Source: Acidimicrobiia bacterium
GTDB lineage: Bacteria; Actinomycetota; Acidimicrobiia; Acidimicrobiales; Aldehydirespiratoraceae
Length of the DNA stretch: 56,205 bases
Reading direction: 5' to 3'
NCBI GenBank assembly: GCA_024421095.1
Contig: JAHQYM010000005.1
Location: forward strand, 1-56,205
In this document: positions 1 to 56,205 of the stretch, piece after piece
How positions within the stretch are numbered: the stretch's first letter is position 1
Layout: every line of letters begins with the position of its first letter
Notes under the pieces: generated by a model
Told to the model about the DNA's origin: nothing
Seen by the model: the letters and a program-made list of their open reading frames with translations, nothing else
The model's database searches: none
Position numbers and translations under genes: made by a program

Positions 1-2
1 GA

Positions 3-419
3 ACAGGCAGAAACCTGAAAACCAGGCGAATCCCCGCAGTCCTCGATGCATGGCCGCTTGTCCGCTTCTGGGCGGGAGATACGCTGGTCCGAGCAGAGAT
101 ACATGAACTGCTGAAGGACCCCTTGCCAGTCTATGTGTGCAGCATCAACCTCGGCGAAGCCCACTACGTCATTTCCCGACGAGACGGTTTTTCGGCGGCC
201 GACGAGATCTGGAACTACTTCTGCCACAATGCCCAAGTGGAACCGCCAACGTTGGAGGTCACATACAACGCCGCGAGGCTGTCGCTCACTAGCCGCCTGC
301 CGTGGGCCGATGCCCACGCTGCGGCCACGGCATTGGCTTTCGGCGCAGAGGTCTGGGCAGGTGACAAGCACCTCAACAAGCCGGGGCCTTGGAAGCGACG
401 CGACCTGCGGAAGTTGTAA
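3..419 (+). CDS. VapC-like PIN-domain toxin, start unresolved
   Basis: The frame is open from the left edge to TAA at 417-419. It reads AVLDAWPLVRFW near the start, CSINLGEAHYVISRR in the middle and ADAHAAATALAFGAEVWAGD near the end. This is the PIN fold order with acidic residues at LDA, NLGE, ADAH and GD, so it is probably a metal-dependent RNase of a VapBC toxin-antitoxin pair. No ATG, GTG or TTG lies in frame before TTG at 123, and starting there would lose the first catalytic Asp. The real start is therefore CTG at 15 or upstream of the window. Another frame ends with TGA at 16-18, which could be the 3' end of the antitoxin gene. A six-pair hairpin (424-429 with 442-447) follows the stop and may end transcription. 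Confidence 0.7.
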   Translation, partial: TGRNLKTRRIPAVLDAWPLVRFWAGDTLVRAEIHELLKDPLPVYVCSINLGEAHYVISRRDGFSAADEIWNYFCHNAQVEPPTLEVTYNAARLSLTSRLPWADAHAAATALAFGAEVWAGDKHLNKPGPWKRRDLRKL

Positions 420-455
420 ACCAACCACTGGAAGGGTGGCAAGTGGTGGTTGAGA

Positions 456-803
456 GACGAGATTCTGTTCGTGCTTGTCGAGTGCCTGGCGCAGTCGGGT
501 GCGTGCTGCCCGCGCGGGATTGGCGGACTCTGAGCGGAGTGCCCTGCGGGGGTTCTCCGGCGGGGTCGGCTCCGCTCCCAACAGTAACCGCACGCCGCTG
601 AGTTGGTCCAGCGATTCAGCAAGCAGCGCATATCCGCCGACGTTGAAGTAGGCGGTGACAATATCGAGCGACGCACCGCCCACGAATCCGGTCGCCGCAT
701 GGGAAATGAACCCAGAGATGGCATCGGCGCCCCTTCGGTAGTCACTGTTGAACGCGAGTTCAGGTTTCACTGGCGACAGATTCTGATGGGCAGGGGCAGT
801 CAT
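456..803 (-). pseudogene. N-terminal fragment of a PLD-type helicase
   Basis: Reading from ATG at 803, the frame gives a methionine-led N-terminus with the stretch SLDIVTAYFNVGGYALLAES at about residues 45-65, then GVRLLLGAEPTPPE and LRQALDKHEQNLV. This is how large helicases with an N-terminal phospholipase-D-like domain begin; these are often encoded beside Eco57I-type methylases. Such proteins run to about 1,000 residues. Here the family resemblance stops near residue 116 (about 456), although the frame stays open to the window edge antisense to the vapC-like gene. The gene lies 31 bp behind the RAMA gene on the same strand, so it was probably the last gene of the restriction locus and has been cut off by rearrangement or a misjoin. 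Identification rests on family memory, not a search. Confidence 0.55.
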
Positions 804-834
804 CGCGGCAAGCCCCTGCCGTCTTTGGAGGACA

Positions 835-2232
835 TCACGCGCGCACCTCCCCGCCGTTCCAGAGTGCCGACGGTGTGACTAATTTCGTCGGAGACGCTGA
901 TTGGATCGGCGGAGCATTGCGGCCGTACATCTGGCGCCACTTGCTCAGGTGCCCTCGGTAGGACCTGAGGGTGCTCTCGGAGTATCCGTGGCCGTCAAGA
1001 AGCGCTTCGATGTCGCTCTCGCGGGGTTCGGCCGGATCGAGTTGCTCGGAGAGTGCGTACACAACCCACCTTCGCGCGATTGTTCTCCTTTCGTGCGCGC
1101 TCGACAGTGCGTAGCGATGGCCTTCGCCTGGAAAGTCGTCTGCGCGATACAACCAGCGCTTGGTGTCGATAGACGAACCGTCGACGAGCTTCCAGGCAGT
1201 CCAGCCGTTGGTGGATGCCCCCTCGCAAGCGGCCATCGCAGCACCGGAAAGACTGAGGTATAGGTCTCCCTCGAATTCGATCTGCCCGGTCGCAGTCACG
1301 GTCGCGGTGCGCTCAGATCCGAGGTGGTGAAGCGTAAGTTTGGTGCCGACACCAATGAATCCGGCTCCAAGGAGGTCAGCAACGGTGGGATCGGCTGCCT
1401 CTCCCATCCGACCCGTTGGACGCGGCGACGGCGCTACGACCCTGTCGACGGCATCGACCGAGGTGAACACTCCATCGAATGTCGTGTCGCTGCCATAAAG
1501 ATGCTGCCAATTGAGAAGATTGTTCCGATACACCGACAAGGTGGATTCCGAATAACCGTGGCCGCGCAGGAAGGCCTCTACCTCGACACTGGGTTCGGCC
1601 GGGTCAAGACGATTGGTGCGTGCATAATCAACCCATCTTCGGGCGATCCGTCGCATATCCTTTGCGGTGGAAGGAGCGTAGCGGTGACCTTCACCTGGAA
1701 AGGCGTCGGCTCGGAACAACCAACGTCGATCGTCGATAGGAGAGCCGTCGGAGAGCTTCCAAGCCGTCCAACCGTTGACGGACGCGCCCCCGCATGCGAC
1801 CTTCGCCGCGCCGGACGGACTGTCGTAGAGGTGGCCGTCAAATGCGATTCGTCCGTTCGCGGTCACGGTCGCAGTGCGCTCTGCACCGTGGTGGCGGAGC
1901 GCGAGCACGGTCCCCTCGTTGACGAAGCCGCCCGCAACGAGATCAACAAGGGTGGGATGGGCTGCCTCTCCCATCCGTCCAGATACACCCCAACGGGACG
2001 GCGTGACCGGTGCTGATGGTTGACCTGGACGCGTCGGTGTGTCTGGCTCGGCTTGTACGCCCGGCTCTGCATGCACGCACAGCGAAGAGAGTCGCTTGGC
2101 TGCAATCTGGGACAGCGGCGCGGTGTTGTCGCCGATATGCAGGTGGACCTCCGTGCCGTGTCTCGTGACGCGAAGGACCGAGCCGTCGATGCAACCGATC
2201 TGATCTACCGATTCATCGCTCACGCTACTCAT
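835..2232 (-). CDS. Protein with two tandem RAMA-domain modules
   Basis: This 465-residue protein is built from two copies of one module, residues about 85-248 and 274-437 (period about 189). Each begins GRMGEAA-PT, then carries AGF--GT-L-L, ERTATVTA-G-I-F, NGWTAWKL and RADDFPGEGHRYA, and ends in a helical part with IARRW, LDPAEP and HGYSEST. The first half of each copy matches the RAMA domain (restriction enzyme adenine methylase associated), thought to read DNA modification. The second half I do not recognise. Residues 1-80 are a separate N-terminal region ending in a Pro-rich linker. Its ATG overlaps the stop of the upstream target-recognition ORF (ATGA at 2229-2232), which implies translational coupling to the restriction-methylation gene. 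The modules are alike but clearly diverged, so the duplication is not recent. Confidence 0.7.
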   Translation of the reverse strand: MSSVSDESVDQIGCIDGSVLRVTRHGTEVHLHIGDNTAPLSQIAAKRLSSLCVHAEPGVQAEPDTPTRPGQPSAPVTPSRWGVSGRMGEAAHPTLVDLVAGGFVNEGTVLALRHHGAERTATVTANGRIAFDGHLYDSPSGAAKVACGGASVNGWTAWKLSDGSPIDDRRWLFRADAFPGEGHRYAPSTAKDMRRIARRWVDYARTNRLDPAEPSVEVEAFLRGHGYSESTLSVYRNNLLNWQHLYGSDTTFDGVFTSVDAVDRVVAPSPRPTGRMGEAADPTVADLLGAGFIGVGTKLTLHHLGSERTATVTATGQIEFEGDLYLSLSGAAMAACEGASTNGWTAWKLVDGSSIDTKRWLYRADDFPGEGHRYALSSAHERRTIARRWVVYALSEQLDPAEPRESDIEALLDGHGYSESTLRSYRGHLSKWRQMYGRNAPPIQSASPTKLVTPSALWNGGEVRA

Positions 2233-3041
2233 GCCAACCTCCTGAAGTTGTGAAGGACCGCGGCGTGGCGGTAGGTGTAGTCGACTGTTTCGCTGAAGGT
2301 CTCGTAGATCACGGCCAAGTCGTTTTCGTCGAGGCCGTAGAGGTGGGCGACGCAGGCGTCGAGTTCGCAGATTAGGTCCTGCTTGACGGTCTCATCGTTC
2401 GCAGAACCGACCGGCACTCCCACCTCGGCGGCCCATTCCGCAAACCTCTCATCAGCCGCCGCGAGCCGCCCCGCGATCTCAACCACCCGGTCTCGAACGG
2501 GGTGCCCCGTTCCGGGGTCGGGGATTGACAATTGGCCAAATTGTTCAAACGTCATGTGAAGTTCAACTGTGCGGCGTGCCTGCCAGTCATACGGCATGGA
2601 GCACAGAACTCCAATCACATACGCCTCGTCGCACGAAGTGCCCTCCGTGCGCAACAGGTACGGGGCTTGATTCACAATTACCCGATCTCTTGGCACAAGG
2701 GCGGAAACGAGGGTGCGCGTGTCTGTTGATCGGGCGACGTCACGAAACGCGATGCGTGCGCGTCGACACGGAAGCGTCGCCGGGTCGCCGCTGACTGCGT
2801 CATTCTGTTGGGCGAACGCTGAAGAGCGTGTGCGCCGCTGCGAGAACCGCTTCTTCTGAAGGGTGGCGATCATGGCTTCGGCCAGTGCGCTGTCGTAGTA
2901 GATGCCGGTGTCAGGTTCCCAGATGTTGAACGAACTGCCCTTGTAGACGGGCCAGACGTCACTGGGGTCAAGTGCGCGTTCGTCATTGCCGGCGCTTCCC
3001 GATACGGCGGAAGCAGACGAGGACGGAGTCGCGTCGCTCAT
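2229..3041 (-). CDS. Second target-recognition module (TRD-2) of the type IIG locus
   Basis: The ORF runs about 270 residues from ATG at 3041. It carries DVWPVYKGSSFNIWEPDTG near residue 35, APYLLRTEGTSCDEAYVIG in the middle, RRTVELHMTFEQFGQLSIP after that, and a helical end with CELDACVAHLYGLDENDLAV. These are hallmarks of the C-terminal DNA-recognition part of Eco57I-like restriction-methylation proteins, not of a free-standing enzyme. It is complete through the usual C-terminal helices and couples to the RAMA gene by ATGA. A near copy (TRD-1) lies directly upstream. The ribosome site before ATG 3041 is weak, so it may be made only by re-initiation or by read-through after a frame change. 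Confidence 0.65.
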   Translation of the reverse strand: MSDATPSSSASAVSGSAGNDERALDPSDVWPVYKGSSFNIWEPDTGIYYDSALAEAMIATLQKKRFSQRRTRSSAFAQQNDAVSGDPATLPCRRARIAFRDVARSTDTRTLVSALVPRDRVIVNQAPYLLRTEGTSCDEAYVIGVLCSMPYDWQARRTVELHMTFEQFGQLSIPDPGTGHPVRDRVVEIAGRLAAADERFAEWAAEVGVPVGSANDETVKQDLICELDACVAHLYGLDENDLAVIYETFSETVDYTYRHAAVLHNFRRLA

Positions 3042-3754
3042 CCCACTGCCCCGGCCGTCCGAACGTGTCGTACACAACGGTGATATCGTCCTCGTCGAGC
3101 CCATAGACGTAGGCGACGCACGCGTCGAGTTCCGCTAGCAGCCACGCCCCCCCCCCCCCCCCCCCCCCCCTCCTCCCCCCCGCGCTCTATTTCCGCGACC
3201 GGGATGCCGACTTCAGCGGCCCAACCGTAAAAACGATCATCCTGGGCCGCAAGCCGCGCGGCGACCTCAGCCACCCGGTCTCGAACGGGATGCCCTTTTC
3301 CAGGATCGGGAATCGAAAGTTGGCCGATCTGTTCGAACGTCATGTTCAACTCGACAGTTCTGCGTACCTGCCAGTCGCAAGGCATAGAGCAGAGGACACC
3401 GAGCACATACGCCTCATCAACAGCCGTGCCCGCTGTCCGCAAAAGATACGGGGCGTGATTCGTAATGACCCGGTCACCCGGTACAAGCGCGGCGATGAGA
3501 GAACGAGTATTTGTGGGATTCGTCACATTGCGGAATGCGATACGTGGATGTCGGCACGGAAGCGAAACAGGATCCTTGACAATATCGTCGTCTTGCTCCG
3601 CAAATGCCGAAGACCGCGTACGCCGTGACGACAACCGCTTCTCTTGAAGTGTCGCGATCATGTCTTCGGGCTCGGCGCTGTCATAGTACACGCCGGTATC
3701 AGGCTCCCAAAGGTTGAACGAAGTGCCCTTGTAGACGGGCCAGATGTCGCTCAT
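3038..3754 (-). pseudogene. First target-recognition module (TRD-1), frame lost at poly-G
   Basis: From ATG at 3754, preceded by an AGAGGT ribosome site at 3762-3767, this ORF encodes SDIWPVYKGTSFNLWEPDTG, APYLLRTAGTAVDEAYVLG and RRTVELNMTFEQIGQLSIP, closely matching TRD-2. After PVAEIERGG it enters the poly-G tract and leaves the family frame. The correct C-terminus (LLAELDACVAYVYGLDEDD and onward) continues in another frame and stops at TGA 2985-2983, overlapping TRD-2. Removing one G or adding two in the tract would restore the frame. The good start signal means a stand-alone TRD could be translated. Whether this is a switch, decay or a sequencing artefact cannot be told from the sequence. 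Confidence 0.6.
3147..3181. repeat. Poly-C tract (C24, TCCT, C7)
   Basis: Twenty-four C at 3147-3170, then TCCT, then seven C at 3175-3181. On the coding (minus) strand it is poly-G inside TRD-1, just before the last helical region. The length present puts the reading frame out of register; a loss of one or a gain of two would repair it. Confidence 0.95.
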
Positions 3755-3781
3755 TGCTCTTACCTCTGCGTCCCTCGCGCC

Positions 3782-3976
3782 GCAGCGCCGTCGTCGTTCA
3801 TGAATCGGAACCTGTCGTGGGTGGCATCGAACTCGCGGACTGGGCGGAAGCGCCATCGTCGTTCACGAATCTCTCCCGGTCGTGCGTCGCGTGGAACTCC
3901 GCGACTGGGCGGAAGCGCCATCGTCGTTGATGAACCGATGTCGGTCGGTGGTCGAGTTGAAGTCCCCCTGGACCGG
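3782..3976. repeat. Three imperfect 65-bp tandem repeats
   Basis: Copies start at 3782, 3847 and 3912. On the minus strand each encodes a version of WRFRPV-EF-AT-DR-RF-NDDG, the segment that normally precedes the WPVYKG recognition module. Because 65 is not a multiple of three, each copy is read in a different frame, and only the one nearest TRD-1 is useful to it. Between copies many changes preserve the peptide in its own frame, so they look like related alleles placed end to end, not a fresh slip duplication. Confidence 0.8.
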
Positions 3977-4477
3977 ACGGAACCGCCAGCCTCTCTGTGG
4001 GGGGGGGGGGCCCCGGCGGCCTGTTGGGGGGGGGGGGGGGGGCAAATCCATGCCGTCGAAGCGGGGATGACTCTTTATCTTGCGCCAAACTCGAAACGCG
4101 GGACGGGTCGGGATCTGAGGGAACGCGGCAGTGTTCGACCAGCTCGTGAACTCAGAGACTGGGATCAACTCGGGTTTGCCGTCCACCAACTCGTGAAACT
4201 GAGACAGTGAACTCGCAGGCCCCGGATAGATGGCAACCTGGGGCTCGTCGGGGTCGCCGTCAAAGCCACCCCCTCGGTTCAGCTCTGCGGTTGAGTTTTC
4301 GTACCGCGACGAGCGCGACCGTGTAGCGTCCGTCGACACCGTCGAACGCCCACGATCTGGTGTTGAGGCAGGTAACGACCGAGAGGATCGGGTGACCGCC
4401 AACAGCGCCACCGTGTAGGAGTTGTGGACCCCCTCGAACACCCATCCCTTGTGGTTGATGACGGTCGCCACCGACAT
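3863..4477 (-). pseudogene. Middle fragment of the type IIG restriction-methylation gene
   Basis: This frame begins VATVINHKGWVFEGVHNSYT and continues through ALLAV, the usual segment after the methylase domain. It later reads PGPASSLSQFHELVDG and EFTSWSNTAAFPQIP, then RKIKSHPRFDGM before the poly-C tract at 4042-3999 (coding strand) and the first of the 65-bp repeats. Between these parts lies a second, out-of-frame version of the first segment (VVTCLNTRSWAFDGVDGRYT) displaced by 92 bp, so the fragment is a patchwork. One extra G in the tract at 4487-4519 would join this frame to the upstream methylase ORF, and one fewer G near 4275 would join the second version to the downstream part. It has no convincing start signal of its own. 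Confidence 0.6.
3999..4042. repeat. Poly-G tract pair (G12 and G17)
   Basis: Twelve G at 3999-4010, a short GC-rich spacer (CCCCGGCGGCCTGTT), then seventeen G at 4026-4042. This pair is poly-G on the plus strand, opposite to the other two tracts. The overlapping minus-strand frame reads through it as proline codons without a break. Confidence 0.95.
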
Positions 4478-7476
4478 TCGCGGCGACCCCCCCCCCCCCC
4501 CGCCGCCCCCCCCCCCCCCGCGGCGTTCTTTGCACCGGACGACGGGGATTCCACGATCTCTTTGCGCCAGTTGGCCATACCGGCGTCAGACACCGCTGAA
4601 CGCGGCAGCACTATCCCGACTCTGCCGCCATCGCGGCACAGTGCGTAGTTCGCCCAGGAGAATGCCTTGTAGAGGTCGGTCTGACCCGATCCAAGGTTCG
4701 GAAACGTAGCTCTCAGGATCTTCTTCAACGCTTCAGCCCGTTCCCGCTCACCTTCGAACTCAACCGCGAGATCCGGTCGGTCGGACTCCAGCTCATCAAT
4801 TCGCGCCCGCCGCTTCGCCACCGGCAGCGCACGCACACCGGGCAGGTACATTCCCCACCAGACCTCGCGGTCTACCACTACCTTCTCCCACGGCGGATTG
4901 CCGAGCAGACAGTCGAAACCGCTTCGCTCGGAACGGGCGAAAACCTCGGGCCACACCGTCGGATAGTGGACAGGGGCTAGGCGCCGCACGGACGCTCGAA
5001 CCGCCGGCTCGTCCGCCGACCGGGCGACGCTCTCGGGGCTGAAATCGAAGTCGCGATGAATCTCTATGGCACCGGCGCGAACCGCAGTCGCAACATCGAA
5101 CACCGCCCTCACCGGTGCGACTGCTCCACGAGACTCGGTTTGGGCAGCCCGTGCCGCCTCAACCTCAGACTTGTCGGCATCGTTGAGCCGGCCAAGGCGC
5201 GCCAAAGGCTCCAGACACTCTTCCAACAGGGTCTCCAACTGATGCACGAACAGCGACGGCTCGGCCTTGCTTCCCTTCGGCCTCACCGCCGCGGCTGCAT
5301 CAGCCACCGATGCCACGCCGGTCAGGCTGTCTCCGTGAACGAGGTTGTGGTCGAGGAAAGACAGCGGCAGGCCCGGAACGAACGTATGCACCCAGATCGC
5401 CAGGCGGGCCAGTTCGACAGCGACACTGTTCTTGTCGACCCCATAGATGCAATGGCGGGCCACTTGGCGACGCAGCAGGGAACTGGACTCGATCTCGGCA
5501 CCATCGGCCAGATCACCCAGCGCGTCGAGCGCGGTGCTCCGCAGACGGATCAGTTCCGCGGTCACCGCGGTCACCGGATGCAACGTCAGCCAACCGGACA
5601 GGCGGGCCTCGATGCGGTCCACCGCAGCTACCAGGAAATGGGCCGAACCCATGGCGATGTCGGCGCAGCGGAAGTCGAAGAACGCCTCGGCGAGCGCAGC
5701 GTCGTCACCGGACTCCCGCAAGGTCTCAAGGCGCGCGATATGGTCGTCGAGAGCCGGTTCCAATGCGTTGTCGAGCAGGTATTCCACAGCGAACGGCTTG
5801 GTGAAGTAGGAGCCCGTGGCCTTGCGCACACCTGAGCGGTTGTGGAAATACACGTCACCGGCTTCTACCTCCACCTCGTCGTCATCGCCGGCGGGCACGA
5901 AATTCTCCTTGCCCTTCACGGACTTGACCGCGAGGTCGTCTTGGGCCACCGACAGTTTCGACTCCAGCAGGCCCTCATAGATGGTGCCGAAGTCCCTAAC
6001 CGACAGTTCACGAAAGTCCACCGGGCCGGACCCCTCCGGCCCCTCGTCCACCAACACCGCAGACAGGGCGGGGCCAAACTCGGCATTGCTGAGCTTGATA
6101 TCGGCAATCGCTGCGCCCGACAGGCTTACCTGCGGGTCACCAGAGAACAGGCCACCGTTGTAGGTGGGCACACCCCAGTCGCGGTTGCCCTGATCAACCG
6201 CATCCCAAAGCTGTTTCACGTCGTCCCACAGATCGGTCGCACCCGCATCGTAGTCGATCAGGCCTTTGTGTCGATCCTCTGCAAGCAGACGGGCCTTCCG
6301 CGACAACGAGTGGTCCGCGTAACGGCCGTTCGAGCGATAGGGCAACAGGTCCTTGTCCTCGGCATAGGCCACGAACAACAACCGAAAGAGGATCACCATC
6401 ACCTGCTCATAGGCACCGGCCAAGTCCGCCTCGGTCAAGCCGCTGCTAGCCGACGAAGACGAGAGTCGATCGGCCACTGCTCTGGCCAGGCTTGGCACGG
6501 TCTCGTGGTACACCCGCTCACGCAACCGCACAGCCAACGCGGCCACATAATCGGCTGACTTCTCGAGTATCTGCTCGAGTGAGCCGTTGTCGCTCAGGGC
6601 TTCGGCCGAGAACAACAAGTGGAGATAACCGGCGAACTCGGCGGGAACCAACGACAGGTTCAATTCAACGAAGGTCTCAGCGCGGCCCTTCCGGCCCACG
6701 CCCGTGTCGGGACGAGCGGCATAAAGGCGGATCTCTGACGAGCGGGTGAGGATCACCCAATCGACTCGCTCCTGGTCGGCCAGAGCAAGCGCCCGAGACA
6801 CGGGCGAGGTGCTGTCGAACCGGCCTGACGGTGCCTCGAAAGGCTCATCGTCATCACAAAACACCGCCACGGCGTGCTTGCGGTCATTGATCGTGAGCAT
6901 CTGCGCGTTGGTGGACAACGTCTCGACTCGGAACCCCAGCCCCTCCACCAAACGGCGCCCTCTTCGGCCCAGCAACCCTGCCGCCCTGCGGTTGGCCGAA
7001 AGCCAGTCGGGTCGGCAAGGAACACCGACTCTGAGCTCCTGGGTCGCCAGCAGCCCAACATTCCGCAGGCCCGGAAACGGGGAATCCAACTCTGAGACAG
7101 CCGCCAGCAGGAAGCGGGTGGCGGCATGGTGGCTGGGTTCGCTCAACGCAACTTCGGCCAATCTCTCGACCTGCGAAACTTCAAGGTTGTGGTACACGGT
7201 CGGAGGGTCGCCAACCGGGCCACACAGCGACACCCGCTCACCCTCAGCGGTGGGGTACAACGCAACCAGCAGCACGGGGCTGGCGCGGCCGGCCCGACGC
7301 TTCGACCATCCATCGCGCAGATCCGCCGCGGTGGGTTTGCGCCGTGCGTGAACCAGCGTCACTTCCAACCCGCTCGGCGCGTCCTGCACAAATACCCCAT
7401 GCGGAACGAGCGCCGACGGAAAACGTTCAGGCACCACCCAGGTTATTGGCTCACGACCCATCAGGAAGTCATCCAC
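4279..7476 (-). CDS. Type IIG-like (Eco57I family) endonuclease-methyltransferase, N-terminal and methylase part
   Basis: The frame runs 1,065 residues from GTG at 7476. Residues up to about 300 resemble the N-terminal nuclease-like region of these enzymes (AVAVFCDDDEPF; VDWVILTRSSEIRLYAA). A helical region follows, then TGSYFTKPFAVEYLLDNAL, the AdoMet-binding motif variant DIAMGSAHFL near residue 600, and the N6-adenine methylase motif NPPW at about residue 860. True family sequence ends at NWRKEIVES near residue 978. After that the frame passes the tract at 4519-4487 as Ala/Gly codons, and everything downstream (4279-4486) is out-of-frame noise. Such proteins normally run on through a recognition domain in one chain of 1,100-1,600 residues, so this one is truncated as read. 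It is the first gene of a minus-strand defence-type locus with the RAMA and helicase genes. Confidence 0.75.
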   Translation of the reverse strand: MDDFLMGREPITWVVPERFPSALVPHGVFVQDAPSGLEVTLVHARRKPTAADLRDGWSKRRAGRASPVLLVALYPTAEGERVSLCGPVGDPPTVYHNLEVSQVERLAEVALSEPSHHAATRFLLAAVSELDSPFPGLRNVGLLATQELRVGVPCRPDWLSANRRAAGLLGRRGRRLVEGLGFRVETLSTNAQMLTINDRKHAVAVFCDDDEPFEAPSGRFDSTSPVSRALALADQERVDWVILTRSSEIRLYAARPDTGVGRKGRAETFVELNLSLVPAEFAGYLHLLFSAEALSDNGSLEQILEKSADYVAALAVRLRERVYHETVPSLARAVADRLSSSSASSGLTEADLAGAYEQVMVILFRLLFVAYAEDKDLLPYRSNGRYADHSLSRKARLLAEDRHKGLIDYDAGATDLWDDVKQLWDAVDQGNRDWGVPTYNGGLFSGDPQVSLSGAAIADIKLSNAEFGPALSAVLVDEGPEGSGPVDFRELSVRDFGTIYEGLLESKLSVAQDDLAVKSVKGKENFVPAGDDDEVEVEAGDVYFHNRSGVRKATGSYFTKPFAVEYLLDNALEPALDDHIARLETLRESGDDAALAEAFFDFRCADIAMGSAHFLVAAVDRIEARLSGWLTLHPVTAVTAELIRLRSTALDALGDLADGAEIESSSLLRRQVARHCIYGVDKNSVAVELARLAIWVHTFVPGLPLSFLDHNLVHGDSLTGVASVADAAAAVRPKGSKAEPSLFVHQLETLLEECLEPLARLGRLNDADKSEVEAARAAQTESRGAVAPVRAVFDVATAVRAGAIEIHRDFDFSPESVARSADEPAVRASVRRLAPVHYPTVWPEVFARSERSGFDCLLGNPPWEKVVVDREVWWGMYLPGVRALPVAKRRARIDELESDRPDLAVEFEGERERAEALKKILRATFPNLGSGQTDLYKAFSWANYALCRDGGRVGIVLPRSAVSDAGMANWRKEIVESPSSGAKNAAGGGGAAGGGGGRRECRWRPSSTTRDGCSRGSTTPTRWRCWRSPDPLGRYLPQHQIVGVRRCRRTLHGRARRGTKTQPQS
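4487..4519. repeat. Poly-C tract pair (C15 and C14)
   Basis: Fifteen C at 4487-4501, GCCG, then fourteen C at 4506-4519. On the coding strand it is poly-G at the junction between the methylase domain and the next conserved segment. One added G would bring the downstream frame (MSVATVINHKGW) into register with the methylase ORF. A short direct repeat (GCCGCG) flanks the tract. Confidence 0.95.
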
Positions 7477-7640
7477 GAACTCAACATACTAATCGGGAAT
7501 TAAAGGAGCCTGCGCGTAAACGTGGAATTGGATTGCTGCAAGTGAGATACCGGTTAGCCAACTCATTCGGATTCCGCATCATTCAGCAATTCCGAGTGAG
7601 CAAACCCACAAATCCCCGTTGCTACAAGGCAAACTGGGGT

Positions 7641-8192
7641 ATGGCACGGATTGAGATCATTCCAGAAGACGCATGGGTCGGTACGCTTGCTGACCTTCAC
7701 CCGCGAGTCGCAGACCCCGTTACCGGGCAGGTCGACAATATCATGGCAGTTCATTCGCTGAACCCCCAAGGTATGGCAGCACATTTAGCCGTCTACGAGT
7801 CTGCGATGCGCGGCACCGCCACACTGCGCAAAGTGGAGCGTGAACTGATTGCGTTTGTGGTGAGCCTTACCAACGAATGCCATTATTGAGTGGTGCATCA
7901 TCGGCGTGGTCTGCGCCGCCTCATCAAGAATGACGAACTAGTGGCCGCCGTCGAAAACGACTGGCAAACCGCTCCGATATCCCCCAAACGCACCGCAATG
8001 CTGAATTTCGCAGTCAAACTCACGAATACTCCAGCAAAAATCACCGATGCCGACATATTCATGCTTAGGGAATCAGGGTTCAGCGACAGAGACATTCTCG
8101 ACATAGTCGAAGTGGTCAGCTACTACGCATATGCCAACCGCATCGCCGACGGATTAGGGATCAAGCTAGAAAACCCGAATGTCACACCCTAA
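7641..8192 (+). CDS. AhpD-like (carboxymuconolactone decarboxylase family) selenoprotein with in-frame UGA
   Basis: Read through TGA at 7887-7889, the gene encodes 183 residues, the usual length of peroxidase-related AhpD-like proteins. Codons 78-87 read NECHY-U-VVHH followed by RRGL, where relatives have CxxC-x3-H, so UGA (residue 83) stands for the second redox cysteine. The protein continues without a break through LNFAVKLTNTPAKITDADI and IVEVVSYYAYANRIADGLG to TAA. It should be a cytoplasmic thiol/selenol peroxidase or reductase. A hairpin after the UGA resembles a SECIS element (separate entry). The start ATG at 7641 has only a weak upstream GGGG. Without recoding, an 82-residue stub would be made. 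A point mutation is the alternative, but two other genes here show the same change. Confidence 0.8.
7887..7923 (+). promoter_or_regulatory. Candidate bacterial SECIS element in the AhpD-like gene
   Basis: Counting the U of UGA as 1, the hairpin CGGCG-UGGUCUG-CGCCG spans 16-32, with apical GGUCU at 22-26. In E. coli fdhF the loop also carries GGUCU at exactly 22-26. The base can pair further (UGAG 7887-7890 with CUCA 7920-7923), placing UGA in the foot of the stem as in known elements. Confidence 0.75.
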
Positions 8193-8250
8193 GGGCAGAC
8201 TGTGCCATAGTCAATTCTTCGATGCTTACGCGTCAATGTGAGGGAGCTCA

Positions 8251-8751
8251 ATGGCCAAACAGCCAGATTTCGCAACAGGCAAGTTAGTCGCCGCAAACAA
8301 ACCCGAGGCGAAAGTTCGACAAGACTACGAACAGCAACTCGTCTTGGGTTACGGTTATCCGAAAGATCACATTGATATTGAAGTGCAGATACCTCGGGGA
8401 AGCACGTCGTTTTCTGAGCGCGCCGACCTTGTTGTCTACAAATCCGCGCTCGGGCGAGACCCGACCAGCGATATTGATGGCATTGTTGAGTTCAAACGTC
8501 CAGACCGTAGCGAAGGAATCGAACAACTCAAGTCTTACATGACCGCAACATCAGCACGATGGGGAGTTTGGACGAACGGCACCGATATCAACTACGTCTG
8601 CCGAGACCTCAAAGACCCCACGCGTTTACGGGAAAATTATTTGCACAATGTCCCCGCGTTCGGGCAACACGTCGCCGATGTCGGCAAACTCAAGAAAAGC
8701 GATCTTGCGCCGTTCGCGCGGGCGGAACTAAAAGTCATCTTTGGGTCGTGA
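8251..8751 (+). CDS. Orphan type I restriction HsdR_N-like nuclease domain
   Basis: A 166-residue protein with a good ribosome site (AGGGAGC before ATG). It contains the PD-(D/E)xK layout: EVQIPRG, SERADLVVYK, then GIVEFKRPD with the E-x-K pair, and later WGVWTNGTDINYV. This matches the N-terminal domain of HsdR-like or methylase-linked restriction proteins, which normally continue into a helicase or N6-methylase. Here it stops at LKVIFGS with TGA, just before a tRNA gene. It is therefore either a stand-alone nuclease or the remnant of a larger gene at the edge of the accessory region. No partner methylase sits beside it; the type IIG locus is on the other strand. Confidence 0.65.
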   Translation: MAKQPDFATGKLVAANKPEAKVRQDYEQQLVLGYGYPKDHIDIEVQIPRGSTSFSERADLVVYKSALGRDPTSDIDGIVEFKRPDRSEGIEQLKSYMTATSARWGVWTNGTDINYVCRDLKDPTRLRENYLHNVPAFGQHVADVGKLKKSDLAPFARAELKVIFGS

Positions 8752-8814
8752 GGCTTGGGACGACCTTGATGCACTCGCTCAACAACTCGGCACTCTCGTT
8801 ACCTAGTTGTGCAG

Positions 8815-8888
8815 TGGGCGCGGAGGGACTTGAACCCCCGACTTCTTCCTTGTAAGGGAAGCGCTCTAGCCAACTGAGCTACGCGCCC
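8815..8888 (-). tRNA. tRNA-Val (TAC)
   Basis: Full cloverleaf on the minus strand: acceptor GGGCGCG with CGCGCCC, anticodon stem CTTCC/GGAAG and loop CTTACAA giving anticodon TAC, T-loop TTCAAGT. CCA is not encoded. Its 3' end faces the accessory region at 1-8,750. Confidence 0.93.
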
Positions 8889-8922
8889 GAACGCATCTAA
8901 GGATACGGTCAACGAAACGGGA

Positions 8923-9711
8923 TTAGAGAATCTGACTGAGAAACAATTTGGTGCGGTCTTCTGTCGGGTTAGTGAAAAAGTGTTCAGGTGGCCCAACTTC
9001 AACGATCTCACCGTCGGACATAAACACCACACGATCCGCTACTTCACGAGCAAAACCCATCTCATGCGTCACGCAAATCATGGTCATGCCCTCAGCGGCG
9101 AGATCCTTCATGGTGTCGAGAACCTCTTTGATCATTTCTGGGTCAAGTGCCGAAGTGGGCTCATCAAAAAGCATCACTTTCGGTTTCATCGCCAAAGCAC
9201 GTGCGATAGCAACGCGTTGTTGTTGACCACCAGATAGCTGCCCAGGATACTTTCTGGCTTGCTCAGGGATTTGCACCCGATCTAGCAACTCCATAGCATC
9301 AGCCTCAGCTTTCGCCTTCGGCAGGTTACGCACGTTCCGTGGAGCCAAAGTGATGTTGTCAATAACCGATAGATGTGGAAACAAATTAAAACTCTGAAAC
9401 ACCATCCCAGTCTCACGACGAATGTCTTGGATCGCTCGAATGTCATCTGAGAGTTCTATGCCATCCACAACTATTGAGCCCCGGTCGTGGCGTTCAAGCC
9501 GATTGATGCAGCGAATCAAGGTGGATTTGCCCGAACCTGAAGGCCCGATCACAACTACCACTTCCTTCTCCCCCACCGACATGTGAATGTTTGTCAGAGC
9601 TTGAAAGTCGCCAAAGTACTTATCAACCGCGTGCAGACGGATAATCGTGGCACCGGTACCGAAGGTTTCGGTTGCATCGGCGTTGACCACAGCGTTAGTC
9701 GACTCAGTCAT
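8923..9711 (-). CDS. aapP: Amino-acid ABC transporter ATP-binding protein (AapP/GlnQ type)
   Basis: 262 residues with Walker [11 protein letters not shown]-loop region [12 protein letters not shown], signature [15 protein letters not shown], Walker [15 protein letters not shown] and the switch His in CVTHEMGF. It powers uptake of polar amino acids. It is the last gene of a four-gene minus-strand operon in the order J-Q-M-P, 12 bp after the second permease gene. The gene set matches the general L-amino-acid transporter AapJQMP more than a simple GlnHPQ system because both permeases are long. Confidence 0.92.
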
Positions 9712-9723
9712 TGTTTCGTTCCA

Positions 9724-11112
9724 TCATCGTATTCCTACTCCCAATTTCTTTTCGAATCGGCGACTCTCTTTCGAAAAAGTGTATGCAATCGCCCAGAATC
9801 CTAGGGCAACGAAGGGAAGGGTGATAGCCGCTAGTCCCTCGCCAAGGAATTCGGGTTGTGAGTTGGCGACCCTAGAAATGTGCAGAAGTTCGCCAATCTT
9901 CAGAATCGAAAGCAATGAAGTATCCTTGAAGAGTGAAATAAACTGCCCTACCATCGCTGGAATAACCGCCCGTAACGCTTGAGGCAAAACGATTAAACGT
10001 TGGATTGCACTTGCGGACATTCCGCTAGCTTGGGCAGCTTCAACCTGACCCCGTGGTACGGCTTGAAGGCCACCGCGCACAATCTCAGCAATATATGCCG
10101 CGGAAAAAGCTGTGATCACGATCATGGCTCGCGTCAACTGACCGGGAACGTCAAAGTTGCGTGGAAACAGCAAAGGTAGCATCCAACTAGAGAGGAACAG
10201 CAAAGAAATTAGCGGCACACCGCGAACAAACTCAATAAAGATTACCGATGCGCTTTTGATTACTGGCAACTTAGACTGACGACCCAAAGCCAACAAAATA
10301 CCGAATGGAAATCCGGCACCTACACCGATGACCGTTACGAACAACGTCAAGTGCAACCCGCCCCAGTGGTCCCAGCCGAAACCTTCAAAGTCAAGCGCAA
10401 TCATCCCTTGCCAGACAACGACACCGACAACAAGTCCAGACAACCTTGAAATAGCAGTAGCCGATCTGTGTTTTGCTTCAAAGGCTTGGCGTGTCTCTGC
10501 CAGCGTCCAAGCACCAAGCAACGCTCCCACCGTCATCGCACCAAGTCCAGAAGATCCAGCTAGAACGACCAATGACAACAAACCAAGTAATCCCGCAAAA
10601 TACAAAACCCGGTTTCGCATTGCCGCGTTTAGCCTGCGACCAATCTCACGGGCGAGAAAAAACGTCACAAACGCAGCAGCAAGCGCAAGATAGGGTGTCA
10701 CGCTCCGCGCGAACGACACAAAGAAGATCAAAATTGCGATCACTGCCCAAAATCGGCGCAATAAGTCAAGCCAAGAATGAGGTTCGGTCGGCAAACCTTT
10801 TGACTGAGCATCTGCTTCAGCAGACTTCCACAACATGCCAGAACCCAAACCGAATCCGCCCATCAACAGATATCCCGAGACCCACGGCCTCCAGAGCTCA
10901 TCACGAGGGTACCTTCCAACCATAAATAGCGTGAGGTTACGACGGATGATTAGGTAATCTGACGCGAATATCCAACCCAACAACGACACCAACGCAAAAA
11001 CAAAACCGCTCAACGCAACAATGGTGATTATTGAGTTGTACCAATTATTGAACAAGTTTGCCTTGATCCAACTAGTGGTTGTGATTCGTTTGTGTGGTGC
11101 CACCTTCGTCAT
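9724..11112 (-). CDS. aapM: General amino-acid ABC transporter permease (AapM-like)
   Basis: 462 residues, membrane protein. The C-terminal half carries the transport fold with AYIAEIVRGGLQAVPRGQVE and QALRAVIPAMVGQFISLFKD, including the EAA-type loop that touches the ATPase. The N-terminal half has extra membrane segments, as is typical of AapM, and is longer than most relatives. It starts within the end of aapQ (ATGA overlap at 11109-11112), so the two permease subunits are translationally coupled and should form a heterodimer. Confidence 0.9.
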   Translation of the reverse strand: MTKVAPHKRITTTSWIKANLFNNWYNSIITIVALSGFVFALVSLLGWIFASDYLIIRRNLTLFMVGRYPRDELWRPWVSGYLLMGGFGLGSGMLWKSAEADAQSKGLPTEPHSWLDLLRRFWAVIAILIFFVSFARSVTPYLALAAAFVTFFLAREIGRRLNAAMRNRVLYFAGLLGLLSLVVLAGSSGLGAMTVGALLGAWTLAETRQAFEAKHRSATAISRLSGLVVGVVVWQGMIALDFEGFGWDHWGGLHLTLFVTVIGVGAGFPFGILLALGRQSKLPVIKSASVIFIEFVRGVPLISLLFLSSWMLPLLFPRNFDVPGQLTRAMIVITAFSAAYIAEIVRGGLQAVPRGQVEAAQASGMSASAIQRLIVLPQALRAVIPAMVGQFISLFKDTSLLSILKIGELLHISRVANSQPEFLGEGLAAITLPFVALGFWAIAYTFSKESRRFEKKLGVGIR

Positions 11113-12299
11113 GCTGCACCCTCCAGTGTGAGAAGGCGATTTACTAAATTGCCAATCGCGGAAAGGAGCAACGACAACGCCAGATACGTGAACATTAGCA
11201 CCAACAGGAGTTGTGGCGCAGGCTGTGACTGACCAAACAAATTGAATATCACCGAAGTGACCTCCGCAAAGCCGATAGCCACACCCAATGATGAGTTCTT
11301 GGTGTAATTAAGAAACTGATTAATCAAAGACGGAAAAGCAATCCGGAATGCCTGAGGGAGAATCACAAACCGATAGCGTTGCAAACCATTGAGAGCCAAA
11401 GCATGCGAGGCTTCTACCTGCCCTTTGTGGACAGCCAATATGCTACCACGAACTATCTCCGAGATATGCGAACCTGTATAGAGCACGAGCGCCAACATCA
11501 ATGCCACATAAGGCATTTGCATACGAAATCCACCCGACCAAACACGTCCAGCTAACATTGGTTTAGAAAATTCGAACGGCCCCTGCAACACCAAAAAAGC
11601 GACAGCAGACAATGACAGCAGCGTTGCCAAAGACCAAAAGAGCCGTCGGTGCGGTTTACCGGTTCGATTAAACACCCAAGTCCGCCAAATCCACACAGCC
11701 CCGGCAATCACCACACTCGACACAAACACCGTGCGGTAAACCTCAAAGTTGTCTAATCCCACTACCGAGGGAAAGCCAAACCGACTATTGCTAAACAGCA
11801 TCCACCCGCCGAAAAGCGACCAAGGGTTCTCTGCTTCTGCCCCTTCGCCTACAGCGGGAAACGCCAAGAACACTCCACCCCACAAGAACACAATAATCAA
11901 CAGAGGTGGGAGGTTGCGAATAATCTCTACGTACCCAGTCGCAAGCTTCCGAACCAGCCAGTTCGTAGACATTCGCGCAATTCCAACAAGCGTTCCCAAC
12001 AACAGCGACAACGGAATCCCCGCCAGAATCACCAAGAATGTGTTCTTGAGCGCTTGCAGCAATGTTGCCGAAATCGATGCGTCTTTGCTGAGCGGATTAT
12101 CGGCTATGGGAATATTTGCGGGTTGGCGCAAAAAGTCGAAGTTCAAGTCGAGCCCAATAGCAGCAGTCCGTTGTTGGAAGTTAGACCAGAGCCAAATGCC
12201 GACTAGCAAGATAAGAGCCAGCGTGAAAGCCTGCACCGCTATCGCAATCGCCTTTTGATCACGCCAGAGAGGAGGACGATTTAGCCTTCTTGTAAGCAC
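11109..12299 (-). CDS. aapQ: General amino-acid ABC transporter permease (AapQ-like)
   Basis: 396 residues with a first membrane helix at about 22-45 and a periplasmic-facing insert containing DLNFDFLRQPANIPI, characteristic of AapQ. The transport domain is split around it, with HISEIVRGSILAVHKGQVEA and QAFRIAFPSLINQFLNYTKN as the coupling loop. It partners with AapM. A long-stem hairpin lies between this gene and aapJ, so less transporter than binding protein may be made. Confidence 0.9.
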   Translation of the reverse strand: MLTRRLNRPPLWRDQKAIAIAVQAFTLALILLVGIWLWSNFQQRTAAIGLDLNFDFLRQPANIPIADNPLSKDASISATLLQALKNTFLVILAGIPLSLLLGTLVGIARMSTNWLVRKLATGYVEIIRNLPPLLIIVFLWGGVFLAFPAVGEGAEAENPWSLFGGWMLFSNSRFGFPSVVGLDNFEVYRTVFVSSVVIAGAVWIWRTWVFNRTGKPHRRLFWSLATLLSLSAVAFLVLQGPFEFSKPMLAGRVWSGGFRMQMPYVALMLALVLYTGSHISEIVRGSILAVHKGQVEASHALALNGLQRYRFVILPQAFRIAFPSLINQFLNYTKNSSLGVAIGFAEVTSVIFNLFGQSQPAPQLLLVLMFTYLALSLLLSAIGNLVNRLLTLEGAA

Positions 12300-12355
12300 C
12301 TCTTGTCCCCTAACTAGTAGTCGCCAAATTCTCGCGCTCTAAACCGACAAGAGCA

Positions 12356-12407
12356 TTGGGCGACCCCACTCAATCCGAACACTAACGCATTCAGCGGGGT
12401 CGCCCAA
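12356..12407 (-). terminator. Twelve-pair hairpin between aapJ and aapQ
   Basis: TTGGGCGACCCC (12356-12367) pairs perfectly with GGGGTCGCCCAA (12396-12407) around a 28-base loop. There is no clear T tract, so it may be an attenuator or an mRNA-stabilising processing site that raises binding-protein expression over the downstream permeases. Confidence 0.6.
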
Positions 12408-12432
12408 CAACTAATTTCCGTGCGCCACAGAT

Positions 12433-13488
12433 TTATCGGAACGGTGGAACGTACATTAGGCCACCGTCGGTCCACAAAGCGTTGCGGTCACGCTCAAGAC
12501 CCAACGGTGTTAGGTGACGCTCAAAGATCTCAGCGTAGTTACCGACTTGACTGATGATCTGCTCTGCGAAGTCCGCTGGCAGCCCCAGACCAACATCGGG
12601 TTCAACACCTTCTGGGGAAGGCACGCCCAAAAACCTTCGAATATTGCTGTTACCGGAACCCATGAACTCAGACAAGTTCTGCGAGTTGATACCATATTCT
12701 TCAGCTTGGATGGTGGCCATTGTCGCCCAGTTGACGACCTGCGCCCACTCGGTGTCTCCGTCAGACACCACGGGGCCAAGTGGTTCCTTAGAAATTACCT
12801 CGCTTAGCACACGTGTGGGGAAGCTGAGGCTCGCCGAGAAAGCAGCCAAAGCCGAAGAATCTGCGGTCCAGACCTCACATGTGCGCGCGGTGAAAGCCGG
12901 TTGAAGTTCATCGTTGGCTTGAAACTCGAGCGGCGTGAACGGAATACCTCGGTCGTTGAATTCGGAATTCAAGTTGAGGAGAGTTGTTGTTCCCTGCAAG
13001 ACACAGATACTGGCGTTGGCCATATCCTCCAGCGAACTGATATCGCTGTCGGCATGCACCATAAAGCCTTGACCATCGTAGAAGGTCGTAAACAAGAAAT
13101 TGGCTTGCTCATTGCCGTCACGGCTTGCCGTCCAAGTGGTGTTGCGAATCAAAACATCAATGTCACCAGACTGCAATGTTGGGAAACGCTGTCCAGCATC
13201 AAGGGGGGTATATTCCACCGCGTTTGCGTTACCAAGCACCGCCGCCGCAACTACACGGCAAAAGTCGACATCAAAGCCAACGTAAGTGGCATCGGCTTGC
13301 TGTGATCCAAAGCCCGGAAGGTTGTCATTGATCGCACACTTCAAGGTCCCTCGCGCTTGCACGGCGGCTAATGTCCCCCCCGAGCTACTTTCTTCCGAAT
13401 CGCTACCGCACGCTGCCGCTAGCAACACGACCGCGAATAGCACGGCTAACCAGCGCAGTGCCACGCTTTTGGTGTTTGGTTTGTTCAT
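12433..13488 (-). CDS. aapJ: Amino-acid ABC transporter substrate-binding lipoprotein (AapJ-like)
   Basis: 351 residues with a lipoprotein signal peptide ending in LLAAAC (lipid-anchored Cys about residue 27), followed by a Ser-rich linker. The family-typical AAVQARGTLKCAINDNLPGF opens the mature domain, followed by GFDVDFCRVVAAAVLG and RNTTWTASRDGNE, all hallmarks of AapJ. It captures amino acids outside the membrane and delivers them to AapQM. It is the first gene of the operon. Confidence 0.92.
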   Translation of the reverse strand: MNKPNTKSVALRWLAVLFAVVLLAAACGSDSEESSSGGTLAAVQARGTLKCAINDNLPGFGSQQADATYVGFDVDFCRVVAAAVLGNANAVEYTPLDAGQRFPTLQSGDIDVLIRNTTWTASRDGNEQANFLFTTFYDGQGFMVHADSDISSLEDMANASICVLQGTTTLLNLNSEFNDRGIPFTPLEFQANDELQPAFTARTCEVWTADSSALAAFSASLSFPTRVLSEVISKEPLGPVVSDGDTEWAQVVNWATMATIQAEEYGINSQNLSEFMGSGNSNIRRFLGVPSPEGVEPDVGLGLPADFAEQIISQVGNYAEIFERHLTPLGLERDRNALWTDGGLMYVPPFR

Positions 13489-13610
13489 TAAATTGCCCCC
13501 TTAGTTGGTCACCGACCCGTATCTATAGCACGCAACATCGGATCACGGCCAGGTCGGTGGTAATAGAACACTGTAGCACTACTGCGACTATTATCAACAC
13601 CCGTTCGCGT

Positions 13611-14351
13611 TCAATCAACGGTGTTGCGCCGCACCGATAACAACTGCGGCAACAAACTGCTTGCTGCGGCCACCGGTGAACGCATAGCTTCTTGGTCGAT
13701 AACAGTCAAATCGCGACCTTCACAGTCAACGACTGCCACACCAACTTCGCTGCAGACAAGTAAAGCCCCGAGATAGTCCCACACGTGAAGCGATCCAGAA
13801 AAATCTACATACCCCGCGAAGCGGCCCTCTGCCACAGCACACAACTCCAACGCACAACAACCCAACGCACGAAACTGCCACCAAGAAGCTTGGCGCGGCG
13901 GCACACCGTTAACCGCCACCACAGCTTCGCTAAGCGCAATCTCTCTCGGAGACGCGAGCGGCGCACCGTCAAGCGTGGCACCACCGCCGCGAATAGCCGT
14001 ATAGCGCCGCTTTCCAGGATGGTCATGCACCACCGCTAACCAAGGACCGTGTTCATCAACCACGCACAAACTCGTTGCAAACAAGCCCAGTTGCAAAGAC
14101 GCATTGGTTGAACCGTCTAACGGATCAACCACCGCAATCAAACCGTTACCTTCCTGAAAGCCATCTTCCTGCAAACCGCTTTCTTCGCTGAGGACCCTAA
14201 TCCCGGCCGCTCCCAGCACGCCCAGAACTGCCTCATCGGCCACTAAATCAGCCACGTACTGGTCGGGACGCAACCCCGACATCCCCCAATTTTGCTGGTC
14301 AGCAAATGCTCCCACCACCGCATCGGCAGCCTCACCAAGCACACCAAGCAC
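13611..14351 (-). CDS. Inositol-monophosphatase family phosphatase
   Basis: At least 246 residues from GTG at 14351, carrying SEESG, the metal-binding signature VVDPLDGSTN and the late WDYLGALLVCSEVGV. These bind the catalytic metal ions of the family (inositol phosphate, fructose bisphosphate or PAP phosphatases); the exact substrate cannot be told. The frame is open further upstream (RLVGDARRSAERVLGV), which looks like natural protein, so the true start may be earlier at a rare codon. It is divergent from the next gene. Confidence 0.82.
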   Translation of the reverse strand: MLGVLGEAADAVVGAFADQQNWGMSGLRPDQYVADLVADEAVLGVLGAAGIRVLSEESGLQEDGFQEGNGLIAVVDPLDGSTNASLQLGLFATSLCVVDEHGPWLAVVHDHPGKRRYTAIRGGGATLDGAPLASPREIALSEAVVAVNGVPPRQASWWQFRALGCCALELCAVAEGRFAGYVDFSGSLHVWDYLGALLVCSEVGVAVVDCEGRDLTVIDQEAMRSPVAAASSLLPQLLSVRRNTVD

Positions 14352-14452
14352 ACGCTCAGCACTGCGGCGAGCGTCACCAACTAGACGTTTGGAAGATTGT
14401 TGTTCTTCAATGGCACAAACGATACACGCTTACACACGGTAGATTAACAAAG

Positions 14453-15016
14453 ATGGCTGTTATCGACTTGCAAGGATTCGTTGCCGAGCTAAAAGACCAC
14501 GCCGTGGGCCACGGTTTCCATTTGCATGATGCTCGGCATTTCATTGAGACATACACAAACAGGCAGATCTGGGAAGTTGATCTGCATCCAGAGAACGCCT
14601 GTGGCGGCCCGTTAGACATGCTTTTGTCGTTAGAAGCAGATCCTAGGGCGTTGCTCGCGTTTGAGGACGAGTTGATCAAAGTTGGTGAAGACGGTGAACC
14701 TTCTCGCGATATTTGTTTGACGCTAGCAATCAGCTTTCTCTTGCCGCCGCTACCTCACGCCCCCGACCTGCTGATTTTGGCTACCGAAATTGCCGCTGTT
14801 GGCTCAACGGAATTGCCACTTGCGGTGAGCGCCAACGATGGCTTCGCGTCTGTGACCGATGCCCCGAAACGAACGGTCAACTTCACCGCCCGTTTCGATG
14901 TTGCAATCGCCGACGCGTATTTCGGCAACGATGTTCTCTGCGATGAACTCGAACGTTGCGCTGAAGTCGCTGAGTTTTTGCTTGACCGTGCCCCTGCTTG
15001 GATCGAAGGGTCCTGA
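14453..15016 (+). CDS. Conserved hypothetical protein, 187 residues
   Basis: I do not recognise this protein. It starts at ATG 14453 (MAVIDLQGFVAELKDHAVG) and is soluble and acidic, with no signal peptide or membrane segment. The middle is hydrophobic around SFLLPPLPHAPDLLILATEI and the end reads CDELERCAEVAEFLLDRAP. The frame extends upstream to 14306, but that part lies antisense to the phosphatase gene and has unnatural composition. It converges on the peroxiredoxin gene. Confidence 0.6.
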   Translation: MAVIDLQGFVAELKDHAVGHGFHLHDARHFIETYTNRQIWEVDLHPENACGGPLDMLLSLEADPRALLAFEDELIKVGEDGEPSRDICLTLAISFLLPPLPHAPDLLILATEIAAVGSTELPLAVSANDGFASVTDAPKRTVNFTARFDVAIADAYFGNDVLCDELERCAEVAEFLLDRAPAWIEGS

Positions 15017-15045
15017 AACACCGCTGCGCGGTTTGCGGCTCTTCG

Positions 15046-15090
15046 GCTTACGACACTGAGGCTTACGACACTGAGGCTTACGACACTAAG
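15046..15090. repeat. Three 15-bp direct repeats
   Basis: GCTTACGACACTGAG occurs at 15046 and 15061, and with one change at 15076. The array lies between the converging ends of the hypothetical and peroxiredoxin genes and just reaches the latter's stop codon. Confidence 0.9.
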
Positions 15091-15553
15091 GATTGTCCCC
15101 CGTTGGTAGTTGACGCAGCACCTCCAACGCTTCGTTGGCATGGATGGCCATATTCGTTTCGCTGCGTACCACATGGATCACCCGCCGGTCTTGACCAATC
15201 ACAAAGGTAGTTCGCTTTGGCGGCAACAAACCAATGCGTTTGACACCGAACAGGCGCGCAACCTTCCCACCTGGGTCTGACAACAGCGGAAAATCCAGCG
15301 CGTGTTGTTCGTCAAATTGTTTCTGTCGATCCACCGAATCCACGCTGATTCCCGCTCTTGTAGCATTGAGTTGGGCAAACTCAGATGCTAGGTCGCGGAA
15401 AGTGCAGCTTTGACTCGTTCAACCAGGGGTCATCACTCGCTGCATAAAGAACAGCACCAAAGGCCCAACTTGCAGCAAATTGTCGAGCGATTGAGTATTG
15501 CCATGCTGGTCGCTGAGAGCGAAATCGCCGACAACTTCACCTTTAGTCAACAT
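15086..15553 (-). CDS. Peroxiredoxin (AhpC/TSA-BCP type) selenoprotein with in-frame UGA
   Basis: Read through TGA at 15421-15419, ATG 15553 gives 155 residues. The first part is GEVVGDFALSDQHGN and LVLFFMQRVMTPG, then UGA (residue 45), then TSQSCTFRD. Relatives have TPGCT at this site, so UGA replaces the peroxidatic cysteine, with a Cys five residues on as the possible resolving residue. The rest reads DFPLLSDPGGKVARLFGV and RTTFVIGQDRRVIHVV, normal for the family. The ATG overlaps the metY stop (TGATG), confirming this start and implying co-translation. It should reduce peroxides in the cytoplasm. Without recoding only 44 residues would be made. A downstream hairpin is strong but sits farther from UGA than usual. 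Confidence 0.78.
15361..15390 (-). promoter_or_regulatory. Candidate SECIS hairpin in the peroxiredoxin gene
   Basis: On the minus strand UAGCAU-CU-GAGUU-UGCCC-AACUC-A-AUGCUA forms eleven pairs with a small internal loop. The apical loop UGCCC starts at base 45 counted from the U of UGA and has G as its second base. The spacing is longer than in well-known bacterial elements, so this is the weakest of the three. Confidence 0.4.
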
Positions 15554-16866
15554 CAAACAGCCGCCGCCGCGAACCCTTTATCAAGGTCGGCGATGATGTC
15601 TTCAATCGATTCGAGGCCCACCGACAAACGCACCTGACCCGCAGACACTCCAGTAGATGCTTGCTCTTCGGGAGTCAGTTGAGAATGCGTGGTAGCCGCA
15701 GGTTGAATCACCAAACTGCGAACATCGCCAATGTTGGCGAGGTGGCTGTGCAGTTCGAGCGCCTCAACAAACTTCTTCCCCGCCTCAAGGCCACCTTTGA
15801 TTTCAAAAGCCGGCACCGAACCGTAGCCTCGCCCGCCACCAAGATGGTTGGCGATCTCGTGCCACTGAGAAGTTGGTAGTCCAGCGAAAGACACAGATTC
15901 AACTTGGTCGTGTGCCGCGAGATATTGCGCCACGGCGTTGGCGTTAGCGAAGTGACGCTCCATTCGCAAACTCAACGTCTCTAGCCCCTGCAACAACAAG
16001 AAAGCGTTGATCGGAGAGATCGACGCACCAATATCACGCAACAACTGAACTCGTGCCTTGATGATGTAAGAACCGGGCCCGAGCGCTGGCCAATAAGCAA
16101 GACCGTGATAGCTAGGGTCGGGATCGGTAAACATTGGATGTTTACCCGAAGCCGCAAAATCGAAACTGCCACCGTCAACGATCACCCCCGCAATGGTTGT
16201 GCCGTGACCACCGATGAATTTTGTGGCCGAATGAACAACAATGTCGGCACCATGTTCTAAGGGACGGATGAGGTATGGGGTAGCCACCGTGTTGTCGACA
16301 ATGAGTGGCACATTATTGGAGTGAGCAATGTTGGCGACCTTGGCAATATCAACCACATTGTTCATCGGGTTACCGATCGATTCGCAGTAGTACGCTTTGG
16401 TATTGGGTTGCGTGGCCGCTTGCCACGCGGCGGCATCGTCGGCATCGTCAACAAATGTGACTGTGATTCCCATCTTCGGCAGGGTGTAGTGGAAAAGGTT
16501 GTAACTGCCGCCGTATAACGCCGAAGCCGACACAATGTGGTCACCAGATTCGGCGAGGTTGAGAATTGCCAAAGTCTCGGCCGCTTGCCCAGAAGACAAA
16601 GCCAACGCTCCAGGGATCCCAATAGCTGTCTCGGTTCCGCCTTCCAGGCTAGCTACACGAGCCTCAACCACAGCTTGAGTTGGGTTCATGATGCGCGTGT
16701 AAATGTTGCCCACTTCAGCCAGCGCAAACAAATTTTTGGCGTGGTCGGTGTCGCGGAACTGATACGCAGTTGTCTGATAAATTGGCGCGGCCCGAGCCCC
16801 CGTTTCTGGATCTGCTTGTTGGCCTGCGTGTATCTGGCGGGTTTCAAAGCCCCAATCGTTACTCAT
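15553..16866 (-). CDS. metY: O-acetylhomoserine sulfhydrylase (PLP enzyme)
   Basis: 437 residues of the Cys/Met metabolism PLP family: GFETRQIHAGQ at the start, YQTTAYQFRDTDHA, TRIMNPTQAVVEARVASLEG, and the PLP lysine in VVHSATKFIGGHGTTIAG. The length and the GARAAPIYQTTAY opening favour O-acetylhomoserine aminocarboxypropyltransferase, which makes homocysteine from O-acetylhomoserine and sulfide, over cystathionine synthase. Its TGA stop overlaps the ATG of the UGA-containing peroxiredoxin, so sulfur assimilation and peroxide defence are co-expressed. Two tRNA genes lie upstream on the same strand. Confidence 0.9.
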   Translation of the reverse strand: MSNDWGFETRQIHAGQQADPETGARAAPIYQTTAYQFRDTDHAKNLFALAEVGNIYTRIMNPTQAVVEARVASLEGGTETAIGIPGALALSSGQAAETLAILNLAESGDHIVSASALYGGSYNLFHYTLPKMGITVTFVDDADDAAAWQAATQPNTKAYYCESIGNPMNNVVDIAKVANIAHSNNVPLIVDNTVATPYLIRPLEHGADIVVHSATKFIGGHGTTIAGVIVDGGSFDFAASGKHPMFTDPDPSYHGLAYWPALGPGSYIIKARVQLLRDIGASISPINAFLLLQGLETLSLRMERHFANANAVAQYLAAHDQVESVSFAGLPTSQWHEIANHLGGGRGYGSVPAFEIKGGLEAGKKFVEALELHSHLANIGDVRSLVIQPAATTHSQLTPEEQASTGVSAGQVRLSVGLESIEDIIADLDKGFAAAAV

Positions 16867-16922
16867 GTGTACTACCTTTCTTTTCTTATGCGGCTACTTA
16901 CGGCACGCATGCGAACCAATGG

Positions 16923-16995
16923 TGGGCTCGGTGGGGATCGAACCCACGACCGAAGGATTATGAGTCCTTTGCTCTAACCACTGAGCTACGAGCCC
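16923..16995 (-). tRNA. tRNA-Met (CAT)
   Basis: Minus-strand cloverleaf with acceptor GGGCTCG/CGAGCCC, anticodon stem AAGGA/TCCTT and loop CTCATAA (anticodon CAT). It could also be tRNA-Ile read after lysidine modification; sequence alone does not decide. Confidence 0.88.
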
Positions 16996-17042
16996 AACTT
17001 GAGGCTACCGCCAAATTGTGCAGGCTCACCCTGCTTAGTTGG

Positions 17043-17115
17043 CTCCGGGGGTGGGGCTCGAACCCACGACAAATCGGTTAACAGCCGATTGCTCTGCCAA
17101 CTGAGCTACCCCGGA
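17043..17115 (-). tRNA. tRNA-Asn (GTT)
   Basis: Minus-strand cloverleaf with acceptor TCCGGGG/CCCCGGA, anticodon stem ATCGG/CCGAT and loop CTGTTAA (anticodon GTT). It lies between dnaG and tRNA-Met. Confidence 0.93.
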
Positions 17116-17162
17116 TCGCAAAACGATGTTCGGTTGATGATACAAGCATTTCTCTTGCCCAC

Positions 17163-18956
17163 CTATCTTGTTCGCCATTGCACTTGTTGAATCAACCACG
17201 GTAACAAAACCTCAGTCACATTCTGGCGTTGCACGCCCATATCAAGTTTCTCAAGTTCAAGTTGAAGCCAGCGCAATGCTGCACTCAACTCGACCCGACC
17301 AAGGTCACTATCGGAATACAAACGCAAACCACGCACCATCCCATCAAGGGTGCGCCTCGCCACCGCACGAACTAAACCAGCCATAACATCGTCAACATCG
17401 GCATCAAAGCCGTCGACAGCAAGCTTCCGCAATAGTGCCGCTGCGGGCTCACTGCAGATCTCAACTGCGCCCGCGAAACCGTGATCTTGAAGCGCTTGGA
17501 AGGCTTCTTGGCGCACCCCATTGCCGAACAAATTGGTATGCAATTTCGCACCGAACTCGGGACGATCGATCACCAACCGGATCGCCTCATCTTCGGCTGG
17601 AACCGCTGGTTCATCAGCAACACGTGCATCATCAGCAACACGCACAGTAGCGCGCTGCTCGGTTGTCACCGCCGAGCGGAACCCCGCAGACAAAGAACGT
17701 AAAGTCGCGATCTCTACCCGACAACGGTCCGATATTTCCAACAAGTAAGGATCGCGAACCAACTCATTGGGGTGCTCACTCACAACCAGAACCGCGTTTT
17801 GTGCAGCACGAGCGCGCGCTTCGGGACTCGATAAGTCCTTGCGAGCCAAAGCCCTTTCCATCCGAAAACGCATGTAGGGCTTCGCTTCTTGCACTGCACG
17901 GGCCAACTCAGTTGGATCTTGACGGGCAACTTGATCCGGGTCAACGCCCTCAGCAAGGTCAGCCACGTAGACATCTAACTCAAACTTCTGTTCCCATTCA
18001 TAGACACGTTCCGCGGCTGCCAGACCCGCCGAATCGGTATCGAAAGCGAGCACCAAACGGTCGGCCGAAAAGCGTTTGAGTAACTGAATGTGCTCCTCGG
18101 TGAGCGCTGTTCCACAGGTAGCCACCGCGCGCAAAATGTTTGCGCGACCAAAACCGATCACGTCCGTGTAGCCCTCACAAATGATCGCTTCGCCTTCATT
18201 GACTATCCCAGCACGATGCGTATATAAACCATAGAGCAAACGGCTTTTGTCGTAGACCAGTGCTCGGCCACTGGAGTTTTTGTATTTCGGGCCCTCCCCA
18301 TCTGGCAGCACACGCCCGCCAAATCCACTAAATCTTCCCCGTTCATCGGCGATAGGGAACATCACGCGCGCACGGAACGCATCAATCGGCCAACCCTGCG
18401 AATTCAAATAACCAAGGCCACTATCACGAAAATCATCCCGAGTAATCTTCAAATGTTCTGCTAGCGCGTTGGGGCGGTCGGGTGCCCAGCCGAGTTTGTA
18501 TTTCGCAACGACATCACGGTCATATCCGCGGGAGCGCAGATAGCCACGAGCCGCACCCGCATCAGTAGCATTCAGCAGACGCTGATGGTAGAAATCAGCT
18601 GCCTTGGCCACCGCTTCAAGCAAGTCTGACTTGCGACCGCGTTTCTTTCCTTCGTCCATGTCGGTGTAGCGAAGTCGGATACCGCATCGAGCTGCGAGCG
18701 ACTCAACCGCACCCACGAAATCCACTTTTTCCATTTCTTGGACGAAGGTGATGGCATCACCACTGCGCCCGCAACCAAAACAGTGGTAAACGCCCTTTTC
18801 TGCACTAACCGACAGCGACGGGGTGCGCTCACCATGCAGGGGACAACGAGCCATCCAGCTACGCCCCGACCGTTTGATTGTGGTGTGTTCACCAATGATC
18901 GCAACTAGGTCGGCGCTAACCCGAACCTTGGCGATGTCGTCCTCGTGAATACCCAT
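17163..18956 (-). CDS. dnaG: DNA primase
   Basis: 597 residues. The N-terminal zinc ribbon has Cys38, His41, Cys59 and Cys62 (RCPLHGERTPS and YHCFGCGRSGD). The Toprim catalytic core carries CEGYTDVIGF and LAFDTDSAGLAAAE, whose acidic residues bind metal. The C-terminal part is helical and should contact the DnaB helicase. It makes RNA primers at the replication fork. It follows glyS by 9 bp on the minus strand, so the two are probably one transcript. Confidence 0.95.
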   Translation of the reverse strand: MGIHEDDIAKVRVSADLVAIIGEHTTIKRSGRSWMARCPLHGERTPSLSVSAEKGVYHCFGCGRSGDAITFVQEMEKVDFVGAVESLAARCGIRLRYTDMDEGKKRGRKSDLLEAVAKAADFYHQRLLNATDAGAARGYLRSRGYDRDVVAKYKLGWAPDRPNALAEHLKITRDDFRDSGLGYLNSQGWPIDAFRARVMFPIADERGRFSGFGGRVLPDGEGPKYKNSSGRALVYDKSRLLYGLYTHRAGIVNEGEAIICEGYTDVIGFGRANILRAVATCGTALTEEHIQLLKRFSADRLVLAFDTDSAGLAAAERVYEWEQKFELDVYVADLAEGVDPDQVARQDPTELARAVQEAKPYMRFRMERALARKDLSSPEARARAAQNAVLVVSEHPNELVRDPYLLEISDRCRVEIATLRSLSAGFRSAVTTEQRATVRVADDARVADEPAVPAEDEAIRLVIDRPEFGAKLHTNLFGNGVRQEAFQALQDHGFAGAVEICSEPAAALLRKLAVDGFDADVDDVMAGLVRAVARRTLDGMVRGLRLYSDSDLGRVELSAALRWLQLELEKLDMGVQRQNVTEVLLPWLIQQVQWRTR

Positions 18957-18965
18957 ATGTGTAAG

Positions 18966-20291
18966 TTAGTCGAGCCGTTGCGCTAAGAAGCCTTGAATTT
19001 CCGCGATCGCGACCCGTTGTTGCTGACGTGTATCGCGCTCACGCACCGTGACCGCGCCATCGGTTATTGTGTCGAAGTCTATCGTCACGCAATAGGGCGT
19101 GCCGATTTCATCTTGACGGGCATAGCGCTTACCAATAGATTGCGTTTGGTCGTAATCGGCCATCCAACGGAACTTGACCAAGTCGAAAACCTCATGCGCG
19201 ATCTTGATCAGTGAGCCCTTGTTGGATAACGGCAGCACCGCGAGCTTGTAAGGTGCCAAGCGCGGGTCTAAGCGCAATAATGTGCGGGTGTTGCCATCAA
19301 CGACCTCCTCGTGATAAGCCGCCATCAGAAAAGCCATTGCCGCACGGGTGGCGCCGGCAGCCGGTTCAATCACGTAGGGAAAATACCGTGCGTTGTTGGC
19401 CTGATCGAAATACGTGAGACGTTCCCCCGAATGCTCGGCATGCACACTCAAGTCGAAATCGCCCCGATTAGCGATGCCTTCAAGCTCGTCCCAGCCCCAC
19501 GGAAATCGAAACTCCAAATCCGAAGTCTTAGACGAGTAATGGCTCAACTCATCGGATTGATGCGGGCGCAAGCGAATCTCGTCTGCGTTGATACCCAAAC
19601 TCAGATACCAAGCGAGCCGCTGCTCGCACCAGTAGTCAAACCAATAGTCGGCATCTTTGGGCGGTACGAAGAACTCCATTTCCATTTGTTCAAACTCGCG
19701 GGTACGGAAAACGAAGTTACCCGGCGTGATTTCGTTGCGAAAGGATTTGCCGATCTGTGCAATACCAAACGGCGGCTTTTTGCGACTGGTTTGCAAGACA
19801 TTAACAAAGTTCGTGAAAATACCTTGCGCGGTTTCGGGACGCAGATAAACCTCGGCGCTGGAGTCAACCATCGGGCCGGCGTGAGTCTTGAACATTAAAT
19901 TGAACTCGCGGGCTTCGGTGAAAGACCCCGTAGTGCCACAAGTTGGGCATTTGTTGGGGTCGACTAGCCGGTCTTGGCGGTGCCGGGCATTGCAATGCGT
20001 GCAATCGACAAGCGGGTCTGCAAAGTTAGCTAGATGCCCGCTTGCTTCCCAAACTTGTGGCGGCGAAAGGATGGCCGCGTCGAGGCCAACCACATCATGA
20101 CGCTGCTGCACCATTGCTTGCCACCAAGCCTCTTTCACGTTTCGCAGTAGCAGCACACCAAGCGGCCCGTAGTCATATGTTGAACGAAATCCGCCATAAA
20201 TCTCCGCCGATTGAAACACAAACCCCCGACGTTTCGATAAGTTCACTATCTTGTCGAACAAATTATTGGCAGACTGATCCGATTTTCCCAT
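18966..20291 (-). CDS. glyS: Glycyl-tRNA synthetase, dimeric type
   Basis: 441 residues, class II aminoacyl-tRNA synthetase of the alpha2 form: VNLSKRRGFVFQSAEIYGG at the start, DYGPLGVLLLRNVKEAWW, the Cys pair HCNARH and CPTCGTTG typical of this type, the motif 2 region GIAQIGKSFRNEITPGNFVF, and motif 3 in VIEPAAGATRAAMAF. It charges tRNA-Gly. It is divergent from the RDD-protein gene 30 bp away, so their promoters share a short spacer. Confidence 0.95.
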   Translation of the reverse strand: MGKSDQSANNLFDKIVNLSKRRGFVFQSAEIYGGFRSTYDYGPLGVLLLRNVKEAWWQAMVQQRHDVVGLDAAILSPPQVWEASGHLANFADPLVDCTHCNARHRQDRLVDPNKCPTCGTTGSFTEAREFNLMFKTHAGPMVDSSAEVYLRPETAQGIFTNFVNVLQTSRKKPPFGIAQIGKSFRNEITPGNFVFRTREFEQMEMEFFVPPKDADYWFDYWCEQRLAWYLSLGINADEIRLRPHQSDELSHYSSKTSDLEFRFPWGWDELEGIANRGDFDLSVHAEHSGERLTYFDQANNARYFPYVIEPAAGATRAAMAFLMAAYHEEVVDGNTRTLLRLDPRLAPYKLAVLPLSNKGSLIKIAHEVFDLVKFRWMADYDQTQSIGKRYARQDEIGTPYCVTIDFDTITDGAVTVRERDTRQQQRVAIAEIQGFLAQRLD

Positions 20292-20321
20292 AGCAGAAAA
20301 GGCTAGCGGAGGTGTGTGACT

Positions 20322-21368
20322 ATGAACTCAACTCAAACTGATTACCCGTATATGAGCGGCCAGAATCAGGGCAACACCGACCCAACTGCAATAATGGGTC
20401 GACGAATCGGTGCCTACGTAATTGATGTAGGTCTTGCAACTGCGGTAACGCTTGCGGTCGGGTTTGCGGCGCTGCTTGTTGCGTTTTTTCAACTTGCCAC
20501 AGTTGAAGATGTCGTCGACAACGCCACGGCAATCAGAATCTGCGACGAATATAACACTTTTGCATCAACGGACATCTGCATCCCTTTGGGGACGGAAGTG
20601 TTGGTGCTGGAGCAAGAACAATACGGCCCGCTTTGGAGCACTACGCTCATCTGGACGGCCCTATCTGCGGTAATCTTTGGGTTGTTGAACCATGTGCTTC
20701 TTGGGTGGCTCGCTGGAGGTTCGCTGGGCAAGCTCATGCTCGGCCTCCGTGTAGTTGACAATGCCACATTCAAAAAAGCGCGCTTCTTGAAGCATCTGTT
20801 TCGCCATGTCCTCTGGATAGTCGACAACATTCCAGCCATATTTCCTTTAGTGGGTTTGATATGCGGTCTCACCAGCAAAGGACATCGCCGCGTCGGTGAC
20901 ATGGCAGCCAAGACGCTGGTTGTCCGAAAGGAGCACCTAGGCAAGCCAGTATTGGTAACCGGGGTCAACGACGCTGCCATGATTTCGGTAATGCAGATAC
21001 CGCAAGCGTGGGGCCCACCTCGCCAACAACCGCCGTCTCTGGCCTCAACTCCAACGGTGGCCGAACCCGTGCCCGTGGAGGCGGTGTCCCCGTCGCCATA
21101 CGCGCCACCAACTGAACCTAGCGCCGAACCAGAAGGCCAATCCGAGACCCCAACCAAAAGCACAATCGAAACACCAGAACCAACCGAAACTAGACCTGAA
21201 CTTGCCACCGAACAGCAAACCTCAACCCCAGATCAGGCCTCGCAACCAGGGGTTGACGAACCCATGTGGGACGAAGCACGCCAAGCCTACATCCAATGGG
21301 ATCCGCAACTTGAAGCTTGGATGGAATGGAGCGACACGCAAGGCCGCTGGATCCCAATCAGCGTGTGA
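20322..21368 (+). CDS. RDD-family membrane protein with acidic Pro-rich tail
   Basis: About 348 residues from ATG 20322 (GGAGG at 20308-20312 fits this start better than GTG 20316). GRRIGAYVIDVGLATAVTLAV opens the RDD domain, GGSLGKLMLGLRVVD is its second hallmark, and GHRRVGDMAAKTLVV ends it; there are about four membrane segments. Residues about 220-320 form a Pro/Glu/Thr-rich cytoplasmic tail. The last 30 residues (EARQAYIQWDPQ, WSDTQGRWIPIS) are Trp-rich, as in actinobacterial proteins with a C-terminal binding tail. Function is unknown; transport or envelope roles are proposed for the family. Confidence 0.8.
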   Translation: MNSTQTDYPYMSGQNQGNTDPTAIMGRRIGAYVIDVGLATAVTLAVGFAALLVAFFQLATVEDVVDNATAIRICDEYNTFASTDICIPLGTEVLVLEQEQYGPLWSTTLIWTALSAVIFGLLNHVLLGWLAGGSLGKLMLGLRVVDNATFKKARFLKHLFRHVLWIVDNIPAIFPLVGLICGLTSKGHRRVGDMAAKTLVVRKEHLGKPVLVTGVNDAAMISVMQIPQAWGPPRQQPPSLASTPTVAEPVPVEAVSPSPYAPPTEPSAEPEGQSETPTKSTIETPEPTETRPELATEQQTSTPDQASQPGVDEPMWDEARQAYIQWDPQLEAWMEWSDTQGRWIPISV

Positions 21369-21369
21369 C

Positions 21370-22101
21370 CTAAGCCTGCTCAAGCACTGCGATTGAACGT
21401 AATCGCCGCTCCAGGTGACGTTCCACCAACGCGGTGGCCAGCAGTTGCAGCTCATGTTGCAAATCCAAAGCCGCGTGCAGTGCCTCATCGGCGAGCACAA
21501 CGCTGAGTTGGCCGCTGAGAATTTGGCGCATCACCGCGAGCGCCTGGGTTGAGATCGGACGGCCACGTCTGCACTGTCTGCACAGCACCCCACCGTCATC
21601 AACATCAAAAGCCACCAGCGAATCAGCTCTGCCGCAACCAAGACAGGAATCGAGTTGAGGTGCTAGTCCCTCATGAGTCAACAACTTCAGAAAGAAAGCT
21701 GGTAACACAAAGGCGTTTTGGCGTTGTTCTAAGGTCACTAGTGCTCTCACCAACATGACATGTAGTGCTCGGTCTGCTTCACGATCTTGGGCCACCCCGT
21801 CAACAGCTTCAAGCATCGCTTGTGCTTGGCCCATTCGCTCTGGATTGTGACGCAAAGACGGAAAGCGAGTAATCGTCTCTACCTGTGTAATCGTGTCGAG
21901 GTCACCTCGACCCCGATACAACTGCACAGCCACATGGCTGAGCGGTTCTAAGCGTCCCCCGAACTTCGAGCGGGTACGGCGAATTCCTTTAGCAACACCA
22001 CGCACCTTGCCATTTTCGTGAGTGTGCAAACTAATGATTCGGTCGGCTTCGCCAAGTTTCCAAGAACGCAACACCACTGCTTGGTCACGATAAAGACTCA
22101 T
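21370..22101 (-). CDS. recO: DNA repair protein RecO
   Basis: 243 residues: SLYRDQAVVLRSWKLGEADR starts the OB-fold, GVAKGIRRTRSKFGGRLEP follows, and a zinc site with CLGCGRAD and CRQCRRG lies at about residues 160-185. RecO loads RecA with RecR during gap repair. It lies 14 bp behind uppS in the minus-strand housekeeping operon and ends one base from the convergent RDD gene. Confidence 0.93.
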   Translation of the reverse strand: MSLYRDQAVVLRSWKLGEADRIISLHTHENGKVRGVAKGIRRTRSKFGGRLEPLSHVAVQLYRGRGDLDTITQVETITRFPSLRHNPERMGQAQAMLEAVDGVAQDREADRALHVMLVRALVTLEQRQNAFVLPAFFLKLLTHEGLAPQLDSCLGCGRADSLVAFDVDDGGVLCRQCRRGRPISTQALAVMRQILSGQLSVVLADEALHAALDLQHELQLLATALVERHLERRLRSIAVLEQA

Positions 22102-22115
22102 CGACAGTCACCCAT

Positions 22116-22841
22116 TCAAGATCGACCGTCGACCCCACCGAAACGGCGACGGCGGTCTTGATAATCGCGAATCGCCGCCAAGAACTCTTGACGCTGAAAC
22201 TCCGGCCATAACGTATCAGTAAACACCAGTTCGCTGTAGGCGAGTTCCCAGAGCAAGAAGTTGGAAATCCGATATTCCCCAGAAGTACGAATAATCAAAT
22301 CTGGTTCGGGCATTTCTGGGTCATACAGGTGGTCAGTGATAGTTGTTTCGGTGATTTTCTCCGCTGCTATACCCGCGGCAACAATGCGTTGCACCGCGTC
22401 AACAATCTCGGCTCGACCACCGTAGTTGAAAGCAATTGTAAAGGTCATTTTGCGGTTATTTTTGGTCAACTCCGTGGCTTCGTGCATCTGCCGTATCAAA
22501 CGTTTCGGCACTCGCCAGTCTTGGCGTCCCACGAAACGAATCCGCACCCCATGGTCGTTGAGTTCATCGCGGCGGCGCAGCAATATGTCTTCATTGAAGT
22601 TCAACAGGAACTGTACTTCGTCACTCGGCCGACGCCAGTTCTCGGTGCTAAAGGCATACACAGTCAACCATTCGACACCTATTTCAAGGCATGCCTCCAC
22701 TACCTCAAAGAGCGAATGTTCACCGGCACGGTGCCCCTGCGTTCGCGGTAATCCTTTCGATTGAGCCCATCTGCCGTTGCCGTCCATGACGCAACCAATA
22801 TGACGTGGTATCCGATTCGGGTCTAAGCAGTCCACAGACAC
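22116..22841 (-). CDS. uppS: Isoprenyl (undecaprenyl) diphosphate synthase
   Basis: 241 residues of the cis-prenyltransferase family: CVMDGNGRWAQSKGLPRTQG holds the catalytic Asp and the phosphate-binding Gly-Asn-Gly-Arg, YAFSTENWRRP follows, and the last motif is PEPDLIIRTSGEYRISNFLLW. It makes the lipid carrier for cell-wall synthesis. Chain length cannot be told from sequence; actinobacteria often make decaprenyl products. Confidence 0.94.
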   Translation of the reverse strand: MSVDCLDPNRIPRHIGCVMDGNGRWAQSKGLPRTQGHRAGEHSLFEVVEACLEIGVEWLTVYAFSTENWRRPSDEVQFLLNFNEDILLRRRDELNDHGVRIRFVGRQDWRVPKRLIRQMHEATELTKNNRKMTFTIAFNYGGRAEIVDAVQRIVAAGIAAEKITETTITDHLYDPEMPEPDLIIRTSGEYRISNFLLWELAYSELVFTDTLWPEFQRQEFLAAIRDYQDRRRRFGGVDGRS

Positions 22842-22886
22842 ATGCTAAAACTACCCGCCTCAACGCCCAGCTTAGTTGCAAGTGGT

Positions 22887-23741
22887 CTAGTAACCGAAAC
22901 GCTGGACTAAATCCGCACGGCGCTGCCAGTTCTTTTCGACCTTTACAAACAGTTCGATAAACACTTCTTCACCGATCTCGGCACGAACCGCACTACCCAC
23001 CCGTTTGAGCACTTCGCCACGCCGACCGATCACAATCGGTTTTTGCGATTCGCGCTCAACGATAATCTCGCAACGAATCCGCGGCCATTCCCACTCAGTC
23101 ACCCTAGTAGCAATGCTATGTGGGAGTTCGTCACGGGTTGCTGCGAGCAATTGCTCACGAACAAGTTCCGCTACCCAAAACTCGTCACCCACATCGCAAA
23201 GCATCTCCGCAGGGTACAAACGAGGACCCATTGGCATTTGCTCAACCAGATAAGCCACCAGAGCATCTATGCCTTCAGCAGTCTTGCCGCTCACCGGGAA
23301 CCACTGCGCAGCACCCAGAGCCGCTGTGGCCCCAAGTTGTTCAAGGACTTGCTGACGTGTGCAAATGTCGATTTTGGTAACCACTACCACCGAATTTTGC
23401 GGTAAACGTTGTGCAATAGCAGCATCGCCGCGGCCATAACGAGCGGTGCCATCAAGCACAAAACACACCACATCCACTTGTGAACTTGCTTGTTGGGCGG
23501 TGGCATTGAGGCTCTTGTTGAGCGCGCTGTGTGGCTTGTGAATCCCCGGCGTGTCTACAAACACCAGTTGGGCATCGGGGCGATGCAAGATGCCACGGAT
23601 CTGCGTGCGAGTGGTTTGAGGCTTATCAGAAACTATCGACACTTTGAAGCCAAGTATCTTGTTGAGCAGCGTAGATTTACCCGCGTTCGGACGACCAACG
23701 AAGGAAACAAACCCAACACGACATTCAGCTAGATCATTCAT
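22887..23741 (-). CDS. era: GTPase Era
   Basis: 284 residues from ATG 23741, which overlaps the end of the CBS-domain gene (ATGAATGA), so translation is coupled. G1 is GRPNAGKSTLLNK, G3 is DTPGIHKPH, G4 is VVTKID; the KH domain near the end has PIVIGRRGEVLKRVG. The frame is open further upstream, but the overlap start is the natural one. It binds the 3' end of 16S rRNA and checks 30S assembly. Confidence 0.95.
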   Translation of the reverse strand: MNDLAECRVGFVSFVGRPNAGKSTLLNKILGFKVSIVSDKPQTTRTQIRGILHRPDAQLVFVDTPGIHKPHSALNKSLNATAQQASSQVDVVCFVLDGTARYGRGDAAIAQRLPQNSVVVVTKIDICTRQQVLEQLGATAALGAAQWFPVSGKTAEGIDALVAYLVEQMPMGPRLYPAEMLCDVGDEFWVAELVREQLLAATRDELPHSIATRVTEWEWPRIRCEIIVERESQKPIVIGRRGEVLKRVGSAVRAEIGEEVFIELFVKVEKNWQRRADLVQRFGY

Positions 23742-24657
23742 GGTTCTCGTGGAGCTGTTGTGGCTCTTTTTGATCTTGGCAAGCACCTGGAGTGACACGA
23801 ACTTTGGTAATCCGGCGACCTTCCATGCTCTCTACCTTCAACACCACGCCCCCCTCAGCAATCGACTCGCCCACAGAAGGCACATGGCCCAAAGTGCCAA
23901 AAATCAAACCGCCCACAGTATCGGAGGCGACATCACCAAACTCAGCATGCACCAGCGCGTTGAGTTGCTCAACTGGCATTCTGCCATGCACTAACGCTTC
24001 ACCACCGGCGAGAGGTTCGACTAGGGGCTCCTCAACATCAAACTCGTCAACAATTTCACCCACCAACTCCTCAACCACATCCTCAAGCGTCACCAAGCCA
24101 GCAGTACCGCCATACTCGTCGACTGCGATCGCCAGATGGAAATGCCCGGCTTGCATCTCCCGCAGCAGAACGTCTGCATGCTTAGTTTCGGGGACGAAGC
24201 GGGCTCGACGCATCACGGTTCGAACTTGCTGAGCGCCTTTGCCAGCACGTTCCGCACGGGTCAGGTCTTTCATCAGGCAGACCCCGACAATGTCGTCAAG
24301 ATCTTCCCCAAACACGGGCAAGCGGCTCAAACCTTTGTCGATAGCGAGATCAACCACTTCACCAATCTGAAGATGCGCGGCTACCGCGATCATGTCTGTG
24401 CGCGGCACCATCAACTCGCGCGCGATCGTGTCATCCAAAGCAAAAACCGACTCGATCAGGTCTCGTTCCTCTTCATCAATCACATCGTCTGCTGCGGCTG
24501 CTTCGGTAAGCGCTATCAACTCGTCTTCAGAACCAACCGGCGGTTCAGTCCACCTCGACAAAAGCCGCTGCGGAAGCCGTTCGGTCAAAGCCAACACCAC
24601 ACCAGCAACAAAACCGGCGAGCAAAGCCACCGCAACGATTAACAAAACCCAGATCAT
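23734..24657 (-). CDS. CorC/HlyC-like CBS-domain transporter-associated protein
   Basis: 307 residues. One membrane helix at residues 2-24 replaces the usual four-helix CNNM domain. It is followed by IARELMVPRTDMIAV and two CBS motifs (LSRLPVFGEDLDDIVG; FHLAIAVDEYGGTAGLVT) and a C-terminal CorC_HlyC domain (VGGLIFGTLGHVPSVGES). It may sense nucleotides and regulate Mg/Co export or membrane traffic. Its ATG overlaps the ybeY stop by four bases. Confidence 0.88.
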   Translation of the reverse strand: MIWVLLIVAVALLAGFVAGVVLALTERLPQRLLSRWTEPPVGSEDELIALTEAAAADDVIDEEERDLIESVFALDDTIARELMVPRTDMIAVAAHLQIGEVVDLAIDKGLSRLPVFGEDLDDIVGVCLMKDLTRAERAGKGAQQVRTVMRRARFVPETKHADVLLREMQAGHFHLAIAVDEYGGTAGLVTLEDVVEELVGEIVDEFDVEEPLVEPLAGGEALVHGRMPVEQLNALVHAEFGDVASDTVGGLIFGTLGHVPSVGESIAEGGVVLKVESMEGRRITKVRVTPGACQDQKEPQQLHENHE

Positions 24658-25133
24658 GGCCAGTAGTGCTCTTGGAGAATTGCCTGTTCTCGAGCTTGCA
24701 TCTGCTCGGTCGTGGCCCGGTCGTAATGATCAAAACCAAGCAAATGCAAGATGCCATGCACAATCAACAAGGCTAATTCATCTTCAACGGAACCATCGTG
24801 GAGACCTCGCCCGGCATGCTCACGAGCCTGAGCAGAAGCCCTAATAGGGCACAGCACCACATCACCAATCAGCGATTCACCACACTCGGTCGCAGCATCA
24901 CCGTCAAGGGGAAACGCCAAGACATCGGTGGGGTAAGCATTACCTAAATGATCCTCGTTCAGTTGCGCCATGCGTTGCTCGTCAACGAATAGTAGGTTCA
25001 CCTCGCCGTGTTGCAAACCTAACCAAGCAAGGGCATCTTGGGCTAGGCGTTGCCAACGTGGCGTGCTGATCGCAAACCCGTCCTGCTCGTTGAGAGCCAC
25101 AACAACTAACCCCAATTGGTCGTTCACCATCAA
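24654..25133 (-). CDS. ybeY: Endoribonuclease YbeY
   Basis: 159 residues with the zinc motif HGILHLLGFDH near the C-terminus and NAYPTDVLAFPLDG before it. It processes the 3' end of 16S rRNA and takes part in ribosome quality control. It sits 4 bp behind phoH and overlaps the CBS-domain gene, the usual actinobacterial order. Confidence 0.95.
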   Translation of the reverse strand: MMVNDQLGLVVVALNEQDGFAISTPRWQRLAQDALAWLGLQHGEVNLLFVDEQRMAQLNEDHLGNAYPTDVLAFPLDGDAATECGESLIGDVVLCPIRASAQAREHAGRGLHDGSVEDELALLIVHGILHLLGFDHYDRATTEQMQAREQAILQEHYWP

Positions 25134-25137
25134 GCGT

Positions 25138-26109
25138 TCACAAAGAATCTTCAGCTAACTGTGCATTGTCGGCTGCCGTTTCGTAGGCATCGACGATTTC
25201 TTGCACGATTCGATGCCGCACCACATCGCGTTTCGTCAACCACACGAAACAAACCCCTTCAATACCACCAAGTATCGGCTCCAACCCAGACAAGCCACTA
25301 CGCCCCGTGGCCACATCAACTTGGGTGATGTCGCCAGTCACAACCGCTTTAGAACCATGGCCGATCCTGGTAAGGAACATCTTCATCTGTTCGCTAGTGG
25401 TGTTCTGTGCTTCATCCAAAATAATGAACGACGAGTTGAGCGTGCGCCCACGCATGAACGCCAATGGAGCCACCTCAACAGTGCGATTAGACATCAACCG
25501 CTCAACCCCATCGGTGCCAGCCATGTCACCCAAGGCATCATAAAGCGGGCGCAAGTAGGGGTCTACCTTCGCCATCAAGTCTCCTGGCAGAAAGCCGAGC
25601 CGCTCCCCCGCCTCAACCGCCGGGCGGGTCAGAATAATCCGTTCGACCAAACCGGCTTGCAACGCCGCCACAGCAGTCGCCACGGCTAACCAAGACTTGC
25701 CGGTACCCGCCGGGCCAATCCCGAACGTCACCACATTATTTTCGATAGCTTCCACATAACGCTTCTGTCCGCTTGATTTGGGGCGGATCACTCGGCCACG
25801 CTCAGCACGCAAAATTTCGTGTGTCAAAATGCTTGACGGCCGTTCATCAGCACGCACCATGTCTATAGTTGTATCGAGTGTGCGATGGTCAAGCCTCTGA
25901 CCACTTTCCGCCAACAAAACCAATTCTTCAAATGTGGTTCTCGCGGCCTCGGCATCAGGACCGGAAAGGTGGACTTCGTTGCCTCGTACAGTCACCTGGG
26001 CCGCTGGAAACGCCTCTTCAATTTTGCGCAGGTGTTGATCGTATTCACCCAATAGTGCACCCATCAAGCGATTATCGGGGATCTGTAAGGTGATTGCATG
26101 TTCAGTCAT
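25138..26109 (-). CDS. phoH: PhoH-family ATPase
   Basis: 323 residues. An N-terminal KH-like part (NRLMGALLGEYDQHLRKIEE) is followed by VIRPKSSGQKRYVEAI, Walker A in GIGPAGTGKSWLA, and Walker B FIILDEAQNTT. TGDITQVDVATGRSGL is also family-typical. It is an RNA-linked ATPase that usually precedes ybeY. First gene of the phoH-ybeY-corC-era-uppS-recO cluster. Confidence 0.94.
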   Translation of the reverse strand: MTEHAITLQIPDNRLMGALLGEYDQHLRKIEEAFPAAQVTVRGNEVHLSGPDAEAARTTFEELVLLAESGQRLDHRTLDTTIDMVRADERPSSILTHEILRAERGRVIRPKSSGQKRYVEAIENNVVTFGIGPAGTGKSWLAVATAVAALQAGLVERIILTRPAVEAGERLGFLPGDLMAKVDPYLRPLYDALGDMAGTDGVERLMSNRTVEVAPLAFMRGRTLNSSFIILDEAQNTTSEQMKMFLTRIGHGSKAVVTGDITQVDVATGRSGLSGLEPILGGIEGVCFVWLTKRDVVRHRIVQEIVDAYETAADNAQLAEDSL

Positions 26110-26145
26110 TGGTCACCAAAATACTAGCGCTATGCTCGGAAATTC

Positions 26146-26733
26146 ATGTCTGCCAAACTCGTTCGACAACCCCACCAACCCACAGAAGAACATCCACTCG
26201 ACGGTTTAACGAGTTGGCTCGCCGATTGCTTAGTAGACGAAGCCGCCGCCGCGCGTAGTCGCCAACGCTCCCTTGAACAACAAGCCGCCCAAGAAGCCTC
26301 AATCGCCGGAGTGCTACTAGATTTGGCTGAGCGTGGCCGTCTCGTCACCATCAAAACCCTAACCGGGCAAAAATGCGAAGGGCATCTAACCTCAGTCGGT
26401 GCCGATTTCGTGTTTATGCATGCTTACGAGAACCAAGAACTGCTGATCCCTAACCAATCCATCGCGGTGATCAAGAGTTCAGACACCAACTGTCGCTCAT
26501 TAGGAACCCGCACGCCCTCAACAGTCTGTTTAGCCGACACGCTTGAATGGTTAGCGGCTGACAAAGCACACGTTGAGGTGGTGGTTGGTGACGAAACAGT
26601 GCGCGGATGCCTGCAAACGTCTGGCACCGACCTGATCGCTATAAGCGTTGCCACAAGAACCGATTTGAGTCAGCGAGACCTGATCCATATCGCAACTACC
26701 GCTATCGACCACATGACCGTGTTATTGCGCTAG
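26146..26733 (+). CDS. Conserved actinobacterial hypothetical, 195 residues
   Basis: I do not know a function. Residues about 15-60 are helical (LADCLVDEAAAARSRQRSLE). From about 65, LAERGRLVTIKTLTGQKCEG and FVFMHAYENQELLIPNQSIAVI look like a small beta-barrel of the Sm/SH3 kind, partly repeated near the end (KAHVEVVVGDETVRGC). Such proteins sit next to phoH in related genomes only by my impression. It is divergent from phoH. Confidence 0.6.
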   Translation: MSAKLVRQPHQPTEEHPLDGLTSWLADCLVDEAAAARSRQRSLEQQAAQEASIAGVLLDLAERGRLVTIKTLTGQKCEGHLTSVGADFVFMHAYENQELLIPNQSIAVIKSSDTNCRSLGTRTPSTVCLADTLEWLAADKAHVEVVVGDETVRGCLQTSGTDLIAISVATRTDLSQRDLIHIATTAIDHMTVLLR

Positions 26734-26821
26734 CGACGCGGTGGTGTCACCCTAGCAAACACCAGAACACCGAATCGACGGCCGCTACTCGCTTGCTTGG
26801 CTTGGGGCGAGGTCAGAGGTG

Positions 26822-28369
26822 TTAGCGTCTGCGGGTGCGGCGTTGGCGATCTAGGAAACGGTAAACATCTAGTAGGTCTATCCCTGGGAATGGGCTGAAC
26901 TCGCGTCTTGTTGGTGGAAGAGCCGACAGCACATGGCTGCGTTCCGCCGCCGAAGGCCAGGTGTAGTCTTTCCATTGGTGTATCAGTTTGGGGTCTGGTT
27001 CAATCTCACTAGTTCTCGCGAATTCGCGCCGTAGCGTATTTGAACCACGAAAATACTGGGCGTAGTCCGCCGATGTCCCCAAAGTTATGGCCTGTGGAGC
27101 ACCGCCGGTTTCAGTCTCAATATAGGTGGAGCAGAAATACTCGCCACTGTTGGTGACCGTGTACTGGCTATGCAAAATAAAACTACCTGAAGCGTTCCAA
27201 GCTTGACGACTCCCCCACTGACGCGGTACACGTCTCCCTTCAAGCCCACCATCGGGGGCTGCCGGAAACACAATCCCATCGTTCTCATACGCCTTGTTGA
27301 TTACCCCAGCACGATCCGTGCGCAAAAAATGGCAAGGAAGATCAAGGTGCGGTGTCGCCAAATTGGTGAAGCGGTGCGCCGCCATCTCATAAGAGATATA
27401 GAAAATTTCTTTGAGATCTTCAACGGAAATATCCTTATCTGTTTTGGCTTGTTGAAGAAACTCAACAGCTGGTTCTTCCGGCGCGAGAATCGCAGCAGCA
27501 AAATAGTTGGATTCGATCCGTTGACGCAGGTATTCGGCGAAGTCACTCGTGTCTTTGTGCTCCAGCGCGAAATGTCCAAGCGTGTGCAAGACCACCGATC
27601 GAGCTTCACGGATTTTCAACCCGCCGCGATCGGGAATGAAAATAATCTTGTCGCGGGTGTCGGTAATGCTTCGGGCGGTCGAGGGCATCGCACGAACTCT
27701 TTCAATCGTGAAACCTCGCCTAGCCACAAGTTCGGTGAGGACTTTCTCGCTCACTGGTCCCGAACCTGGATAGTTTGCGTCCGCAAGCGCCTGCGTCGCG
27801 AGTGTCTCAATTTTTGAATAATGATTGGCGCGCGCACGCATTTCGGCACGCAAAGCAATATTGGCTGCCCGGGCCACATCAGCGAAGCGGGGGGTGCCGT
27901 CAACGGCATCGGTTGAAGCGCTGGAGTGAGCAACGCGTGCAGCGCCCGGCTTAGCGGTGCGACTTTGTTTCTCGGTTTGTCGGCTTTGTTCCTCGCGTTG
28001 CTTCAAGGCATTCCAAAGTGCCACTAGATGCTCTAGCACTTCATTAGCAACTTTCGCTGATGGTTTCAAGTGAGCAAGCCCGAGTGCTTGATAATCAGGG
28101 TCGTCTTGAGCGCGTGCTAAAGTGATTTCTAGGTGAGCGCGCCGATCAGGGGGTTCGGGCATCAACAGTTCTGCTGGAGTGGTGCCCAATACCTCGGCAA
28201 GTTCGTTCAGGAGCGTAAGTTTTGGTTCAACTTTGCCGGTTTCAAGTTGGGATAAATACGGTGCTGGCCGTTGCACCGCTTCGCTTACGTCTGCGAGCGT
28301 CTTTTTGGCGCGATGCCTTGCGTGGCGCAACCGACTACCCAACAGCAATAGATCAATTTCGTCTGCCAT
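26822..28369 (-). CDS. ramB: RamB-like XRE/IrrE transcription regulator
   Basis: 515 residues. Helix-turn-helix at about 9-65 ([33 protein letters not shown]), an IrrE/ImmA-like middle with [15 protein letters not shown] (the metal-site HExxH is changed to HTLGH), and a C-terminal short-chain fatty-acyl regulator domain. This is the layout of RamB, the regulator of acetate and glyoxylate genes in corynebacteria and mycobacteria. It is divergent from aceA across an 83-bp AT-rich spacer, so control of aceA is likely. I found no perfect RamB box there. Confidence 0.85.
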
Positions 28370-28452
28370 ACCGCAAGAATGGCAGTTTTTTCGATACTCG
28401 CAACCTTTTACAAGATTATTTTCGACAAATCTTTCAGAAAGTTACGATTTGG

Positions 28453-29784
28453 ATGCAATATAACCCAATGCATCACCAAGACACAAACACAAACCCTGTC
28501 AACCCCAGCTTCGAGGAGCAAGTCGCGAGCATTTCAGAAGACTGGGAACACAACAAGCGTTGGCGTGGTTTGCGCCGTGATTACAGCGCCGCAGATGTTG
28601 TGCGATTACGTGGATCGGTCACCTTGGAGTTGACTTTAGCCCGACAAGGTTCAGCAAAGCTATGGCAACAGTTGCACACAATGGACTATGTGCATGCGCT
28701 CGGAGCCATGACCGGCGGCCAAGCCATTCAATATGCCAAGGCTGCTTTACCGGCGATATACCTTTCGGGCTGGCAGGTCGCTGGCGATGCGAACCTCGCC
28801 GGCCAGGTTTACCCTGATCAATCGCTTTACCCGTCGAATTCGGTACCATCGGTCGTTGCTCGTATCAACAACGCCTTACGCCGAGCTGACCAAATTGAAT
28901 GGGCTGAAACTTCGGGTGCCCCAAAAGTAGATTACCTTTTGCCAATCGTGGCCGATGCGGAAGCTGGATTCGGTGGACCACTCAACGCCTTTGAGTTAAT
29001 GAAGGCCATGATCGAATCGGGTGCCGCAGGAGTTCATTGGGAAGATCAACTGAGTTCGGCCAAGAAATGCGGGCATATGGGAGGCAAAGTACTGATCCCC
29101 ACTCAACAACACATCGCCACACTCACCGCGGCGCGGCTCGCGGCCGATGTCTGCGCGGTCGACACCATCATCGTGGCGCGCACTGATGCTCTCGGTGCCA
29201 ACCTGATCACCAGCGATGTTGACGAAAGAGACCGTGAGTTCCTAAACGGTGAGCGTTCCGCAGAGGGTTTCTTCTACACCAAGCCGGGTTTAGCAACTCC
29301 CATCAAACGCAGTTTGGCGTACGCACCCTACTGCGACTTGATCTGGTGTGAGACATCCACGCCCGACCTCGATGAAGCTCGCCAATTTGCCGAAGCAATC
29401 CATGCCGAGTTCCCCGACAAGTTGTTGGCTTATAACTGCTCACCCTCCTTCAACTGGTCTGCCGCTTTAGATGAAGGAACCATCGCAAAATTCCAAAAAG
29501 AATTAGGCGCGATGGGCTACGCCTTCCAGTTCATCACCTTGGCGGGATGGCATGCTCTCAACGCTTCCGCCTTTGATTTAGCGCGAGGGTACCAAGCCTC
29601 AGACATGGCTGCCTATGTGCAACTACAACAACGCGAGTTCGCTATGGAATCAGCCGGTTACACAGCTACCCGCCACCAACGCGAAGTCGGAGCTGGTTAC
29701 TTCGACGATGTTGCCAGCGTGATTTCTGCGGGTACCGCTTCAACTTTGGCACTCAAGGGCAGCACCGAAGAGCAACAATTCTGA
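28453..29784 (+). CDS. aceA: Isocitrate lyase
   Basis: About 443 residues from ATG 28453; ATG 28468 is also possible. The catalytic loop reads [16 protein letters not shown] with the essential Cys in KKCGH. Other marks are [29 protein letters not shown] and [11 protein letters not shown]. It splits isocitrate to glyoxylate and succinate, the entry to the glyoxylate bypass, used for growth on acetate or fatty acids. The ramB-like gene on the other strand points to acetate-responsive control. No malate synthase is in the window. Confidence 0.95.
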
Positions 29785-29811
29785 TCTGCCACTACTTTCG
29801 CCACCACAATC

Positions 29812-31056
29812 TCAACGCACTGGTGTCCAGATCGGTCGCTGGCGTTTGGAGCGCGTAAAAACGATTTGCCAGAGTTGGATAACCCGTGCTCTGAACCCAG
29901 CGGCCGAACTCAAAAGGTAATAGTCCCACATTCGCCTGAAGCGTTCATCGTAATGCGGTATTTCATGCCAATGAGCAGCAATCTTGGCCTGCCAAGCGAG
30001 CAAAGTCCGCGTGTAATACGGGCCGAAGTTATGGACATCCTCAATACTCCAATGGGTTTGGGCGGCTTTAGCTATTTGTGCAAGCGACGGCAAAACGCCG
30101 CCCGGGAAGATATGGCGGTCAAACCAAGGGTCTCCACTCGTCTGCCAATCGTTTGAACCGATCGTGTGGTGCAACATCATGCCTTCATCGTTGAGTAGTT
30201 CGCGGCACTTGTCGAAAAAACCAGGCAGGTTCTTCGGGCCAACGTGTTCCATCATTCCGATCGAAGTTATGCGGTCATATTTGCCACGCAGGTCTCGATA
30301 ATCAGCATGCAAAATATGCACCTTGAGGCCATCGCAACGTTGCCGTGCAACTTCCACTTGTTCTTCCGCCGGGGAAACTCCAGTGACCTCTACGTCGTAA
30401 CGCTGCGCGGCAAACTGTGCAAAACCGCCCCAACCGCAGCCGATATCAAGCAGTTTCATGCCCGCTTGCAAGCCCAACTTACGACATATCAGATCGAGTT
30501 TGGCTTCTTGGGCTCGCTCTAACGAAACCGTGTCTGGCTCTGTCGCGTCTGGCGCTCTCGTGTCTGGCTCCGTTGTGTCGGCCTCAAGTGGAATATCTTT
30601 CCAATACGCGCAGGAATAAATCATGCGCGAATCAAGCATCCGCTGATAAAGGTCGTTGCCTCTGTTGTAATGCGCGCGGGCATTGCGGCGAGCTCTCCAC
30701 CTCGACTGGCGGTTGAGCAGCAAAGATTTCATGCCCAGCACAAACAACTGCGGGCTAGGCGAAACCAATGAGCGCAAGTCTGCTGTTTGCACCACAGTGA
30801 GGAACTGGTCAAGTTGGTTGGCATCCCAGTCGCCGTCCATGTAAGACTCGCCGAGGCCAAGTTCACGATGTTTGAGCACGCGAGCCCAGAAGCGGTCATC
30901 ATGAACGCAGATATCCTGCGGCGCATTGCCTCCTAGAGTGATTCCTGCGGCATCAAGAAGTTCTAGTCCGGTGCTCTTCGCGTCTGGCACTAATCCCCCG
31001 TGTCGATGGGTGTCAAAGAATGAGACGATGCTACCATCTCCGAACGATTGACTCAA
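29812..31056 (-). CDS. cfa: Cyclopropane-fatty-acyl-phospholipid synthase family methyltransferase
   Basis: About 414 residues if begun at TTG 31056. An earlier start at 31263 would run into the divergent amidase gene and has odd composition. Motifs: RELGLGESYMDGDWD, AHYNRGNDLYQRMLDSRMIYSCAYW, the AdoMet loop LLDIGCGWGGFAQFAAQRY, TSIGMMEHVGPKN. It adds a methylene bridge to unsaturated phospholipid chains. Residues in the middle contain a short Thr/Asp/Pro/Glu-rich insert (TTEPDTRAPDATEPDT) not seen in most relatives. Confidence 0.88.
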   Translation of the reverse strand: MSQSFGDGSIVSFFDTHRHGGLVPDAKSTGLELLDAAGITLGGNAPQDICVHDDRFWARVLKHRELGLGESYMDGDWDANQLDQFLTVVQTADLRSLVSPSPQLFVLGMKSLLLNRQSRWRARRNARAHYNRGNDLYQRMLDSRMIYSCAYWKDIPLEADTTEPDTRAPDATEPDTVSLERAQEAKLDLICRKLGLQAGMKLLDIGCGWGGFAQFAAQRYDVEVTGVSPAEEQVEVARQRCDGLKVHILHADYRDLRGKYDRITSIGMMEHVGPKNLPGFFDKCRELLNDEGMMLHHTIGSNDWQTSGDPWFDRHIFPGGVLPSLAQIAKAAQTHWSIEDVHNFGPYYTRTLLAWQAKIAAHWHEIPHYDERFRRMWDYYLLSSAAGFRARVIQLWQIVFTRSKRQRPIWTPVR

Positions 31057-31210
31057 GCCGATAGTTGAACAGTCACAGATTTTAGGTCGGAGCACGATTG
31101 GCGCGACCGTCACAGAATTATGCAGTGGATCACAATGTGGCGATTCGGCGATTATAATATTGGCCAATCTGTTACCCGAGCAGAAAACATCAGTTAGGAG
31201 GGAACAACTT

Positions 31211-32053
31211 ATGAACCAATCGGTACGCGCTGGTGTTGCGCAAGTCGCTTGGACTGGCGACAAAGAATCAATGATAGAACTCCACGAAAAATATCTGGCT
31301 GAAGCCGCCGCAGTTGGAACGCAAATTATCTGTTTCCAAGAACTTTTCTATGGGCCATACTTTTGCCAAGTGCAAGACACAGAGTTCTATGCGTATGCCG
31401 AAACGATTCCCGACGGCCCCACCACCAAGCGCTTCCAAGAACTAGCCGCTCGTCACGGAATGGTGATCGTGCTACCTATGTATGAAGAAGAACAACCTGG
31501 CATCCTCTACAACACCGCCGCGGTGATTGATGCCGATGGTTCCTATCTCGGCAAATACCGCAAGACTCATATCCCTCAAGTAAAGGGCTTTTGGGAAAAG
31601 TTTTACTTCCGTCCCGGCAACATGGGTTACCCCGTTTTCGATACAGCCGTCGGGAAGGTCGGTGTCTATATTTGTTATGACCGGCACTTCCCCGAAGGTT
31701 GGCGGGCTCTTGGTTTGGGCGGCGCAGAGATTGTTTTCAATCCTTCAGCCACCAGTCGCGGGCTTTCGGCTTACCTCTGGCAACTTGAGCAAACGGCTGC
31801 AGCAGCCGCCAACATGTATTTCGTGGGCGCTATCAACCGGGTCGGTGTCGAGCCTCTGGGCGACAACGACTTCTACGGGACCTCTTATTTTGCCTCACCG
31901 AGAGGTCAGATCGTGGATGGTGCCGCTTCAGACCAAAACGAGGAGTTAGTGCTGCGAGACCTAGATCTTTCGCATATTTCTGAAGTTCGCGACCAATGGG
32001 CTTTTTATCGCGACCGCCGCCCAGACATGTATGGGGGGTTAACAGCACCATAA
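31211..32053 (+). CDS. Beta-ureidopropionase / N-carbamoyl amidase (nitrilase family)
   Basis: 280 residues from ATG 31211, behind a strong AGGAGGG site. The catalytic triad is visible: Glu in CFQELFYGPYF, Lys in YRKTHIPQVKGFWEKFYF, Cys in VGVYICYDRHFPEGWR. Its place just before dihydropyrimidinase argues that it hydrolyses N-carbamoyl-beta-alanine to beta-alanine, CO2 and ammonia, the last step of reductive pyrimidine breakdown. N-carbamoylputrescine amidase is the close alternative. Confidence 0.88.
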   Translation: MNQSVRAGVAQVAWTGDKESMIELHEKYLAEAAAVGTQIICFQELFYGPYFCQVQDTEFYAYAETIPDGPTTKRFQELAARHGMVIVLPMYEEEQPGILYNTAAVIDADGSYLGKYRKTHIPQVKGFWEKFYFRPGNMGYPVFDTAVGKVGVYICYDRHFPEGWRALGLGGAEIVFNPSATSRGLSAYLWQLEQTAAAAANMYFVGAINRVGVEPLGDNDFYGTSYFASPRGQIVDGAASDQNEELVLRDLDLSHISEVRDQWAFYRDRRPDMYGGLTAP

Positions 32054-32120
32054 GGCGTTTGCGATTGATGCGAAACTCAACTGCGGTAACATAATCGACA
32101 ACTAAGAGAGAGGGTTTATC

Positions 32121-33530
32121 GTGACAACACTCATCAAGGGAGGGACGTTAGTCTCGTCTTCTGGAGTTGCACCCGCCGAAGTTCTGATCGACGGGGAACA
32201 GGTCGCCGCGGTGCTGCAACCAGGCAGCGACATCGCCCGTGCCGCGGAAACAAACGCACATGTCATTGATGCCACAAACAAACTTGTAGTACCCGGTGGG
32301 GTGGATGTCCACACCCACATGGAACTACCTTTCGGAGGCACCAAAGCGTCAGACGATTTTGAATCCGGTACCCGTGCGGCGGCTTGGGGTGGCACCACCA
32401 CGATCGTTGATTTTGCGGTTCAACGCTTTGGAGAAAGCGTGCGAGAAAGCCTTGATACGTGGATGGCCAAGGCCGCCAACAAGTGCGCGGTTGATTACGG
32501 TTTTCACATGATCATCGGCGATGTCACCAACGACTCGCTCAAAGAGATGGATTCGCTGGTCAACGAAGGCATCACCAGTTTCAAACTATTCATGGCCTAC
32601 CCAGGGGTTTTCTACTCCGATGACGGCCAGATCCTGCGTGCGATGCAACAAGCATCCGGCAACGGCGGTTTAATCATGATGCATGCCGAAAACGGACTAG
32701 CCATTGATGTGCTCGCCGAACAAGCATTTGAACGCGGCGACACAAGCCCGGTCAACCACGGTTACGTACGCCGCAAAGAGTTGGAATCTGAAGCCACACA
32801 CCGCGCCATCCAGTTAGCCAAAGTGGGGGCCGCACCACTTTATATTGTACATCTGTCCGCTCGTGAAGCACTTGAACAAGTGGCTATCGCGCGGGATAGA
32901 GACATGAACGTTTTCGCCGAGACCTGCCCACAGTATCTCTACTTCAGCCTTGAGGAACACCTAGACAAACCCGGCTTTGAAGGTGCCGCCTACGTTTGTT
33001 CCACACCGTTGCGTTCTCACCATGAACACCATCAAGAAGAACTGTGGAGAGGGTTGCGCAGCAACGACCTAGCCGTGGTATCCACAGACCATTGCCCCTT
33101 CTGCATGAAAGAACAAAAAGAACTTGGGGTGAACGACTTCCGTGCCATCCCCAACGGGATTGGCGGCGTTGAACATCGCATGGACATGATTTTTCAAGGC
33201 GTGCGCAGCGGCGAGATTGGCTTAGCGCGTTGGGTGGAGTTATGTGCTACCACACCAGCACGCATGATGGGCCTTTACCCACGCAAAGGAATTATCGCTG
33301 CTGGTTCCGATGCCGACATCGTGATCTATGACCCCAACAAGACCTGGACAATTAGTGTCGACAACCACCATATGAACATGGATCACTCCGCCTATGAAGG
33401 TGTTGAAGTAACCGGCCATGCAGACACTGTGCTGTCCCGCGGCAAGGTAATCGTCAACAACGAACAGTATCTAGGTACAGCCGGTGATGGTCGATACCTG
33501 CCGCGCAACCTCTGCCAATACCTTCAGTAA
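32121..33530 (+). CDS. hydA: Dihydropyrimidinase
   Basis: 469 residues from GTG 32121. Metal-site HxH in PGGVDVHTHMELPF, the carbamylated lysine in GITSFKLFMAYPGVF, later metal ligands in MMHAENG and IVHLSAREAL, and the substrate loop CPQYLYFS and DHCPF. It opens the ring of dihydrouracil or dihydrothymine (or hydantoins) to the N-carbamoyl amino acid that the preceding gene product can cleave. The length and YLYFSLEEH favour dihydropyrimidinase over dihydroorotase. Confidence 0.92.
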   Translation: MTTLIKGGTLVSSSGVAPAEVLIDGEQVAAVLQPGSDIARAAETNAHVIDATNKLVVPGGVDVHTHMELPFGGTKASDDFESGTRAAAWGGTTTIVDFAVQRFGESVRESLDTWMAKAANKCAVDYGFHMIIGDVTNDSLKEMDSLVNEGITSFKLFMAYPGVFYSDDGQILRAMQQASGNGGLIMMHAENGLAIDVLAEQAFERGDTSPVNHGYVRRKELESEATHRAIQLAKVGAAPLYIVHLSAREALEQVAIARDRDMNVFAETCPQYLYFSLEEHLDKPGFEGAAYVCSTPLRSHHEHHQEELWRGLRSNDLAVVSTDHCPFCMKEQKELGVNDFRAIPNGIGGVEHRMDMIFQGVRSGEIGLARWVELCATTPARMMGLYPRKGIIAAGSDADIVIYDPNKTWTISVDNHHMNMDHSAYEGVEVTGHADTVLSRGKVIVNNEQYLGTAGDGRYLPRNLCQYLQ

Positions 33531-33563
33531 CGGAACCTCAACGATAACCTATCAGGAGAGATT

Positions 33564-34565
33564 ATGGATTTCGGTGTTGTACTGCAAACAGACCCGCCCG
33601 CTTGGCGGGTGGTCGATTTAGCGAGGAAAGCCGAAACTTTAGGCTTCAGCCATGGTTGGACATTTGACAGCCATGTTTTATGGCAGGAACCATTTGTGAT
33701 CTATAGCCAGATGTTGTCGGCCACCAACAAGATGATCGTGGGGCCGATGGTAACCAACCCCGGAACCCGAGACTGGACAGTCACCGCTTCGCTTTTTGCC
33801 ACGCTCAACGACATGTTCGGCAACCGCACAATCTGTGGAATCGGCCGTGGTGATTCGGCGCTCCGGGTAATCGGCAAGAAACCAATCACGCTTGCCACCC
33901 TCAAGAATTCAATGGCCGTGATCAAAAACCTCGCAGAGGGACGCGAGGTTGAATATAACGGCACAACTCAACAGTTTCCGTGGTCACACGGCAGCAAACT
34001 AGGAATCTGGATGGCAGCGTATGGGCCCAAGGCGCTGAAACTATGTGGCAGCGTGGCGGACGGGTTCATTTTGCAACTCGCCGACCCGCAGATCGCTGCT
34101 TGGACGATCGCTGCGGTGCGCCAAGCCGCCGAAGACGCGGGCCGCAACCCAGACGATCTCTACATCTGCGTAGCCGCGCCCGCTTACGTGGGTACCGACA
34201 TCGAACATCAACGAAACCAATGCCGCTGGTTTGGGGGTATGGTCGGAAACCATGTGGCTGATCTAGTGGCACGTTACGGCGCTGGCAGTCGCGCCGTTCC
34301 AATAGCATTAACTGATTACATCAAAGGCCGCCAAGGGTACGACTACGCCGAGCATGGACGCTCCGGAGCTACGCACACAGAATTCGTGCCCGATGTGATT
34401 ATAGACCGATTCTGCATTCTCGGAGATGAACAAAACCACATCCAGCGATTGCGCGAACTGCGCGACTTAGGTGTCAACCAATTCGCCATCTACCTAATGC
34501 ATGACCAACGCGATGAAACCCTCAATGCCTACGGACAACGAATAATCGGTGCGGTGAATGGCTGA
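33564..34565 (+). CDS. Luciferase-like F420-type oxidoreductase
   Basis: 333 residues of the luciferase-like TIM-barrel family: MDFGVVLQTDPPAWRVVDLA, GFSHGWTFDSHVLWQEPF, GPMVTNPGTRDWTVTASLFA, ICGIGRGDSALR. This matches the subgroup encoded with dihydropyrimidinases, usually called F420-dependent by similarity. It may supply or use the dihydropyrimidine step, as no dihydropyrimidine dehydrogenase is present, but that is inference. A good GGAGAG ribosome site precedes ATG, and the next gene follows by 9 bp. Confidence 0.8.
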   Translation: MDFGVVLQTDPPAWRVVDLARKAETLGFSHGWTFDSHVLWQEPFVIYSQMLSATNKMIVGPMVTNPGTRDWTVTASLFATLNDMFGNRTICGIGRGDSALRVIGKKPITLATLKNSMAVIKNLAEGREVEYNGTTQQFPWSHGSKLGIWMAAYGPKALKLCGSVADGFILQLADPQIAAWTIAAVRQAAEDAGRNPDDLYICVAAPAYVGTDIEHQRNQCRWFGGMVGNHVADLVARYGAGSRAVPIALTDYIKGRQGYDYAEHGRSGATHTEFVPDVIIDRFCILGDEQNHIQRLRELRDLGVNQFAIYLMHDQRDETLNAYGQRIIGAVNG

Positions 34566-34574
34566 TTCCGCAAA

Positions 34575-35471
34575 ATGAAAGCTTCACGCTTGCACGGGCC
34601 GGTGCGCCGGTTGGCCGTTTTTTGTCTTTTTGTGATTTTGCTGATGTTGGGTTACACCGCATACAAGGCCTTCGGGCAAGCCATTGACGACGCTCAAACT
34701 GATTGGCCTGCAATCGGTTCGGTTCTGCCTCGCACCGATGATCTAACCATGCCCTCGGTCTTAGATATTGTTCGCGGGGTATTTGATGAACCTCGGAGAT
34801 CTAATGAAGCGTTCGGATCGATTGTGTTTGATAAAGCCGTTTTTACCTTGCGCGAAGCGAGCGTTGGATTTGCGGTCGGCGTGATTGTTGGTTTGGGGAT
34901 TGCCATCATCTTGTCGCAATCGCAGTTGCTTGAACGGGCACTGGTTCCACATGTGATCGCTAGTCAAACAATTCCGCTCATCGCGATTGCGCCAATAGTG
35001 GTAATCTGGGGTCGAAAAAACGTCGACTTCTTGCCTTGGGAGTGGCAGGATTGGATGTCGGTATCGCTCATCGCTACCTATCTGACATTTTTTCCGGTAG
35101 CTATCAACGGGCTTAGGGGATTGCATTCACCGTCTGCTGAAGCTGTCGAGTTAATGGATTCTTATGCAGCTTCGCGGCGGCACACGCTTTGGCGTTTACG
35201 GTTACCGGCTTCGCTGCCGTATTTGTTCTCAGCATTCAAGATTGCTGCTACCGCTAGTGTGGTAGGCGCGATCGTCGGCGAAATTTCCGCAGGAGTAGAC
35301 GGGGGGTTAGGCCGCCAGATTCTGCTTGAGGCGAGTCGATACACGACTGGTCCGGAACGCTTATATGTGGCCGTGTTGTTTGCCGCAGGCTTAGGAATAT
35401 TTGCGTTCCTGACGATTTTAACTTTCGAATATGGTTTGGTGCGCCGCAAAGGAACGGAGCTTGTTCTGTGA
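34575..35471 (+). CDS. ABC transporter permease (first, pyrimidine-linked)
   Basis: 298 residues with about six membrane helices. The loop PSAEAVELMDSYAASRRHTLW followed by LRLPASLPYLFSAFKIAA is the EAA contact of SsuC/TauC-type permeases. It ends four bases into the ATPase gene (GTGA at 35468-35471). With the second permease gene it should form a heterodimer importing a pyrimidine or its precursor. Confidence 0.87.
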   Translation: MKASRLHGPVRRLAVFCLFVILLMLGYTAYKAFGQAIDDAQTDWPAIGSVLPRTDDLTMPSVLDIVRGVFDEPRRSNEAFGSIVFDKAVFTLREASVGFAVGVIVGLGIAIILSQSQLLERALVPHVIASQTIPLIAIAPIVVIWGRKNVDFLPWEWQDWMSVSLIATYLTFFPVAINGLRGLHSPSAEAVELMDSYAASRRHTLWRLRLPASLPYLFSAFKIAATASVVGAIVGEISAGVDGGLGRQILLEASRYTTGPERLYVAVLFAAGLGIFAFLTILTFEYGLVRRKGTELVL

Positions 35472-36250
35472 CTAGTCAAAATGTACCAGCAGTTGAAATA
35501 CGCGGCGTAAGCAAGGTATTCAATCCAGGAGGCAGCAACGAAGTATTGGCCCTAGAAGACATCAACCTTGAAATAGCTGCGGGTGATTTCGTTACCCTCA
35601 TCGGCCCGTCCGGTTGTGGCAAAAGTACCTTACTTCGCCTAGTGGCCGCATTGGTTGGCAGTAGTTCTGGAGAGGTGCTAGTCAACGGCAAATCAGCCGA
35701 TCAAGCCCGCCTCGATCGCGACTATTCCATGGTTTTTCAAAAAGCCGGCTTGTTCGATTGGAGAAATGTTGCTCGCAACATCGAACTTCCCCTTGAACTC
35801 ATGGGTTGGCGGAAGTCAGCACGGCACCGCCGTTCGACTGAAATGTTGGAGTTGGTACAACTGCAAGATTTTGCGCGGCATTTTCCGCAGCAACTTTCTG
35901 GTGGTATGGCACAACGTGTGGCCATTGCGAGAGCCATGTCATTCAATCCGGCACTATTGCTAATGGATGAACCTTTCGGAGCTTTAGATGAGATGACGCG
36001 AGAACATATGCAAAACGAAGTTTTGCGAATATGGTCGGAAACCAACACCACCGTAATCTTCGTGACCCATTCGATTTCTGAAGCAGTGTTCTTGTCAACT
36101 AAAGTAGTGGTGATGTCGCCGCGGCCCGGGCGGATCGCTGCTGTGCTCGAAAACCATCTCGAATCGCGAGACGACACGGCGCGAGATTCACCTGAGTTCT
36201 TCGCCAACGTTAGTGAAGTGCGCAAGTTGCTTCGAGCAGGCGAAAACTGA
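35468..36250 (+). CDS. ABC transporter ATP-binding protein (pyrimidine-linked)
   Basis: 260 residues: Walker A GPSGCGKSTLLR, QKAGLFDWRNVARNIELPL as the Q-loop, signature [14 protein letters not shown], Walker B LLLMDEPFGALDEMT, switch His in VTHSISEAVFLS. SsuB/TauB type. GTG start overlaps the first permease and its TGA overlaps the second (TGATG), so all three are co-translated. Confidence 0.92.
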   Translation: MTSQNVPAVEIRGVSKVFNPGGSNEVLALEDINLEIAAGDFVTLIGPSGCGKSTLLRLVAALVGSSSGEVLVNGKSADQARLDRDYSMVFQKAGLFDWRNVARNIELPLELMGWRKSARHRRSTEMLELVQLQDFARHFPQQLSGGMAQRVAIARAMSFNPALLLMDEPFGALDEMTREHMQNEVLRIWSETNTTVIFVTHSISEAVFLSTKVVVMSPRPGRIAAVLENHLESRDDTARDSPEFFANVSEVRKLLRAGEN

Positions 36251-37026
36251 TGAAACAACTATCTAACTTCGTGCAAATCTGGCCACCTTTGGTTGCAACC
36301 GCGATTGCTTTAGGCTCTTGGGAATTCCTCTTGTGGATCACTCAACCTGATGGTTTTGTTTTGCCTCCCCCTACCGAAATTGCTGCTGCCGTAGGCGAAA
36401 ACTTTGCGACCATCACTACAGCAACGAGAGTTACCGGTTTCATAATCGTGACTGGTTTAGTTGCGGGTGTGTTGCTTGGTATCACTGCGGCTTTGCTGGT
36501 CACCACGTTCCGAACCGCTAATGAGACAATCACACCTTTAGCAGTCGCCATCAACGCCATACCCATCGTGGCCCTAGCACCCATTTTCAACTTTTGGTTC
36601 GGCCTTTTGTCTCCCCGCTCTAACCAAGCCGTGGTGGTAGCGTTAGTGTTCTTTCCGATTGTTATTAACACGGCTCGCGGTTTAACCGAAGTGGAACCAA
36701 GTCAAATCGAGTTGATGGAGTCTTACGGGGTTCGCAAGTGGCGGATTATTCGAGAGGTGCGCATCCCCAACGCTATGCCGTTCTTTTTCACAGCTTTGAA
36801 ACTGGCGACTTCGCTGGCCGTAATCGCAGCTATCGTGGCCGAGTATTTTGGCGGCCGCCAAGACGCATTAGGAAACATCATCACTAGTTCCGCTGGGCTA
36901 ACCCGTTACGCAGATGCTTGGGCCGCGGTTCTAGCGGGGTCGTTACTCGGAATAGTTCTCTACGGTGTGGCCGTGCTCGCCGAGCGTGTCACCATGCCGT
37001 GGTACTTTCTCGCTCGGAGGTCATGA
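36250..37026 (+). CDS. ABC transporter permease (second, pyrimidine-linked)
   Basis: 258 residues, six membrane helices, with EVEPSQIELMESYGVRKWRI and REVRIPNAMPFFFTALKLAT as the EAA loop. Related to, but clearly different from, the first permease, which supports a heterodimeric channel. The two-permease plan is unusual for the TauC/SsuC family, where one gene normally serves as a homodimer. Confidence 0.87.
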   Translation: MKQLSNFVQIWPPLVATAIALGSWEFLLWITQPDGFVLPPPTEIAAAVGENFATITTATRVTGFIIVTGLVAGVLLGITAALLVTTFRTANETITPLAVAINAIPIVALAPIFNFWFGLLSPRSNQAVVVALVFFPIVINTARGLTEVEPSQIELMESYGVRKWRIIREVRIPNAMPFFFTALKLATSLAVIAAIVAEYFGGRQDALGNIITSSAGLTRYADAWAAVLAGSLLGIVLYGVAVLAERVTMPWYFLARRS

Positions 37027-37096
37027 GCAATCAGCGCCTTCAAGCAAGAAAAAACAAAAGAAACCAACAAATGAAATGCAACCCTGGAGGAAAATC

Positions 37097-38275
37097 ATGA
37101 AACTACAACAATCCCTAATTAGACTCTTAGTGCCACTCTTGGCGCTGGGAGTGCTGGCCGGAGCCTGCGGAAGCGACAGCAACACAGAACCGGTACCAAC
37201 AACCACCGCAGCACCAACAACTGCGGCACCGACGACTACAGAAGCTTCAATGCCTGAAGAGTTGACACCAATAAAACTGCAGCTGCAGTGGTTCACTCAA
37301 GCACAGTTCGCCGGCTATTACGCCGCGCTTGCCCGTGGCTTCTACGAAGATGTCGGACTAGATGTTGAAATACTTGAAGGTGGGTTAGATATCGTTCCTG
37401 CTTCGGTACTTAATTCTGGTGCGGCTGATTTCGCGGTCTCTTGGGTGCCCCGAGGTCTGGTGCCACGCGAAGAGGGCACCAACATTACCAACATCGCTCA
37501 AATTTTCCAGCGCAGTGCCACGCTGCAAGTAGCTTTCGCCGATTCGGGGATTAGTTCGGTCGCAGACCTAGCCGGCAAGAACGTGGGCAATTGGGGCTTT
37601 GGCAACGAATTCGAGATGCTCGCTGGCCTGCGCCGCAACGATCTTGACCCTGAATCTGATGTGACGCTGGTGCAGCAAGCGTTCGATATGCTCGCCTTGA
37701 TCAACGGCGACGTTGATGCTGCTCAGGCAATGATCTACAACGAATATGCACAGGTGCTTGAAACGGTCAACCCCGATACTGGCGAACTTTATCAACCAGA
37801 AGATCTCAACATCATCGACTGGAACGACGAAGGCACCGCCATGTTGCAAGACGCTTTGTGGGCCGATGCTGATCGCCTAGAGACTGACGCTGCCTATCGT
37901 GATGCCGCAGTGCGTTTTGTGGAAGCATCAATTCGTGGTTGGGCGTATTGCCGAGACAACGCCAACGCATGTGTCGACATCGTCCTTGATAATGCTTCCA
38001 CCTTGGGCGAGTCGCATCAAGCCTGGCAACTAAACGAAGTCAGTTCGCTAATCTGGCCGTCGCCACTCGGAGCCGGTGTTATGGATCCTGAACTTTGGAA
38101 TCAAACTGTTGAAATCGCCGTTAGCGAACAAATACTCTCAAGCCCGCCCGACGAAGGTGCCTACCGCACCGACATCGCAGAAGAAGCAGTCGCCAAACTG
38201 CGTGAGCAGGGTGTCGATGTGGTTGGCAACGACTTCGAACGTATCGTTGTGGAACTTCGAGAAGGTGGGGAGTAA
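37097..38275 (+). CDS. NMT1/THI5-like substrate-binding lipoprotein
   Basis: 392 residues from ATG 37097 with GGAGG six bases upstream. Signal peptide ends in GVLAGAC (lipid-anchored Cys), followed by a Thr/Ala/Pro linker. The binding domain has PIKLQLQWFTQAQFAGYYAA, RGFYEDVGLDVEILEGG and VSWVPRG, typical of proteins that bind pyrimidine-like rings such as thiamine precursors. Beside dihydropyrimidinase the ligand is likely a pyrimidine base or its reduced form. Last gene of the cluster. Confidence 0.88.
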   Translation: MKLQQSLIRLLVPLLALGVLAGACGSDSNTEPVPTTTAAPTTAAPTTTEASMPEELTPIKLQLQWFTQAQFAGYYAALARGFYEDVGLDVEILEGGLDIVPASVLNSGAADFAVSWVPRGLVPREEGTNITNIAQIFQRSATLQVAFADSGISSVADLAGKNVGNWGFGNEFEMLAGLRRNDLDPESDVTLVQQAFDMLALINGDVDAAQAMIYNEYAQVLETVNPDTGELYQPEDLNIIDWNDEGTAMLQDALWADADRLETDAAYRDAAVRFVEASIRGWAYCRDNANACVDIVLDNASTLGESHQAWQLNEVSSLIWPSPLGAGVMDPELWNQTVEIAVSEQILSSPPDEGAYRTDIAEEAVAKLREQGVDVVGNDFERIVVELREGGE

Positions 38276-38284
38276 ACCATCTGC

Positions 38285-38671
38285 TTAGAGATCTGGCTGG
38301 TAGACACCTAAGATGTTGCCACTCGGATCTTTGAAATGAAAACGCCGTCCGCCCGGGTAGGGGTAAATCGCAGAGACGATCTCCCCGCCCGCGGCGGATA
38401 CTTCATCTTGTGTCTGCTCTAGGTTGGTGCTGCTCAGCAATACGAGTGGGCCTATCGCGTTTTCCGATTCGGGCTCGTGTGCTGGCGCAGCTTGTGCTGT
38501 GCCGTTTAGCCCTACTTCAATTGCCGCACCGGCGCTGACTTCGTATGCCACGTAAGTGGGGCCATAATCAGTCCATTGCCAGCCGAACACACGCTGATAA
38601 AACTGCTTTGTGTCGCCCAAGTTGGGCGCTGGAAGTTCTACGTAGGTAACTTCAAGTGTGGTTTCGTTCAT
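38285..38671 (-). CDS. VOC (glyoxalase/bleomycin-resistance) family protein
   Basis: 128 residues from ATG 38671, with GAGGAGGG just upstream. YVELPAPNLGDTKQFYQRVFGW opens the paired beta-alpha-beta-beta-beta units and YPGGRRFHFKDPSGNILGVYQ closes them with a metal-type Asp/Gly turn. Substrate unknown. It converges on the binding-protein gene and is followed upstream by tRNA-Arg. Confidence 0.82.
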   Translation of the reverse strand: MNETTLEVTYVELPAPNLGDTKQFYQRVFGWQWTDYGPTYVAYEVSAGAAIEVGLNGTAQAAPAHEPESENAIGPLVLLSSTNLEQTQDEVSAAGGEIVSAIYPYPGGRRFHFKDPSGNILGVYQPDL

Positions 38672-38707
38672 TGCTCCATCCCTCCTCTGGTAGGCAAGAA
38701 ACGTTAG

Positions 38708-38781
38708 CACCTCCGACAGGACTTGAACCTGCAACCTGCGAGGTAGAAGCTCGCTGCTCTATCCAGTTGAGCTACGGAGGC
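38708..38781 (-). tRNA. tRNA-Arg (TCT)
   Basis: Minus-strand cloverleaf with acceptor GCCTCCG/CGGAGGT (a G-U closing pair), anticodon stem GCGAG/CTCGC and loop CTTCTAC (anticodon TCT). CCA not encoded. Confidence 0.9.
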
Positions 38782-38864
38782 AGAATAATCGTACGCCATT
38801 TGCCACAAGTCGCTACACTTTACGGTTAACCTTGTTTTCAAGTAGTATGGAAATAAGTCAACAT

Positions 38865-38939
38865 GGTGGGCGTAGCTCAGTTGGTTAGAGCGCCTGGTTG
38901 TGGTCCAGGAGGTCGGGGGTTCGAGTCCCCTCGTTCACC
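38865..38939 (+). tRNA. tRNA-His (GTG)
   Basis: Cloverleaf with the extra 5' G at 38865 opposite C at 38939, typical of tRNA-His. Anticodon stem CCTGG/CCAGG, loop TTGTGGT (anticodon GTG). Confidence 0.93.
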
Positions 38940-38964
38940 CGTATAGTCGCTGCGGCGACAACGC

Positions 38965-39040
38965 GCACCTCTAGCTCAACTGGCAGAGCAACGGACTCTT
39001 AATCCGCAGGTTCTGGGTTCGAATCCCAGGGGGTGTACCA
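38965..39040 (+). tRNA. tRNA-Lys (CTT), CCA encoded
   Basis: Cloverleaf with acceptor GCACCTC/GGGGTGT, anticodon loop CTCTTAA (anticodon CTT) and T-loop TTCGAAT. Unlike the others here it encodes CCA (39038-39040). The top anticodon pair is an A-C mismatch. Confidence 0.9.
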
Positions 39041-39041
39041 C

Positions 39042-39896
39042 TTAGGCGCTTAGCAAGATCCGTGCTACTAGGTCTTGGCCGAAGGCCGTGAGAATAGCGA
39101 GATACATCAATCCAGTTGCGGCCATCACCGCGGAATAAGCACGTTCACGAAGTGCAGCAATGGTAACTCCGACTAAAGCGATGGTAGTGAGCACGCACGC
39201 CACCCAGAACCAACCAAGTAAACCGTTGTAAGCGTCATCAATTGTGCCGTTCAGCACCGACACCATCCCCACCGGCCACAACAACAACACAGTCTCGGGC
39301 ACCCAAACAATGCCTGTCCAGCGTACTAGTTCCAACATCGGGTCTCTACGTAGACCGGGTTGCACAAGATACCAATGCCCCAAAAGCATGGCATCGGTCA
39401 CCACACCCATAAACAACGCGCTGACTAGCCCCCTAGCAACTGACAGCGCAACTGGGTCACCGGCAAAGACTGATGCGAACAGCACCGCAACCATCCCAAG
39501 CGCAGCCGCGAGTAAGTCTAGTTGCGGAGGAAACTCAGGCGCGCAAGGCTCAAAACGTGGTTCGTCTCGGTCAATACCAGTCATCGCCGCGACCCGCGCC
39601 GTATTGCGTTCAGCCCGTAACTTTTGCCCCAATACCCCTGCCGATTTACGAACCATCGACACCACCAACGCGAACATCCCGCAAAGCACGAAACCGAGGG
39701 TGGCGAGGTCTCGGGTCCAGACTATTTCTGTGCTTAGCGCGGCAACTAACGAGCCAAGCGCCAGAGCCAAAAAGACTATCCGTTGGATCCAGCCGTAGCC
39801 GAGACCAACTTCACGGCGCCGTGTTGTGACCCACAGAAAAACCCAACCGCCAGCTGCCCACTGCACCAAAACTGTTGCTGCATCAATACTGATCAC
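39042..39896 (-). CDS. Hypothetical multi-spanning membrane protein, 284 residues
   Basis: I do not recognise a family. Hydrophobic segments at about 5-25, 38-58, 65-82, 128-148, 155-172, 195-215, 225-250 and 262-280 suggest eight helices. The loop after the third is charged (VRKSAGVLGQKLRAERNTAR). Helix six region has the motif DAMLLGHWYLVQPGLRRDP, which resembles haem-copper assembly or quinol-linked membrane proteins only loosely. It ends one base after the tRNA-Lys on the opposite strand. Confidence 0.6.
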   Translation of the reverse strand: MISIDAATVLVQWAAGGWVFLWVTTRRREVGLGYGWIQRIVFLALALGSLVAALSTEIVWTRDLATLGFVLCGMFALVVSMVRKSAGVLGQKLRAERNTARVAAMTGIDRDEPRFEPCAPEFPPQLDLLAAALGMVAVLFASVFAGDPVALSVARGLVSALFMGVVTDAMLLGHWYLVQPGLRRDPMLELVRWTGIVWVPETVLLLWPVGMVSVLNGTIDDAYNGLLGWFWVACVLTTIALVGVTIAALRERAYSAVMAATGLMYLAILTAFGQDLVARILLSA

Positions 39897-39952
39897 CGCA
39901 CCAAGCTAGCGCCTCAGCGAAGGATCTTGACCTTGCATATATGCTTAAGTCC

Positions 39953-40027
39953 AGTTAAGTTAAGTGGACTTAAGTTAAGTGGACTTAAGTTAACTCAACT
40001 TAAGTTAAGTGGAGTTAAGTTAAGTGG
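39953..40027. repeat. Five 15-bp tandem repeats upstream of the ATPase gene
   Basis: Units of (A)(C/G)TTAAGTTAAGTGG start at 39953, 39968, 39983, 39998 and 40013; the third diverges to TTAACTCA, and a partial unit follows. Each contains TTAAGTTAAGT. They end 11 bp before the first possible ATG of the DUF234 ATPase. Confidence 0.92.
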
Positions 40028-40038
40028 AGTTATGCTGA

Positions 40039-41571
40039 ATGCATACTGCTATGGAGACACTAACCATGAAAGACTTGTCGAAGCCCGAGAACCTTTACGA
40101 CCGTGAAGCAGAGTGGAAAGACCTGACGCGGTTTGCCTGCGCTCCAAGCGTTAGACTGCGCTTGGGACTCGTCTATGGTAGACGACGCTACGGAAAGAGT
40201 TATCTACTGCGTCGCCTGGTTGAGACGTTGGGTGGGGTATATCACTTAGCCTTGCGCGAAGAACCTAGACCTTCGCTCAACCGCTTCACCAACAACCTAA
40301 CTAGACAAATCCAGTGGACACCGCAAGCACCGTTTCAAGACTGGTTTGATGCACTCATTGGGGCTACAACCGCCCTAGGTAGCAGCGGCACGCAACCTAA
40401 AGTTCTCGTGATAGACGAATATCCCTACCTGCAGCAAAACAACCTTGAACTCGAATCAGCACTACAAGCCGTAATGGACGAAGCTTCCGCAGGTGAACTC
40501 ACCAAGAAATGGACAGCGCCTGTGAGTGTGATCTTATGCGGCTCAGCCATGTCCGCAATGACACAACTCTTGAGCGGTACATCTCCATTACGAGGCCGTG
40601 CAGTCCTAGACATGCCTCTAAACCCTTTTGATTTTCGGCAATCTCGCGACTATTGGGGAATCCAGAACCCAGCCGTGGCGTTCAACGTCGACACCGTGGT
40701 GGGCGGAGCACCTGGTTACAAAGACCTCACCTCCGATATGGGTATTCCGCGCAGCCCTGCACAGTTCACAAAATGGATCACGTCGACCGTGTTGAACCCA
40801 TCTCATGTGCTTTTTCGAGAAGATGAATACCTGCTGCGCGAAGACCCTCGGGTGACCAACGAAGCCACCTATTATTCGCTTCTCCAAGCGGTAGCTGATG
40901 GGCGATCAACACCAGCCAAGATAGCCTCGGCGCTTGCCAAGTCTGCTAACGACTTTAGCCACCACCTCAAGGTCATGACCAGCGCTGGTTTCGTTGTCCG
41001 CCATCACGACCTGCTCGCCGTAAAACGACCGATATATCGAGTAGCCGACCCAATCGTGCGTTTCCATCATCTCATCAACCGTCGGCACCGGGCGCGTCTC
41101 GAAGATCGGCAAGCTGCCGAGGTTTGGGCCGATACAAGCAATACCTACCGCTCACAAATCCTTGGCCCTCACTTTGAGACGCTTTGCCGCTTCTGGATAG
41201 ACAAATATGCCTCAGAAGCAACCCTAGGCGGCGAAACTGAGCAATGCGGGTCAGTGCAAATCCACGACCGTCGGCAACGCCTTAGTTTCGAGTTGGACGT
41301 GGTCGCGTTAAAGCGTGGCGCTCACGCCGAAACCTTCAAAACCATCCAGATTGTTGGTGAAGCCAAGGCCCACCGACTAGACCCCAGCGCGCTCGAGCGG
41401 CTAGACCGACTTGTCGATCACTTGGCGAGTCGCTCAAACATAATCTTCTCGCCGACCGCGAAACGCATCCTCTTCTCACTTCGAGGTTTTACCCCCACTC
41501 TGACAACGGTTGCCAAGAGCCGTTCTGATGTGGAACTAGTCGACCTCCAACGACTTTACGAAGGCGAATAA
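40039..41571 (+). CDS. AAA ATPase with DUF234 nuclease-like domain
   Basis: Up to 510 residues; starts at ATG 40039, 40054 or 40069 are all possible, the last giving MKDLSKPENLYDREAEW. Walker A is GLVYGRRRYGKSYLL, Walker B KVLVIDEYPYL, and sensor 1 SVILCGSAMSAM. A winged-helix stretch follows (AKIASALAKSANDFSHHLKV), then a DUF234-like C-terminal part with SFELDVVALKRG and QIVGEAKAH, a PD-(D/E)xK-type layout. Such proteins are common in archaea and in bacterial accessory regions; role unknown, possibly toxin-like or defence-related. Confidence 0.8.
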   Translation: MHTAMETLTMKDLSKPENLYDREAEWKDLTRFACAPSVRLRLGLVYGRRRYGKSYLLRRLVETLGGVYHLALREEPRPSLNRFTNNLTRQIQWTPQAPFQDWFDALIGATTALGSSGTQPKVLVIDEYPYLQQNNLELESALQAVMDEASAGELTKKWTAPVSVILCGSAMSAMTQLLSGTSPLRGRAVLDMPLNPFDFRQSRDYWGIQNPAVAFNVDTVVGGAPGYKDLTSDMGIPRSPAQFTKWITSTVLNPSHVLFREDEYLLREDPRVTNEATYYSLLQAVADGRSTPAKIASALAKSANDFSHHLKVMTSAGFVVRHHDLLAVKRPIYRVADPIVRFHHLINRRHRARLEDRQAAEVWADTSNTYRSQILGPHFETLCRFWIDKYASEATLGGETEQCGSVQIHDRRQRLSFELDVVALKRGAHAETFKTIQIVGEAKAHRLDPSALERLDRLVDHLASRSNIIFSPTAKRILFSLRGFTPTLTTVAKSRSDVELVDLQRLYEGE

Positions 41572-41585
41572 GTGGCCTGCGCCAA

Positions 41586-42704
41586 TCACGCTTCCACCAC
41601 AGCCAAGTGGTGATCGGCCAGATTCAACGGGTCGGGGCCACCATCGGTAGCAACAACAATGTCTTCAATACGCATGCCCCAACAGCCCGGCAGATAAATT
41701 CCGGGTTCCACAGAAAACGCATTCCCAGACACTAGCGGTTCTTGGTTACCTTCAATTATGTAGGGGTCTTCGTGCGCTTCGACACCAATCCCATGCCCTG
41801 TTCGGTGGATAAAATAACTGCCGAAACCAGCCGCGGTAATCCGCTGGCGAGCCGCTTGGTCCACTGCTTGGGCTGGCGTGCCAACTAGCGCTGATTTGAC
41901 TGCCGCGGCCTGCGCCTCATGCAACACAGCATAAGCCTCAAGATAATCACGATCGGGGGTTGCCCCTACCCAAACGCATCGCGTCAAATCGGAACAGTAA
42001 CCGACACCATCTGAACCGATCATCGTGCCGCCGAAGTCACACAACACTGCCTCGCCGGCAGCGATCTTGCGAGAACCCGCATGATGATGAGGGCTGGCCG
42101 CATTTTCGCCGGCCGCAACGATAGCGAAGTTGACACGGTCGTGTCCCTCAGCAAGAATTTGGCGGCCGAGTTCAGCCGAAACTTCAGCTTCCGTCTTGCC
42201 GATTAGAGGAATCTCCCCTCGCTGCAGTCGCCCGGCGATGGTATCTACGGCGCGGCTCGCGGTTCGCAAACGTTCGATTTCCTCAGCATCTTTCACCGCG
42301 CGGATGGCGCTGGTTATCGTGCTTGCACGCCGAAAGTTGGTATTTGGTTTTGCGGTCATCAAGTCAACAAGAAAACCCGACCAAGTTTGGTCGCCTAGCG
42401 CGGCGCTGGTTGCTTTACCCATCAACTCAGCGATTATCGCTATTGGGTCTTCGCTTTCCGCCCAGGGCCTCAACGCGAAAATTTCTGAATACGGAGTTAC
42501 GCGAGCCATTTCTAACTCGGGTACAACAAGCGTCGCTGCATCGTCACGGGGCACGACCAACATGGTGATTCGCTCCAGCGGCATCGCCTCGTATCCACAA
42601 AAATACGGTAGATCGGCACCAACCGACAAGAGCAGCAGATCAACCCCCTGTTGGGTCATTTGTGCTCGCGCATTGCCTAGTCTCTTGCTGAAACTCTTAG
42701 ACAT
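41586..42704 (-). CDS. Xaa-Pro aminopeptidase/dipeptidase (M24 family)
   Basis: 372 residues with the pita-bread metallopeptidase domain: VNFAIVAAGENAASPHHHAG, CDFGGTMIGSDGVGYCSDLTR (two metal Asp), HRTGHGIGVEAHEDPYI, and FSVEPGIYLPGCWGMRIED (metal Glu pair). It removes residues before proline. It overlaps the end of the lipBA gene by eight bases. Confidence 0.9.
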   Translation of the reverse strand: MSKSFSKRLGNARAQMTQQGVDLLLLSVGADLPYFCGYEAMPLERITMLVVPRDDAATLVVPELEMARVTPYSEIFALRPWAESEDPIAIIAELMGKATSAALGDQTWSGFLVDLMTAKPNTNFRRASTITSAIRAVKDAEEIERLRTASRAVDTIAGRLQRGEIPLIGKTEAEVSAELGRQILAEGHDRVNFAIVAAGENAASPHHHAGSRKIAAGEAVLCDFGGTMIGSDGVGYCSDLTRCVWVGATPDRDYLEAYAVLHEAQAAAVKSALVGTPAQAVDQAARQRITAAGFGSYFIHRTGHGIGVEAHEDPYIIEGNQEPLVSGNAFSVEPGIYLPGCWGMRIEDIVVATDGGPDPLNLADHHLAVVEA

Positions 42705-44376
42705 GGGCTAACGCAATTTCACTACGTCCGGAACTGTTGGGGCGCAACTGTTCTGCCGCTTGGCGGGCATGATAGCTCGACCGGGTCAACGGTGAGGATT
42801 CAACGTGGCCAATTCCGTGACGCTCACCAAAGCGCTTCCAATCATCAAAATCCTTGGGCTGCCACCACTGCGCCACTGGGAGATGCCGCACACTCGGACG
42901 CAAATACTGGCCGATGGTCACAATGTCGACACCAATCGCGGCCAGATCAACGAGTGTCTGACGCACTTCATCGTCGCGCTCTCCCATACCCACTATGACC
43001 GAAGATTTGGTCGTCAAACCGGCGGCTTTGGCGTGGGCCAAGACGGCTAGGCTGCGTGCGTAGCTAGCGGACGGACGCACCGCGCGTTGCAGGCGTGCCA
43101 CCGTCTCAATGTTGTGGTTGAAGACATCTGGTCGAGCGTCGAAAACTCGGGAAAGGGCAGCCAGGCAACCTTTGAAGTCGGAAACGAGAGTTTCGATTTG
43201 GCACTGCGGAACGCGGGCGCGGATCGCCTGCACTACATCGGCCACAGCAGCAGCACCGCCGTCGTCTAGATCATCTCTGGCCACCATGGTTACCACCGCG
43301 TGACGCAACGCCATCGACTCCACGGCTTGCGCCACGCGTTGAGATTCAGAGGGGGCGGGTGGTAGTGGCGCACGAGTGTCGACTAAGCAAAAGCCGCAAG
43401 CTCGGGTGCAACGTTCACCTAGGATCATGAAAGTGGCAGTACCGTCATTCCAACACTCTGAAATGTTGGGGCAGGCTGCTTCTTCGCATACGGTCACAAG
43501 CTTGAGATCGCGCAGCGTTGATTTGACACGCCGGTATTCGTTGCCAGGATCGAACTTTACCCGCAGCCATTCAGGTTTGCGGGAACGCACCGGCAAAGGT
43601 GCTTGGTCGGCAACGCCAGCTTGCGCGAGACGGCCCAGTAGACGCAGTGAGGTTCCTTCTGCTTGAGAAACGTAAGTTTCAGGCGGCAGGTATGGGCCTT
43701 GATCCGTGCGGTGGTTGCCTCGTGTTGCTTTGAAGCCAACGCTCGCATGGTCGACCGATTTGTGTTTGGCAAACACCTGCAGCGCCTTTTCGGTAAACAC
43801 CTCAACTATTTCGGGCATCGAAACACTTATGCCCAGTTCCGCTAATGAGGTGACACCTTTGTCGGCAATGCCGCAGGGCACGATCCGCTCAAACCAAGCC
43901 AAATCTGGGTTGACGTTTAGCGCCACTCCATGCATGGCACGCCCGCGTGAAATCCGCGCACCGATGGCCGCTATCTTTGCAGGTTCCGCCGCTCCAGTAT
44001 CAACCCACACCCCATGGCAACCCCTGAGCCGTTGCCCAACTACCCCAACATCGCCCAGACAGTCGATTAGAATTTGTTCAAGGGTGGCAACATACGCTGC
44101 GGTGTCGGCCATACCTCCACCACGCTGCCCCGGTACTTCAACAATGGGGTATGCAACCAATTGGCCTGGGCCGTGATAGGTCACATCACCGCCACGGTCT
44201 GTTTCGATAAGGTCGGCACCAAACGCTGCGATGTCGGCTAGGAGATGTGTGGGCGGGGTGCGCTTGGTGGTGGTTACCACATGCTGGTGTTCCATCAACA
44301 GCAGATACTCGTGTTGGCGATTGGCAAATAGGGCTCGCTGCAGCGCTAGTGCATCGCCATAAGCGACCCGCCCCAA
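42697..44376 (-). CDS. lipBA: Fused octanoyltransferase (LipB) and lipoyl synthase (LipA)
   Basis: One 559-residue frame. Residues 1 to about 215 are LipB: HQHVVTTTKRTPPTHLL, TDRGGDVTYHGPGQLVAYPI, IAAIGARISRGRAMHGVALN, and the catalytic Cys in IVPCGIADKGVTS. From about 260 it is LipA: auxiliary-cluster cysteines in CEEAACPNISEC, radical-SAM cysteines in CTRACGFC, NHNIETVARL, VGMGERDDEV, and RSSYHARQ near the end. A single chain would load octanoate on E2/H domains and insert sulfur. It follows the E2 gene by about 40 bp and couples to the peptidase gene. TTG 44376 is the shortest start; the frame is open back to CTG overlapping the E2 stop. Confidence 0.93.
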   Translation of the reverse strand: MGRVAYGDALALQRALFANRQHEYLLLMEHQHVVTTTKRTPPTHLLADIAAFGADLIETDRGGDVTYHGPGQLVAYPIVEVPGQRGGGMADTAAYVATLEQILIDCLGDVGVVGQRLRGCHGVWVDTGAAEPAKIAAIGARISRGRAMHGVALNVNPDLAWFERIVPCGIADKGVTSLAELGISVSMPEIVEVFTEKALQVFAKHKSVDHASVGFKATRGNHRTDQGPYLPPETYVSQAEGTSLRLLGRLAQAGVADQAPLPVRSRKPEWLRVKFDPGNEYRRVKSTLRDLKLVTVCEEAACPNISECWNDGTATFMILGERCTRACGFCLVDTRAPLPPAPSESQRVAQAVESMALRHAVVTMVARDDLDDGGAAAVADVVQAIRARVPQCQIETLVSDFKGCLAALSRVFDARPDVFNHNIETVARLQRAVRPSASYARSLAVLAHAKAAGLTTKSSVIVGMGERDDEVRQTLVDLAAIGVDIVTIGQYLRPSVRHLPVAQWWQPKDFDDWKRFGERHGIGHVESSPLTRSSYHARQAAEQLRPNSSGRSEIALAHV

Positions 44377-44417
44377 CCAGCGAACCCGCAGTGTCGGTTC
44401 AGGGGTAGTTGGCCCTC

Positions 44418-45899
44418 TCAGCGGACTTCAGCCTCCCAGTCGCGGCTTTCAATAATCTCTTTGATGCGATGCAGAAACGCTGCTGCATAAGCACCGTCGA
44501 ATGCGCGATGATCCCAAGCCATCGCTAACACTCCTACCGAGTGTATGGCTATCGATTCGTTACCATAATTGTCGGTTACCACTACCGGTTTGCGACTTAC
44601 TCCATCGGTTGAAAGGATCGCCACTTGAGGTTGATTGATGATAGGGAACTGCATCATGGTGCCGTATTGACCGGCATTGGTAAGCGTGAAAGTTCCACCG
44701 CTGAGTTCATCGGGTAATAGTTGTTTGCTGCGCGCCCTCGCTGCTATATCCACGATGTCACGTGCTATTTGACGCAGACGTTTACCCTCGGCACCTTTGA
44801 TCACGGGTGCGAGTAGTCCATTAAAGTCGATGTCTACAGCGACACCAAGATTCACTTCATCGTGGACGACTAGATGGTCGCCTCCGAAACTAGCATTGAG
44901 ATGCGGGAAGTCCCGTAATGCGTCTACTAGGGCGCGGGCGATGAACGGTAGGTAGGTGAGGCTGAATCCCTCTGCCGTTTTCCACGCCGATTTCAAGGTT
45001 CGGCGCACGGTTTCAACACCCTCATAATCAATTTCCATTGCGGTCAACACATGCGGCGATGTGGCTTTGGAGGCGACCATGTGCTCTGCTGTGCGTTTAC
45101 GAATGTTGTTGAGCGCTACCACTTGGCCACGCGTTTGTACTTCGGTTGAAGTCATTGCGGTTGGACTAGTTGGAGGTTGCGGCATCACTATTTGTGTTGG
45201 TGCGGGTGTTGCGTGTTGCGTTGCTGGATCCGCGACTAGCGGTTGGGCAGGAGTCGGTTCAGGTTGCGCCGACGAAGGTGCGGGTTGTGCCGCTATCGGT
45301 GCGGGTTGTGCCGCTATCGGTGCGGGTTGTGCCGGTGCGGTTACAGGTGCGGGTTGTGAACGGATCACTGCTTCAACATCGGCTCGGGTGATTCGTCCAC
45401 CTATGCCAGTGCCAGCAATAGCGGATGGGTCAAGGTCGTAGTCGTTAATAAGGCGTCGCACCACAGGAGAAATCAGCGCGCTTAGACCCGAACGCACAGA
45501 TGATTCTTCAACAGTTTGCGATGCGGAAACCGGTGTTGTCGGTGGTTGGGTTGGCAACGGTTGAGGATGCGACAGGGCAGGCTCAAGCGGGGCTTGCGCC
45601 GGTTCTTCGAACACCGAAGCGGGCTCCGCTGCCGGTTCAGCGGTAGCCGAACGATTTGCCTCGCTGGCATCTTCAATGCGAGCGAGGACTTGACCAACCT
45701 CAACCGTGTCGCCCTCGTCGGCGAGAATTTCAGTCAACGTGCCGGCTCTCGGCGATGGCACTTCTGAGTCAACTTTGTCGGTGGAAACCTCAAAGAGGAT
45801 TTCATCCATTTCCACATGGTCGCCAAGTTGTTTGAACCAGCGATTTATCGTTCCTTCGGTGACTGTTTCACCTAACTGTGGCATCATCACATCAGCCAT
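44418..45899 (-). CDS. sucB: 2-oxoacid dehydrogenase E2 (dihydrolipoamide acyltransferase)
   Basis: 493 residues from MADVMMPQLGETV (ATG 45899). Lipoyl domain at 1-75 with modified Lys42 in STDKVDSEVPSP; E3-binding domain near 140-175 (VVRRLINDYDLDPSAIAGTG); a linker with repeated PAPIAAQ units; catalytic core with DHRAFDGAYAAAF. In actinobacteria this E2 serves pyruvate dehydrogenase and often the 2-oxoglutarate complex. It stands between lpd (30 bp upstream) and lipBA, so the scaffold, its E3 and its lipoylating enzyme are co-expressed. Confidence 0.93.
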   Translation of the reverse strand: MADVMMPQLGETVTEGTINRWFKQLGDHVEMDEILFEVSTDKVDSEVPSPRAGTLTEILADEGDTVEVGQVLARIEDASEANRSATAEPAAEPASVFEEPAQAPLEPALSHPQPLPTQPPTTPVSASQTVEESSVRSGLSALISPVVRRLINDYDLDPSAIAGTGIGGRITRADVEAVIRSQPAPVTAPAQPAPIAAQPAPIAAQPAPSSAQPEPTPAQPLVADPATQHATPAPTQIVMPQPPTSPTAMTSTEVQTRGQVVALNNIRKRTAEHMVASKATSPHVLTAMEIDYEGVETVRRTLKSAWKTAEGFSLTYLPFIARALVDALRDFPHLNASFGGDHLVVHDEVNLGVAVDIDFNGLLAPVIKGAEGKRLRQIARDIVDIAARARSKQLLPDELSGGTFTLTNAGQYGTMMQFPIINQPQVAILSTDGVSRKPVVVTDNYGNESIAIHSVGVLAMAWDHRAFDGAYAAAFLHRIKEIIESRDWEAEVR

Positions 45900-45928
45900 A
45901 ATTTTTCCCTTCAAAGCCCGAGACTATT

Positions 45929-47332
45929 TTATCCATGCAGCGAACGACCGGTTAGCGACAACACAGTCTCACCAAAGATTTCACTCATGGTGGGATGCGG
46001 TTGAATAAAAGCGGCAACATCATCCACCGTTGCTTCCCAATTGACGGCCAAGTATGCCTGTCCTAGTTGCTCAGTCACCCAAGGCCCAACCATATGCACA
46101 CCCAAAATTTGCCCCCCCGTGCCATCAGGGTTTTTCTCAGCAATGACTTTCACTAGGCCGTCGGTATCGCCCACGATTTTCGCTCGACCGCTACCGATAA
46201 AACGGTTAGCAGCTGTAACCACCTGATAGCCTGCTGCTCGCGCAGATTCTTCGGTGTGGCCAGCGAAAGCGACCTCAGGGTGGCAATAGATGCACCACGG
46301 CGTTCGTTGGTGGTCTAGTGGCAAAGGTTCTTCACTCAACGAATCGGTGACCGCCAACATTCCCTCAGCAAATGCAACATGAGCAAGTTGCGGTGTGTTG
46401 ATCAGGTCGCCAATGGCCCATACGTTGGGCTCGGCCGTACGACAACGGTCATCCACCTCAACGAAACCCCGTTCGTCAACACCAACCGCTGTGCCAACCA
46501 AGCCCAAATGTTCAGAATTGGGGCGACGCCCAACCGACACCACAACCAAGTCTACGTCTAGGGAGTTGCCATCGCCGAAAGTAACGGTGGTGTTTTGCCC
46601 TGCGGGGTCGGGGGTGTGGCCTTGAACTGAAGCCGAGGTGTAGACAGTAATCCCACGTTTCTTGAAACTGCGTGCCAAGACCTTGACGGCATCTCGGTCG
46701 CAGCCGTTGAGGATTTGCGGTAGCGCTTCAATGACCGAGACTTTCACGCCCAAGTCTGACATCATTGAGGCGAACTCGACACCGATCGCGCCACCGCCTA
46801 TCACTGCCGCACGCTGCGGTAGAGCTTGGATGGACAACAATTCGTCTGATGTCATGACTAGGCGGCCGTCAACTTCAAAACCTGGAATCGTGCGCGGCAA
46901 CGATCCCGTAGCCAAAATTACTGACGAAGCGGTGAGGGTTTGTTGGTCGGTGGCGCGATGTACTGTTACCACACGGTTGGCCCCCAAACTGCCGACTCCG
47001 TTATAGACGGTTACTTTGCGACCCTTTAGTAAATGTTCGAGCCCAGCAACGAGTTGATCAATGACGGTCTGCTTGCGCCGCATGGTGACACCCCAGTTGA
47101 GTTGCGGGGCTTCGGTCTCAACACCGAATTCGCTAGCGCGCGATACCGTGCGAAAAACGTGCGCCGTCTCCAACAACTCTTTCGCGGGAATGCAGCCAAC
47201 GTGCAAACAAGATCCGCCGACTTTGGCTTTTTCTACTAGGCCCACATTGAGCCCGATACCTGCTCCGTAGAGTGCGGCGGCGTAACCGCCAGGACCGCCA
47301 CCTATGACGATTAGATCGTGTTGTGTATTGAT
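45929..47332 (-). CDS. lpd: Dihydrolipoamide dehydrogenase (E3), apparent ATC start
   Basis: 467 residues if begun at ATC 47332. The N-terminus then reads (M)NTQHDLIVIGGGPGGYAAAL, the proper FAD-binding start. The redox pair is GGSCLHVGCIPAKELL, the NAD site AAVIGGGAIGVEFASMMSDL, and the catalytic His-Glu is HPTMSE near the end. GGGAGG sits seven bases before the ATC and an in-frame TGA lies six codons upstream, so no standard start is possible without losing the FAD motif. It re-oxidises the lipoyl groups of E2. Confidence 0.92.
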   Translation of the reverse strand: MNTQHDLIVIGGGPGGYAAALYGAGIGLNVGLVEKAKVGGSCLHVGCIPAKELLETAHVFRTVSRASEFGVETEAPQLNWGVTMRRKQTVIDQLVAGLEHLLKGRKVTVYNGVGSLGANRVVTVHRATDQQTLTASSVILATGSLPRTIPGFEVDGRLVMTSDELLSIQALPQRAAVIGGGAIGVEFASMMSDLGVKVSVIEALPQILNGCDRDAVKVLARSFKKRGITVYTSASVQGHTPDPAGQNTTVTFGDGNSLDVDLVVVSVGRRPNSEHLGLVGTAVGVDERGFVEVDDRCRTAEPNVWAIGDLINTPQLAHVAFAEGMLAVTDSLSEEPLPLDHQRTPWCIYCHPEVAFAGHTEESARAAGYQVVTAANRFIGSGRAKIVGDTDGLVKVIAEKNPDGTGGQILGVHMVGPWVTEQLGQAYLAVNWEATVDDVAAFIQPHPTMSEIFGETVLSLTGRSLHG

Positions 47333-47379
47333 AGGGTTTCCTCCCGCTCAAAACTAAGGCTACTCGGCTGCATTGGGGC

Positions 47380-47478
47380 TTAGGCGGCCATTAGCAACTG
47401 AATAGTGCCAGCTACCAAGATCGCTAATCCAACAAACAACGCCACCCCGATCAACATCCGTGTGCTCATAGCGGCCAT
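47380..47478 (-). CDS. Small single-helix membrane protein, 32 residues
   Basis: Starts at ATG 47478 (or 47469) and encodes MSTRMLIGVALFVGLAILVA followed by GTIQLLMAA. It is one hydrophobic helix with a basic start, so it should insert in the membrane. No clear ribosome site. It lies between lpd and the divergent thioredoxin-like gene. Unknown role; could be a chance frame. Confidence 0.4.
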   Translation of the reverse strand: MAAMSTRMLIGVALFVGLAILVAGTIQLLMAA

Positions 47479-47576
47479 CTCATAGACGCAAGGTTAGCGC
47501 GCTAGGTTCGGTTTGCGGGTTGCGTAATTTGTTGGCGCAATTGCTACTGATGCCCGGCGCGACTATAGTGGGGCCG

Positions 47577-48173
47577 ATGACCACAAGCAGTTTGCGCTCC
47601 GGCATAGGTATTGGTTTGCTGTCACTGGCGCTACTTGGTGCTTGCGGCAGTGGCACTCCTACCGAAACCACTCCTACCACCTCCGCCTTGAGCACCCCAA
47701 CTACGCTTTCAAGCACAACCGCACCCACTACTTCAACCAACGCAGAAGACGGAACTCAAGTAGATGTCGCTTGGCCACATACCTGGACGGAATCACTTAT
47801 CGGTGGGGGCCAATTTGATGCGGGCGACTACGCCGGTCAAGACTTGGTCTTATGGTTTTGGGCACCGTGGTGACCAACGTGTCAACGAGAAGCCGCTGCG
47901 GTCGCAGCGCTACAGCAACAGTTCGGGAACCAAGTCAGCATTATTGGAGTGGGTGGCGCAAGCTCATCAATTAGCGACCTCGAACGGTTCGTTAGTAATC
48001 ACGGTGCCGAGGCGATACCTAATCTCTCTGACCTTGACAATTCTGTGTGGGAATTCTATGATGTCACAAGCCAACAAACTTTCGCGCTAATCAACGATGA
48101 CGGCGCAACGGAAATAGCTAAAGTGTCGGTTCCTGAACTGGCTACCCGTATTGAAACGCTTGTGGCCACATAA
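47577..48173 (+). CDS. TlpA/ResA-like thioredoxin-fold lipoprotein, selenoprotein with in-frame UGA
   Basis: 198 residues read through TGA at 47871-47873. Signal peptide ends in LSLALLGAC (lipid anchor), then a Thr-rich linker. The thioredoxin motif is VLWFWAPW-U-PTCQREAAAV, so UGA (residue 99) replaces the first, nucleophilic Cys of CPTC. The frame continues with QFGNQVSIIGVGGASSSISD, AIPNLSDLDNSVWEFY and QQTFALINDDG to TAA. It should act outside the membrane in disulfide or peroxide chemistry. A hairpin with a GGUC loop follows the UGA. Without recoding the product ends before the catalytic site. Confidence 0.82.
47871..47909 (+). promoter_or_regulatory. Candidate bacterial SECIS element in the thioredoxin-like gene
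   Basis: CGCUGC (47894-47899) pairs perfectly with GCAGCG (47904-47909) around loop GGUC. The loop begins 30 bases from the U of UGA, inside the accepted spacing, and has G in the first two loop positions. Confidence 0.7.
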
Positions 48174-48225
48174 CCAAATCGTTTAGACTGGACGCGCGTT
48201 GGCGCGCTTGGCACGCTTGGCGCGC

Positions 48226-48462
48226 TTAACGGCGGCGGCGCAATATCCAACCCACAATCTCACTCAGCACCGCACCCGCAACCGCTGAAATCACGATAAT
48301 CAACCACAACGGCGCGCTGCGATCAATGAAAAACCATTGAACCGGCGTGCTGTCAGTGTTTTGCACAACGAATGCGATCAACGCAACAGCCACAAGTGCC
48401 GCTCCGATGAATCTAGCTAGTCCCTTCGTTGTCATCTGCTTTTCGTTTGGTTCCGTAGACAT
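48226..48462 (-). CDS. LapA-domain (DUF1049) small membrane protein
   Basis: 78 residues from ATG 48462, with GGAGGG upstream. Two hydrophobic helices (ALVAVALIAFVVQNTDSTPV; LWLIIVISAVAGAVLSEIVG) around WFFIDRSAPL, then an RRRR end; the QNTDSTPVQWFF stretch is the hallmark of the LapA/DUF1049 group. Membrane or envelope role unknown in actinobacteria. Confidence 0.75.
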   Translation of the reverse strand: MSTEPNEKQMTTKGLARFIGAALVAVALIAFVVQNTDSTPVQWFFIDRSAPLWLIIVISAVAGAVLSEIVGWILRRRR

Positions 48463-48550
48463 TCTCAACCCTCCTTGGCTGTAGGCTCTATAATCACACA
48501 GCATAGAGGTTGGCTAGCATAAGCACAGCACACTAGATTGGAGGACGATC

Positions 48551-49462
48551 ATGCGGGTACTAATCAGCGGTTCTAGCGGTTTGATTGGGGCGGCCTTGCT
48601 TGAAGCTTTGCAGGTCACAGCACATACTCCAATCCGCTTGTTGCGCACCCCCACCCAGAGCCAGGCGGAAAGCATTGTTTGGGATCCCGAAAAGGCGCAT
48701 CTGCCCGACGATGCCCTAAATAACATTGATGCGATCGTCCATCTAGCCGGTGAACCAATCGCCGCGAAGCGTTGGAGCGAAGCTCAGAAACGAAAAATAC
48801 TCCAAAGCCGAACGTCCACAACTAAACTATTAGCAACGGCCATCAGTGAAGCTGCCTCGCCACCATCAGTGTTTCTTTCGGGCTCCGCGATAGGGATTTA
48901 CGGCAACCGAGGCGACGAGCAACTCAATGAAATCAGCTCACGCGGTGAAGGTTTTCTTGCCGATGTGGTACGCCAATGGGAGCAGGCTGCTTGCGTTGCA
49001 AAAGAACACACACGCCTCGCGTATTTGCGTACCGGCGTAGTATTGTCGGACAAAGGTGGCGCGCTCAAAACCCAGTTGCCTTTCTTTCGGTTAGGAATCG
49101 GCGGGCGGATCGGCAGCGGCAACCAATGGCTCAGTTGGATCTCAATCCAAGACACAGTGCAAGCAATCATTTGGCTGTTAGACAACGATGTTAGTGGCCC
49201 GGTAAACCTCTGTTCCCCCAACCCGGTGACCAACGCCGAGTTCACCAAGGCGCTTGGTCAAGCCGTCGGTCGCCCCACGTTTCTGCCCACACCCAAACTT
49301 GCTACTTGGGCAAAAGTCGGCCCAGAACTAGCCGAAGAGCTACTCTACACTAGTCAAAAAGTTGATCCTGCTGCGCTACTAACCGCCGGTTACACGTTCC
49401 TCTATCCACATTTGGAACCCGCCTTGCGGAACACCCTCAGCGGTAGCGGTGCGCCAAGGTGA
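48551..49462 (+). CDS. TIGR01777-type nucleoside-diphosphate-sugar epimerase
   Basis: 303 residues of the short-chain dehydrogenase/epimerase fold: RVLISGSSGLIGAALLEAL (NAD-binding), IDAIVHLAGEPIAAKRWSE, SGSAIGIYGNRGDE, LRTGVVLSDKGGALKTQLP, and WISIQDTVQAIIWLL. The SulA/YfcH subgroup of unknown substrate. GGAGG stands before ATG 48551. Confidence 0.87.
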   Translation: MRVLISGSSGLIGAALLEALQVTAHTPIRLLRTPTQSQAESIVWDPEKAHLPDDALNNIDAIVHLAGEPIAAKRWSEAQKRKILQSRTSTTKLLATAISEAASPPSVFLSGSAIGIYGNRGDEQLNEISSRGEGFLADVVRQWEQAACVAKEHTRLAYLRTGVVLSDKGGALKTQLPFFRLGIGGRIGSGNQWLSWISIQDTVQAIIWLLDNDVSGPVNLCSPNPVTNAEFTKALGQAVGRPTFLPTPKLATWAKVGPELAEELLYTSQKVDPAALLTAGYTFLYPHLEPALRNTLSGSGAPR

Positions 49463-49475
49463 ACCACATCAACAG

Positions 49476-49946
49476 TTACAACACCTCAGGCATACCAAAA
49501 CCGGTTTGTTCTTTCTGTGTGACGGCTGCTTGTGACGCTAAACGGTCAGCAACGTCATTCCAGTGGTCCCCAGAGTGACCCTTGACCCACTTGAAAGTAA
49601 TTTCGTGGGTAAACGAACGGTAAAGCTCAATTAGTGGTTCCCAAAGGTCACGGTTGGCAACCACTTTCTTGCTTGAGGTGCGCCAATTGCGGTTGATCCA
49701 ACCGACCCACCAACGATCAGTAAAACAAGTGACCACATAGCTCGAATCTGAAATCACTTCGATGGTTCCGTCTGCCTCTGGTGCGACCGTTTGCAAAGCT
49801 TCAAGAACGGCAGTGAGTTCCATCCGCTGGTTGGTTGTTTCTGCAACCGCACCGCTAGCCCATTTGCCATCGGGGACCACCCAAGCCCAGCCACCAGGCC
49901 CGGGGTTACCCGAACATGAACCGTCGGTGTAAACGGTGGTCGCTAT
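49476..49946 (-). CDS. rnhA: Ribonuclease HI, start codon unclear
   Basis: About 156 residues from ATA 49946. VYTDGSCSGNPGPGGWAWV (first catalytic Asp), TNQRMELTAVLEAL (Glu), VISDSSYVV (Asp) and VKGHSGDHWNDVADRLA (final Asp) are all present. No ATG, GTG or TTG precedes the first Asp in frame; the only later GTG (49880) would delete it. Either ATA (or ATC further up) starts the gene, or one T too many in the T5 run (plus-strand A at 49965-49969) hides a start at ATG 49983. It removes RNA from RNA-DNA hybrids. Confidence 0.85.
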   Translation of the reverse strand: MATTVYTDGSCSGNPGPGGWAWVVPDGKWASGAVAETTNQRMELTAVLEALQTVAPEADGTIEVISDSSYVVTCFTDRWWVGWINRNWRTSSKKVVANRDLWEPLIELYRSFTHEITFKWVKGHSGDHWNDVADRLASQAAVTQKEQTGFGMPEVL

Positions 49947-50050
49947 TTGCGAGTCGGTAAAGCCAAAAAGGTCGATACGTCATTATGCAGCAAAATCTCA
50001 AAAAGTCAACCGTCTGAAAAGAAAAAAATGCTGCAACAATAGAGAGCGCT

Positions 50051-52768
50051 ATGGCAGACCATTTCTCCCGGCAACTACCCGACATTGACCCAGACGAAAC
50101 CACGGAATGGACCGACTCCCTTGATGCCGTTCACGCCCGAGCCGGCCAGGCAAGAGCCCGTTACCTGTTAGCCAAACTATTAGAACGCGCCAACGAACTC
50201 AACATCGGCGTACCCCCAACCACCAGCACACCCTACATCAACACCATCCCAGCCACTTCGCAACCATTCTTTCCTGGCGACGAATACATTGAGCGGCGCA
50301 TCCGCGCCATCATTCGTTGGAACGCCGCGGCGATGGTGATACGCGCCAACAAAGTTGCTGACGGCATCGGTGGCCACCTGTCAACCTTTGCGTCCAGCGC
50401 GGCGCTGTACGAAGTTGGTTTCAACCATTTCTTCAAAGGCAAAGAAGACGGTCTACCCGGAGACCACGTTTATTTCCAAGGCCACGCCGCGCCGGGGGTG
50501 TATGCGCGTGCCTTCTTAGAAGGGCGCTTGAACGAGACGCAACTCGACAATTTCCGTATGGAAGTAAACGGCGCTGGCCTCTCGAGTTACCCTCACCCTC
50601 GTTTGATGCCCGACTTTTGGGAATACCCAACTGTGTCGATGGGTTTAGGGCCGATCAACTCGATTTATCACGCCCGGTTCAACCGCTACATGCATCAGCG
50701 CAGCATTGACGACACCTCGCAGAGCAGCGTGTGGTGTTATCTCGGTGACGGCGAATGCGACGAACCCGAAACGCTCGGGGCAATCTCTCTGGCGGGTCGC
50801 TCCGGCCTTGACAACCTGAAATGGATCATCAACTGCAACTTGCAACGCTTGGATGGCCCAGTGCGGGGTAATGGCAAGATTATTCAAGAACTTGAAGGCG
50901 TGTTTCGTGGTGCCGGATGGAACGTCATCAAAGTAATTTGGGGTAGCCGCTGGGACGAATTATTGCATCGTGACGTAGACGGTTTGTTGCTCAACAAAAT
51001 GGCCGAAACCGTGGATGGGGAATACCAGCGTTTCGCCGTGGAAGACGGTGGCTACATCCGTGAACATTTTTTCGGTCCAGACCCGAGGTTACGCAAACTC
51101 GTTGAACATTTGAGTGACGATTACCTAAAAGCACTCCCCCGCGGCGGCCACGACTACCAAAAAGTTTACGCGGCTTTCAAAGCGGCAGCCGAGACGGTCG
51201 GCCAACCAACGGTGATCCTCGCCAAAACGATCAAAGGTTGGACGCTCGGCGAGGGTTTCGAAGGCCGCAACGCCACCCACCAAATCAAGAAAATGACCAA
51301 AGCACAACTCCTTGAACTTCGTGCCCGTCTGCGTATGGAAAACGAGATCAGCGAAGAATCCCTTGAGGACGGCATCCCCCCTTATTACCGTCCCTCACCA
51401 GATTCCGCAGAACGCGAATACCTCATGGAGCGCCGCCGCGCCTTGGATGGTCCCCTGCCAAGCCGCATAGTACGCGACCGCCGGCCACTCAAGCTCCCTG
51501 CCGAGGCACTTTTCAACGACCTGCAAAAGGGCTCGGCGGGGCGCGCTGTATCAACCACGATGGCGTTTACCGCAGTGTTGCGAGAGATGCTGAGAGACGA
51601 ACGATTCGGGGCCCGTGTGGTGCCGATAGTTCCCGACGAAGCACGCACTTTCGGTATGGATTCTTTGTTTCGAGAGTTCCGTATCTATGCACCACAAGGC
51701 CAGTTGTATGAGCCTGTGGATCACGACCTGTTGCTTTCCTACGCGGAATCAAAGGATGGTCAGATCATTGAAGAAGGCATCACCGAGTGTGGCTCAACGG
51801 CTGAGTGGATCGCCGCTGCTACCGCTTACGCCAATAGCGGTGTACCTATGGTTCCGTTCTACACGTTTTACTCCATGTTTGGATTTCAGCGTGTGGGTGA
51901 TTCGCTTTGGGCAGCCGCAGATGCCCGCGCCAGAGGTTTTCTCATGGGGGCTACCGCAGGCCGCACCACGCTACTCGGCGAAGGTTTGCAACACCAAGAC
52001 GGGCACAGCTTGTTGTTGGCATCCGCGGTTCCGGCTTGTGAGGCATACGACCCAGCGTTTGCCTACGAACTCGGAACTATTCTACGCGATGGTCTGGCGC
52101 GAATGTATCCCCACGGGCAAGCCACCGATGGCGAAGATGTCTTCTACTACATAACTATTTATAACGAAAACTATGCACAGCCAACTCGTCCCGACCACGT
52201 TCAAGACCGTGACATCACCGACGGCATCTACAAGTTTGATGACGGCCCCGACAATCTGACTCGCCGCGCCACCATCTTATTTTCGGGCACGTTGAACCTC
52301 GCCGCTCGTCAAGCTCAAGAAATCCTCGCTGACGACTATGGCATAGGAGCGGAACTCTGGAGTGTCACCTCTTACAAACGCCTGCGTACACAAGCCTTAG
52401 ATGTGGAACGCCGTAATCGACTTTTGCAGCAAGAACCCGCAGAATTATCGAACGTGGCGCGAAAGTTGAGCGACAGCGAGGGGCCAATCTTGGCCGTGTC
52501 GGACTGGATGACTTTAGTTCCCGATCAAATCGCCCGATTCACTCCCCGACCGTTGCATGTCTTAGGTACTGATGGTTTTGGTCGCTCCGATACCAGAGAA
52601 GCGCTACGCCGGTTTTTTGAAATAGACGCGGAGAGTATCGTTGTGGCTGTGCTTTCGGCAATGCTTGGCGAAGGCACTGCCAGCATTGACGAAGTGCGCC
52701 GTGCGATTGAGGTCGCTGGTATCGACCCATACCGCGCCGACCCAGCACACCCCGAAGCCGGTGTCTGA
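50051..52768 (+). CDS. aceE: Pyruvate dehydrogenase E1, single-chain type
   Basis: 905 residues: RYLLAKLLERANELNIGVP, FFPGDEYIERRIRAIIRWNA, HVYFQGHAAPGVYARAFLEG, the thiamine-diphosphate motif GDGECDEPETLGAI...NLKWIINCNLQ, and AGRTTLLGEGLQHQDGHSLL. It decarboxylates pyruvate and passes acetyl to the lipoylated E2, encoded 4 kb away with its E3 and lipBA. It is divergent from rnhA. The DNA-glycosylase gene overlaps its end by eight bases. Confidence 0.95.
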   Translation: MADHFSRQLPDIDPDETTEWTDSLDAVHARAGQARARYLLAKLLERANELNIGVPPTTSTPYINTIPATSQPFFPGDEYIERRIRAIIRWNAAAMVIRANKVADGIGGHLSTFASSAALYEVGFNHFFKGKEDGLPGDHVYFQGHAAPGVYARAFLEGRLNETQLDNFRMEVNGAGLSSYPHPRLMPDFWEYPTVSMGLGPINSIYHARFNRYMHQRSIDDTSQSSVWCYLGDGECDEPETLGAISLAGRSGLDNLKWIINCNLQRLDGPVRGNGKIIQELEGVFRGAGWNVIKVIWGSRWDELLHRDVDGLLLNKMAETVDGEYQRFAVEDGGYIREHFFGPDPRLRKLVEHLSDDYLKALPRGGHDYQKVYAAFKAAAETVGQPTVILAKTIKGWTLGEGFEGRNATHQIKKMTKAQLLELRARLRMENEISEESLEDGIPPYYRPSPDSAEREYLMERRRALDGPLPSRIVRDRRPLKLPAEALFNDLQKGSAGRAVSTTMAFTAVLREMLRDERFGARVVPIVPDEARTFGMDSLFREFRIYAPQGQLYEPVDHDLLLSYAESKDGQIIEEGITECGSTAEWIAAATAYANSGVPMVPFYTFYSMFGFQRVGDSLWAAADARARGFLMGATAGRTTLLGEGLQHQDGHSLLLASAVPACEAYDPAFAYELGTILRDGLARMYPHGQATDGEDVFYYITIYNENYAQPTRPDHVQDRDITDGIYKFDDGPDNLTRRATILFSGTLNLAARQAQEILADDYGIGAELWSVTSYKRLRTQALDVERRNRLLQQEPAELSNVARKLSDSEGPILAVSDWMTLVPDQIARFTPRPLHVLGTDGFGRSDTREALRRFFEIDAESIVVAVLSAMLGEGTASIDEVRRAIEVAGIDPYRADPAHPEAGV

Positions 52769-53339
52769 GCAATCAATTCCTTGGCGGGGCACGCTCGTGG
52801 TGAGCGGTGACACTGACGCTGACGAACTCATAAACACCAATCCGCTTGCGCTGCTCATCGGTATGTTGTTAGACCAACAAGTGCCGCTCGAATGGGCTTT
52901 CGCCGCGCCCCAACGGCTAGCGCAACGACTCGGAGGCAACCTAGAAGCAACCCAGATAGCCGAGTTGAATCCGCAATTTCTGGAAGCGGCGGCTGTTGAA
53001 AAACCTGCCATTCACAGATTTCCAGCGATGATGGCTCGCCGTATCCACAAAATGTGTGAGTACTTGGTGGACGAATATGGCGGTGACCCGGCGGCTGTCT
53101 GGATTGCTGAAACCGACGCTGCAGTTGTTTATGAGCGACTACTGGCTTTGCCTGGTTTTGGGCCCAACAAAGCGCAGATATTTCTGACTATTCTGGTCAA
53201 ACGGTTCGATCAGCAGTTGCCGGGGTGGGAGAGCATCGTCGGTGAATACGCCACCGAAGACTTGCGCAGCGTTGCCGACCTCGGCGACCCCGACGCATTG
53301 CGAAGACTACGCGAAAAACGCCGCAACCAAAAGCGCTAA
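52761..53339 (+). CDS. HhH-GPD base-excision DNA repair protein
   Basis: 192 residues from GTG 52761, inside the end of aceE. LLIGMLLDQQVPLEWAFAAP, MMARRIHKMCEYLVDEYGGD and ALPGFGPNKAQIFLTILVKR form the helix-hairpin-helix fold of the actinobacterial small glycosylase group. Its lesion is not known. Coupled to aceE by overlap. Confidence 0.85.
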   Translation: MSEQSIPWRGTLVVSGDTDADELINTNPLALLIGMLLDQQVPLEWAFAAPQRLAQRLGGNLEATQIAELNPQFLEAAAVEKPAIHRFPAMMARRIHKMCEYLVDEYGGDPAAVWIAETDAAVVYERLLALPGFGPNKAQIFLTILVKRFDQQLPGWESIVGEYATEDLRSVADLGDPDALRRLREKRRNQKR

Positions 53340-53401
53340 CCCGATCCCCACATTGACGCACCGACACGATCCAGAATTGTTAGCGCATGGGCATCTTGGC
53401 C

Positions 53402-54761
53402 CGGATTTTTCAGTAAGCGGTTGGTGGGGGTTGGCTGGGGTGTTGAGAGTGTGCTGCGGTGGGGGGTGTGTTTAGATGAGCGGTCCTGTCCCCACCCGCG
53501 TTGATGGGACCGCCAAGACTGTGTTGTTGGGGTTGATCGACGATGCCGTCGCCTCTGGCTGGACGCACAGCCGGGTTTGTATGGTGCTGGGTGTGGACCG
53601 CCGCCGAGCGTGGCGCTGGACCCTGCGCCGCGCCCAGGACACTCTCGATGATGCCCGCCCAGGCGGTCGTCCGATCCACAGTTTGTTGAGCTCAGAACGC
53701 GACGAGATCGTGCGTCTCTTCGACGAGTGGGGTGATGTTGACCGGTCGCATCGCAAACTCGCGCACCGCGGTTCCTATCTGCGTCGTGTGTGGGTGTCAC
53801 CGTCGACTGTGGACCGCGTACTAGCAGGTCACGGCCTTGCACTAGCGGGCACGCCCCGCCCGGTCCGCGCAGCCAAGACACCTTGGCCGAACTGGTGTGA
53901 GTGGCGACCCAACCAACTGTGGTGCTGGGACGGCACCCAAATCCAGGCATGTAAACAAGCTAAGCACGCCTACGCTATCGTCGATGTCGTGTCCCGCAAA
54001 TGGGATGCCAGCCATCTCACAACGACACCGGACTCGGTAGCTGCTCGGGTTCTGTTCACCAAAGCACTCCAAAAAGAAGGGCTACTCACCGAAGAGGCCG
54101 CCGCCCGCCTTGATGACCCCAACGCAGACATACCCGACAGCAACGAGGATCCGTTGCTGTCGGCGGTCAGCGACAACGGCCCGGAGATGCGTGCTGGTGA
54201 CACCGCCAAGTTCATGGCCATCTGCTCAATCGCTCAGCACTTCGGGCGGCGGTCCACACCCACCGACCAGGCCTGGATCGAGTCGCTGTTCAGCCACGCC
54301 AAAGGTGTGCACCCCCACCTCGAAACGCTCGACGATCCCGCCGATCTCACCGGAGAACTCGAACGCGTCCGGCTCCACTACAACACAGTACGGTTCCACG
54401 AACACGTCGGCTATGTCACCCCCAACGACGAACACACCGGACAAGGCAACCAGATCCGCCAAGCACGCCAACACGGACTCCGACAAGCCGATCAGCAACG
54501 ACGCGTCCACTACCGAAACCAACCACTAACATGACCGCCCCCAACCGCCCGCCGATGCGCCGTGAAAAAACCGGCAATCTGTCGCGAAGAGTCAGATACA
54601 CCTCAACCCCTGACCGCAGCACACGCTCAACACACCCTTGACATCCCGTCAACCTCCATTCCCAACCTGACGCGCCCCCACACACCCACCAACCGCCCCG
54701 CACCCGCCGCCGTACCCAACCCAACCCCACCCAGCCCCGCCAATCGCTTACTGAAAATCTG
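53402..54761. mobile_element. Insertion sequence with imperfect terminal inverted repeats
   Basis: About 1.36 kb. The left end reads GATTTTTCAGTAAGCGGTTG from about 53404, and the right end read on the other strand gives GATTTTCAGTAAGCGATTGG from about 54759 inward, both followed by G-rich sequence. One transposase gene lies between, followed by about 200 bp of C-rich noncoding sequence. I could not fix the exact ends or a target duplication. Confidence 0.7.
53476..54534 (+). CDS. DDE integrase-core transposase
   Basis: 352 residues in one frame. An N-terminal helix-turn-helix (GWTHSRVCMVLGVDRRRAWR) is followed by a DDE core: Asp in QLWCWDGTQI, Asp in AVSDNGPEM, Glu in QAWIESLFSHAKGVHP. Related to IS3/IS481-type elements, but encoded without the usual two-frame OrfA/OrfB split. 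The intact triad suggests it could still be active. Confidence 0.85.
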   Translation: MSGPVPTRVDGTAKTVLLGLIDDAVASGWTHSRVCMVLGVDRRRAWRWTLRRAQDTLDDARPGGRPIHSLLSSERDEIVRLFDEWGDVDRSHRKLAHRGSYLRRVWVSPSTVDRVLAGHGLALAGTPRPVRAAKTPWPNWCEWRPNQLWCWDGTQIQACKQAKHAYAIVDVVSRKWDASHLTTTPDSVAARVLFTKALQKEGLLTEEAAARLDDPNADIPDSNEDPLLSAVSDNGPEMRAGDTAKFMAICSIAQHFGRRSTPTDQAWIESLFSHAKGVHPHLETLDDPADLTGELERVRLHYNTVRFHEHVGYVTPNDEHTGQGNQIRQARQHGLRQADQQRRVHYRNQPLT

Positions 54762-55027
54762 GGTTAGCTGCGGTGCCGTGCTGATCCTCTGAAAGGATGC
54801 CGCGGGATGCTTTGTAACCTCGGTTTGTCGGCAGCCATTCGGGAGCGGAAGACAAGGATCATCGACGTTCCGCATCGACATTGGGGTCGTTTCTGCGATG
54901 CGGGTGTCGGAGCCACCCTAATCCCAACAACCTCCTCTCCTTCTCGAATTTTGCTACCCGCTGAATCATCGATCCGGTTGTGTCCTAGCTAACCGTTTCG
55001 TGTAGTGTCACACCTTGTCGCTAAGGT
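54535..55027. other. Region without a clear gene (IS tail and spacer)
   Basis: The first 225 bp are the C-rich 3' tail and right end of the insertion sequence. From 54763 to about 54966 I see no convincing gene; a short inverted repeat (ATCCT-CTGAA-AGGAT, 54782-54796) is present. From 54967 the first copy of the DUF222 repeat begins. Confidence 0.6.
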
Positions 55028-55231
55028 GTGGTTATGTTCGATTCTATGATTTCGCAGACCCGACGGGTGGTTACTGTTGGGTTTTGGCGTGGTGAGTTGG
55101 AGGGTTTGGTTGCTGGCGCTGCACGGGTTGTGGCCCCGCTAAAAGCAGTGCAGGCACGGCGCGCTACCGAGATCACCGATTCGGTCGTGTCCTGGCTAAC
55201 CGTTTCATGCAATGTCACACCCTGTCGCTAA
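55028..55231 (+). pseudogene. Truncated DUF222 N-terminus, copy 1 (leader-like ORF)
   Basis: Encodes MFDSMISQTRRVVTVG, then ELEGLVAGAARVV, then non-family sequence from the next leader. Its TAA (55229-55231) falls inside the hairpin that hides the ribosome site of copy 2, ten bases before that ATG. It could therefore act as a coupling leader peptide, or simply be debris of unequal recombination. Confidence 0.5.
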
Positions 55232-55234
55232 GGT

Positions 55235-55420
55235 GTGGTTATGTTTGATTCTATGATTTCGCAGACCCGGCAGGTGGTAACTGTTGGGCGTTCGCGTGGC
55301 GAGTTGGAGGGTTTGCTTGCTGGTTCTGCGGGGTTGTCGCGCTGGCGCGGTTCCCTGTCGCCAACGAATCGTGGTTGGAGGGTTTGGTTGCTGGCGCTGC
55401 ACGGGTTGTGGCCGCGTTGA
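55235..55420 (+). pseudogene. Truncated DUF222 N-terminus, copy 2 (frameshifted by 70-bp insert)
   Basis: Begins MFDSMISQTRQVVTVGRSRG like the others, but the 70-bp internal duplication shifts the frame after LLAGSAG, giving a nonsense tail and a stop at 55418-55420. It is therefore not coupled to copy 3. Confidence 0.5.
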
Positions 55421-55517
55421 ATGCGTTGCAGGCACAGGGTTCTACTGAGATCATTGATACCGCCGTGCTGCTTCTAATGTTTTGTGTATTGTCATACCCT
55501 GTTGGTAAGGTGTTGTT

Positions 55518-55715
55518 ATGTTTGATTCTATGATTTCGCAGACCCGGCAGGTGGTTACTGTGGGGCGTTCGCGTGGCGTGTTGGAGGGTTTGGTTGCTGG
55601 TGCTGCACGGGTTGTGGCTGCGTTGAATACTTTGCAGGCACAGGTTTCTACTGAGTTCATCGGTTTTGCCGTGCCGCGTCTATCCGTTTCGTGTAGTGTC
55701 ATACCCTGTTGGTAA
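55518..55715 (+). pseudogene. Truncated DUF222 N-terminus, copy 3 (leader-like ORF)
   Basis: Encodes MFDSMISQTRQVVTVGRSRG, VLEGLVAGAARVVAALNTLQ and then leader-derived residues, ending CSVIPCW with TAA inside the hairpin of copy 4, nine bases before its ATG. Same arrangement as copy 1. Confidence 0.5.
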
Positions 55716-55724
55716 GGTGTTGTT

Positions 55725-56205
55725 ATGTTTGATTCCATGATTTCGCAGACCCGGCAGGTGGTTACTGTTGGGCGTTCGCGTGGTGAGTTGGAGGGTTTGG
55801 TTGCTGGCGCTGCACGGGTTGTGGCTGCGTTGAATGCGTTGCAGGCGCGTTGCGCGACTGAGATTGAGGGGCTTGATGACGGCGGGTTGAACTCGAAAGT
55901 CGTTTTGCGTGACGCGGGGCGCATGTCAACACGTGCTGCTAACCGAGTCGCGCGGACTGCTGCTGGGCTCGCTGAGATGCCGAAACTCGCTGAGTCTTTG
56001 GCTAACGGTGCGATCACTGTTGAACACGCCGAAGTCGCGGTTGGGGCGGCTGCGAAAACTTCGCCTCAACAAGTTGAGGATCAACTCTCAGAACTTGCTG
56101 AGGGTTCATCTGTTGATGTGTTCACTGAACAATCAAGGCGTTGGGTCAACAGCAAACAACCCAACAACAACGCTGAACGATATGAACAACAACGCAAAAA
56201 CCGGT
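55725..56205 (+). CDS. DUF222 (13E12-repeat/HNH endonuclease) family protein, cut by window end
   Basis: The only copy that runs on: MFDSMISQTRQVVTVG, ARVVAALNALQARCATEIEG, then GRMSTRAANRVARTAAGLAE, NGAITVEHAEVAVGAA and EQSRRWVNSKQ. This is the helical DUF222 domain found in front of HNH nucleases in actinobacterial repeat families; the HNH part, if present, lies beyond the window. It follows the tandem leader array. Confidence 0.75.
   Translation, partial: MFDSMISQTRQVVTVGRSRGELEGLVAGAARVVAALNALQARCATEIEGLDDGGLNSKVVLRDAGRMSTRAANRVARTAAGLAEMPKLAESLANGAITVEHAEVAVGAAAKTSPQQVEDQLSELAEGSSVDVFTEQSRRWVNSKQPNNNAERYEQQRKNR

What the first reader, a model, noticed from the sequence alone, without database searches (positions are those of the whole stretch)
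7641..8192. AhpD-like protein with UGA in place of the second redox cysteine and an fdhF-like SECIS
Family sequence continues on both sides of TGA 7887-7889 in one frame, the codon sits exactly at the second Cys of CxxC, and the hairpin behind it shows GGUCU at bases 22-26 counted from UGA, the same register as E. coli fdhF. A random nonsense mutation would not be expected to bring a correctly placed SECIS.
Basis: partly seen in the sequence, partly recalled or inferred. Interest (0 to 1): 0.9.

Follow-up and report, generated by a model that had tools for sequence, protein, structure and literature searches.

The report
Selenocysteine-containing AhpD-like peroxidase gene
This gene looks interrupted by a stop codon, but the codon almost certainly encodes selenocysteine at the active site of a small antioxidant-type enzyme; it is a well-supported new member of a selenoprotein family first reported in 2005.

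Summary
Window 7641-8192 is one reading frame of the AhpD-like "peroxidase-related" family (TIGR01926, 145 bits, cut-off 81.8). A TGA at 7887-7889 sits exactly at the second Cys of CxxC (CHY-U), and GGUCU lies at bases 22-26 counted from the UGA. The same genome (98% complete) carries tRNA-Sec(UCA), adjacent selA and selB, and a selD that itself has an in-frame TGA. Of 80 relatives (mainly Acidimicrobiia), 79 have TGA at this codon and one has TTA; none has Cys. The codons most strongly fixed against synonymous change in the gene are those of the hairpin loop (GGT 79/80, CTG 80/80), and the stem shows compensatory changes. So the TGA is not a sequencing error or nonsense mutation; selenocysteine insertion is by far the best explanation. 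It is not new in kind: "AhpD-like protein, CxxU" was described from the Sargasso Sea in 2005, and a 2026 review lists it under TIGR01926. One correction: the free RNA of this window prefers a different fold; the SECIS hairpin dominates only once the first six bases from UGA are removed, as a ribosome stalled at UGA would do. Selenium incorporation and substrate are untested.

The parts
7641..8192 (+). AhpD-like selenoprotein gene (TIGR01926 / PF02627), 183 residues with Sec83; ATG start, TAA stop
   Evidence: the relatives' matches also begin at residue 1
7878..7880 (+). TGC, Cys80, first Cys of CxxU
7887..7889 (+). in-frame TGA read as selenocysteine (residue 83), at the second Cys of CxxC
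7902..7918 (+). bacterial SECIS apical hairpin: CGGCGU-GGUCU-GCGCCG, 6 pairs, 5-base loop
7908..7912 (+). SECIS loop GGUCU, bases 22-26 counted from UGA; codons GGT and CTG fixed in relatives

Best explanation
7641-8192 encodes a 183-residue AhpD-like thiol/selenol oxidoreductase in which UGA 7887-7889 is decoded as selenocysteine. SelB with Sec-tRNA(UCA) binds the hairpin at 7902-7918, 12 bases downstream of the UGA, while the ribosome stalled at UGA holds the first bases and so clears a competing fold. Sec83 replaces the second (by homology the peroxide-attacking) Cys of CxxC. Cys80 would resolve the selenenic acid, with Glu68 and His87 as the expected proton relay. Shown here: the frame, the TGA, the fixed position, the hairpin's conservation and the presence of the machinery. 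Inferred: Sec insertion in this organism, the peroxidase or disulfide reductase activity, and the residue roles.
For: Family match across the TGA. TGA in 79/80 relatives and Cys in none. In 51 genomes of the same family, all 34 close matches (59% identity or more) carry exactly one TGA. In 198 genomes of the class, all 50 matches at E <= 1e-30 carry exactly one TGA. The genome has tRNA-Sec, selA beside selB with EF-Tu-like, beta-barrel and SelB winged-helix domains, and selD with its own UGCK-type TGA. 47 of the 50 carriers in the class have selA against 134 of 198 overall (hypergeometric p about 7e-7; 28 of 28 among the high-quality genomes). The loop codons GGT (79/80; 23% of all Gly codons) and CTG (80/80) are the most fixed of 134 codon columns tested. 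The stem is 92% paired, with double changes at three pairs.
Against: No protein-level evidence of selenium. The isolated RNA's best fold is a different hairpin, and the fold z-score is not significant. No Rfam SECIS model matched at E <= 10. The bulged U17 known from fdhF is not seen. The carrier/selA test treats related species as independent.
Confidence: 0.96

Rival explanations
1. Nonsense mutation or pseudogene: the TGA is a true stop and the gene is broken.
For: Mechanical ORF listing splits it into two ORFs (7344-7889 and 7890-8192). 4 of 5 other species of the genus examined lack the gene.
Against: The same TGA is present in 79/80 relatives down to about 58% identity, with the frame continuing on both sides; hairpin codons are frozen; complete Sec machinery.
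Confidence: 0.02
2. Sequencing or assembly error for TGT/TGC.
For: The window is a contig of a draft assembly of 231 contigs; one relative (L073) has TTA at the codon, which could be such an error.
Against: TGA at the same codon in dozens of separate assemblies.
Confidence: 0.005
3. UGA is recoded otherwise, by a global UGA=Trp code or by plain readthrough inserting another residue.
For: The protein continues in frame behind TGA.
Against: In this gene TGA falls only at the catalytic Cys position; selA, selB, selD and tRNA-Sec(UCA) are present; selD has a TGA at its own known Sec site; the Sec machinery would be pointless under UGA=Trp.
Confidence: 0.01

Closest known systems
AhpD-like selenoprotein family (AhpD-like 1/2, CxxU) of the Sargasso Sea and GOS selenoproteomes (PMC1088965, PMC2398784; TIGR01926 in the review PMC13188914)
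   Same: Same protein family by TIGR01926 score, same CxxU motif with Sec at the second position, SECIS directly downstream.
   Different: A named taxonomic clade (mainly Acidimicrobiia) with a nearly invariant GGUCU hairpin at 22-26; sequences of the 2005 and 2008 sets were not aligned here.
Cys 'peroxidase-related' proteins of solved structure (3c1l Mlr4105, 2pfx)
   Same: Homologous by sequence (phmmer 2.1e-30 and 6.9e-29), CxxC at the same place.
   Different: Cys instead of Sec.
E. coli fdhF SECIS
   Same: GGUCU loop at bases 22-26 from UGA (fdhF sequence from memory).
   Different: No bulged U17; stem sequence different.
NF041238 AhpD_rel_CFYUT (seleno)protein
   Same: Distant relative with a CxxU motif (46.9 bits).
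   Different: Far below that model's cut-off (175), so not a member.

Membership tests
AhpD-like selenoprotein (TIGR01926, CxxU) | TIGR01926 score over curated cut-off | tested here: met
   145.4 vs 81.8 bits
AhpD-like selenoprotein (TIGR01926, CxxU) | in-frame TGA at the second Cys of CxxC, conserved in relatives | tested here: met
   79/80 TGA; 50/50 in the class
AhpD-like selenoprotein (TIGR01926, CxxU) | SECIS hairpin just downstream of UGA | tested here: met
   Frozen loop codons, compensatory pairs; dominates in folding only without bases 1-6
AhpD-like selenoprotein (TIGR01926, CxxU) | host has selA, selB, selD and tRNA-Sec | tested here: met
AhpD-like selenoprotein (TIGR01926, CxxU) | selenium present in the protein | not testable with these tools
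   needs 75Se labelling or mass spectrometry
classical AhpD (TIGR00777) | score over the AhpD subfamily cut-off | tested here: not met
   19.4 vs 191.95 bits
classical AhpD (TIGR00777) | Glu, Cys, Cys/Sec and His of the catalytic relay | tested here: inconclusive
   Glu68, Cys80, Sec83 and His87 are at the spacing recalled for AhpD (E118, C130, C133, H137), and Glu68 is kept in all Sec copies shown; the roles are from memory and were not tested
E. coli-type SECIS | bulged U17 together with the GGUCU loop | tested here: not met
   Loop met; base 17 is a paired G in most sequences

The most novel reading that the evidence does not exclude
The Acidimicrobiia proteins form an AhpD-like subfamily that has Sec throughout, with no Cys orthologue found, and serve a dedicated lineage-specific redox reaction for which the Cys form is not good enough.
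Probability: 0.2. Interest if true: 0.4.

Novelty: new member of a known kind. Interest (0 to 1): 0.2.

Why it matters
Annotation that takes TGA as a stop splits or truncates such genes, so the enzyme is missed. In the window's genome it is the only match to the CMD/AhpD Pfam family. Its orthologues are consistently Sec, so the clade is a clean case for asking why selenium is kept in AhpD-type enzymes. It does not change what is known about selenocysteine coding.

Tried and rejected
Rfam gave no SECIS match. Folding energy alone gave no support, and I did not use it as evidence. The tree of Sec and Cys copies has very long branches among the Cys paralogues (several lack the first Cys: TVHC, TGYC), so I draw no conclusion on the number of Cys-to-Sec changes. 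A search for conserved neighbours of the gene gave a helicase-like gene (DinG-like by my reading of the sequence) on the opposite strand in 44 relatives, but the window is not in that cluster, so no functional partner is claimed.

Full report
Observation. The frame 7641-8192 is open apart from TGA 7887-7889 and gives ...LTNECHY-UGA-VVHHRRGLRRL.... Read through, it matches PF02627 and, well over the cut-off, TIGR01926 "peroxidase-related enzyme"; the alignment to solved Cys homologues puts Cys at the TGA. GGTCT lies at bases 22-26 from the UGA, as in fdhF (fdhF from memory).

Machinery. The window's genome (2.72 Mb, 231 contigs, 98.2% complete, 0.98% contaminated) has tRNA-Sec with anticodon TCA (67 bits), selA and selB side by side on contig C49, SelB with EF-Tu-like domains, the SelB beta-barrel and a SelB winged helix, and selD with one in-frame TGA in ...SHGAG-U-GCKL... 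followed by a stable hairpin. So at least one other gene of this genome also looks like a selenoprotein gene.

Relatives. A scan of genome contigs brought 80 relatives with records naming mainly Acidimicrobiia. At the codon in question 79 have TGA and one (L073) TTA; none has TGT/TGC. In the window's own family all 34 matches with 59% identity or more have exactly one TGA, while nearly all more distant matches have none. In the class all 50 matches with E <= 1e-30 have one TGA. Because TGA was sent to these searches as Cys, a Cys orthologue would have been found at least as easily. Of these 50, 47 have selA, against 134 of 198 overall; the three without it are 78%, 66% and 63% complete. Species are related, so the p-value of about 7e-7 is only indicative.

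SECIS. The hairpin 7902-7918 is CGGCGU-GGUCU-GCGCCG. In 80 distinct sequences GGT is used for its Gly in 79 although GGT makes up 23% of Gly codons, and CTG for its Leu in all 80; of 134 codon columns these two are the most fixed against synonymous change, and the three Arg codons next to them also rank in the top seven. On 36 distinct sequences the six pairs are standard in 92% of cells, with double changes at three pairs (including C-G, U-A and A-U in place of G-C at 18-30); all measures exceed nearly every shuffle, and cells paired and covariation exceed the slid versions. The outermost pair (16-32) fails in 10 of 36.

A point against reading the fold too simply: the isolated RNA from UGA on prefers another structure (-15.2 kcal/mol) in which the SECIS stem has probability near 0. 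Taking away the first six bases gives the SECIS stem a probability of about 0.9 at -9.1 kcal/mol. A ribosome stalled with UGA in its A site would cover those bases; this is an inference from general knowledge of ribosome footprints.

Function. Sec83 takes the place of the second Cys; Cys80, Glu68 and His87 stand at the spacing recalled for the catalytic relay of AhpD. By analogy this is a selenol-based reductase of peroxides or disulfides with Cys80 resolving. Substrate and partner are not known, and neighbours give no clue: beside the gene in the window lie an Eco57I-type methylase gene and an ORF matching the HsdR N-terminus.

Known or new. "AhpD-like protein" with CXXU was reported in 2005 (27 sequences; PMC1088965) and as AhpD-like 1 and 2 in 2008 (299 and 70 sequences; PMC2398784). 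A 2026 review lists it as TIGR01926, CxxU (PMC13188914). In the library searched, the only paper holding both 'selenoprotein' and 'Acidimicrobiia' is unrelated by its title and abstract, so the clade's distribution may be undescribed, but the kind is known. Verdict: genuine, well supported, new member of a known selenoprotein family.

Noticed in passing
L073 3247-3249: One relative has TTA (Leu) where all others have TGA, with GGUCU and a matched stem kept; either a read error or a very recent loss of Sec.
   Followed up: partly
L018 (G000:C230:14912-15835, - strand): selD of the same genome has an in-frame TGA (UGCK) followed by a stable hairpin, so it is itself a likely selenoprotein.
   Followed up: partly
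window 8251-8751 (+) and 4279-7476 (-): The gene lies between an Eco57I-type methylase gene and an ORF matching the HsdR N-terminus, with a RAMA-domain gene at 835-2232: restriction-type surroundings.
   Followed up: no
L115, L118, L120, L121, L131-L134: More distant Sec AhpD-like genes (about 35-42% identity) lack GGUCU at 22-26 and seem to carry a different hairpin (for example GACCUC...GAGGUC), so the SECIS seems to have been rebuilt during evolution.
   Followed up: no
L123-L127: AhpD-like paralogues in the same bacterial family keep the second Cys but have Thr in place of the first.
   Followed up: no
genomes G046-G049 (same genus as the window; no locus fetched): Four of five other species of the genus lack the gene although they have selA, so it is patchily present.
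   Followed up: partly

Follow-up and report, generated by a model that had tools for sequence, protein, structure and literature searches.

A fused octanoyltransferase–lipoyl synthase gene behind the E2 and E3 genes of Acidimicrobiia, almost certainly encoding a bifunctional protein

Octanoyltransferase (LipB) and lipoyl synthase (LipA), which act in successive steps towards the vitamin-like cofactor lipoate, are generally encoded by separate genes, and an open frame that carries both raises the question of whether it is a genuine gene for one bifunctional protein and, if so, how it arose and what the fusion would bring. The frame lies in a window (the whole stretch of DNA analysed, 56,205 nucleotides) from an Acidimicrobiia assembly (GCA_024421095.1, contig JAHQYM010000005.1). 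It runs from 44376 to 42697 on the minus strand (42697..44376); with the listed TTG as start, the protein has 559 residues, and from stop to stop the frame has 576, while the plus-strand translation of the same region has stops throughout. The LipB octanoyltransferase domain (PF21948) occupies 43786..44361 and the LipA lipoyl synthase domain 42742..43587, both on the minus strand; in the protein, Pfam places LplA-B_cat at residues 6-197, LIAS_N at 264-302 and Radical_SAM at 317-475. Against NCBIfam, the LipA half scored 362.7 bits with TIGR00510 lipA (curated cut-off 310.25), and the LipB half scored 183.5 bits with NF010925 LipB (cut-off 155) and 129.3 bits with TIGR00214 lipB (cut-off 83.55). 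By sequence, the halves match Mycobacterium tuberculosis LipB (1w66) and LipA (5exi), and by predicted fold they match LipB 1w66 and 2qhs and LipA 5exk. The single uninterrupted LipB and LipA frame of the original prediction is therefore upheld, both halves lying above curated equivalog cut-offs. The protein is almost certainly bifunctional.

A bifunctional protein should keep the active-site residues of both enzymes. We compared alignment columns in 120 fused rows, comprising 110 distinct rows from the class and 10 from elsewhere, after duplicates had been dropped. The residues followed were those that we take, from family knowledge, to be catalytic or cluster-binding. In LipB, these are the catalytic lysine Lys134 (43975..43977) and the catalytic cysteine Cys168 (43873..43875); in LipA, they are the auxiliary cluster motif C297-x4-C302-x5-C308 (CX4CX5C, 43453..43488) and the radical-SAM cluster motif C323-xxx-C327-xx-C330 (CX3CX2C, 43387..43410), all on the minus strand. 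Each of them is present in the fusion, as had been proposed for the LipB cysteine and both sets of iron-sulfur cysteines, and in 110 out of 110 class rows, and none of these eight residues varies anywhere in the 120 rows. The fusion also has the C-terminal LipA motif R532-S533-S534-Y535 (42772..42783, minus strand), whose Arg-Ser-Ser is found in 107 out of 110 class rows (the remaining three have gaps) and in 10 out of 10 rows outside the class; the tyrosine that follows is kept in 98 out of 110 rows of the class, and 9 have His or Phe in its place.

The genome of the window (2.7 Mb, 98% complete, 231 contigs) matches the fusion protein once and carries neither lipA nor lipB as a gene of its own. 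The fusion is also its sole PF21948 protein, no second one having been found, while a second, weaker PF21948 protein occurs in 11 out of 12 relatives examined. Apart from the fusion, no attachment enzyme was thus found in this assembly, which is less than 100% complete. One GcvH and two acyltransferase-domain genes were detected in the same genome, the second of the latter matching within a 1225-aa frame. Decay of one half, leaving the other alone functional, is very improbable and was rejected, since every tested residue of both halves is kept, relatives showed no loss of catalytic residues and the genome has no other copy of LipA or LipB.

Joining of two genes by an assembly artefact or a frameshift also had to be weighed, as the window comes from an assembly in 231 contigs. 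We sampled 198 genomes of the class, designated Acidimicrobiia after the record titles of its named loci; 189 of them had a match and 9 had none. Both complete domains lay in one open frame in 178 out of 198 genomes, were joined in one frame of an incomplete gene in 7 (G100, G156, G210, G204, G184, G135 and G219) and were cut by contig ends in 4 (G143, G193, G237 and G152). Nine matches that span both domains but contain a stop within the alignment (G196, G224, G222, G205, G141, G093, G147, G128 and G161) were re-read, and all nine have both domains in one ORF, as does a tenth such match (G243, locus L124). The LipA matches of L028 and L124 are full, each extending over two stretches. The closest relatives of the window's fusion are 72-74% identical to it, and the differences from one class locus (L031) at the three codon positions are.21/.15/.54 in LipB,.40/.29/.67 in the linker and.16/.12/.56 in LipA. 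The differences are of the coding type in all three parts, so that 43500-43700 conceals neither a frameshift nor a lost stop. A sequencing error across that stretch, which could have undone the original prediction, is thus contradicted by the shared open frame and the coding-type changes in the linker. Nor did sister genomes undo it, as separate-only lipB and lipA genes at the fusion site were found in none of the 189 class genomes with a match. We therefore rejected an artefact or frameshift, whose probability is negligible given the class-wide open frame and the pattern of codon changes.

Two records in the class sample deserve mention in their own right. One genome (G110, locus L218, G110:C83) carries, in addition to the fusion, a second, divergent and unfused lipB-lipA pair beside an E2-like gene, which may stem from contamination or transfer. 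Another locus (L041), with the record title of a Bifidobacterium breve MAG, has an Acidimicrobiia-type fusion; a 54% identity of this fusion to that of the window over the best segment justified its place among the class rows, and the title is probably wrong.

The surroundings of the gene point to its likely main substrate. The order is E3, E2, fusion and M24 peptidase, on one strand and with short or overlapping junctions: the E3 (dihydrolipoyl dehydrogenase) gene at 45929..47332, the E2 gene, with one lipoyl domain, at 44418..45914 (probable ATG at 45899), and the M24 peptidase gene at 41586..42704, which overlaps the fusion stop by 8 bases, all on the minus strand. The proposed position directly behind the E2 and E3 genes is confirmed by this consecutive arrangement. 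Among 20 class loci (L031-L050), E2 lies upstream of the fusion in all 20, E3 lies upstream of E2 in all 15 that have enough sequence, and the M24 gene lies downstream in 12. An epimerase-like gene (48551-49462, plus strand) is located upstream on the opposite strand, likewise in L031, L037, L038, L044, L045 and L049, and in L212 and L213 a relative immediately precedes lipB in the same orientation. The G+C content of the window is 0.61-0.65 at 1-8000 and about 0.50-0.58 elsewhere.

The junction with E2 bears on where translation of the fusion begins. No ATG, GTG or TTG precedes 44376 in the fusion frame. A CTG at 44419..44421 (minus strand) overlaps the E2 stop by four bases, CTGA (44418-44421). 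Of 57 loci, counted after four near-duplicate loci on the same contigs had been dropped, 38 showed an NTGA overlap in the reading frame of the fusion (CTGA in 27, ATGA in 5, GTGA in 5 and TTGA in 1). Since this overlap is common, CTG is likely to be the fusion start in the window's group, and a start at 44421 is more likely than one at the TTG at 44376. The overlap would then represent probable translational coupling of E2 and the fusion.

The E3 gene appears to have an unusual start as well. The window has no ATG, GTG or TTG between the upstream TGA and the FAD-binding motif, and the probable start is an ATC at 47330-47332 (minus strand; first base 47332), 7 bases behind GGAGG; in relatives, this position is taken by ATA or ACG, preceded by strong ribosome-binding sites. 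We scored a start as near-cognate when it had a ribosome-binding-site match of 5-9 bases and no standard start had a match of at least 5. This applied to 23 out of 49 class loci in which the motif was found (ATC, ATA, ACG or one CTG), a count from which two unclear loci (L237 and L264) were left out and five near-duplicates dropped, and in which loci of the same family are not independent. The remaining loci have GTG, ATG or TTG there, or no clear start, and in many of the ACG cases a GTG inside the ribosome-binding site itself may be the E3 start. E3 would be a central metabolic gene with a conserved weak start, and the open-licence literature searched yielded no report of near-cognate start codons in E3 genes.

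Outside the class, the two genes are mostly apart. A sample of the phylum comprised 296 genomes, 241 of them with a match, and among the matches listed none outside the class reaches across both domains free of stops. None of the 19 outside-class regions read by ORF is fused: in 16, lipB and lipA are separate and usually adjacent, and in 3, lipA is alone in the stretch. In L201, a single TGA lies between the lipB frame and the lipA frame. LipB and LipA are normally separate, as the original prediction says, but in Acidimicrobiia fusion is the normal state.

Further fusions were found in four Desulfobacterota-type loci (L064, L066, L069 and L071; L069 is titled only Deltaproteobacteria) and in two gammaproteobacterial MAGs (L065 and L070). 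The four of these that were tested (L066, L071, L065 and L070) all passed the TIGR00214 LipB cut-off. In the Desulfobacterota, the phylum of L066, a full-length fusion is present in 5 out of 148 genomes, including that of L066, and several fusion-bearing genomes have separate copies too. E2 and E3 precede the fusion in all four Desulfobacterota-type loci and in neither of the two gammaproteobacterial ones. One further candidate (G632) was rejected, as its DNA shows separate ORFs despite lipB and lipA matches with a 575-aa open frame.

Phylogenies of the two halves were used to assess the relationships among these fusions. The LipA tree, built from 59 rows selected among the available loci, places the class rows in one group within Actinomycetota (SH-aLRT 83), the Desulfobacterota fusions with Desulfobacterota and the gammaproteobacterial ones with Gammaproteobacteria. 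The class rows do not form one clade in the LipB tree, where they need two changes. Both trees require at least four changes between the fused and separate states, counted without direction. Holding the 36 fused rows together was rejected by AU tests on quick trees, with two trees per test (P=4.7e-64 for LipA and 3.7e-8 for LipB), and one common origin of all fusions is accordingly rejected for both halves. The fusion arose separately in a few other bacteria. Given the non-monophyly of the class rows in LipB and the 83% support of the LipA clade, a single origin within Acidimicrobiia is likely rather than proven. In the simplest account, lipB and lipA were in-frame neighbours in an early ancestor of the class, where they probably already stood behind an E2 gene, and the stop that parted them would have been lost.

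How the two halves would work together depends on the segment that joins them. The inter-domain linker (residues 206-263; 43588..43761, minus strand) varies in length from 19 to 209 residues in the class (median 54, 110 distinct rows), and its sequence is scarcely conserved; in eight distinct Desulfobacterota-type fusions, linkers are only 6-10 residues long. An AlphaFold model of the fusion, from an alignment of 27 rows, had a mean pLDDT of 84.6 and a pTM of 0.58, with pLDDT below 50 at residues 213-241, which are predicted to be disordered, and in the last 13 residues. The low-confidence segments and the pTM value leave the placement of the domains unfixed, and a linker that is disordered, unconserved and so variable in length makes a rigid channel between the sites unlikely.

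Our main reading, to which we assign a probability of about 0.86, is one bifunctional protein that performs both steps of lipoyl assembly, with flexibly tethered halves and an origin by loss of an ancestral stop. The LipB half would transfer octanoate from acyl-carrier protein, via Cys168, to E2 or GcvH, on the lysine of the apo-lipoyl domain, and the LipA half would insert two sulfur atoms, using radical-SAM chemistry and its auxiliary [4Fe-4S] cluster. The halves would act as autonomous domains joined by a flexible linker, and the gain, if any, would most likely lie in equal dosage of the two steps and closeness to the E2 translated from the same transcript. A single chain would set the ratio of the two activities and hold the second site close to the first. 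We infer this chemistry, the role of GcvH as a second substrate and any advantage from family membership. Separate proteins may arise through post-translational cleavage or through translation that begins internally at the LipA half.

The explanations differ on the benefit of the fusion. The original prediction envisaged channelling of octanoylated E2 from the first site to the second; in such channelling, the octanoylated domain would go straight from LipB to LipA within one molecule and never be released. The steps are indeed consecutive on one carrier-bound substrate, the fusion is recurrent and its gene adjoins E2, but the substrate is itself a mobile domain and the disordered, variable linker and the pTM value leave channelling unsupported; we consider it unlikely, although proximity through tethering is possible. 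We are equally doubtful of a wider version, in which LipB-LipA fusions are a recurrent, dedicated E2-side enzyme that charges and matures the neighbouring E2 by hand-over on the same molecule. Neutral streamlining of the operon, by contrast, comes close to even odds without reaching them. It challenges an advantage and not bifunctionality: the stop would have been lost, and the fused protein would be no better than two and inherited with the class. The separate, neighbouring genes outside the class, with those of L201 one stop apart, fit it, as does the freedom of the linker to change in both length and sequence, while the absence of any reversion to separate-only genes among the 189 class genomes with a match and the separate origins elsewhere, with four Desulfobacterota-type loci likewise behind E2 and E3, speak against it. 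A neutral origin is supported as well as any advantage. Tethered domains serving the E2 encoded upstream, and GcvH, fit the observations best.

Known systems provide comparisons. Separate LipB (TIGR00214/NF010925) and LipA (TIGR00510) proteins, such as those of M. tuberculosis (1w66 and 5exi-5exk), share families, folds and residues with the fusion, but they are two chains, whereas Acidimicrobiia have one. The bifunctional lipoate--protein ligase/lipoyl synthase family NF053790 (LplA_LipA_fuse) likewise has a lipoyl-attachment enzyme N-terminal to LipA; its first half is a ligase, whereas here it is a LipB transferase, and our protein reached 338.3 bits (cut-off 800), aligned over the LipA part only (model positions 330-605). 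Lipoate--protein ligase LplA requires an accessory LplB-type C-terminal domain; Pfam gave no hit to this domain at E <= 0.001, and the protein does not classify as LplA. According to an extract of PMC10332631, Lpl(AB) and Lpl(BA) are also gene fusions of the lipoate pathway, uniting the catalytic and accessory domains of one ligase and not, as here, two successive enzymes. Our search of the open-licence literature turned up no account of a LipB-LipA fusion, and the NCBIfam release used shows no model for the pair. So far as found there, the fusion appears undescribed, while fusion of successive pathway enzymes is of a known kind.

For annotation, these results imply that surveys in which lipA and lipB are counted as two genes can miscall the whole class Acidimicrobiia. 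For the biology of lipoylation, the fusion would represent a natural one-chain form of a two-step pathway, and thereby a direct test bed for the hand-over of lipoyl domains.

Follow-up and report, generated by a model that had tools for sequence, protein, structure and literature searches.

Does the in-frame UGA of a thioredoxin-like gene in the window (the whole stretch of 56,205 nucleotides that was analysed) code for selenocysteine (Sec), and what would an exported selenoprotein of this kind do? The first-pass annotation had placed the UGA within WFWAPW-UGA-PTC and had read the locus as a thioredoxin-like lipoprotein with Sec in place of the nucleophilic Cys. Exactly one internal stop was found in the frame, a TGA in this context at codon 99 of 198, and the protein assignment is backed by comparative evidence. 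The gene and its UGA are as follows.

47577..48173, + strand: Sec-DsbF-like selenolipoprotein gene, 198 aa including U99, start ATG, stop TAA.
47871..47873, + strand: UGA predicted to be read as selenocysteine (Sec99 of UPTC, with resolving Cys102); TGA in all Sec orthologues and Cys in ten homologues.

The domain continues across the TGA. In detail, the Pfam families Redoxin (residues 76-187, E 6.1e-12) and AhpC-TSA (residues 77-175, E 8.4e-12) both span it, and PF00578 is matched with 45.6 bits (cut-off 26) around the UxxC motif UPTC. In 51 genomes of the same family, the orthologues mostly carry one internal TGA, with identities from 60% (same genus) to about 40%, and the TGA is always located at the U of WFWAPWU. 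When one genome per species was scanned for the pattern, at least 119 stretches matched; the scan and the same-family loci together provided at least 145 distinct Sec sequences with the full domain beyond the UGA. The scan matches listed are mostly named Acidimicrobiales, Acidimicrobiia or Ilumatobacteraceae, and a minority belongs to Egibacteraceae, Euzebyaceae, Nitriliruptorales and Pseudonocardia. The domain sequences of two loci (L127 and L068), around and after the Sec, are identical to those of same-family L039 and L043, and a few short scan matches (such as L052, L073, L133 and L139) were set aside as chance. The expectation that a surface selenoprotein would be uncommon did not hold, as Sec forms are widespread in Acidimicrobiia and are uncommon only in the literature.

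Bacterial Sec insertion calls for a hairpin (SECIS) downstream of the UGA, and the candidate is the following.

47894..47909, + strand: bacterial SECIS hairpin with a 6 bp stem (CGCUGC/GCAGCG) and a GGUC loop, indicated by covariation, loop conservation and absence from the Cys homologues.

The hairpin starts 20 nt past the UGA and its loop is at +26, that is, +29 counted from the U of UGA; the six-pair stem with a GGUC loop at normal distance, already proposed in the first-pass annotation, was confirmed. Folding of the 59-nt single sequence was no better than chance (z +0.47, with 137 of 200 shuffles equally good), and Rfam gave no support for the hairpin. In the comparison among homologues, 62 of 64 W-type genes had a GGTC loop at +29, counted from the U of UGA. 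The loop-forming codons GCG-GTC-GCA of these genes are fixed at their third bases in 62/62, 63/64 and 57/64 cases, and third-base conservation at four-fold sites elsewhere in the W-type genes is mostly 0.4-0.7. In 32 distinct hairpins, which include types with different amino acids in the loop region (AVA vs SVE) and were hand-picked for distinctness, a choice that favours covariation, 90.1% of the cells are paired against 60.2% after shuffling. The covariation score is 0.717, against 0.177 for shuffled sequences and at most 0.157 for slid controls drawn from the same set, and five of the six stem pairs are altered on both sides. A GGUC hairpin with at least four closing pairs is present in 58/64 genes of the W-type and in 37/44 of the remaining non-H Sec genes, but in 0/10 Cys homologues (p 1e-8 against the W-type). 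The GGUC loop and the covariation thus describe a downstream hairpin with a G in its apical loop. The same hairpin at +29 is found in 0/37 H-type Sec homologues, and H-type genes would need a different SECIS structure.

The Pfam matches crossing the TGA, the retention of the TGA in orthologues and the covariation of the hairpin are the grounds, all of them from sequence comparison, on which the frame 47577-48173 is judged to be a real selenoprotein gene, with Sec probably incorporated at codon 99. An annotation halting at the UGA would truncate the gene at codon 98.

The source genome contains a second Sec paralogue (L182, G000:C213:2773-3246) of the WFWAPHUPTC type, which as an H-type gene has no +29 hairpin. 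In other loci (L046, L047, L048 and L049), WFWAPHU selenoproteins are arranged in tandem pairs about 1.2 kb apart, and one of these proteins has a long Ala/Glu-rich repeat at its N-terminus.

The source genome is a metagenome-assembled genome (MAG) of 2.72 Mb in 231 contigs, 98% complete. Its selA (387 bits) and selB (300.7 bits when in-frame neighbours are included) are adjacent on contig C49, selD (363 bits) is on contig C230, and tRNA-Sec (67 bits, anticodon TCA by ARAGORN) is on contig C101. Both SelB and tRNA-Sec, on which the first-pass annotation had made the selenoprotein reading depend, are therefore present. The selD gene (L018, G000:C230:14912-15835) has an in-frame TGA of its own, because of which SelD is probably itself a selenoprotein.

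Of 395 genomes in the class, 17 contain the WFWAPWU pattern and 9 contain WFWAPWC, and none contains both. The Cys forms are mostly lipoproteins too, and the hairpin is missing from them. The selA gene was found in each of the 18 Sec-form genomes tested and in 5 of 10 Cys-form genomes (p 0.0026). In a tree of 158 proteins (140 columns, many deep forks unresolved), the source protein groups with others from its own family in a supported clade that has 22 members, all of them Sec forms. Sec and Cys proteins are interleaved in this tree, where the Cys label requires at least six changes. The UGA is thus positioned at a conserved redox site which is occupied by Cys in homologues.

Upstream of the catalytic domain, two further features were recognised.

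47577..47645, + strand: signal peptide with lipobox LLGAC and putatively lipidated Cys23; a lipobox is common in homologues.
47646..47765, + strand: Thr/Ser/Pro linker of low complexity that joins the anchor to the thioredoxin domain, model pLDDT about 65.

A lipobox behind a hydrophobic stretch occurs in 57/61 W-type Sec, 68/71 other Sec and 8/10 Cys homologues, which is consistent with lipidation at Cys23. In the profile search against solved proteins, Mycobacterium tuberculosis DsbF (8.6e-46) and MPT53/DsbE (7e-38) were nearest, followed by ResA. Similarly, the AlphaFold model (mean pLDDT 89) superimposed best on DsbF (3ios, Z 23.0, rmsd 1.2 A), then on DsbE (Z 20.8) and ResA (Z 19), and peroxiredoxin Q structures reached Z of about 16. 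The earlier assignment to the TlpA/ResA type is corrected in that the nearest solved relatives are the actinobacterial DsbF and DsbE, with ResA following. Judged from these nearest solved proteins, the gene product is almost certainly an extracytoplasmic thiol-disulfide oxidoreductase of the actinobacterial DsbF type in a Sec form, and it combines the DsbF fold with the WFWAPWxxxC motif.

The residues WFWAP, Sec99, Cys102 and Val109 are conserved in the homologues, and Glu105 nearly always. The cis-Pro opposite the active site is missing from the source protein, where it is replaced by Gln167, and from its sister L021 (G047). This position is Pro in 53 of 57 aligned homologues, and the other active-site residues are kept in the Gln forms; the Gln may weaken or alter catalysis.

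In UxxC and CxxC enzymes of the thioredoxin fold, the first residue attacks a disulfide and the second, a Cys, resolves the intermediate. Sec usually favours reductive chemistry, and peroxide chemistry also suits it. On this background, SelB would deliver Sec-tRNA to the UGA, aided by the hairpin 20 nt downstream, and lipidation of Cys23 would hold the thioredoxin-fold domain at the outer membrane surface of the cell. There Sec99, replacing the attacking Cys of WFWAPWCPTC, would attack an exported substrate at a disulfide or an oxidised thiol, and the mixed selenide-sulfide would be resolved by Cys102. The electrons would most likely come from the membrane protein CcdA, giving mainly reductase action.

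The proposed partner is indicated by gene order in relatives. The ccdA gene is directly downstream of four Cys forms (in G132, G248, G346 and G382), with motif-to-ccdA gaps of 311-372 nt, of which about 300 nt is still gene, and two Sec forms (L063 and L097) have it as a neighbour. The source genome has one ccdA, which is located beside a separate Cys TlpA and not beside the Sec-DsbF gene. No match to VKOR or DsbB was detected in this 98% complete MAG, in which absence is no proof, and no match to CcdA was found in three Sec-form genomes. Based on the ccdA adjoining six relatives, the single ccdA of the genome itself and the lack of a detected VKOR or DsbB, the preferred reading is a reductase that receives its electrons from CcdA, at somewhat better than even odds; its substrates would be exported proteins. 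For identity and direction taken jointly, an exported, lipid-anchored Sec-DsbF with a CcdA-fed reductase role is given a probability of about 0.72.

The same selenoprotein could instead be a disulfide-forming oxidase for exported proteins. Its nearest solved relatives, DsbF and DsbE/MPT53 of M. tuberculosis, with which it has the active site WFWAPWxPTC in common, are oxidants in vitro: they carried out oxidative folding of hirudin and did not reduce insulin, which argues against reductase action (PMC3853704). The membrane partner proposed for DsbE and DsbF is DsbD-like (PMC3853704). An oxidase would have to be re-oxidised, but the source genome gave no match to VKOR or DsbB, and the relatives adjoin ccdA. 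As the reductive preference of Sec also speaks against it, the oxidase function is considered rather unlikely.

A surface peroxidase or sulfenic-acid reductase acting mainly against oxidative damage would agree with the AhpC-TSA/Redoxin family match, with the presence of peroxiredoxin Q among the fold matches (Z about 16) and with the suitability of Sec for peroxide chemistry. However, UxxC together with WFWAP is of the DsbF/ResA type, and those structures fit far better (Z 23 and 19), so that this function appears quite improbable.

A sequencing or assembly error, or a pseudogene terminating at codon 99, could be suspected from the 231 contigs of the MAG and from a hairpin that is not significant in isolation, but it is hardly credible and was dismissed, since an identical TGA is found across many independent genomes with the protein conserved beyond it, the hairpin covaries, and Sec forms pair exactly with the Sec machinery. 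Equally negligible is a selenium-free decoding of the UGA as Trp or another amino acid. Nothing was found in its favour, and it is contradicted in that ten homologues have Cys at this position, the position is catalytic in the fold, SECIS and Sec machinery are present, and Trp there would mean loss of the nucleophile.

The neighbours of the Sec-DsbF gene are conserved in the same family.

47380..47469, - strand: ORF of a 29-aa membrane peptide (MSTRMLIGVALFVGLAILVAGTIQLLMAA), divergent, conserved neighbour in 15 of the 15 same-family regions examined.
45929..47335, - strand: lpd (dihydrolipoyl dehydrogenase, E3), conserved neighbour by synteny in same-family genomes.

In these 15 regions the gene is divergent from the 29-aa ORF and lpd; the E2 and LipB-LipA genes follow farther out, and several of them have epimerase and E1 genes on the opposite side. 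As lpd, E2, LipB-LipA and E1 are cytoplasmic enzymes, their synteny was taken as location only and they were set aside as functional partners. In four other loci (L118, L141, L153 and L192), the corresponding position is taken by a longer protein with a membrane anchor, which begins with a segment similar to the 29-aa peptide. Within lpd, the region 47317-47349 (- strand) has no ATG, GTG, TTG or CTG from the in-frame stop to the FAD motif, which suggests AUC as start codon (from GGGAGGAAACCCT-ATC); the same start pattern is found in a locus of another genus (L206).

The window contains a second selenoprotein gene at 7641-8192 (+ strand, TGA 7887-7889), which encodes an AhpD-like peroxidase-related enzyme with the motif CHYU. 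Its product scored 145 bits against TIGR01926 (cut-off 81.8), and a GGUC-containing hairpin is located 3' of its UGA.

With respect to known systems, M. tuberculosis DsbF (Rv1677, PDB 3ios) and DsbE/MPT53 (Rv2878c, PDB 1lu4) share with the source protein the fold (Z 23.0 and 20.8), the WFWxPWC region and export, but they have Cys for Sec, no SECIS and about 31% identity to the model, and are oxidants in vitro (PMC3853704). Bacillus subtilis ResA is similar in fold (Z 19), in being exported and membrane-bound, and in the conserved Glu after CxxC; on the contrary, its site is the Cys form CEPC, and its role in cytochrome c maturation is not indicated for Sec-DsbF.

UxxC selenoproteins as a kind are already known from a 2026 prokaryotic catalogue, where PF00578, cd02966 and PF08534 are each represented by UxxC members (PMC13188914). 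Its Prx-like thiol:disulfide oxidoreductase (PF00578) and thiol-disulfide isomerase-like protein (cd02966) resemble Sec-DsbF in the UxxC Sec and the superfamily; the catalogue names neither lipoprotein nor Actinobacteria, and it may already contain the Sec-DsbF branch under a generic name (PMC13188914). Among the NCBIfam selenoprotein models, none recognises the Sec-DsbF lipoprotein branch. The UGC-containing TlpA disulfide reductase/ResA-like WAxxUGC family (NF041054) is also a TlpA/ResA-like selenoprotein, but its motif is UGC and not UxxC, and the source protein scored 13.2 bits against a cut-off of 300. The Rcas_1661 family thioredoxin-like (seleno)lipoprotein (NF041057) is likewise a Sec-containing thioredoxin-like lipoprotein, but it was matched only in the N-terminal signal and linker (13.5 bits, cut-off 190). 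A description of the Sec-DsbF lipoprotein family was not found in the open-access literature.

Tentatively, and at somewhat less than even odds, the Sec-DsbF lipoproteins could constitute an undescribed, Acidimicrobiia-centred family which forms a selenium-dependent reductive pathway outside the membrane and in which Sec and Cys were exchanged repeatedly, the cis-Pro being lost in one small clade. The DsbF type gains a large Sec branch, and the natural pairs of Sec forms with SECIS and Cys forms lacking it are test material for the retention of selenium in an exported redox enzyme. The Acidimicrobiia appear as regular extracytoplasmic users of selenium.
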